From Ectocarpus siliculosus (lineage: Eukaryota; Sar; Phaeophyceae; Ectocarpales; Ectocarpaceae), in assembly GCA_000310025.1 (NCBI GenBank), contig FN648069.1, forward strand, positions 903,299 to 943,302: DNA of 40,004 bases, in the 5' to 3' direction. Shown here piece after piece: positions 1 to 40,004 of the stretch. Below the pieces are notes generated by a model that saw only the letters and a program-made list of their open reading frames with translations, had not been told where the DNA came from and did no database searches. Numbering within the stretch: position 1 is the first letter of the stretch; each line of letters begins with the position of its first letter. The position numbers were made by a program, and so were the translations under genes.

Positions 1-297
1 GAAGACGCTCAATAATTCCCTTACCTCATATCGGCCCTGCCAACACAGGGCAACAGAACTGTTGGGCGTCTTCAAGACCGCCGTTGAAAACGTCAATGTT
101 GGAGAGGGCGCGGTTGCTGGGGAGAGATGCAGCACCGATTATGCACAACAACAACAAATAAGAGCCAACAATTGCACACGAGAAAAAAAAAAAGGGCCAA
201 CAATTCCATGAGTACACAAGAACCACCATAGATGACTCTAGTAGCCTTGCCACATATCAATAGAGCAGTAAGAGAAAACGTCAAGGTTATTAAGCAC

Positions 298-1609
298 CTG
301 CTTGTTGACGCGCACACCCAACGAGGTCTTGGTGACGTTGAAGACGATACCAGTCCTGCCGTGGTAGTACTTGAAGGGCATACCCTTGTGGATGGAGGGG
401 TTGCACTTGATGTCGACGTAGTCTCCACGCTGCAGCGTAAGAAGACAAGAGGAAGGAGACAAAAAAAAAAAAACAATGTTGCTGCAATATTCCCCACAAG
501 CAGTAGCTAGATGGTGAGGCACAGTTTTTTGACAGAAGCAATTGAGTTTGTTGTTCGCCTTCGCACCACGTACTGTACTTCGCCCTTCTTTTTCCTAGCC
601 TTTCCAACCAGCCGCATAGATTGCACACATGTTACAGCAGTCGCGTGTGGCCTTTAGCGGGGGAACGTTCTACCAGGCATCCAAACCGAATTGGACCACC
701 ACGTTTGGTCCCCCGCGCACCAGAAGCAGTGTAGGTCCGGTTTGCACACGCTAGATTGTCATCCGTCACCCCCCCCCCCCCCCCCCCCCGCGCAATGAAT
801 GCTGTCTCGTGAAAGCCATCATCTTGCTGGTCACCAATTCGAGCTCGGGGCGATTGACACCATCACCATCAACAAGGGACCTAGAGGTCTTCTGCCCGCT
901 CTATCTTCGCGAACCCTGGACACCGGGGCTCTCCCTGAACGCGTGCTGATCAAGTCAGAATCTCAACGCCACAATACGGCAACACCCACCCACAACGTAT
1001 TGTGATGACTTCGTTAAATCGGCACGCGTGTATAAAGAGGATAGCTCTGGCACTACTTGGATATTGAAGTAGGCCCAAAACATGCCCGACGGTTCTCTGT
1101 GAGCACGGTTCGTTTACACGGGACGCGCCGTCGACCTCGCGTACGTGACAAAATGAAAGCAATGATGCTGCTGGATGATGCGCAGTCTTCTGCCATAGGA
1201 TACACGAGGTATCACACACCCCGACTTTTGCATTTGAAAGCCTTATTACTCTGGAGCACGAACAGTCATGGTGCCGAAAACGGCGGCGTTGGAACCACCT
1301 CGTCGAGAGCTTTCCGAAAACGTATTGGTTGATGTCGACATCCTCTTCATGGTAGATGGTAGAGTCATCGAGCTTTGACAATCGGTACAAGGGGGTGTGG
1401 TATCTTGTGCAACCCTACGGGTACCTGCAGCAGCGCCAGCGCGTGTATGCTACGACGGAGGCGCTTGTTTCAAGGCATGCCAGAAAGTACCACGAGCCCC
1501 TCACCTTGTACTTCCTCAGGTAGATGCTGAGCTCGTTGACTCCGTTCTTGCCGAAGTCACGGGCGAACATGTCGCGCGTGCGCGCGCGGTAACCGAAGGA
1601 GTGCGGCAT
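298..1609 (-). CDS. RPL21: Ribosomal protein eL21 (60S), 5' part, two exons
   Basis: eL21 is a structural protein of the large cytosolic ribosomal subunit. Exon 1 is 1609-1505 (35 codons), starts at an ATG and encodes [20 protein letters not shown] followed by [15 protein letters not shown], the typical eL21 N-terminus. It ends at a GTGAGG donor. Exon 2 is 429-298 (44 codons), begins after an acceptor CAG with RGDYVDIK and continues through [14 protein letters not shown] and [14 protein letters not shown], the family's core motif. Both exons are phase 0 and intact. The intron between them is about 1.07 kb and holds a foldback element at 1208-1404. The C-terminal half is not seen. A CAG/GTAAGG-bounded stretch at 116-25 does not join in frame and lacks the expected basic segment, so the next exon is probably beyond the left edge. 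Family identity is near certain; whether this copy is functional cannot be judged from half of it. Confidence 0.9.
769..789. repeat. Homopolymer run of 21 C
   Basis: An uninterrupted C run lies inside the RPL21 intron. Similar C/G runs occur at about 12624-12637 and 14617-14632. Their exact length may be unreliable because homopolymers are prone to assembly and slippage error. Confidence 0.85.
1208..1404. mobile_element. Foldback (MITE-like) element, family A, copy 1
   Basis: The left end reads GGTATCACACACCCC and the right end GGGGGTGTGGTATC. The two ends are imperfect inverted repeats that also share the inner motif GAGCTTTGACAATCGGTAC in reverse complement. The centre contains a GAAAGCTCTCGACGAGG-like stretch that recurs in the copy at 30743-30914. 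It has no coding capacity. At about 197 bp it fits a non-autonomous DNA element. It sits in intron 1 of RPL21, so it would be removed from the mature message. I did not establish a target-site duplication. Confidence 0.6.
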
Positions 1610-4257
1610 GGTTACGCCTGTTGGTTTGACCTGCCGATGGCCGGTGGTGACAAGAGGTAACAGCAGTAACACCAGTAGGGTCGTGAGGACAAGGCAGCGA
1701 GCTGCAGCAAAACGCTGAGAGGAGCGAGGGTATCAGAAGCGTTGTGCAGGGTAGTTCGTGACTTGTGTCGAGAGTCACCCCCGAAATTCGCTCCCAGCAG
1801 GCAAGGTGCAAAAGCAGCCGCAGCGCCTGGCGGCTCGCGTGTGTGTAGGCCGGAGGAGGTGCACCCCGTAGAACACAAGCAGTTTTTCATCTCGTACGAC
1901 GAATCCTTTCTGGTTGCATCTGATGCCGTAGGCGGTCGAACGGCGACAACTGCCGGACACTGCCGGCCGGCATCGCGAGCACCAGCGTTCCGTCCTTTCC
2001 AGCTGGCAGCCGCACGATCTCCCAAAGCCATGCAATCGGTACACAAGGCTCGCACCTAGTGTCACGCGGCTTCATCGACCTTGCCACATACTACCCCGCG
2101 CCGCCACGCAGCAGCTCAAGGTTCCACATAAACGCTGGTCCAACACATGCATCCCCTATCTCTCGTTCCCCTACTCCCTTACCTTGGATGCGTGACTTAA
2201 GCTGGCTCCCGCAGCAAGTGAGAGAGCTCCAGCCCCGCGCTGCCATCGATTTCAGGGAGTTCCAAGACAATCACACGGCACACCCAAAGCCACAGGGGAT
2301 GGGATATTGACAGCCCCCCCCCTCTTTTTCGCTCTTTAGGCGAGTAACGCGTTCTGATTGGTCGGGGGTTGTTCGGCGTTGGTTCTGGCGGCCAATTCCT
2401 CTCCAGCGCCCTCTCCCCGTTCCGCATTCCGAGCACGCGGCGCAGCCGCGTGCCGTCCAGTTCGCGGCCGCTAGGCCGTGCTTTGGCCGTGGGTGAGGGT
2501 TAGGGTTAGGGCTAGGGTTAGGGTAGATGTGGGATTAGCAGCCTAGCCTCGCTCGTGTGAAGAACCTAGCCTTGCTACGTTCAACATCGGTCAGTCCGTA
2601 AAGAGTGACTATTTTACCAAAGTGTACTATAATAACCAAGCAAGGCTCCTTTTAGGCCCAGCTCTATTTGCCCACTCCCACAGCCCTCGCAGGGGCGGCA
2701 GATCAGCAGCATACACAAATAGTACACTACACTACTACCAGACCGCGGAGCACACGCGGTGCATCACATGTCTCCACGAAAGGGGAGGGATGATGCAGAG
2801 ATGCAAGAGAGCAGAGAGCAGAGAGGGGGATATAATGCAAGGCGGCGCAATGGGCGGTGTGTTTTCCAAACGGTTCAAGAGCCGTTTTTGTTTGGTCTGC
2901 CACACAGAGCAGTAGGTTGCTGCCTGTAGCGCGGTCGATGTACAGAAACCACGTGCCCACACGTACGCGATCAGTAATCGGCGAGGTACAATGCCAACAC
3001 GGGAGCGTGTGTAATAGATCCATGCAGTACACATTCATAGTGTAGACGTTCAACTGCACTGCGGGCTGAAAATAAAGTACCTGCACACGATTTACTTCCT
3101 CTCTCTCCTGTTGATTGATTTTTCCAAGACCCCAGATACATGTATATCATCATCACCCACGTCACTTCTGATGTCCAGTTTTTGGCACGTTGTGATTGTA
3201 CGCGGGTTAGGGTGTCCCACTGGCTCTAGCCTGTGGCAATACCTCTAGCCTGTGGCAATACGCCTGAAAGGTATTATTATTCTAGATCTGCGATTCATTG
3301 GTCATCGTGACCGCGTGACCCTCTGGGACCCGTGGGACCCGTGAAAAATAGGTTCCGAACATCTCGATTCTTGGGGAATACAAATTGGATTCTACGCTGA
3401 ACTATGTACAACCTAGTAAGACTGTCGTCGTTGGGGTACCCCGGGGAGAGGAGAAGAGAAATGAGCGACTAATCAAGTTGGTGTCCTCTGTACACGCAGG
3501 GTTGCCTTCTACAACACACACAGCACATTCTATGATATTCGCGGTGAACAACAAAATAGAGCCGAATGCGGAAATAAACATTTTCCCCGCACATGCGGGA
3601 TGAAATTGGTCGAAGCGATTTCTTCCGCCGCGCGCTGCCGTCTCCAACTTGCTCTTCACTGCTGTGCACACACTCTACCCCGGACTCCTCGCCCTCGCAG
3701 TCAAACTTGCTTCCGTTGAGCGAAAGCTCTTGTCCTGCTGGAGAGGGACGGGGCAGCCTTGGCCTGCCTGTGAGAGCATCACCCAGTGCACGAGGAGCGT
3801 GGAGGTGGGTTACTCTGCCGTTGGGATGGAGTCACAACGCACATTTCTGGTGTGCTTGCCATCTTGCTGAGTTTGTTGCAGCAGTATCATCATGCTCATA
3901 TGTGTACGGTACGATGTAGTGTCGTCTCCTGTTCTCGATCGGAGGACAGAGGGGGAGGAGGGGAGAGCACGGACAGTGGTGCAGGTTCATTATAGTGATC
4001 GCCTTGTTTCGCAATATGACTTGGAGGCTGTTTGATGAAGGGCGATATTAAGGGCAATACGCCCAGGAGTTGAACCCTTCGATCACGACTCCTCGGCGGC
4101 GGCGCTGTGCAGTAGTGGCGCCTTCCGTCAGAGGCCTATCTGGCACCAAGGCTTAGTGTTGTTACGGCCAAAAATTGCAGTCAACATCTCGCTATCTTGC
4201 TATTCGATTGTTGCCATATCGTGTGCAACACGCACAGCAGTGGAATCCACCAGCGGG
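1610..4257. other. Intergenic region between the divergent RPL21 and ABC transporter genes
   Basis: The two genes point away from each other, so this 2.6-kb stretch should contain both promoters. I see no recognisable coding exon; the open frames here are short and show no family similarity. It holds a telomere-like block (2491-2526), a short tandem duplication of CTCTAGCCTGTGGCAATAC (about 3225-3260), and otherwise no clear structure. I could not identify a TATA box or other core promoter element with confidence. Confidence 0.5.
2491..2526 (+). repeat. Interstitial telomere-like TTAGGG repeat
   Basis: About five to six TTAGGG units, one variant as CTAGGG, lie in the intergenic region. Shorter traces are at 9995-10009 and a longer block at 18210-18262. 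TTAGGG is the commonest telomere unit in many eukaryotes, including brown algae (established knowledge), so these are most simply interstitial telomeric repeats rather than a chromosome end. Confidence 0.85.
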
Positions 4258-7200
4258 ATGGAGGAGAAAATGGACGACGGTGCCATATCCTCGGATTTCG
4301 CCGTCGGTCAGGATCAAGACAACAGCGGTCTCCTGGTACGTAGATATGGGTTTCCCTCGCCTTCACCGCACACACTGTCGCGCGCAGTCAAGAAGAGTCG
4401 GCATCCGCTGCCCGCGAGGGAAATGAGGGGGTCCCGTTGAAATACGCCTCGAAACGGGGGCTTGCTACAGCTGTACTTGTCTGGTTGAAAGAGTCTATTA
4501 TCGTTGACTGGAGCCCTTGGCGCCCGAGGGGAAGAGGCACAGCGACGAGCAAAAGTTTGTGTTCGTCTGTCCAGTATTGGTGGTAGTATTTTTGCGGTTT
4601 ACGTCTTCACGGACATGTCGCCGGTTAATGGAATACCGTTAGGGAAGGGTGCCCAGAAGGAGGTGGGGTGTCATGGCTTGTTGGAATACTGAAAGCTTTG
4701 GCTCCTGTGTCGAGTTCGCCCGAACCAGAGGGAGTGCTGTGTAACCGTCAAAAATCATGTAGCATACGGACTTCGAGCACCACCGATGCGCCCCGCCCGC
4801 CCCCGTCCCTAAACACCTCCACGCGATGGTGCCTGTTTCGTTGTTACCCACGTGTTTTTCCCTCGCAGGACGCCAGCGATCACGACGGCAACTGGAGGTA
4901 CTACAAGCAGCAAGCCTACGAACAAAAGAGCATCGTCGGGCAACTCGCTTCCTTGCTCGAGACCTACGGGTACCACCTTCCCACGGTGAGTGGGGGGGGG
5001 AGCAACGCCTGTTTGTACCAACACAGTGTGATCCGTGAGTTGCTCGTTGGACAGACTATAATACGATTGTATCACGGCAGAGATTTCTTAGCGCCAGACC
5101 ACAACGATATGGCTGCGCTCACGAAGACAGGGGCAACGCTGGACGTGCCTGACGAATCAGCCAAACGCTGCCGTGACGCTATTTTGTGTCTAACCTCCGC
5201 GCACCCGGCCGCCATTTTGCTAACGGCGCACTCCTACAGTAGCGCCCACATTTTGCTCGAGGGTAATGGCAACATGTCTCCTAAGCGGGCATGCCTGCAG
5301 GCACCAGATCTCCGGTATTTCCTTCCCCACTCACCACACCCACCCGTCGATCGTTGCGTAGACAAATCGGTTTATTTCGGTATCTGGGTTGCCAAGCGGC
5401 TTTGTCGGACGATATCGCCGACGATGCTTTCAAATATGCCAGCTGCTTCTGCACGAATACCGTCATTCTGGCGTCCTCCTGTACGGCATCCAACTAACGA
5501 GGTCGATCGTTTTCTTCGCTAGGACCCACCACCGCACTACCCAGCACCCGGGCGCGCTTTTGCTTGCTTTCCCTCAGGACACGGGATCGCTAAAGGCGGC
5601 CTTGTCCGACCACCTCGCCCAGAGGGCCGAGCACGAGGATGCGCCGCCTTCTCCCCGACAGCGAAGGATCCTGTCGCAAGGCTCCGCCTTCATCACGGAC
5701 ACCTCTGCCACCAACCAGGTACAATTTTTCTCTGCAAACCTGACACGAAACGGTTGTGTAACGGTGTGCATCACTAATTCTCGTCGTCGTGTTGGACGCG
5801 TATGAAAGGGTTATTTGACGGCGTGCGTTACTCGTCGTAAGGTTGGACTCGTCTCGACGTCTAAAGTCTTCGCGAGACTAGAACATAATTGTCCACAGAT
5901 TTCTTCATGCTATCGCTATCTGTGGGGCCCGAGGGGGAGAGGGGGGGGGGAGCCACGTGCGTCTCACCCGTTAGAAGCCACTTGATCACCGGCAGAAAAT
6001 ATCGGTTGTTGTACAGTATGCATACGAGCCGAAAATGTAGCAATAGGGTTCCGTCATTCCCGTACCAATTATTTGTCGGAAAGCAAAGGGGAATTTACAC
6101 TTTATTGCATGCTCATATTTTTTCTCAGCTTACGAAGCGCACGAAGCATTCGTCCGAGAGGATATCAGCACCACTACCGTGATATCAAACATTACGTTGT
6201 ATCCCCCAAGACGAGAGCGTACACAGCTCAATACCACGGACGCATTTTATTGCTGTGTTACTTGCAGCAACCTTCGCCTGTTGATTTCTGTTGTCGTACG
6301 AGTCAATTACCGTGCGAAGTGGCTGGTGAGGTGCGGGTAATGGGCACATGACGCATGCCTGTGCCGTAGAACCTTGGTAGGCTGAACCACCGAACCCGAC
6401 ATGTTTCATTCTGGCATGCCAGCTTCTTCCCTAGAGGTATATAGATTTCCATCTGATGTACCGGCTTCTTTCCTAGAGCTTCATAGTTTTTCATTCTGAC
6501 ATGCCGGCTTCTTTCCTAGAGCTACATTACCTCTCATTCTGAAATTCCGGCTTCTTCCCTAAAGCTACATAGCTTTCCGTTGTACCCCTCGATACCGGCA
6601 AGTCTAGGAACATTGTACGGAAATGTATCTCGACACGTCTTGCAAGTCGGCTCTCGAAGGAACACACCCCGCAAGCACGCGTGAGAGAACAAACCACTCG
6701 GCAGATGCGTCGAGTCGAAACACAGGGTCAGGACGGTCTGTCCATGATCAGAGATCACTAACCTTTAGGGGGAGATGAGGGGACGCTCCACTACTACTGT
6801 GCGATGTAGTACCGTAAGCGGCGGAGAGATGGCACCCCCCCTAGGCCGACTTTCAAAGCTCGATTTTCTCCACAACCAAGATTGTCTGTACCGTACCGTA
6901 TACCGTATACCGTACCGTGGTATTCCGTAAGAGGCGGAGAGATGGCACCCCCACCCCCCCCTAGACCGACTTTCAAAGCTCGATTGCTCCACAACCAAGA
7001 TTGTGCTAACACGAATAATGGTGGTTCTGGAAACATCTCGTCGAGGTCTTTGTGTCCGTAGACGTATCGGGTTCTTTCCGCGCCCACTTGTTTGTGGAAC
7101 AATCGAGCTTTGAAGGTCGGTCTAGGAGGGGGTGCCATCTCTCCGCCTCGTACGGAATACCACGGTACGGTATACGGTACGGTACAGACAATGCTTTGGT

Positions 7201-10200
7201 GTGGAGTAATCGAGCTTTGAAGGTCGGTCTAGGGGGGGATGGGGGTACCATCTCTCCGCCTCGTACGGTGCGTGGTTAGTCAAACTATGTATTGTCATGT
7301 AGCGTGCAAGATTGAGCCAAATAAGCGTTGTTGCAGGTGGAACCATGCTGCTACGATTACAGCGCGACGAGCCAGAAGGGGTAAAAATTCAGGTGTACCA
7401 AGGAGAGCCCGAAAGCTCAACGTGCCGCGTCATCCTCTAGACCAAACACGACGCCTTCCCCGTCGCCAACTACATAGCGCAGTTTTGGTGCATGCCTCTC
7501 AAAGGATCAGAAACATGTTTACGACCGACATTTTTCCTTTTTCGTGCAAAATCATCCCTACCAGGAGAAGTTCGAGCAGATCGCGAGGGAGCTACCGCAG
7601 TTGGCCGGCGTCGGCTGCGAAGTGCGCGTCAAGGGCCTAGGCTACAGCGTGCAGAGGGCCAAGGGCAGCACCGAAGACCCCACCGTGGGCGACAACTTGG
7701 TGTCTCTGTGCAAGACCCTCATGTGCCTACCACTCATCGAGTGGCTGAAAAAGGGAAAGGTATCCTGAACATGAGACGCGTTGCACACAAGCTTCCCTTG
7801 ACAACCTGGCAGCAGTGCCCTGGACACAGGGTGTTGCAGATATGTAATAGTAAAGCGCTTATACGTCTCGTGGCCATGGGTGGCGTGGTCGAAATAACTC
7901 AAATGATGCCGCCAGAGCACCGCACAAAGCATCTCCCTATCGGCACCTCACGTGCCCACTTGTTGCTGAAACGGAGAGGACGAAACGAGGGTCACGTTAT
8001 CTTCATTGCCTCCTTAGTTCCGTGTATTTGGTTAAGTCGCAACTCAAAGCTATTCTCCTCGAGGACAGGATTTTTTCGCGGCGTGTTCCCCCACGGGTAT
8101 ATTGTAGTCTACACGCATGGGAAGGCATGGGCACATCGATGCTGGCTGGACCATGGGGTTTCCCACCCTTCCGAAACTCGATACAAAGATAAATTTACGC
8201 TTCGAACGTGTTTGCTGAGAGCGGGATCACCTTCAATACCAACTGGCTTGCTTATAAAGAAGTTTTTCGCTGGTGTGCTGAAAAGCCTGAAAGCGCGGTT
8301 CGTTGACCAACAACACATCGACCCCAAACACGATTGATTGTGCTCGGTGCAGGAGATGGAGACCAAGGTCATCCTGGATGATGTCAACGCCGTGTTCAAG
8401 CCGTCTACCACTACCCTTGTGCTCGGCGCGCCCGGCTCCGGCAAGGTGAACAAAACCGCATATAGAATCAATCGTGCACGCCCTATCCCTTCTTCGCCCA
8501 TATTCTTCACTTGCAAAGATATTTGGACCTGCCTCGCACCGATACTGTTTTTTTGCTCAAGGGCAATTCAGCCTGCTTTCGTGTTCGTTTCACTATAAAC
8601 ATTTCCTGGTAAATTCAGCTCTCCACCACTACCCTCGTGCTCGGCGCGCCCGGCTCCGGCAAGGTGCCACATCCTGAATCAGTATACGCTCAACCAAGCC
8701 CTGTTTCTTCACCCACAAAGGGGTTTGAGATTGCCTCGCGCCGTTGCTGATTTTATTTGACGTCATTTCAGCCTGCTCTTGTTTACTCTAGAAAATCTCT
8801 AGTGGAACACGCACTCCGTGTCAATCATCCCCACCCCTTTTCCTAACGCGTTTCATCCTGCCGTTGTTGAGAACTAATCAACAGTCAACTCTGCTCAAGT
8901 CACTGGCGGGGCTGCTCAAGCACGACGCAGGGCACGTGAACCAGGGCAGTGTCACGGTAAGCATGTTGGCCGTTTTCGTGAAGCCATGGACGAACATTTC
9001 TTGAATGGAAGAAGATATATTCTCGTCGAATATGTAGCTAATACCTTTTTCCGTGAACACCGTTCATCCTGCCCAAGGACGCTGCTAACCGGCCGATCCG
9101 TTTTTTCTAACTGTTAACGGGGTTGTTGGGAATCATAAGACAGGAGTAGACAAACAACAGAAAGGTAGATATAGGTGAAAGGGCAACCCAGGAATCTGCA
9201 TGAAGGGGGCGAGGAACGGTTTTGCAGGAATAAAGTCGGAGCAGGGAGGGCGCTCACCATCTATTGCGGAGTGACGGTGTTTTTAACTTTGCTTTGGTGT
9301 GGAAAAATGTGGGCACATTAAGCATTCTGAAGCCATCGTGAGAGCAGCAATCATCGTTGGAGGAGCTGGCAGGGCGCGTTCGCGCAGCTAAAGATGCCAT
9401 GTTGGGTCGCCCCACCCATGAGTTGCCTGCCAACTGCAAATAGCGCGCTCTCCTACACGTTTTTTGGCCTGAGCTGGGCAGTACTTCCCGGGTAGAGTAA
9501 GATTTCAAATCGAACCAATCTCCTAGGTCTTGACCGTTGCTATGGCCAATAGTACACAGCGCCGGCCGTCAAATGACAGCGCATGGCAGCAGCAGTTTCG
9601 CCAGTGAGGGCTAAGCCGTTTTCGAGTTCCGGCGAGACCTAACCAACACCCCCTCCTGCCGCGGTTACTTCTGTTTTTGCCTTCGCCTTCAAGTACAACG
9701 GGGCCACCAAGGAGTCTGGAAAGTTTTCTTTGCCCAAGGTGGCGCACTTCGCGGAACAGGTCAGAGAACACGTTCGACGTTAACTCGACATGCTGAAACC
9801 GTCCCTCGACATACCGCTTGGGTAAAGGGCGAGGTTTCGTAGGCAGGCACAAGCCGATGCAGACACTAGTGCTTATTTGGATCCGTCGGATTTGTTGTCG
9901 GCGTTCTAGTTCTTACGTTGTTTTCGAAAGAAAACATAAATGTACATAAGTGTGTGACAAAAGGTTTATCTTTCCCAATCGTTGAGCCTCTCGGGCTTAG
10001 GGTTAGGGTCGCTCGCTAATGACCCAGCGCACAGCGTCCGACGAAAATCGGCAGTAGTAGCACAACTGGTTGTCTCTACAACCCAACCTCGTTTCTTAAC
10101 TCAAGATTTGTCGCTGAGCTGACCTCGTTCTATCTCAGCACATCCGGGAGTTCATGTACAATTAGAACGAGTTACGCTTACCTATCCTCAGTTTGACCCT

Positions 10201-12744
10201 CCATGAGGGATTTCACGTAGCCCTCTTTCAAACCAACCTAGAGACATTGTTTCGGTGAGAGAGTATTGAAGTATTGTTTTGGGTCCAACCGCATGACCGT
10301 GGCTGTAGTTCTGGAGAACATGGCAGCTTGCCTCGGGTAGGGCTCCATACCTGACCACCCTGCTAGTCTACCCTTGTATGTGTGTCGAAGATGCTTGTAT
10401 CACTTCTATTAAGGACAGCAGACGAGATCAAGATGCGGCGGGAGAGAACGTGCCGCAGAGCACCAAGCACTCCCACAGAGCCGAACCCGCGGATCAACCA
10501 TAAAACCCAATCCAGGGGACTATCAATTCCTATCTGCGTAGCCACGTCCTACAGTAGTCCCGTTGGAATATGCTCATCCGCTCATGCACACATGAACACC
10601 CCCCCCTTCGGTCCGGAGATATCATCTCTGATACCCGTGCTACACCAAATATCTTCGCGCAACACAAAACGGGCCACCTCCGAAAATCATGTTACGTCTT
10701 TGTTTCTGCGCGCTTTTGCGCATCACGCCGGCCGATGTCTTTTTTTTTGCGTCAAGCGGAATGCCACATTCCGTCCGAAAACCATGTAACATATCTTTGT
10801 TTGCCAATTGACCCTGTGCGGTTTGTCCCTCACGCCGACGCTTGTTTTTTTTTTCGTCAGGCGGATCGCCACCTTCCAACGATGACCGTTCTCGAGACCT
10901 TCAAGTTCGCGTTCGACTCCATGTCTGGTGGTACTCACGGCAGCCTCGTGGCGGAAGAAGGCCTGAACGACGACCAGAAGGACCTGATATCGTGGATGGA
11001 CAGCATGCGTTTCAAGGTGACTTTTGGCAAACCTGCGTTACGTTGCGATGCGCGATTGGGTGAGCTTTTGGCTTCACGTGGAGTGTGATCTGACGATGGG
11101 GTGCACTCTAGTGTTATTTAGTTGCGCATCGAAACGAAACCTTCGATTGATCAAACGTCATATCATATCGAATCGTGTGTATTCACGAACGTACACGTGA
11201 TCGGGACTGTGTTTTCTTGGCGCTAGTGGGAACGATGGGCTATAATGCATGCTGCTATGCATATTGTGTGTGTCAGAGTCAATCCCAGTCGTGGTTGTCA
11301 AACTTTCTTCTCGTTTGTATTTTGCGTCGTTGACAATGTAGGTGGAGATGATTACGCGGAATCTGGGCCTGTTCAACGCTAAGGACACGATCGTCGGCGA
11401 CAACTCCGTCAGGGGGGTCAGCGGAGGAGAACGGAGGCGTGTCACTCTCGGTGAGAACAGAGAGATCGGGGGGGGGGTAGAGGGAGTGAGAGACACAGAG
11501 AGACAGAGACAGAGAAAGAGAGAGGGACAGAGAAGAGGACACAGAGAGACGGAAAGACAGGCAATAGAAGTGAGCAAGAGATTTAAGAGACAGGGAGATG
11601 GGCGGAGAGAGAGTTTGGGGGGGGGGAGAGGGAGGTGATGTTCAAAATATTACCACCATAGCACACCACCATGCCCTGAAGAAGTTATCGCGACAAGTTC
11701 ATATGGCAGCGATCGCATCTCCCAACTTGGGTGCGGGGTACGGCAACCGTAGGAAAGGTACTTTTATTGTCGAGGACACGATAGGCGATAACGGTGTGTT
11801 GAGTTGCTCGCGTGTGTGCCCCCAACGACCGATATAGGCAAGGCGACAACGGCGTGTTGAGTTACTCGCGTGTGCACCCTAACACGAGCGATAGGGAAGG
11901 CGACAACGATGTGTCGAGTTGTTTCGATGTTCCCCTACCGAGCGATAGGCAAGGCGACAATGGTGTGATAAATTGCTCGCGTGTGTTTACCCTAACACGA
12001 GCGACAAACTTGCTGGGTCAGGTGAGATGCTGTGCGGGCCGCAGACGGTGTTCCTGCTGGATAGCATCTCCACCGGGTTGGACAGCAGCACCACTTTCGA
12101 CATCATGAACACGCTCAAGGTACGGCGGGCGGGACAGCGTTGCCCGCTGCAAGAATGTCAGACGCGATGGGAGACGTGTCGATAATGCCTAGTCGATAAT
12201 ATGTAGTCCACGCGGCGTATGGCTGCGAGAGCACGCGCAGGAGCGTGAAGGCCTCGTCCGTACAAAGCGGTTCGGCGGAGGAAAAACAGCAGCATGAGGT
12301 AGAGAGATAAGGGAGGAAACCGTATAAAACTTGTCTTTCAATTGAGCCCAATAATAGTTGTTGTCGGAGGCACCAGAGGATCCGAAGCGCCTTTGACCCT
12401 TCGAAGGTGACGATAGGCTTACGCAGGATGCATGCTTTCCTCTCCCCATCACGACAACCATGCCGTCAGCGAGAGTCGTGGCGAATGGCCCGATGCTGAC
12501 TGAGGCAAAACTGCCGTTGAAGAGTCGAAAAAAAAGCCAAAACCAATACTTGTAGACCCCCGTCGGGCCTGATACTGACCGAGGCAAGACACCGTGAAAA
12601 AAGGATATATAAAGCGAACTTAACCCCCCCCCCCCCCGTTGCTTGGTTTGTTTGTTCAGTCGGCGTCACGCAGCTTCCACAGCACGGTGGTGGTCGCTCT
12701 GCTCCAGCCGCCCCCGGAGGTAATTCACGCGTCTGTTGGGGTTA

Positions 12745-12781
<37 letters not shown>

Positions 12782-13041
12782 TACTGTTGTTGTGGTGGTG
12801 GTGCTGTTGTTGTTGTTGTTGTTGTGGTGGTGCTGTTGTTGTTACTGTTGTGGTGGTGGTGCTGTTGTTGTTACTGTTGTGGTGGTGGTGGTGGTGGTTG
12901 TTGTTGTTGTTGTTGTTGTTACTGTTGTTGTGGTGGTGGTGGTGGTGCTGTTGTTGTTGTTGTGGTGGTGGTGGTGCAGTTGTTGTTACTGTTGTGGTGG
13001 TGGTGCTGTTGTTGTTACTGTTGTTGTGGTGGTGGTGGTTC

Positions 13042-13097
<56 letters not shown>

Positions 13098-16000
13098 ACT
13101 GTTGTTGTGGTGGTGGTGGTGGTGCTGTTGTTGTTGTTGTTGTTTTTGTCATCGCTCAGATGCAACCTTTCTCTTTAGGGAAGGGTATCTCATGAATGAC
13201 GAGTCTATTGAACCAAACTTGGCGATCTTGCATCTCCCTCTGGCCTTTCCTCTCTGCTAGCATACCTATTCTCTCTCAATCTTGACAGCGTAGCTCTTGC
13301 TTAAACGCATTCGATCAATTCGCTATTGTTCTTGCTCGCAGACGTACGCGCTGTTCGACAACATCATCCTCATGTCGGAGGGGAAGATAATTTTCCACGG
13401 AGCTCGCGAGGACGTGGTGCCGTACTTCAACAGCCTGGGGTGGGTGTTGATATTTTTTCTGCGAAACATAAACGAATCACGAAAGACAACAAAGTCACCG
13501 GGGTATCTACAGATATGATTCCAGGGTAGTGTTGCATTACCAACGTGTGGTTCTGCTATCCCCGGACCAGGGGTCTGGCAGTTATTCCACATGTGGTGCG
13601 ATTTATTATTTTGTGATGCCAGGGTGGAAGACGAAGAGGCGGGGAAGCACTATGGGAGAAAGTCACAAGTTGCGAAGCTATGGTAGGGCTTTTGCACGTC
13701 CACAAGTCTGTTTATGCAGCCTATTTAGGTTGGTTTCAACACATGACGTTTGTTGTTGCTGCTGCTGCTGCTGCTGCTGGCGCTGCTGCTGCTGTTTCTG
13801 TTTCTGTTTCTGTTTTTATGAACGTGTTTGTTGCTATTCGCTTCCCATTCAACCCCATCGCAACCTCTTCAGAGCCCCCTGTTTACCGCAAACCCAATCG
13901 GCCCAGAGACGGACCTCTCTGAATAGTCCTATCGTGTTTGCCTCTCTGTACATACACCGTGTCCGTCCATCAGCATGACTTGCCCCCCTCGAAAGGACGA
14001 AGCTGATTGGCTGGTGGAGCTCACGGGTGAGGCAGGGAACGAGTACCGCACTGACATCGAGACAGCGGGAGGGCTTGCCCGAGCCCCCGTAACCTCCGCG
14101 GAGTTCCACGCCAGGTGGCGTGAAAGCGAGGGGGGCAAGGCCATCGATCAGGCGAGACTTCGCGGTGTTGTTGGCGACGTTTCGGGTCGCAAATCTCGCG
14201 ATATATGTCCAAGATGGAAATGCTTGGGCAGGAAGCCCGTGTTTCCCCCCTTGCTCACGCAGTACTTGAGAGGAAGCTAATGTTCCCCTTATACTTGGTA
14301 GGAAGACAATGTTTTTCCCCCCGTACTGCCACCCTCAGGTTGTAGCTGGACGTCTTGCCTCCAATGGATATCCTTCTTGATTATTGTTGTTTATTCGGCT
14401 TATTTTGTGGCGGCACCGTCACCTAGGGTCTCGCGACGATGAACCCCTNNNNNNNNNNNNNNNNNNNNNNNNNNNNNNNNNNNNNNNNNNNNNNNNNNNN
14501 NNNNNNNNNNNNNNNNNNNNNNNNNNNNNNNNNNNNNNNNNNNNNNNNAAAATGCACGCGTCCGAAAGTGTGTTGACCAAGGGCAGTGTATCATAACATA
14601 CATGCATGCAAGTAAGCCCCCCCCCCCCCCCCAAAGAATCCTCGTGAAAAACAATGGCGTTTCTGGCGTTCTGTCGGCAAATCCAGGAGCTGAGGACGGC
14701 GGGAAGTCTGGACGAGGCACCGTGGCCAGCTTTGTACCAGAGGAGATACCCCAAGTCTTGGTGGTACCACCAGAAGCTGTGCTTCGAGAAGAAGTCGATG
14801 CTGATGCTGAGGGACAAGCCGTACATGAAGAGTCAGATCATGAGCGCGCTCGTCATGGGTGAGTTTTTTGCTGGGCGAAAAATCTGCCGAAAAACTCGGT
14901 TCACGAACGAACGTGTAAGAAGGATCCGAAAGAAGGCAGTCTCTTCGCGTGTCCGTCTGCGTCCGTCCGTAGTCCGCGGAGAAGAAGCAGGAACGAAAAA
15001 TGTTACTGTTGTTGTTGTTGTTGTTGTTGTTGTGGTTGTCTTGACAATAATAACCGTTCCGGTCTGCTCAGTACCTTCGATTATCCGTACCGGTCTCACT
15101 TACGAGGACGACTTTTCGTGGTTACAGGCCAACCACCAATAAAGGGTACACATTTTCTAAACATGACATCAAATGCGACAGTAAATAACGAATTGCACTC
15201 GTTGTCGCCACTTTTTCAGGGCTGATCGTGGGATCCATCTTCTACGACCTCGGCCTCTCCGACGCCAATGCCAAGTTCGGAGTGAGTGTTTAGTGCTTAA
15301 CCGATCTCGATGTCGTTGACTAGCTAGAGGCATGCGAGCAGGCCACCACCGCGTTATCTTAGGGCAGTGCTGGAGTATTCTGGATTCGGATGTGCCTAGT
15401 CTGCATGGGGGTACTCATTTGAACGCATGCCCTAGCCGTTAGACCATTGGCCTCGCATCTCTACCATGCCGGCCCTACCATGCCGGGACGGAGCGATATG
15501 CCGGGTTTTCGCCGGCCCAGGCTACGTTTCACAAGGATGGATGAAAAAATTGGCCATTATCCTGCGTGCCAAACCATGGGGGGGGGGGCATAGGCTGTGC
15601 CTTCCTCCAGCACTACAACGTGCGGTGCCTTCCTCCACGCGTACCTTTGGTGATCGCGCCTCTGCTACTACACTAATAACAGAAGGAAGGGCTGGTTCGT
15701 ATTTACGTCCGACCCGGTTAAAATGTTTCGTGACCCCTGATTTTGGGATGGATGTCGTCAATGCCTGGCGTGGTTGTGTTTATTGCTTGTGCGTGTTTCC
15801 GTAGGCTCATGTATTTTCTTGGTCACAACGGCAAGTTTATTTTCCTTGTCCTCGTACCCCTTCTCGAGGTATATATGCTTACAAGAAATGTTATTTCCTG
15901 TCGTTCGCTTAGATTTTGAGCCAACTCCCCTCCCTCTTCCCTTCCACGGACGACGCCTTTTTCACGTGCCACCCCATGCTGTTGTGTTTTTGCGCTTGCA

Positions 16001-18017
16001 GCTCATCTTCTTCTCCCTGCTCTTCCTGTCCATGTCGGGAATGGCCCAGGTGGGTGCGATTGTCCTTCTTTCGGTCGGCTTGAAAGCACGTCCTCGAGAG
16101 AAAAACACACGTGTTCCCATTTCCGAATGTCCTTCTTCTTTCCTTTTTCGGAGTAATGTAGTGCCGATCGATGGCTCGACTTGCGCTGCAAGAATGACCA
16201 GACTCGGCAGCATCGAAAGCTTAGTTTTGGTTGTTCGTCCGTCTTCGGGGCAATGCGTTTCCAACCCTCCAATATTGTCAGTCTTGATCCCCATTCATTG
16301 CCCACGCATCAATTCCAGCCAAAAAATAATTACCCAGAGTGTTTTCCATCAACACCGACGCTGTTTTCGAGACGTTTTCTTGGCGTTTTATTGTTCGTAC
16401 CAGTTGTTCAGCTATGAATGTCGTGCACCCGAGCCGAGGTTGTGGTAGTGACGTCGACCCTGGCTTTGCCTCGCAGTGCTTGTGTCGGATGTCCATACCG
16501 CCGTAGCTTACGTATGACACTTGATGTGCCTGTTTCTGCTGTATCGGTAGCCGTGGTCGTACCCTTGTTTTGTCCTGCCAATTGTTTCTGCTGTATCGGT
16601 AGCCGTGGTCGTACGCTTGTTTGGTCCTGCCAATTGTTTCTGCTGCATCAGTAGCCGTGGTCGTACGCTGTTTTGTCCTGCCAATTGTTTCTGCTGCATC
16701 AGTAGCCGTGGTCGTACGCTGTTTTGTCCTGCCAATCGTTTCTGCCGTGTTGGTGACCGTTGTCGTGCCCGGTTTTTGTCCTGCCAACAAACAACACCCG
16801 CAAAATCATGTTTTGTTGGGCAGGACAAAACAAGGTACGACAACAAACGGTCACCGACGACACAGCGGAAACAAAAATATGCGGCAGTGTCACATCCTAT
16901 TGTGGTCCGTGCATCTGACACGAAAGAACAACACCCGCACAATTAAAACCGAAAGCGGAAAACGTGCGGCACGTGACTGGATGTTGTACTACTGGCACTC
17001 TTGCCCAATCGTTTGCAGATCCCGGGGGCCATCGAGCGGAGGGGGGTGTTCTACAAGCAGAGTCAGGCCGGCTTCTACCCCACCTCGTGCGAAGTCGTGG
17101 CGGACACGCTCGTCAACACTATTCTCACGGTACGAAGGCATACAGTATCATCAGAGGAAGCCGGATCATACCATTGTTATTCTACTGTAGCAAGGACCCA
17201 CGACTATTGTAACAAACTTTTATGGACGTCATTCCAGATACCTAACCCCTTCAATTATGTCGTCGTGAAACCGTCGTCAACGGTTGTGAAACCGTCGTGA
17301 AACGGTGGTGAGACGGTCGTGAAACCATCGGGCAACCGTTGTGAAACGGTCGTGAAACCGTCGTGAAACCGTTGTGAAACCGTCGTGAAACCGTCGTGAA
17401 CCCGTTGTGAAACGGCCGTGAATCATTGTGAAACCGTTGTGAAACCGTCGTGAAACCGTCGTGAAACCGTCGTGAAACAGTCGTGAAACCGTTGCGAAAC
17501 CGTTGTGATACCGTTGTGAACCGGTCGTGAAAGCGTCGTAAAACCTTCGTGAAACCGTCGTGAAACCGTCGTGAAACCGTTGTGAAACCTTCGCGAAACG
17601 GTCTTAAAACCGTCGTGAAACCGGGGTTCGATGTCTCGCAGGTGGTAGCGTCCATCATCTTCGCCCCCGTGGTCTATTTCCTCGTGGGATTCAGCACCTC
17701 CGACAATGGCGCAAGGTTCTTCACCTTCATGGTCATCGGTATGTTTGAAAACCCATCTGTGAGATGGATTTGTTGTGTTCTTCGTAAGAAAAGAAGATAA
17801 AATAACGTACAAGTGTGGATAGAGCAGGCTTCAATATACCTATTTAGCCCTAGGTGGTGCCGTCGAGGCCATGCGGTCGGGAGGTGGAATTGTTTTTTCG
17901 TCGGCGAGGTGGGCGCTTTTTTCTTTTCCTTCCAAAATGAAATAGACTCGTCTCTTCTTTCACATGCCGTAGATGCCGAGAAAGCGACGTTTTTTCGTGA
18001 GTAGATGTGAAGACAAT

Positions 18018-18053
<36 letters not shown>

Positions 18054-19994
18054 AACAATAACAACAACAACAACGGCGGTGAAATTGTCTTGTTTGCTCC
18101 CTTCTCACTTGTGGCAGTGATCGTGACGAACGTGAACGTCACCCAGTACTTCCGGTTCTTGGCGGCGTTCATGCCCAACTTCACGCTGGCACAGGCAAGA
18201 AGAACAGTAGTAGGGTTAGGGTTAGGGTTGGTTAGGGTTAGGGTTAGGGTTAGGGTTAGGGCTAGCAGCCTTCACGGGCAAGAACAGTAGCAGCCTTCAC
18301 AGGCAAGACACGTATATATTAGTAGCCTTCGCAAATTTTCATTATGCGAACGTATTGGATATAGTAAGATATCGGTGGGATTTCAAAGGGGCTACGGTAT
18401 ATTGTTAGGTGTTATGTTTACGAAACCCGCGCATCTCTTTTCCTTAGAACAAACTTCAATTCTTCGCTTACCACTTAGGCAGTCCGGCAAGAACCGCATT
18501 TCGAAACCAGCGAGCACGAGCTAACCGGTACGGACAAAATGATATTCTTTCTGATCGAAAATAAGTTGCCGGTATGGACAAAACTTGTTCCTGCGCCGCG
18601 GTGTTTCCCCTCATCGTGCTCTTTCCCGCCCCGTTGTGTTGCTGCTCATCAATGCCATTTCCAGGGGTTTGCGGGTCTGAGCGTCCTCGTCTGCGTGCTC
18701 TTCTGCGGCTATCTTATCCCCGGCGCCGATGTTCCCGCTTGGTGGATATGGGTGAGCAATTAATTTAGCGACCGAAACCAAACCATCCTATCATTTGACT
18801 GGTCCTACGGTTCCTTCGGCTGACTGGTCTGAGGGTTCGATGTCGGTTTCTAACGCAACCACTGGCTGTCAGCTAGCCGTGCAGTAGCGGGCGGCTGCCG
18901 ACAACGAACTCTTAAGCCCGCTCAAGATAACGGACGTACAAAATCGCCACGAAAACGCGAGTACAGCTCTAGTACCGTTTTAGGCAAGGTGTACGCCGGC
19001 TGGTCTTCAGAAGCGCAATGGTTGGTATGAGTCGTTTCCGTGTACGCTGGCTTTTTGCAGTACTTGGTTGCTTCTGGCCCATGGTGCACCGGTTGAGTTG
19101 TTCATGTCCATGAACGTGCTGCTGCACCCATTCCACTTCGGCCGTGACATACAAGTTTATAATCGCTGCCGGCAGCGATCGCGGAAGCAGCGGCGGCCAC
19201 GGCCAAAATATGGGACTCGTCAAGTTCAGAACACTGTACATTAGCCCGTCGTTTTAGGGCAACCCCCTCTCTGTCCTCGTGTGCGACTCTCTTTGGTAAA
19301 TAAAGTCTAGGACGGGTTTCGTTCCCTTGCAACCGTTCCATGTGAACCCTTCTAGACGGGTTTTGTTCCCTTGCAGGCGTTCCATGTGAACCCTTCTAGA
19401 CGGGTTTTGTTCCCTTGCAGGCGTTCCATGTGAACCCTTCTAGACGGTTTTCGTTCCCTCGCAGGCGTTCCATGTGAACCCTTCTAGACGGGTTTCGTCC
19501 CCTCGCAGGCGTTCTACATGGACTCTGCTAGTAACAATATGACGGTAGAAGTCGTTTCGTTTCAGGCGTTCCATGCAGGCGTTCGTCCTTCTAAGACGGT
19601 TTGCCGTTCCCTTGCAGGCGTTCCATGTGAACCCTCTCACGTGGGCGTTCCGGGCTGCCGTGCTGAACGAGTTCCAGTCTCCGGAGTATGAGGACACGTG
19701 CGGGGCCCCGGACTTAGCGGAGGGAGCTGCGTGTCCCGTTTCGCTTGGACAGGTGGGTTTTGGTTCCTGATGATGCTTGTGCTGTGGTTGTTGTCGTCGT
19801 TGCTGTTGGCGGTGTTGTTCTTGCTGCTGCTGCTGCTGCTGCTGCTGTTATTGCTGCTGTTGTCGTTGTCGTCGTCGATGCGTATGCATATTCGTTTTGT
19901 TCTGCCAAGTTTTGGTCGCGGTAATAAATACTATGGACGTGACGACATGTCAAGCGTTAGAGTTAGAAGAACATCTCGACGATGACCTTCGCGG

Positions 19995-20025
<31 letters not shown>

Positions 20026-23000
20026 CTTTACATCACAAACCGTTCCGGTCTCCGCTCAGTACCTTCTGACATCCGTACCGGTCCAACTGACGCGGACACC
20101 TTCCATTGTCATGGGCCATCTACCCAGAAAGGGTACACAATTCTAGAAATCTCATGGGTTTCCTGGAGACGACATCATCACGTGCTGTCGTTTGGTATTG
20201 ACGGGTTGGCGGATACCGTGGGACTATTTTTGGTAAGAAGAGAGCACTACAAACATTGTCTGCAATGCTGACCGTCTTTCCCATTGATACGTCACCTTCT
20301 TGTTTGTGTGTGTTGCTTGGCAGGTTTACATCGATGCCTACGGGTTTGAGGACGACAAGGTCTACATTTGGGGCGGCATTGCGTTCATTTTCGTGGAGTT
20401 TTTGCTCTGCGCCGCGTGAGTTCCGAAAGGATGGTCGCTCGTCCTTGTTGTCGTTGTTGTTGTTGTAGCTGCACCCGACACCGAGCCGTGGCGTTCTCTG
20501 GTGTGTCGCCACCACGTCCTCGGAAAACCTTTCCTTTCGCACGTCCGAGTCATCATGGTTTGGTTGCATCGCTTCTTCTCCACCCTATTACTACCAGCCT
20601 TGAACCACTCTTATTCCTTGATTTGGTACTCAACGCTGCTGCTGTTCCAGGGCCACCGGCATGGCGTACCAGTTTATCCAGTGGGACTCCTCGGACAGCG
20701 TTCCCATTGCACCCGGCACCGCCGCTGACGAAGATGGCGCTGGGGGCCCGGAGAATAGTGAGTCATTTGTCGTGTCCTGTACGGCGCTATTTTTTTTCCA
20801 TTTTATTGGCGTGGTCACGGGTTGGAGCTCCTACCCGACAGAAATGCTGTGTTTAGCCAATGGGTGAGCGCGGATATAGTAAAGTGAGGGAAACAATAAA
20901 ACTGCTTTTGGTCTCGCCGCGAAGAAGCGCGTTGGTCACACAGAGTGGCCGGTTCCTCGATAATGTCGAGTGCCCGGTACATTGTGCTGGCACTGCTCTT
21001 TATCCGGTGTAGTACCAGTACCGGCACTGTAGGGGCGTGCCCCTTATGATGCCGGGCGGAGCAAAGTTGACCAAACATGAACTCGTTACAATGTTCCAGT
21101 AGGCTCTATGGCAATGTTTTTTTTTCTTTTTGTCTCGCCTGCTTCCCCCTGTACCTCAATGCGATTTTCCGTTTGGCACCCTCTTTTTGTTTTCAGTGAG
21201 TGTCGAGCAGTTCAACGCCCCGGTGGGGAAGCTGAAGCGGCAGGCCTCCCAGCTGGAGGCAGACCTTCCTTTCGAGCCCGTGACAATGACTTTCAGGTAC
21301 GGAACAGATAATTTATCGCATGCAGTAGGCCTGGTACGTACTACTGTGGCTGCCAGCTTCAGAGGGAGACGTGAGAAGGACCGCCGCGGAGGTCAAGAAG
21401 ACAGCCCGCGGTCCTTCGCTTGCGCCCACGTTTTTTTTTGCGTGGACCGCGCTGTTTTATGGGGGGGGGGCGGTGCCAGGCGGGAACAAAAAGGGTATGT
21501 TCTGGGGTGTTTTTTGTGTCAAGTGAACGGAGATACTGTGGTTAGAAAATATAGCCCACATGAAACATTGGTAGCCTCTAGCCATGATTGTTGGGCTCAA
21601 CGCACAAACAGTGGTGGTATCGACCGACCCGACCGACCATGTAGATGGGTCGCTGAAATCCCTTGTTCTCCACTTCTGCATCATTAGCGGTTTCATACCC
21701 CTTTAGGCCGCCTTGACTCTTAGTGTCATCCGTTGTTGTTGCTTTTTCCTCAGTCGAAGCATCGCCTTCGCTGAGCTCGTTTCTTGTGCTGAGCTCGTTC
21801 CTTCTGCCCCAAAGAACGCTTCTTTGCCCTACCGTGCACCCTCTCTTACTGTCTCACCGTGTCGATAACACTTGCACCGCCGCCTTGTTCCACCGCGTCT
21901 TTTGGCCGAACGGCTTTTGTCCTCAGCGACGTTTCGTACAGCGTGCCCCACCCCTCCGGAGACGGCAACCTGGAGCTCCTCTCAGGAATCTCCGGATTTT
22001 GCAAGCCCGGCGAGGTACGCGATCTCTGACATCGACCCAAGTGTTGCTTGCCAGCCTTGTTTTGTGTTACGTTGATATTTCGAGGTAGGTTGACGTCTTC
22101 AATACCTAGGCTGCAAAGTTCCGTGTGCACTCTGGTGTTGGTGTCAAGGTGCAATGTGAATGCTCGAAAAGGCTTCATGACGCAGTGATGGTTGCAACGA
22201 CTGGATGATGCCGGTTTTGCTTCCTGCACCTCTGATAACCGTTTCGTCCTCGTAAACCGCCGACGCAAAAAAAAAGCGCGGATGCTCAAAGAGCATTAGC
22301 CCGTTACCAGATGTCACCCCCCACGGCATGCTCCGCCCTCTCGAGGGCGCGTGGTCTAACATTAAAGGCATGGAGAACATGAGTACGCCTCCCCCGGTTC
22401 CTTGTTTTCAAGATGACGGCGTTGATGGGTTCCTCTGGCGCCGGAAAGACTACGCTGCTCGACGTGCTAGCCGGCCGCAAGACGGGCGGAACGATCACCG
22501 GTGATATCCGCCTCAACGGCCACCCGAAGCAACAGAAGACCTTCACTAGGTACAGTATGCTTCAAGGGTTGTTGCAGCTGGCCTCGTCCAGCCTACTACG
22601 GCGTGCGGGGGTGAGGATTTGTTTGTTTCTCCGTATTCAGTCTATCTCATGCGCGACCGCTTTAAAATCCCGTGCCCTCATTCACTCCGTACCACAGTCA
22701 TCACCCTTTTGGCCGCTTCTATGCTGTTTCGAACGGTGTTGGGGGGTCGCCTTGAGCAAAGACAGCGCCACCCTGTGCCTCTCAGCAACAGGATAGGAAT
22801 GTTCATTTTGCCTTCGTTTTTTCCTATGCTACAGTGGGGGAAAATCAGGTTCTCACTCGCGCGGATGTCAGGGTCTCGCGATGATTGTTTCGACACTGCG
22901 GCCTGCACGACGAGGAATATCCAACAAACTCCCTCGCCCCGTGCGATTGTGTTGTTTTCCCGTGTGCTCTGTCGGCCAGGGTTGCTGGCTACGTGGAGCA

Positions 23001-26000
23001 GCAAGACATGCACTCAACGGTTGTGACGGTGAAAGAGGTACGGTGGAAACGGGGGAGACACATTGCAGGCTTCGTTGGAGTTGCGTCCTTGAGGGAATCG
23101 AAATGAACCTGCAATCGAACCAACAATTCTCCAAATTCGATTCATGGGTACATCTCGGAGCCCCTGCCCATGTAGGCAATGTGCACAGACCGCCACGCAT
23201 GCTAAACTGTCCCTGCCGGCAGACGTACTGACAGGGACGTTGGCACCTTGAATGATCCGCGCGAATGGAAGCATTGTGACGTTGGTGCGGTGTTGCTTTG
23301 AGTGGGCTCATCTAGGCGTCACGCCTGTTAGTTGACGCAAACATGCTTTGCCATGGCTGATTTTTTCACACGGACGAGACCATGAGACCAAGTTTCTGCA
23401 CACCCTTTCCGTAGGTGCGTATGTAGCAACGTTGATTCCCTTTGTCATGGAGAACGCCAGCCCCCGCCGATTTTGTGGCACTTTTTTCACTTCGCAAGGG
23501 TGATTATTCTGGGTGATTGTTTCGGTTTTTGTTTGTCGAACAGGCTCTCATGTTCAGCGCAACGATGCGGCTGGACAACTCCTCTGTCAACAAGAACCGC
23601 CGTGAGGAGTTCGTCGACAGCATACTCTCGGTGAGCTTTCTTTCTCTTCGCCTGCATCGTCAATGAGGTGTTGCCTTGTGAATCGGTGAAGGTTTCGTGT
23701 GTCCCGGGAGGAAGGAGGCTGACCGTTGTGGCTTCCAGCTCGCGTCTCGTTTTCCGTCTACCGGACAACGGGATGAGTATGGTGCAAACGACTACAAGGA
23801 ACGTAGAGAGAAAGCCCTGCCACCGGCGAAACAGATTGGTGGTGAAGGTAGTTGATTCTGTCGTGTAGGGGGTTGCACAGGAGATGTCCTCATCGACGCA
23901 TTTTTCTTGATTTTTTCCACGCGCCTCCGCGACCCTCTGCCTCATCGGCAACTGTGCCAAACTTTTTTTGACCGGTTTACAAGCACTTTCCAAGCAGGCT
24001 CAGTCAAGTCCGACCTACCTGTATTATGACTCCCGGGACCCACGGCCTGCCTTGTCTCGAGGCAAACACGACTTTTTATGCTTCTGTCCTCTTTTCTCGT
24101 CCCAGATGCTGGAGCTGGACGTGATCAGCGACCGGCTGATCGGCAGCGACGAGGAGGGCGGCTTGTCCCTCGAGCAGCGGAAGCGGACCACGCTAGGCGT
24201 TGAGCTGGCCGCGAACCCGAGCATCGTCTTCTTAGGTGCGTGCGACGACTGACGCCAAGCGCGCTACAGTACAACAATCGTTTACAGTTTTTCCGACAAC
24301 CTCGCAACGAATAGTGGCACATGATACATGACACATGGTACAAATGCAGTAAAAGTAGCGGAGAATGCGTTGTGGCACATGACCCACCTGCCAAATCGCC
24401 GAGCAGCATGCTCTTTTGGATGGAATGAAGACCTCGAATCATGTTCTATCCGCATGTGAAAGTTCAGTATGGATTAGCGAAGAATCCGTCATGTTACATG
24501 ATCTACCCGGGCTCCTTTTTTCCAATCCCCGAGCAGCATGCGCCGCATTTGGATGGAATGAAGGACTCGTGGCGGGCAACTACATTGCGAAGACCTCATC
24601 ACTTTTTTTGTTCTTGTTTCTTACAGAGACAATATATATTGTGAACTGCAGGCACTGCAGGCTGATTGAACTTACGGGGGTCATCATCGACCCTCGGGTA
24701 TCTTCGCTGCTGTAGCTCCTCTTTCCCCCCCCGAAAAAAAATTGGTTCCAGTATTCGCAACCCCCGTGCTTCAATCTGTCCCACGCGTTCCGCATAGAGT
24801 CAAGGAGGGGAAGGGGGCTCTTTCCCCAAGCAATGGCTTTGCAAGCCCGTTCGTGTGAATATTGGCCGTTCCTTTGAAGGTCCCCTTCTCTTCGCGTTGA
24901 TCGTACGCGTAACGGGCGGCGATATATCAGAACCGCGAAAACAGTCTGGGGATTGAGTCACGTTCGGGCCGCCCTTCCCCCGTTTGACCGTCCGGGTCAC
25001 AGGATTCGCATGCGGTGTCCCACGTGGACGGTTCTGAGTTTCAACCCCGGGTTCGGGTTGTGCGGTGCTTGCAATAAAAGTATCGAAGGGATGTTTTTGC
25101 CTTTGACCTAGGATTGGACGGGTTGGGTCATCTGTAATAGCAACTTTACGACCGCAGGGAGATTATTGAGCATTGGCAATGTTATGCACCGCAGTGTGTT
25201 TGACAAACGTCCAACGATACTTAGAGTGGTCCTCCCGTTCCTGTCCTTCCTCTTTTTGCCCGAGGATAATCGCAGATGAGCCAACGTCCGGCCTAGACGC
25301 TCGCTCGGCGCAGGTGGTGATGCGCGCCATCCGCAAGGTGGCCGCCACTCAGCGCGCCGTGATCTGCACCATCCACCAGCCGTCCACCTACCTGTTCGAG
25401 ATGTTCGACGCGCTGCTGCTGCTCAAGAAAGGGGGACAGGTCGTCTTCTTCGGGCCTCTGGGAGAGAACAGCACAAACCTCATCTGCTACCTCCAGGTTA
25501 AAAAAGACGAACAATGATGGGTTCCTTGTTATTGCTTGATAAAGTTAGCATAAACAGTTGACAGGGGAGGAATAGCTACACAACCTCATCTGCTACCTCT
25601 AGGTTAAAAGACGAACAATGATAGGTTCCTTGTTGATGCTTGATAAAGAAGTATAAACAGTTGATGGTATTTTTCTGGGAGAAACAACTATAAAACCTCA
25701 TCTCCTACCTCCAGGTCAAAAGGTGGACACCAATAGCTGCTCTTTCATCATGCTAGGAGCTACACGTGATGGTGTGGTCGTTTTGCTTGCTGCTATGCAA
25801 ACGAAGACGATTCCTCCAATGTCACATGGTTGCGGTGGTTTTTCATTGCCCCCACTCCGCGCCCTCCCTCACACCTCTGCTGCTACCGCGGGCAATTGAT
25901 TGGTTCTTGGTGTACAGTCCATCCCCAACACCGTTCCGATCCGTGATCACGTCAATCCGGCAACGTGGATGCTGGAGGTTATCGGTGCTGGCACCACCGG

Positions 26001-29000
26001 CAAGGTGCGTACCCCTGTACAATTTTTGCTGTTCTGGTTGGTAGTTGTCGTCGTTTTTTTTTTCTTGGAATTGTCGGTATTCGGCGTTCTGTTGATCATA
26101 TCTACAGTCTCGACGAATTACCGGAAACGTGTCCTGATTCGTAGGTCATCATCCAGTTGGTCACAACGCTCGGGTTGCCTTGGATTTTTTTTCCAAGTAT
26201 GGAACGTTCCTTTGTTTTTTGTTCTTGCGCCGATAGATCGACCCTCTTGCATGGGCACACGGAGACACTAATTTACTGTAACGATAAAAGATCCGTCCAG
26301 CACGCGTCGTGTTGCGCGTGCTTTGGCGTCCTCCTACTGGAAGCTTTAAACGTTAAGCTCCGCACACAACAAAGCGGAACGGCTTTGTCGTGTCGGCAAC
26401 AACAACAACAGCGATAGCATCAACCGCGCGCCGTTTGTGGCGTCCTGCTCAAACCCGCAAGAGACTCTTGAGATCCTGGAAGAACATCCTGACTATATGG
26501 ACCTGCCTGCAGAGCGCTCTTAGTCCCGAATACAGTAGATTAGTGCCCCTTCCACGGATGCGCGCACGTCGCTGCTCGCTCGCTTTTTTTCTGCCAACAG
26601 AGCAACCCTCAGATGTACGCGGACTCCTACAAGAGGAGCAAGCTGAGGAAGAACTCCATGGCGAAGGTGGGTTCGTTAAAGGTTCCCCGCGGCGAGTCCG
26701 GCTTGTGATAATTTCCCGATCAATGCGCAGCATGACGTCACGTTGCGTAACCGTTGACACAACGATCACAAAGGCCAGGTAGTGATAGCATCATTCCGGC
26801 GGTTGAAAGCACAAACCACGACGACTACTAAGAGCATTCCTTGTGGCATGACAGCACTCTGCTGAGTAACGGCATGGCAGCACTCTGCTGGATGTGGCAT
26901 GAGCGAGCTGGGCGCGCGCGAGTGTAGTATTTCACTCATTCGTAAGTGGCTTTGGACCGTCCTAACTCCCACGTGTTTCCTGAAAGCAAGTGATCAATCC
27001 CCCTATTTCTTTGTCTTCTCGAAACAGCTGGAGAGTCTCATGATTCCCCCCGAGGGGTCAGAGCCGCTCAAGTTCAAGTCTGTCTTCGCGGCATCCCCGC
27101 CCCTGCAAGCCAGGGCGTGCATGGAGAGGGCGGTGATCCAGGTGAGCTCAAGAGAAGCTATGTTATATTTACTCGTTTAGTCGGCGATAGTATTCATTGG
27201 CTTCGAAGTTGCTTACCCTCGGAGGGAAGGGTTCAAAACGCCCCCAAGCGGTGATTTGAGAACGCGTTTTTCGAGGGGAATGAAGGGAGAACTTGCGCAA
27301 GAGGCGAAATGATGGGGTTCGTCGTGTTTGAGCCGTACGTGCGCGCTGTAAAGTACGGTAAGCAGCAAGAGAGCACTCTCGCTTTTTACGAGAGACGGGA
27401 ATGGCCTTGTTTACTCCGGTGCCATCTCTTGGGCGCACACACGAACACGCCGTAACGATTGTACAGTATCATGTTGTTTTACTTCCCAAAAGTGTTGCTA
27501 TTTGGTCAAACGGTGATGTAGCGCAGTCAACGCTTTTTCGAGCAGTTCACATTCATTCATGAGCTCGCTCCCTTGGTCTGGGCGTTTCCATGTCGTGGGA
27601 TCCCCTCTGGCGTTGAACACCGTCATTTGTTGGGGCTGCGTGCACTTGTTTTGAGTTCGAACTTCACAATAGAGGGTAAGTACAGGCAAGGCGAGCACAA
27701 TAGGAGATAAATCACTGTGCTGGCGTTTCGTGTATTTCCTCGATGAATTCTGTCCGCCGTCGTGGAATCATTGACTCAGAAAAACATAACGCTGAAACGC
27801 TTCACCCGTGGGGATACACGAGTGTTGCTCTCACTACAGGTCGGCGGATGGGGCCCAAATTGTTGTTGTTGTTACGCCGTTAGTTTCCACGTTAACGTTG
27901 CGATCCCTTGTTCAGGGTACCTCTCCTTTCCGTAGTACTTCTTTCCGTGGTCATGGACTTGGCCCACGCTACTAACAGTTGGGTGCGCCTTGTCTCCCGT
28001 ACGCCGCCGCCGCTGCTGACCCTGAAAAACCAGTACTGGCGTAACCCAAACTACAACTGGATGCGGATGCAGCTCGCCATCCTCATAGCCGTCATTTTCG
28101 GCAGCAGCTTCATCGACGCGGGTGAGGCTGCGTTCTAGAATTCCTCGCTGACATCGTTCCTGTTTTCCTTTTCCACCTGCTTTTCTTTCCCCTGTGGTTC
28201 CTCAGGGACTTTGAGTTATACAGCAGTTGTGGCCCGCAAGTAAGAAAAAACGTATGACAGTTAAGAAAATGAGGCCGGGGCTTTCGCGAAAAATAAGAAA
28301 ACTCGACTAATAAGGCCTCCGCCTTCGGGCTCTACTCTAAACTCTACATAATGACCGTTATCGACGAAGAAGTTGAGCCTCGCCCCGAAGTTGGCGTTTT
28401 CTTTTTCGCAGGCCGCACTACATTTTAGGCGGAGCACTGTAGGATGTTGTGATTTATTTCGTCAACCAGTAAACCCCAGTTTGTTCCGCTTACAGAAACA
28501 AGCTCTCCCTTTCTTATTCGCGAGCCGCAACTGTAGTTTTGGCGGGATTAGTTACGGAGATAGCCCCCGGTTTCTCGGGTGCATATCTTGCCACATCAAC
28601 ACGATGCACACCGGACATGCCCCACGCCCCGCTGTCGCGCGCGTTCGTCTGCGCGGGCAGACATTGAGACGGAGTCCGACTTGGCTTCCCGACTGGCGGT
28701 GATATTCATGTCCACCATGTTTGTGGGGGTCATTTGCCTCCAAACGGCCATCCCCGCCGGTGCCAAAGAGCGCATCGTCTTCTACAGGGAGCAGGTGAAC
28801 CACTGTTTTAGCCGAACGATTTACGTAACTGTTTGGCGGGTTCGTTGTATCACATACCCACTTCCGCTGCCTTCGTGGCGCGGCGTGCTGCGCTTGTAAA
28901 TGAGTTTGTTGTACTGTCGTTGTTGTCGTTGTCGTTGTTAATGTTGTTGTTGTTGTTGTCGACAAGCGTTCGACGTTCTTTGGCCCCGTTAACATCCCAT

Positions 29001-32000
29001 GAGAGACAACTTCAGTCAGCATATTCAGGGTAGACTCTTTGACGACACCGGTAGCTCGATGATCATTGCGAGCCGGCGGTCCCAGTCGGCAGCAAGAGGA
29101 CACCTTGGCAAGATGCGCAGCAGCCATGCTTTCATATTTTGTTTGTTGTGAAATCGCTAACCCCCCTACCTAGCCATAAACAGCTCAAGAGCGATTGATG
29201 GCATCTGTCTCCCAGCTTCGTTTCATCATTTTTGCGCGCTTGATGTGTTCCTCAAACCTACAGTTCTGATATTTTCTCGATCCAGCGCTTCACAGCAATC
29301 ATCCCGCGCACCACCCTGCGACCTTCCCCGCCACACGGTGTTTGAGAACAGGCCGCCAACATGTACAGCGTGCGTTCGTACGCCATCGGATACGCGGTAG
29401 CGGAGCTGCCGTACATCCTCTTCATCTCGCTGGCCTTCTGCTCGATCTTCTACTGGATCACGGGCCTAGCCGACTCGGCCGACCAATTCTTCATGTACTG
29501 GTGAGGAGACGACCAGTAAGCTAGCCGTAACCAACGTCTCTCTCTAACCAACGTCTCTCTCAAGCGGTCATGATATATACTAGCTCGGGGTCGGTAGCCC
29601 CCCGACCTCATGTCTTTTTTTTTTTTTTACCACAGCAGCTTCACAAGCGCACATTGCCGCAGGGGCTTGGCAACCGCAAGTTACCACGTCTCTCAAGCGT
29701 TCATAATATCGTGGGGGTTCGTTGTATCGACATGTACGCCATGAAGGGGTTACACAGTGGTAAACCGCTCGGAATCCGATTGTATTTTGAGACACCATTG
29801 TCCGATGACCAAGCGCAAAGGGAGTGTGTGCGCAGTGCCGTTTAGTATATGGGTGCCGCGCGCTCGCACATGGCTTGCTCATTTCCGTGAGGAACTCAAC
29901 CCTACTCTTTAGATGTTTTTTCTAGGCACGTTCACGCCCTCTTTCGGTATTTTCACTGCACGACGCACTCCTCTGTTGCTGCGGTCTCCTCGCGAATGAA
30001 ACCAGGCTCTACTTCCTTCTGTGGACGATGTTCATGGTCTTCACAGGAATGATGTTCGTGATGGTAAGGCTGCGTTCCCGTTTCGAGAACAGACAACATG
30101 CAGCTTGTGTGTTTGAAATATACATTTGTTTTCTTCACCAACGTCGGGGCTGTTCGCACGTGGTACGTATTAGTTGAGGAATTGGATGCCATGCTTCTGC
30201 TACGATTGAAGATTCTTGCCACTACGTTGTAGTCAAGAGAGGTAGACTCTGTCTTCAAGGTCGTTGCCTTCAGTACCAATTAACTTTTTCCTGGCACATG
30301 ACGTACCAGCGCTGCATGTTGCGACGAATATGTCGGCCGTCGAGCTCCCGAGTTATCTCTTTGCACATTGATTTGCTTCCCACTGACGCTGGGGTGTGGA
30401 GTATTGTCTTCGAAGCGCCAGCGCTACTGCACGTGTTGCGAAGCGTTTCTAGGCCGTCGAGCTCTCTAATTACCTCTTCACGCACGCTATTTATTTGTAT
30501 CCCGCTGACATTTGGGTATGTTGTCGCGGTTCATGGGAACGTTGCCGTGTGTTTTTGGTCAAACTCGTCCTTCGAGGCGACACAGTGTCTTCGCACCTAT
30601 GCATACGGCACGATGTTTGCGTTCTGCCTCTAGGTTTGTGGGCCAGATATTGAGGCGCGAGTTGTTCCAGTCCACCCCCTGTTTTCACCCAGATTGTGTG
30701 GTGCCATAACATTGATTCACATGCGCAGCGTAGGTGACACAAGATACCACACCCCCTGGACCGATTGTCAAAGCTCCAGCCCCACGACGAAAAGGGTGCT
30801 AAATGAAACCATAATTTTGGAAAGCTCTCGACGATCGTCGCCGTTTTCGGCGGTGCCCCTCTTTGTCTTGAGGAGAAATCGAGCTTTGAGAATCGATCGG
30901 GGGCGTGTGGTGCCTTTAACGGGACCGATGGCAGACGAGCTGCTTGTTCCCCTTGCCGACTGATGCACATTCGCTGTCCAGACGGCAGCAGGGCTTTGAA
31001 TGCTATATCACAGACGAGCTGCTTGCGCCCACTGCCGTGTTCCCTGTTCAGACGGCAACATTACTTTGAGCGCCAAAAACGGAACGTTCGTGTTGCTTTC
31101 GCAGGTTCTGCCGAACACCCAGGTGGCGCAGACCCTGGCTGGCGCCCTGTCTTCCATGTTCAGCCTCTTCGCCGGCTTCCTCATCAGCCCCGCCAAGATT
31201 CCTGATCCGTGGCTTTTCGCCTTCTACCTGAACCCTTTGCACTATGTCGTCGAGGTGAGCAGCCATGCATTCGGTATCGCTCGGTTACTGCTTCTGAGGA
31301 TCACTGCAGGCATTCCCGATGACACACCAAACCACTTCTCAAAGTCGACAACGGGGAGTCCAACAAAGTCTTCATTTACATCTGCCTGTGCTGTACATCA
31401 CCCACCAGTGTTTTGTTTTGCACGCAGCAACTCGACCTCTACCCGAATCCTACCCCCAGTTCCTTTTTTTTTTTTTTATTGGCGTATTTTTTATATGATC
31501 TGGGTACCGTGGCACTACGCTTGCTTCCAACCATGTCCGCTTCGCTCTGAATTCCATTGCATTCCATTGGATTCCATCTGGTGGAAATCGTCACGAAGTA
31601 CTAAGCGCTCGACTTGCTGCTCCCCAACGTTTTCCCGCCAACGCTGCTGCTGCCTGCCTTTCCATGGTGCATGTCGCGGAATCTGCCACTCTTCGTTTGC
31701 ACCCCCTCGGGGGACTCAATGGCCATCGATGTGCCAACGTTGACGCCAACGACGAAACTTTCGCGTGGCGGCACTTGGACTTGACCCGCCGCACTACCCC
31801 TGGGCGAAACGTCCTCCGTTGACAACGTCCACATCACTGTGGGAACGAAGGGCATGGTGAGAAGTGAAATATTGAGGCCTTTGATTGTCCCCGCTGCTCC
31901 TGCTGTTGCGAGTTCAAGGATGCAGATTGACACAGCTTGGTCTTCCTGTAGGAAATGACGAGAAACGAAGCCCGGCGTCGCTTGAATGACCTTGCAAAAC

Positions 32001-33341
32001 CACAACGTGCGCCCTAAAGCTGGTGTCAGCGAGACGTTGGCCTATCCGAATCGAAACAGAGAAATTGTTTGGGCTGTTCGAGACTGACTGTTGCTGCTCT
32101 GCTCCTTCACGTTGTTTTCGTTTTTTTCCATACATGTCAGCGGGAAATTCGGCCTATCCGAATCGAACACAGATAATAAAATTCTGGGCTCTCCGAACCT
32201 GGCTATTGTTACGCTCACCTCCTTCATGCTGTTTTTGTTTTTCTTGTTATGACACAAACGAATGCATCTCTACGTATTAAATATCGTCTAAGGTCGGTTG
32301 ACAATGAATCCACGGCGTCAGCGAAGACTTCCTGTATTCATGTTTTGTTCTTTTATTACCCCACGCGATCGCACAGAGCACGACCCAGTACCGCGGCGAC
32401 GACACGCCGATCACGACGGCACTCGGTACATCGACAGAGGCAGAAGACTTCGTGAACGACTTCTTCGGCGGCGAGTACGAGTACAAAAACCGTTGGTGAG
32501 TAACACCAGGGGAGCCGAATAGTCCATGCCTTTTCGTGGTGCGTGTTTGCTCTGCTTGCTTGTCATCCAGAAATCCCAGAAAAGTAAGTTATAGAAGCAC
32601 ACGTGTAATGACCCGAAATATGTTTCATTTCATTAAACTTCTTGTTGTATCCATCTTCGTTGGTAACGTTTGTTGCTAAAACAACAAGTCAACTAGAAGA
32701 AATTGGTGCCGAGTGCAGGTTGGAAATTTCCTTTTGCCTTGACCGAAAGGAAGGTTGGTCTCTCCAACGAATATATTCTCAATACGACCACGATCTCATG
32801 GCATTTTTCCACACTTGCTTGTGTTCAACCAACATCGCTTGTGAAGAGTTGACCAATCGTCAACACGCCAGGCCCAACGTGGTTGTGAAAGCTAGAGCTT
32901 AGACATTGACAAGCAAGAGATACAAGCAAGGAGCAGAAACTTGTCTTCTGTTTTAGATAAAGAATGTTAAGCGTCAGTAGTTGTACCAAGGTGAGAGAGA
33001 AGGCGCAAATTGGTACAAGCACCACACTGACGAGATGTTCAGCGACTTCATAAACTCGAGGCTGACGGTGACGAGGAAACCGCCAAGTGAGGCTCGGGTT
33101 TACGGGACACGTGGAATCCCATGAAGATGCTTTCAATCACGACGGTACGACAAGTGTTCCGCACGTCCTCCCCCCGTCACGCCGCTTGAGACCGCCCCGG
33201 CAAATCATCTCATGCTCGGAAACTAACTGTGTTGTTCCGTTCTCTGGAAGGTTCGACGTGATGGGACTCGTCATCTTCATTCTCGCCGTACGCATGGGCT
33301 ACCTGTACGCACTCAAGAACGTCAGGCACCTCAACCGCTAG
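4258..33341 (+). CDS. ABCG: Full-size PDR-type ABCG transporter, 40 exons, 1,441 aa
   Basis: Predicted membrane ATP-driven exporter of the pleiotropic drug resistance type; substrate unknown. Exons (window coordinates): 4258-4335, 4869-4985, 5578-5718, 7565-7759, 8353-8445, 8885-8956, 9694-9759, 10861-11016, 11342-11450, 12022-12119, 12660-12719, 13342-13439, 13974-14151, 14687-14858, 15220-15281, 16002-16049, 17019-17129, 17642-17738, 18118-18194, 18665-18751, 19618-19752, 20324-20415, 20651-20757, 21197-21296, 21927-22014, 22413-22549, 22980-23037, 23544-23630, 24106-24235, 25276-25496, 25918-26004, 26601-26666, 27028-27141, 28034-28121, 28661-28794, 29352-29500, 30006-30063, 31105-31254, 32377-32495, 33251-33341. 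They sum to 4,326 nt, open to a TAG stop. All junctions are GT-AG except GC donors after exons 13 and 19. 27 of 39 introns are phase 0. The start ATG has G at -3 and +4; an in-frame upstream ATG at 4156 is an alternative. I am sure of the family and most exons; exon 1 and the 13/14 junction beside the N gap are least certain. Confidence 0.93.
6404..6576 (+). repeat. Tandem repeat, about 52 bp x 4, intron 3
   Basis: Four diverged copies of a unit with the core CCGGCTTCTTTCCTAGAGCT and TTCATTCTGACATG. The copies differ by substitutions and small indels. It lies wholly inside intron 3, away from splice sites, and has no coding potential. Confidence 0.8.
6810..7269. mobile_element. Composite foldback element, family A, nested or duplicated termini
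   Basis: Two direct copies of a terminus (GGAGAGATGGCACCCCC, CCGACTTTCAAAGCTCGATT) at about 6821-6990 face two inverted copies (AATCGAGCTTTGAAGGTCGG, CCATCTCTCCGCCTCGTACG) at about 7098-7265. The spacer of about 90 bp includes GGAAACATCTCGTCGAGG, related to the centre of the copy at 1208-1404. The arms also contain runs of TACCGTATACCGTACCG. The structure is a large imperfect palindrome in intron 3, best explained by a family A element whose ends were duplicated. Confidence 0.6.
8353..8445 (+). CDS. Exon 5 of the transporter (P-loop exon, original copy)
   Basis: 31 codons, phase 0/0, from [16 protein letters not shown] to GAPGSGK, between an AG acceptor (GTGCAG) and a GTGAAC donor. It joins exon 6 ([16 protein letters not shown]) to give an unbroken Walker A. 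A partial copy of its 3' end lies 218 bp downstream. Confidence 0.93.
8619..8663 (+). other. Duplicated P-loop segment, possible in-frame cassette exon
   Basis: This 45-nt stretch inside intron 5 reads [15 protein letters not shown]. It is preceded by an AG acceptor (AAATTCAG) and followed by GTGCCA, and it nearly matches the last 45 nt of exon 5, with mostly synonymous differences. The flanking intron is duplicated too (for example GCCTCGC... near 8531 and 8733, and CATTTCAGCCTGCT), so it arose by tandem duplication of about 200 bp. Its length is a multiple of three and both edges are phase 0, so inclusion, skipping or replacement of exon 5 would all keep frame. I do not expect it in the main transcript, because exon 5 to exon 6 alone gives the family consensus. 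Confidence 0.75.
10655..10885 (+). repeat. Approximately 100-bp tandem repeat running into exon 8
   Basis: Three diverged copies can be aligned. Shared blocks are GGGCCACCTCCGAAAATCATGTTAC and CGGAATGCCACATTCCGTCC..., the TCTTTGTTTGCC/CTGCG stretch, CACGCCGACG/CACGCCGGCC, the T-run, and finally GTCAGGCGGATCGCCACCTT, which is the true acceptor and first codons of exon 8. The middle copy has GTCAAGCGGAATGCC in place of the true acceptor, so its splice site is lost. The repeat thus spans a 3' splice junction. Confidence 0.65.
11451..11637 (+). repeat. Polypurine (GA-rich) tract, start of intron 9
   Basis: About 185 bp is almost purely G and A on the plus strand, built from GAGAGACAGAGA-like units with two G runs. 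It begins directly after the exon 9 donor. Long polypurine stretches can adopt triplex DNA (general knowledge); here that is only a possibility. Confidence 0.8.
11765..12005 (+). repeat. About 55-bp tandem repeat x 4, intron 9
   Basis: Units contain GGCGACAACGGTGTGTTGAG, TTGCTCGCGTGTG and CCCTAACACGAGCGATAGG. The last unit ends a few bases before the exon 10 acceptor. The motif GGACACGATAGGCGATAACG resembles exon 9 (AAGGACACGATCGTCGGCGA), so the array may have started from an exon 9 fragment, but the match is short. Confidence 0.7.
12741..13147 (+). repeat. Long GTC/GTT/GTG trinucleotide repeat, intron 11
   Basis: About 400 bp is almost entirely GTT, GTG, GTC and CTG triplets. It is the largest of several triplet tracts in this gene; others are at about 13757-13817, 15003-15033, 18013-18075, 19787-19880, 19994-20030, 20446-20466 and 28917-28965. 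Open frames across it (poly-Val, Leu, Cys or Trp) are artefacts of the repeat. Confidence 0.9.
14449..14548. other. Assembly gap (100 N) inside intron 13
   Basis: Exactly 100 N, the conventional placeholder for a gap of unknown size. It lies between exon 13 (ends ...SEGGKAIDQ) and exon 14 (starts [13 protein letters not shown]). The gene model closes in frame without any sequence from the gap. Confidence 0.98.
15003..15158 (-). mobile_element. SINE-like dispersed repeat with (AAC)n tail, copy 1 (intron 14)
   Basis: Read on the minus strand this is a body of about 120 bp followed by an (AAC)n tail; on the plus strand it appears as (GTT)n followed by ACCGTTCCGGTCTGCTCAG, TATCCGTACCGGTC and AAAGGGTACACATTTTCTA. 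The same order of blocks recurs at 19994-20145. A short non-coding body with a simple-sequence 3' tail is the layout of SINE retroposons. I did not find convincing RNA polymerase III boxes or target-site duplications. Confidence 0.55.
16531..16872. repeat. Approximately 53-bp tandem repeat x 5 plus one inverted copy, intron 16
   Basis: Five direct units of the form TTTCTGCTGTATCGGTAGCC...TTGTCCTGCCAAT are followed by an inverted copy (GGGCAGGACAAAACAAGGTA ... CGGTCACCGACGACACAGCG) at about 16817-16872. The last direct unit and the inverted copy would form a hairpin with arms of about 55 bp. The motif AACAACACCCGCA occurs in the loop (16790s) and again near 16926. The whole array is probably a foldback element with an amplified left arm. 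Confidence 0.75.
17262..17625 (+). repeat. 11-bp minisatellite, intron 17
   Basis: About 33 tandem copies of CCGTCGTGAAA with variants (CCGTTGTGAAA, ACGGTCGTGAA). The array ends about 15 bp before the exon 18 acceptor. Because 11 is not a multiple of three, all frames stay open, which produces spurious long ORFs on the minus strand. Confidence 0.92.
18185..18330 (+). repeat. Repeated GC donor segment interrupted by telomere repeats (exon 19/intron 19)
   Basis: The exon 19 donor is CAG/GCAAGAAGAACAGTAG. The same segment recurs as GGGCAAGAACAGTAGCAGCC and ACAGGCAAGACACG within the next 130 bp, each near CAGCCTTCAC. Between the first and second copies lies a block of nine or so TTAGGG units (18210-18262). 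The donor-proximal duplication and the telomere block are both seen directly; their order of origin is inference. Confidence 0.7.
18210..18262 (+). repeat. Interstitial telomere repeat (TTAGGG)n in intron 19
   Basis: About nine TTAGGG units with one shortened unit (GGTTGG). It starts 15 bp downstream of the exon 19 splice donor and is the largest telomere-like block in the window. Confidence 0.92.
19311..19530 (+). repeat. Five exact-length 44-bp units copying the exon 21 acceptor
   Basis: Unit starts are 19311, 19355, 19399, 19443 and 19487. Each unit reads GACGGGTTTTGTTCCCTTGC then AGGCGTTCCATGTGAACCC then TTCTA, with few changes. The block CTTGCAG/GCGTTCCATGTGAACCC is the same as the true exon 21 acceptor and first codons at 19611-19636. 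Units 2-5 keep the AG; unit 1 has CAACC instead. A degenerate unit (19531-19592) links the array to the real site. Confidence 0.92.
19994..20145 (-). mobile_element. SINE-like dispersed repeat with (AAC)n tail, copy 2 (intron 21)
   Basis: It has the same organisation as 15003-15158: on the plus strand (GTT)n, then AACCGTTCCGGTCTCCGCTC, CATCCGTACCGGTC and AGAAAGGGTACACAATTCTA. The two bodies are clearly homologous but diverged by substitutions and small indels. Confidence 0.55.
24362..24580 (+). repeat. Tandem duplication, about 120 bp, intron 29
   Basis: Two diverged copies share GTGGCACATGACCCACCTG/GTTACATGATCTACCCG, CGAGCAGCATGC and TTTGGATGGAATGAAG. Non-coding. Confidence 0.75.
25470..25726 (+). 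repeat. Exon 30 end and donor repeated three times
   Basis: The last codons of exon 30 and its donor (AACCTCATCTGCTACCTCCAG/GTTAAA, split here at the splice site) recur at 25582 (period 106 bp) as CTACCTCTAG/GTTAAA and at 25694 (period 112 bp) as CTACCTCCAG/GTCAAA. The intronic ACGAACAATGATGGGTTCC and GCTTGATAAAG blocks are repeated with the second copy. The first copy is the functional one, because only it is continuous with the coding frame. Confidence 0.85.
28217..28540. mobile_element. Inverted-repeat element, family B, copy 1 (intron 34)
   Basis: The left end has CAGCAGTTGTGGCCCGCAAG then TAAGAAAAAACG. The right side has TTTTTCGCAGGCCGCACTAC (28410s) and a second terminus TTATTCGCGAGCCGCAACTG (28516-28535). 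Internal blocks GCGAAAAATAAGAAAA and GTTGAGCCTCG are shared with the element at 38590-39139. It has no coding capacity and is probably a MITE. Confidence 0.5.
30308..30530 (+). repeat. Tandem duplication, about 110 bp, intron 37
   Basis: Two copies share CCAGCGCTGCATGTTGCG/CCAGCGCTACTGCACGTGTTGCG, GGCCGTCGAGCTCCC/GGCCGTCGAGCTCTC and CCCACTGACGCTGGGGT/CCCGCTGACATTTGGGT. Further downstream, 30930-31075 is a second, shorter duplication (GCAGACGAGCTGCTTG, CAGACGGCA) in the same intron. Confidence 0.8.
30743..30914. mobile_element. Foldback (MITE-like) element, family A, copy 2 (intron 37)
   Basis: The left end is GATACCACACCCCCTGGACC then GATTGTCAAAGCTC. The right end is GAGCTTTGAGAATCGATCGG then GGGCGTGTGGTGCC, an imperfect inverted repeat of about 34 bp. 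The centre has GGAAAGCTCTCGACGA and GTCGCCGTTTTCGGC, shared in reverse complement with the element at 1208-1404. Confidence 0.7.
32040..32255 (+). repeat. Tandem duplication, about 112 bp, intron 38
   Basis: Two copies begin GCCTATCCGAATCGAA and share GGGCTGTTCGAGA/GGGCTCTCCGAAC, CTCCTTCACGTTGTTTTCG/CTCCTTCATGCTGTTTTTG. Non-coding. Confidence 0.8.
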
Positions 33342-35761
33342 AAGAATACGGTGTGATATGGGAGAGAAGAACACATACATACACGCAGCTTAGGGATTAG
33401 ATGGGTAACGCTTTTAACGTGTGCAGCACTGTGAGGGTGGGGAGGGGCGTAGCATCAACGCGCATCACTGGGGGTCCTAAAGTAGTCGGGGGCGCAGAGA
33501 AAACGGCAGTGCTGCGGGTGGTGACGAAAGTGTTGTTTAGCGAAAACCAAGGACCCCGACACTTGGGGTCCCCGATTCGAGACGCGTGATATTCGGCCGA
33601 ATCTCGACGAGTCACGTCTCTACAGTATCGTTTTCGGGATTTGTCTAGTAGCATTGTGTGTTTTTCGATTGGTTCAGGAACCTTTACTTGTTCGCGAGTG
33701 TGGGAGCTTGGACTCGTAGCAGTAAGATAGAAGTAGTTCGTTTCTATTTGCTCGTGTTCACCGAAGAAGAGGCGCGAGCTGCACAATACGGTATAAGGAT
33801 CTTAGTCTTACGTTAGTTAGGGGGTCGGATTGATGTCGGTCTATCAGGTCAGGACGCACGCGGCACACATACGCTGAGCAGGCAAGCGAACTCTATTTTA
33901 CATTTTACATTTACTGCATGTCGATTTCGGGGGTGGCGGTTTTCTGTGGGGGATTTCGAGCTGGGCTAGTAGCACACATAGCAGCGTTTGTTTCCCGTCG
34001 ACCGCTGGGGGCGAGTACGTAGCACTTGGGATGGCGTGAAGGAGGCGTTGACACGGTAGTGCCAAGGAATTCGAAATTTACTCGCGCCGGAGAGTGCATA
34101 TCAGCGCATCGGGGAAACAAATGTTGGTTGTAGACATAATTTAGTGTGTGTCGCGTGGCGGGCACTCTTGCTCTATTATAGCTCTCCCGTACATCTTTTG
34201 ATTGAGGCGTGGTTGTTGCAATCTATTTTCGGGACTGCAACGGCCATGGGTGTGCTGCTGTAGGTTGTTGGGTTTCATGTACTCCGGAGTAAGAGTTTTT
34301 ATCTCTGTGCATGTAGTCAATGTTGTCGGTCGGACGAGTTTTCGACGCGTTCTTTGTCTATTGGTCCAGTCCTCTCAAACATGCGAACCCGCGGGAAACA
34401 ATTTACCGCGCAAAGCCATCAATTCGTCCGGGTCATTCCACCCGTACTCAACTCAAAGAACATGGTATATCAACACAGAGGACACACCGGCCCTGTGTTT
34501 TTGCCGTTGGAACCAGTTGGCAAAAAAATGCATGTTTTATGCAGCGTGCGTGTACTGCGTACGTGCAGTGTACAGCAGTTATCCCGTACACGCCATTGTT
34601 GGTCTACTACTACAGTCTACTTTAGATCTAGTCTCTCCTTGAAGGGAAAAAAGCGATCTAGAGCCCACTTCCAGCCGCATAGAGGGGGCCAATCGCATGG
34701 TACTTGTACTAGAAGAGGTGATGTTCACGCACGTACTTTGAGCGGGTGTTCCCTTGATGGGTGTGTAAAACCGTTTGTTTGTAACTACCGTACCGTGACC
34801 GGCACATCAACTTGGAGCTTGGGCTCCGATGTAATGGGTACGGGGTGTTGATATTTCCCGAGCCTAGTGCTGCTGGGCAAGCATGGCTGACCAAGCACGG
34901 CTGACTGACCAGGTTGACAAGAATGAAGAAATGGTGACAGTCGTTTATTTGGTTACCCTCGTAGTCAAGCAACAGGGAAAGAGAGAGCACCAGGTGCCAC
35001 ACAAACACCGAAGCGCCCCAGCAAACAGTCGCAACAATTCCACCGTCGTAAAGACGCATATCCGCAACTCGGACATGTGCGTGTTGCTTCATCACAGGAA
35101 GGCTGAGAGGTGCCTGTCAACGGGCCAAGTTGTGTCGTAGGGACCACAGTGCATGTGCTAGTTTCGCATCAAAATGAACGCCACGATATGAGATACCGAA
35201 TGAACCTCACACCCGTTCGCTGCGACGACGGAAGTGCACCAGAATATCAACATCCAAGGAACTCCAGCCAACACGTGCAAATGATACATGAAGCCTCATT
35301 GCTCACGGAGAAAGAAAACTAGCACACATATACAAGTTATAGCCTAAAACTGAGCGTTTGGCGTATCTTTTCGTGATGCAGCGCCTCCGCACAGATACAG
35401 CCGTCCCCGCATATGACGTTCTTCTTGTCCATTAGTACCATCTCTGTCGCTTGTTGGTCTGGAAATATGCCGGGGAAGGCCAAAGGGTGGCGGGGAGGGG
35501 TCACGTACAAAGCGTGTTCTCGCTCGAGATAATGTCCTTCGTGGGCGAGCTCGTAACAACACACAGGAGCGCTCACGTTGTTGGGTGCTCGTGCCTTGAA
35601 AGCAGCGGGGCGTGAATGATCAGAACTCTTGCGGGGCGCCAATGTATCGGATGGATGGGGGGGCTTAAAAATCGCAAACAATCGCATGGGTGACTTACCC
35701 AGCTGTTGACCAACGAAAAAGTGACGGCCGGAACCCGATCATCGCGGCAATGATCGCTGAC
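33342..35761. other. Intergenic region downstream of the transporter
   Basis: I recognise no gene here. Open frames on both strands (for example minus 33397-33786 and minus 35337-35687) have no family signature. A short perfect hairpin (GGACCCC...GGGGTCC) is at about 33549-33570. The 3' UTR of the transporter must start at 33342; I could not place a polyadenylation site. Confidence 0.5.
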
Positions 35762-37963
35762 TCACGAACCTTGCTCCCACCAACCGATATTATTGAAAGA
35801 CTCCATGAGCGCACGGGACGTTGGCCTGTTGTCCGTATCCCCGGCCCAGCATTTCTTCGCGAGATCAAACCCATCAGCTTCGGCATCATCAGGGAACTTT
35901 GGTCTGTCTCCCCGCAAAACCGAGCACATGAGATCCAGAGGGCGCGTCTTGTTCGCCCACGGCAGCCCCGTCGTGGTGATTTCTCACACCGCCACTCCGA
36001 AGCTGTAAACGTCGCTCTTGTAGGTACTCATGCTGCCGTTTAGAACCTAGAGGCATGAAGAACCATGCCCCCCATTTTTGTCAGCGGCAATGCTGTCAGG
36101 GACACGGGTGCAATGGCACACGGGCCATATGGGCCATTCCCGTAAACATGGACAGTGTGAGGGCTTCGAAGCCGAGCCATGGCGTCCAGCTCTTTGTAAA
36201 ACGCCTTGCGTTGGCGTGCTTCGCTCCGGGTCAACGGTGCCGGCTCGCCCGCATCGTCGTCGTCAATTCCCGCGAGAACATGCTTGATGGGTAGCACCTG
36301 GGGTCGCAAGGCAAACGATGGTTAAGAAGGGGAGCCACTTCATTCCATCTAGTCGGGGCGCAAGCAGTTCAAAGCGAGTTCACCTGTCCTTCCGTGTTCA
36401 TGGTGGACATGTGGTGGAGAATGTGCGGCTTACAAGAGCTGCGAACGCTGCAGACTTCAAACGACTACCAAGAGTTCAGGAAAGGAAGCGGTGGAAACGA
36501 GGCATTCACCATTGGGAAGTAGGAGGACGGTCGGAGAGGGTTGAGGTGGTGTATTTTTTCGGTTCACGCCACGCAAATGATGAGTGAGTCCGGAAATACC
36601 AGCGGTGCACCCCCAAAAAATAACGAGGGGGCACAATAGCCCGGAGCTCGGCAAACACAGGAGAGGTATCTCGACCTCTCTGAGCGCGAGTTGCTGAGAG
36701 CCAACGTGGCAAAATGTATATTTCACTAATCGGCCATGGAATGATGAAGCAGCCCCACATCCGTGCCTTGCACGCAACGTTTCGACCGAGGTAGTCGCCG
36801 ATGTAGACCGCGCCGAAACCACCTCGCCCCAGCAGCTCGTCCGAGATCACGACTGCGTCCTTACGAATTTCGTCCTGGTCAAGCTTACGCTGTCGCCTCG
36901 CGCGGCGGCTTTCAGCTCAGCGGCGGCTTTCAGCCGCCGAATCTGCCGGGTCAAAACCAACGGTTTGGGTAGCGTGCGAAAGACGACGTCCATCCGCCAA
37001 TCAACCACAGATTCGTTGGGAGGGATACTATATCCCACGATTTCCAAGAAGCACCCCAGAAAGGTGTCTGGCGACTGAAAAGAGCTCTAGGTGTGCCTCG
37101 TGGGTGCGGTGGAAATCACCAGGTGAGACCGATCATGCTTTCTTCGTGCCAATCTTGCCCGGTCAATCCTGGGCCGCTCCCTTCCGGTCCGGTTCGCAGC
37201 CCTCCGACAATGCGCGCCTGCATCCCAAACTGCACCAAGAGTTTGGTAATCGGCCGTGGGTTACTATGGGAGGCAGCGGTTGTTCGAACACGGCGATTGT
37301 TCAGCAAAAGAACGGTAGGGCGTGATCTTGTATTGGTTGTGGGGGACCGTCAAGAAGGACATCGACAAACAAACCCTCTGATGAAGTGAAAACCGCCATT
37401 GGGACGTCTGGTCGCACGGCAAAGCTGCTGCTCCCAATAACGTCGCACAAGTTGCGAGCATCGCACACGTCACGAAAATACTCCAGATCAAACCCACGCC
37501 CGCCCCCCCCCCATTTTGAAAGAACCCCCGTGCCCACTGCAAACGAGCAAGCAACACTAAATAGGCGCGCCAATACCACCCCAGCATCACAATCCTCACA
37601 TTCGAGCGCAAGACAGCACTGTCGATGGCTGCGTTCGCCTCCTCTTCGCGGCGCTTAAAGATGGACGACACAAGGACCTCAATATGTTGTGATGAGGTCC
37701 GTCAGACCGGGGATAGCCTCGCGAAAGTCTTCGAAAACATGGCACTCTGCCCCGCCCTTCGAGTCACCACCCTGGCACGCAGGGTTGCGAGAGAGGTACC
37801 GTGACACATGTGGAATATCTTGAAGTGATGATGTACACTCCATTCCCGTAAAGCTTTCAAGTTATACAGTAGTAGTACGGTCGAAACACGAAATCGAAAG
37901 TGGAAGATACAACCAACCTACGAGCACCAAACAAAACAGTAAAACGGCCTTCAATCCCGCCAT
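35762..37963 (-). pseudogene. Decayed receptor-like (TKL-type) protein kinase
   Basis: Fragments occur in kinase order on the minus strand. A possible signal-peptide exon (MAGLKAVLLFCLVL, 37963-37922) is followed by a Cys-containing stretch (YLSRNPACQGGDSKGGAEC) and hydrophobic stretches near 37600. Next comes DELLGRGGFGAVYIGDYLGR NVACK, the glycine loop and VACK Lys, ending near 36767 at a GC donor. Then RQRKAFYKELDAMARLRSPH TVHVYG (helix C, about 36220-36140), and finally STYKSDVYSFGVAV-stop-EI and CWAGDTDNRPT (about 36030-35780). Damage seen: TGA where kinases have Trp in 'DVYSFGVxVWEI', a TAG/frameshift at the expected 'APEVLNGS', a frameshift just before the glycine loop, and no HRD or DFG segment. 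The family call is firm; the upstream extent and single-gene linkage are inference. Confidence 0.65.
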
Positions 37964-38280
37964 CTCACCTCACCAAACACCTCGACTGCACTCTCAAGCA
38001 AGGTGATAATCGAGCGGCATTTGCCAGCCTCTCGTCGATCGTTCTAGCGTTGTCACGGCTGTTGGACACTGGCTTGACAATGGTTGCCATCAACGTTGCT
38101 GCCTCGCTGACCCCCGGAACCGAGCTCCTTCTTCGTGACCCCCATCGTTGCAGAAACCACACCACAAACGCCTGACGATGAGCCTTGATCCGTTTCTGAA
38201 GGAGCTCCCCCGGCACTGGCACTCACAGAGGACTTCGGACTGCAAGAAAACACACACGCACACACAACCTGACGGTTAAC

Positions 38281-38534
38281 GCTACACTGGTGGCCAGAGG
38301 GGCAGGTTGGGCACGAACTACAACCTGGGGGGGGAGGTTGGGAGGCCGAGTTCGACCTTGAACCCATTTTTTCTTCAGGCTTGCAGCCCGCCGTGTTGAT
38401 TGCAATAACGCCACTATCCAAGATGCGGGATACCTTGCACGCTTTGGGCTGCAACCTCCCTACAACCTCCACCCCCCCAGGTTGTAGTTGGTGCCCCAAC
38501 CTACGCACAACCTGCCTCTGGCCACCCGTGTAAA
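38281..38534. mobile_element. Inverted-repeat element, family C (MITE-like)
   Basis: The left arm has ACACTGGTGGCCAGAGGGGC, AGGTTGGGCACGAACTACAA and CCTGGGGGGGGAGGTTG. The right arm, in reverse complement, has ACACGGGTGGCCAGAGGCAG, GGCACCAACTACAACC and TGGGGGGGTGGAGGTTG. The arms are about 65 bp, the whole about 255 bp, and no protein is encoded. The repeated CAACCT motif makes it easy to recognise. Cys-rich translations across it are by-products. Confidence 0.75.
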
Positions 38535-38589
38535 CAAATTGCAGTTGAAAAGCCAGTGACCCCAGCAACGTGGATTTCAAGCTCGACTA

Positions 38590-39139
38590 CTCTGTACAGC
38601 AGTACGGGCCCGCAATCAAGAAAAATTCCGTTGAGAAAAAAAGGCTCAACTTTTTACGAAAAATAAGAAAATAGGACTAAGAAACACAGCTCAATCTCGG
38701 CCACAACATACGAAACGTCCCAATAAGAAACATGATTATGCGTTACCCCCCAATACATGAGAAACAAGGGTTGCTGGGGGAGCGTATGAAATTAAAAACG
38801 TTCCGCTGCTGCTCCTTCCGTGCTCCTACTCCCCCCGTACCTAGCTGGAGAGTGATTATTGGCGCTGCCCCCCCCACCTCCTCGCTATTTAGCTACTCGA
38901 CGCCTCCGCGGGCTGCTTTACCCACTGCTGCATGCATGTTTGGTGTTGCTGTATGCATTGTCTTAGCCAGAAATTAAAGAAAATGAGAAAAAACAGCATC
39001 AGGAGGATGCGACAGTCCAAAGGAATAAGACATGCCTTCAAGAAAATGGACGACTTTGGCTGGTCCTTCGACGCAAAGTAAGGGATTGAGCCTCGTCCGG
39101 ATTTTGACATTTCTTATCTCCGGGCCCGTACTGTAGTAC
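38590..39139. mobile_element. Inverted-repeat element, family B, copy 2
   Basis: The left end is TGTACAGCAGTACGGGCCCG then CAATCAAGAAAAATTCC. The right end in reverse complement is TGTACTACAGTACGGGCCCG then GAGATAAGAAATG. GGCTCAACTTTTTACG and ACGAAAAATAAGAAAATAGG match the element in intron 34 (28217-28540). About 550 bp and non-coding. Confidence 0.6.
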
Positions 39140-39151
39140 AAAGTGCTGCAT

Positions 39152-39493
39152 ACAGAAGCCGAAATCAAAACATTAGACTAGTCAGCGCTCAAAGTTAGTC
39201 GTGGGGTTCGTGAGCCCCGTCACTTTCACTTCCGAGGAGGACGACTCCTCTTGCCAGCGCTACTATCCGTCCAATCTTTATTTCGCTTCATATCACTCGC
39301 CACTCACGTCCTGCAGAATGTTCCAGGGTCCACGAACCCTTCCGTCACCCATACTCTGGCCGAGAGTATCCATGGTCTCAGGAAAAAAACACTTCAAAGT
39401 GTCCAGCCTGGGTCTCGAGCCCACGACTAACAATTAAAGAAGCCGAAATCACACCACGCTGACTAGTCTAATGGTTTGATTTCGGCTTCTTTA
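39152..39493. mobile_element. Inverted-repeat element with terminal AGAAGCCGAAATCA
   Basis: The left arm reads AGAAGCCGAAATCAAAACAT then TAGACTAGTCAGCG. The right arm, in reverse complement, reads AAGAAGCCGAAATCAAACCA then TTAGACTAGTCAGCG. The right arm is itself a 17-bp perfect hairpin (TAAAGAAGCCGAAATCA at about 39436 facing TGATTTCGGCTTCTTTA at about 39476). Both arms also carry a GTTAGTCGTGGG block next to a TCGTGAGCCCC/TCGAGACCCA stretch. It is a foldback transposon or derivative. Confidence 0.55.
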
Positions 39494-39942
39494 TGCACCT
39501 CCCAGTCATGGGCTCAGCAACAGATCGTATGGACGAAAGCACCGCAAGTGTGCAATCGCAACCGGCATGTAGGGGACCAACGGAGCGCGACAACGCGATT
39601 CCTGAGCAACTTAGGCAAGGACGTGTGATCGACCCAACATGCACAGTGCATACTCAGAAAAAGTATACGGCCACAGCCGAGTCACCATGGAAAGAGCAAA
39701 GACAATCGTACGAGGAACATTGCTGGCACTTTCCGAAAAAGGAAGGGTTTTCCATTGACGTAGAGACACTTGGATTGGCCAAGCAGGTAGTTGTGAGGGC
39801 AACGTTTGCCCGTTGCGACGGTGGTGGCACTCTCGTGCTCTCAATAGAAACTACACCGACAACCCGCGACTTGCCCATACCGACCGTGCAACACACTCTC
39901 ACAACGTTCTCTCCGAGAGGTCGCACTTCCACTCCCTTTTAG
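39493..39942 (+). CDS. Unrecognised ORF, 149 codons
   Basis: ATG to TAG open frame that starts directly at the edge of the inverted-repeat element. The product is hydrophilic, Thr-rich, with no signal peptide, membrane segment or family motif that I recognise. The second half (KEGFSIDVETLGLAKQVVVR...) has plausible protein composition, but an equally long frame is open on the opposite strand. It could be an exon of a gene extending to the right, or chance. Confidence 0.3.
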   Translation: MHLPVMGSATDRMDESTASVQSQPACRGPTERDNAIPEQLRQGRVIDPTCTVHTQKKYTATAESPWKEQRQSYEEHCWHFPKKEGFSIDVETLGLAKQVVVRATFARCDGGGTLVLSIETTPTTRDLPIPTVQHTLTTFSPRGRTSTPF

Positions 39943-39951
39943 AAAACTAAC

Positions 39952-40004
39952 ATGAGCGATCGACGGCGACGATCCACGGAGCGACGGCGGCGCGATCGAC
40001 GATG
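39952..40004 (+). CDS. Possible start of an Arg/Ser-rich protein, cut by the window edge
   Basis: An ATG opens MSDRRRRSTERRRRDRR and runs to the edge. Such Arg-rich openings occur in SR-type splicing proteins, but 17 codons from GATCGACGGCG-type repeats are not enough to assign a function. Confidence 0.25.
   Translation, partial: MSDRRRRSTERRRRDRR

What the first reader, a model, noticed from the sequence alone, without database searches (positions are those of the whole stretch)
19311..19637. 44-bp array of decoy acceptors before exon 21
Five units of exactly 44 bp each contain a pyrimidine-rich stretch, CTTGCAG or CTCGCAG and the first 17 or so bases of exon 21; four of them keep the AG. 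The real exon is the last copy. Since 44 is not a multiple of three, splicing to a decoy reads AFHVNP and then reaches an in-frame TGA within the next unit, so most decoy use should give a truncated message. The array could be a splicing-efficiency switch (unproductive splicing) or neutral slippage. Unit conservation suggests it is recent.
Basis: partly seen in the sequence, partly recalled or inferred. Interest (0 to 1): 0.75.

Follow-up and report, generated by a model that had tools for sequence, protein, structure and literature searches.

The report
Repeated false splice sites before exon
In a transporter gene of the brown alga Ectocarpus, the start of one exon has been copied several times into the intron before it, leaving a row of look-alike splice sites that most likely is a repeat accident the cell tolerates, not a switch.

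Summary
The array is real. Five 44-bp units (19311-19530), four with an intact CAG|G, precede exon 21 of a full-size ABCG/PDR transporter gene of Ectocarpus siliculosus. The reading frame is intact and the database protein joins at the real AG, 19617. By a splice-site matrix from this gene family the decoys are as strong as the real site (11.1-13.1 against 11.1 bits); only 2 of 936 AGs in 35 other introns of the gene reach 11. A paralog about 154 kb away, also open, has the dead unit, one unit and the two degenerate copies, so the window's gene holds three extra, nearly identical units. But the outcome of the two shared proximal decoys flips between paralogs through a 1-nt indel, AG retention is what neutrality predicts, and paralog C lacks the array. 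I read it as a recent minisatellite born from tandem duplication of the intron-exon boundary, probably tolerated because exon definition favours the AG nearest the donor. A regulated unproductive-splicing switch is possible but unsupported without RNA data.

The parts
18665..18751 (+). Exon 20 (…GADVPAWWIW), ends in phase 0, donor GTGAGC
   Evidence: Exon model; present in database protein P0019
18752..19617 (+). Intron 20, 866 nt, unusually similar to the paralog's intron (86.5% of 703 aligned columns)
19311..19354 (+). Unit 1, AG lost (CAACC); the same lesion is in paralog B
19355..19398 (+). Unit 2, decoy AG end 19376, matrix score 12.1
19399..19442 (+). Unit 3, identical to unit 2, decoy AG end 19420, score 12.1
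19443..19486 (+). Unit 4, decoy AG end 19464, score 13.1
19487..19530 (+). Unit 5 (degenerate 3' half), decoy AG end 19508, score 11.1; counterpart in paralog B
19554..19583 (+). Two degenerate acceptor copies, AG ends 19565 (score 6.6, frameshift) and 19578 (score 7.2, in-frame +13 aa); both shared with paralog B
19590..19617 (+). Real acceptor region TCTAAGACGG…CCCTTGCAG; CTAAG at the edge of the 22-nt AG-free zone is a possible branch site (inferred, weak)
19618..19752 (+). Exon 21 (AFHVNPLTWAFRAAVLNEF…SLGQ), 135 nt, reaches into PF01061 ABC2_membrane

Best explanation
The array is an intronic minisatellite made by tandem duplication of the intron 20/exon 21 boundary: about 26 nt of intron end with the CAG, and the first 18 nt of exon 21. 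An older round gave the units shared by paralogs A and B. A recent round added three near-identical units in A (or B lost them). The real AG at 19617 stays the productive site, probably because it is the acceptor nearest the exon 21 donor and the only one directly joined to the full exon, as exon definition would favour with flanking introns of 866 and 571 nt. Decoys are probably used at low level; messages from the array decoys carry early stops and would be cleared by nonsense-mediated decay. The array is thus a tolerated splicing load, not a selected switch. Shown: anatomy, decoy strength, paralog comparison, stop codons, UPF1/UPF2 domain exons in the genome. Inferred: exon definition, low decoy use, decay.
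For: Array and shuffles. Open gene; database protein of Ectocarpus siliculosus matches my model except for two residues near the C-terminus and joins at the real AG. Paralog B, open over the mapped core exons, has the older units only. Paralog C without array. Units 2 and 3 identical. The outcome of homologous decoys flips: A 19565 frameshift and 19578 in frame; B 23426 in frame and 23439 frameshift. AG retention 4 of 5 against 4.4 expected from unit divergence. None of 7 homologs with 16-64 residues read upstream of the exon shows a unit copy. Boundary copies recur in gene A at 4 of 72 boundaries tested (acceptors of core exons 5 and 18, donors of 2 and 27), in B at 1 of 72, with 0 of 4900 control comparisons. 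Exon-proximity rule: passages of PMC9225289.
Against: The decoys score as high as the real site, so non-use is not self-evident and substantial decoy use would not surprise. This intron is the best conserved of 36 between the paralogs, which could mean function, although local gene conversion explains it too. No RNA or strain data.
Confidence: 0.72

Rival explanations
1. Unproductive-splicing switch: a regulated share of transcripts joins exon 20 to a decoy, meets a stop and is decayed, setting transporter output; unit number tunes it.
For: Four decoys as strong as the real site; all four give stops, with 61-319 nt left to the exon 21 donor; UPF1 and UPF2 domain exons are in the genome. Non-productive sites that lower expression under stress are known in yeast (abstract of PMC3983031).
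Against: Decoy number and coding outcome differ between paralogs; AG retention is neutral; no array in paralog C; no expression data.
Confidence: 0.12
2. Extra acceptor copies help recruit the splicing machinery to this intron end (landing pads), raising use of the real site.
For: Repeated pyrimidine-rich stretches, each scoring like a real acceptor.
Against: The real acceptor scores well on its own (94th percentile of 82); paralog B has an open frame with fewer units.
Confidence: 0.05
3. Proximal decoys make a minor in-frame isoform: +13 aa in A (AG 19578), +17 aa in B (AG 23426 of my reversed B contig).
For: Both are open and in frame; B 23426 scores 10.2, 83rd percentile.
Against: Different AGs and different inserted peptides in the two paralogs; A 19578 is only at the 45th percentile.
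Confidence: 0.06
4. Assembly artefact in unit number.
For: Tandem arrays are hard to assemble, and the window has a 100-base run of N elsewhere (14449-14548).
Against: Units differ from each other, unit 1, unit 5 and the degenerate copies have counterparts at the separate paralog locus, and no N lies in the array.
Confidence: 0.05

Closest known systems
Human ABCA7 intron 18 VNTR (PMC5954066, passages read)
   Same: Tandem array at an exon edge that carries a splice-site sequence; use of a repeat copy retains one unit, shifts the frame and gives an NMD target; by coincidence also an ABC transporter.
   Different: Donor side, 25-bp units, about 12 to 427 copies, length effect and isoforms measured in people; here acceptor side, 44-bp units with exon sequence, no RNA data.
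Internal tandem repeats at exon-intron boundaries of human segmental-duplication paralogs (PMC2812944, passages read)
   Same: Minisatellite units (on average 30 bp, 4 copies) that vary between recent paralogs and can fall on exon-intron boundaries.
   Different: There the repeats made new introns or isoforms with RNA support; here the exon boundary is kept and the copies lie wholly in the intron.
Non-productive alternative splice sites of Saccharomyces cerevisiae (PMC3983031, abstract and section list only)
   Same: Alternative sites giving stop codons and NMD.
   Different: Those were seen in RNA; I saw nothing on repeat copies in what I read.
Cis-competition between duplicated splice sites in minigenes (classic experiments, recalled, no call)
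   Same: Identical sites in cis, one with the full exon.
   Different: Engineered constructs; this is a natural array.

Membership tests
Splice-site-bearing minisatellite at an exon-intron boundary | Tandem units of minisatellite length that include a splice-site sequence | tested here: met
   44-bp units with CAG|G and 18 nt of exon; decoy scores 11.1-13.1
Splice-site-bearing minisatellite at an exon-intron boundary | Unit number varies between related copies | tested here: met
   Three more units in A than in paralog B
Splice-site-bearing minisatellite at an exon-intron boundary | Unit number varies between individuals | not testable with these tools
   One assembly only
Unproductive splicing (AS-NMD) switch | Alternative product carries a stop codon placed to trigger decay | tested here: met
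   All four array decoys; stops 61-319 nt before the exon 21 donor. The decoy 19578 outside the array is open.
Unproductive splicing (AS-NMD) switch | NMD factors encoded | tested here: met
   PF09416 (3 exon matches) and PF04050 (1 match) above cut-off; domain matches only, no activity shown
Unproductive splicing (AS-NMD) switch | The unproductive event or its outcome is conserved in relatives | tested here: not met
   Outcome flips between A and B; no array in C; no unit copy in 7 of 7 homologs with readable upstream residues
Unproductive splicing (AS-NMD) switch | Regulated use of the alternative site | not testable with these tools
   No RNA data
Full-size ABCG/PDR transporter (host gene) | Two ABC_tran and two ABC2_membrane halves, NBD first | tested here: met
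   Pfam hits of window exons to PF01061 and PF00005; P0019 named pleiotropic drug resistance transporter, with PF00005, PF01061, PF19055 listed; domain order read from the protein, two Walker A exons

The most novel reading that the evidence does not exclude
Unit copy number acts as a rheostat: a row of equally strong decoy acceptors diverts a set share of transcripts of a PDR transporter into decay, and the two paralogs have been tuned apart by gain of three units.
Probability: 0.1. Interest if true: 0.75.

Novelty: new member of a known kind. Interest (0 to 1): 0.36.

Why it matters
It is a natural competition experiment: several near-identical acceptors of equal strength before one exon, and a paralog with fewer. 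Junction counts from Ectocarpus RNA-seq would show whether this brown alga chooses acceptors by scanning from the branch site (first AG) or by exon definition (AG nearest the donor). It also shows how boundary duplications may be absorbed in an intron-rich genome.

Tried and rejected
Branch-site argument. Decoys have CTAG where the real site has CTAAG. In 82 acceptors CTRAY is enriched only modestly, at -60 to -41 (15 starts against 1-8 in the other 20-nt bins). In A's intron the only CTRAY are at 18823 and 18853, more than 500 nt before the first decoy and more than 700 nt before the real site, so this cannot explain the choice and was dropped.

Unit as a 9-nt microexon (GCGTTCCAT|GTGAAC). 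The donor scores at the 1st percentile of 87 donors. Rejected.

Embedded RNA gene. In 16000-23000 there were two Rfam matches below their gathering scores, neither in this intron. Intron as a dispersed repeat: its first 569 bases match only A and B; the array region matches A, B and, by exon 21 sequence only, C. That search skips simple and very common words. Both rejected.

A survey of boundary duplications in other gene families was not done: no annotation was available. The genome search with the protein gave 33 matches, all in A, B or the C54 locus (32 of 146 candidates scored), so no further family member was found to widen the count. In C 0 of 40 boundaries had a copy, but several mapped C boundaries were off the AG or GT, so that count is weak.

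Literature. Seven of ten searches used (one search was rejected for an illegal character). No title or abstract start in those listings described this array or an acceptor-side case in a brown alga. In PMC11378527 (brown-algal ROCO genes, passages) alternative splicing of tandem exons is described and NMD is not mentioned. These are statements about these searches only.

Full report
What it is in. The window lies at C476:903299-943302 of a 189-Mb genome. The gene on the + strand is a full-size ABCG (PDR) transporter. My exon model has 37 core exons from 7565 to 33341, in frame, 1329 aa, with one stop at the end. A database protein of 1443 aa (P0019), named pleiotropic drug resistance transporter of Ectocarpus siliculosus, is listed at 100% identity and coverage, and its contig length (1,139,494) equals that of C476. 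Compared directly it has 112 further N-terminal residues and one difference, two extra residues (GM) near the C-terminus, which fit a 6-nt microexon that my model left out. It reads …PAWWIW|AFHVNPLTWAF…, so the database protein joins at the AG ending at 19617. I saw the protein, not the gene annotation or any RNA reads.

The array. TRF finds 44 bp x 4.7 copies at 19306-19514, 94% matches, no indels. The core occurs 5 times in the window, the real exon included, against 0 in 100 shuffles. Units 2-5 keep the AG; unit 1 reads CAACC.

Decoy strength. From 82 acceptors of the three family members (exon 21 and its counterparts left out) I built a matrix of positions -20 to +3. Scores: 19464 13.1; 19420 and 19376 12.1; 19508 11.1; real 19617 11.1; 19578 7.2; 19565 6.6. 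With a matrix from gene A alone (36 acceptors) the array decoys score 12.6, 12.6, 12.9 and 10.4 against 11.8 for the real site. Of 936 AGs in the 35 other introns of gene A (first 30 nt and the acceptors themselves left out) only 2 reach 11. The decoys are therefore unusual and strong. The matrix is small and includes paralogous sites, so percentiles are rough.

Consequence of use. Decoys 19376, 19420, 19464 and 19508 stop after 18, 18, 25 and 60 residues; 19565 also stops; 19578 stays open and adds 13 residues. The array stops lie 61-319 nt before the exon 21 donor, a place where decay would be expected by the usual exon-junction rule (recalled). UPF1 and UPF2 domain exons exist in the genome.

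The paralogs. Gene B lies on the same contig, opposite strand, about 154 kb away. All 37 core exons map to it; 36 of 37 have an AG at the mapped start (in core exon 32 the AG is 2 nt further on), 35 of 36 a GT or GC at the mapped end (core exon 20 is off), and the two GC-AG introns are shared. Joined with that one 2-nt shift, the mapped exons of B read open to a single final stop. Its intron has the dead unit 1, one CTCGCAGG unit, the two degenerate copies and the exon, so A has three extra units. Units 2 and 3 of A are identical. Gene C on C54 has a plain acceptor and no array. Fourfold sites of A and B differ at 147 of 594.

Evidence on selection. (1) A 1-nt difference just before the exon (TTTGCCG in A, TTTCCG in B) flips the outcome of the shared proximal decoys: A 19565 frameshift and 19578 in frame; B 23426 in frame and 23439 frameshift. 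A selected outcome should not flip. (2) Given 6.2% divergence among units, 4.4 of 5 AGs should survive by chance; 4 did. Five units are few, so this only says that nothing asks for selection. (3) Of 18 homologous pieces found, 15 show the exon 21 motif; 7 of these carry 16-64 residues before it that look like read-through of intron, and none contains a translated unit copy. The other 8 have exon 20 or fewer than 14 residues before the motif and say nothing. That the residues are intron is inferred. (4) Boundary copies (at least 23 of 30 bases) are found in gene A at 4 of 72 boundaries: acceptors of core exons 5 and 18, donors of core exons 2 and 27; in B at 1 of 72 (core exon 18); in C at 0 of 40; mismatched controls in A and B 0 of 4900. 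Those found all lie on the intron side, as expected if only such copies are tolerated.

Against my reading. This intron (core number 17) is 86.5% identical between A and B over 703 aligned columns, the highest of 36, while 30 of the 36 align at 55% or less. Core intron 22 is 82.5% and core intron 2 80.7%. This may be gene conversion: fourfold divergence in core exons 17-19 is 5 of 44 against 142 of 550 elsewhere, Fisher P = 0.03, a tract that I chose after seeing the intron. But the exons beside core intron 22 lack that signal (12 of 46), so constraint cannot be excluded. And equal decoy strength leaves real room for sizeable decoy use.

How the real site could win. PMC9225289 (passages) reports for human genes that when flanking introns exceed about 250 nt, sites closest across the exon are favoured, and that for 3' sites the strong upstream preference seen with short introns is reduced. 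Here the introns are 866 and 571 nt and the exon 135 nt. Whether brown algae follow this is unknown; this locus would test it.

Known kind. The closest cases are the ABCA7 donor-side VNTR (PMC5954066) and tandem repeats at exon-intron boundaries of human paralogs (PMC2812944). This is an acceptor-side example in a brown alga: new member of a known kind.

Noticed in passing
window 31851-31856: Likely 6-nt microexon GGCATG (GAAG|GGCATG|GTGAGA), giving the residues GM that the database protein has and my model lacks; the same 6 nt in the same setting occur in paralog B, and GM is also in homologs P0022 and P0025.
   Followed up: partly
window 8619-8663: Partial copy of core exon 2's end (Walker A, LSTTTLVLGAPGSGK), 45 nt and in frame, flanked by CAG and GT, about 170 nt after exon 2; both sites weak (7th and 9th percentile); no such copy found in paralog B.
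   Followed up: partly
window 25476-25714: End of core exon 27 plus donor (ACCTCATCTGCTACCTCCAG|gttaaa) is repeated at 25602 and 25714: a donor-side boundary duplication.
   Followed up: partly
window 10720-10860: Degenerate copy of the core exon 5 acceptor region about 105 nt upstream, AG end 10756, score 7.6 against 13.0 for the real site.
   Followed up: partly
window 18752-19617: Whole intron 86.5% identical to the paralog's, with about 60 identical bases from 19083; 30 of 36 introns are at 55% or less. Conversion or constraint is unresolved.
   Followed up: partly
L011 (C476:1074981-1078298): In paralog B the same intron carries donor-side duplications of about 130-140 bp, one copy with a decoy donor GTGAGC scoring equal to the real donor (8.8).
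   Followed up: partly
window 14151 and 18194: Two GC-AG introns in gene A, both shared with paralog B.
   Followed up: no
window 11783-12004 and 17261-17623: 58-bp and 11-bp arrays that end 17-18 nt before the starts of core exons 7 and 15; repeats seem to crowd splice sites in this gene, not tested against chance.
   Followed up: no
window 18211-18265: Interstitial telomere-like (TAGGGT)n array just after the GC donor of core exon 16.
   Followed up: no
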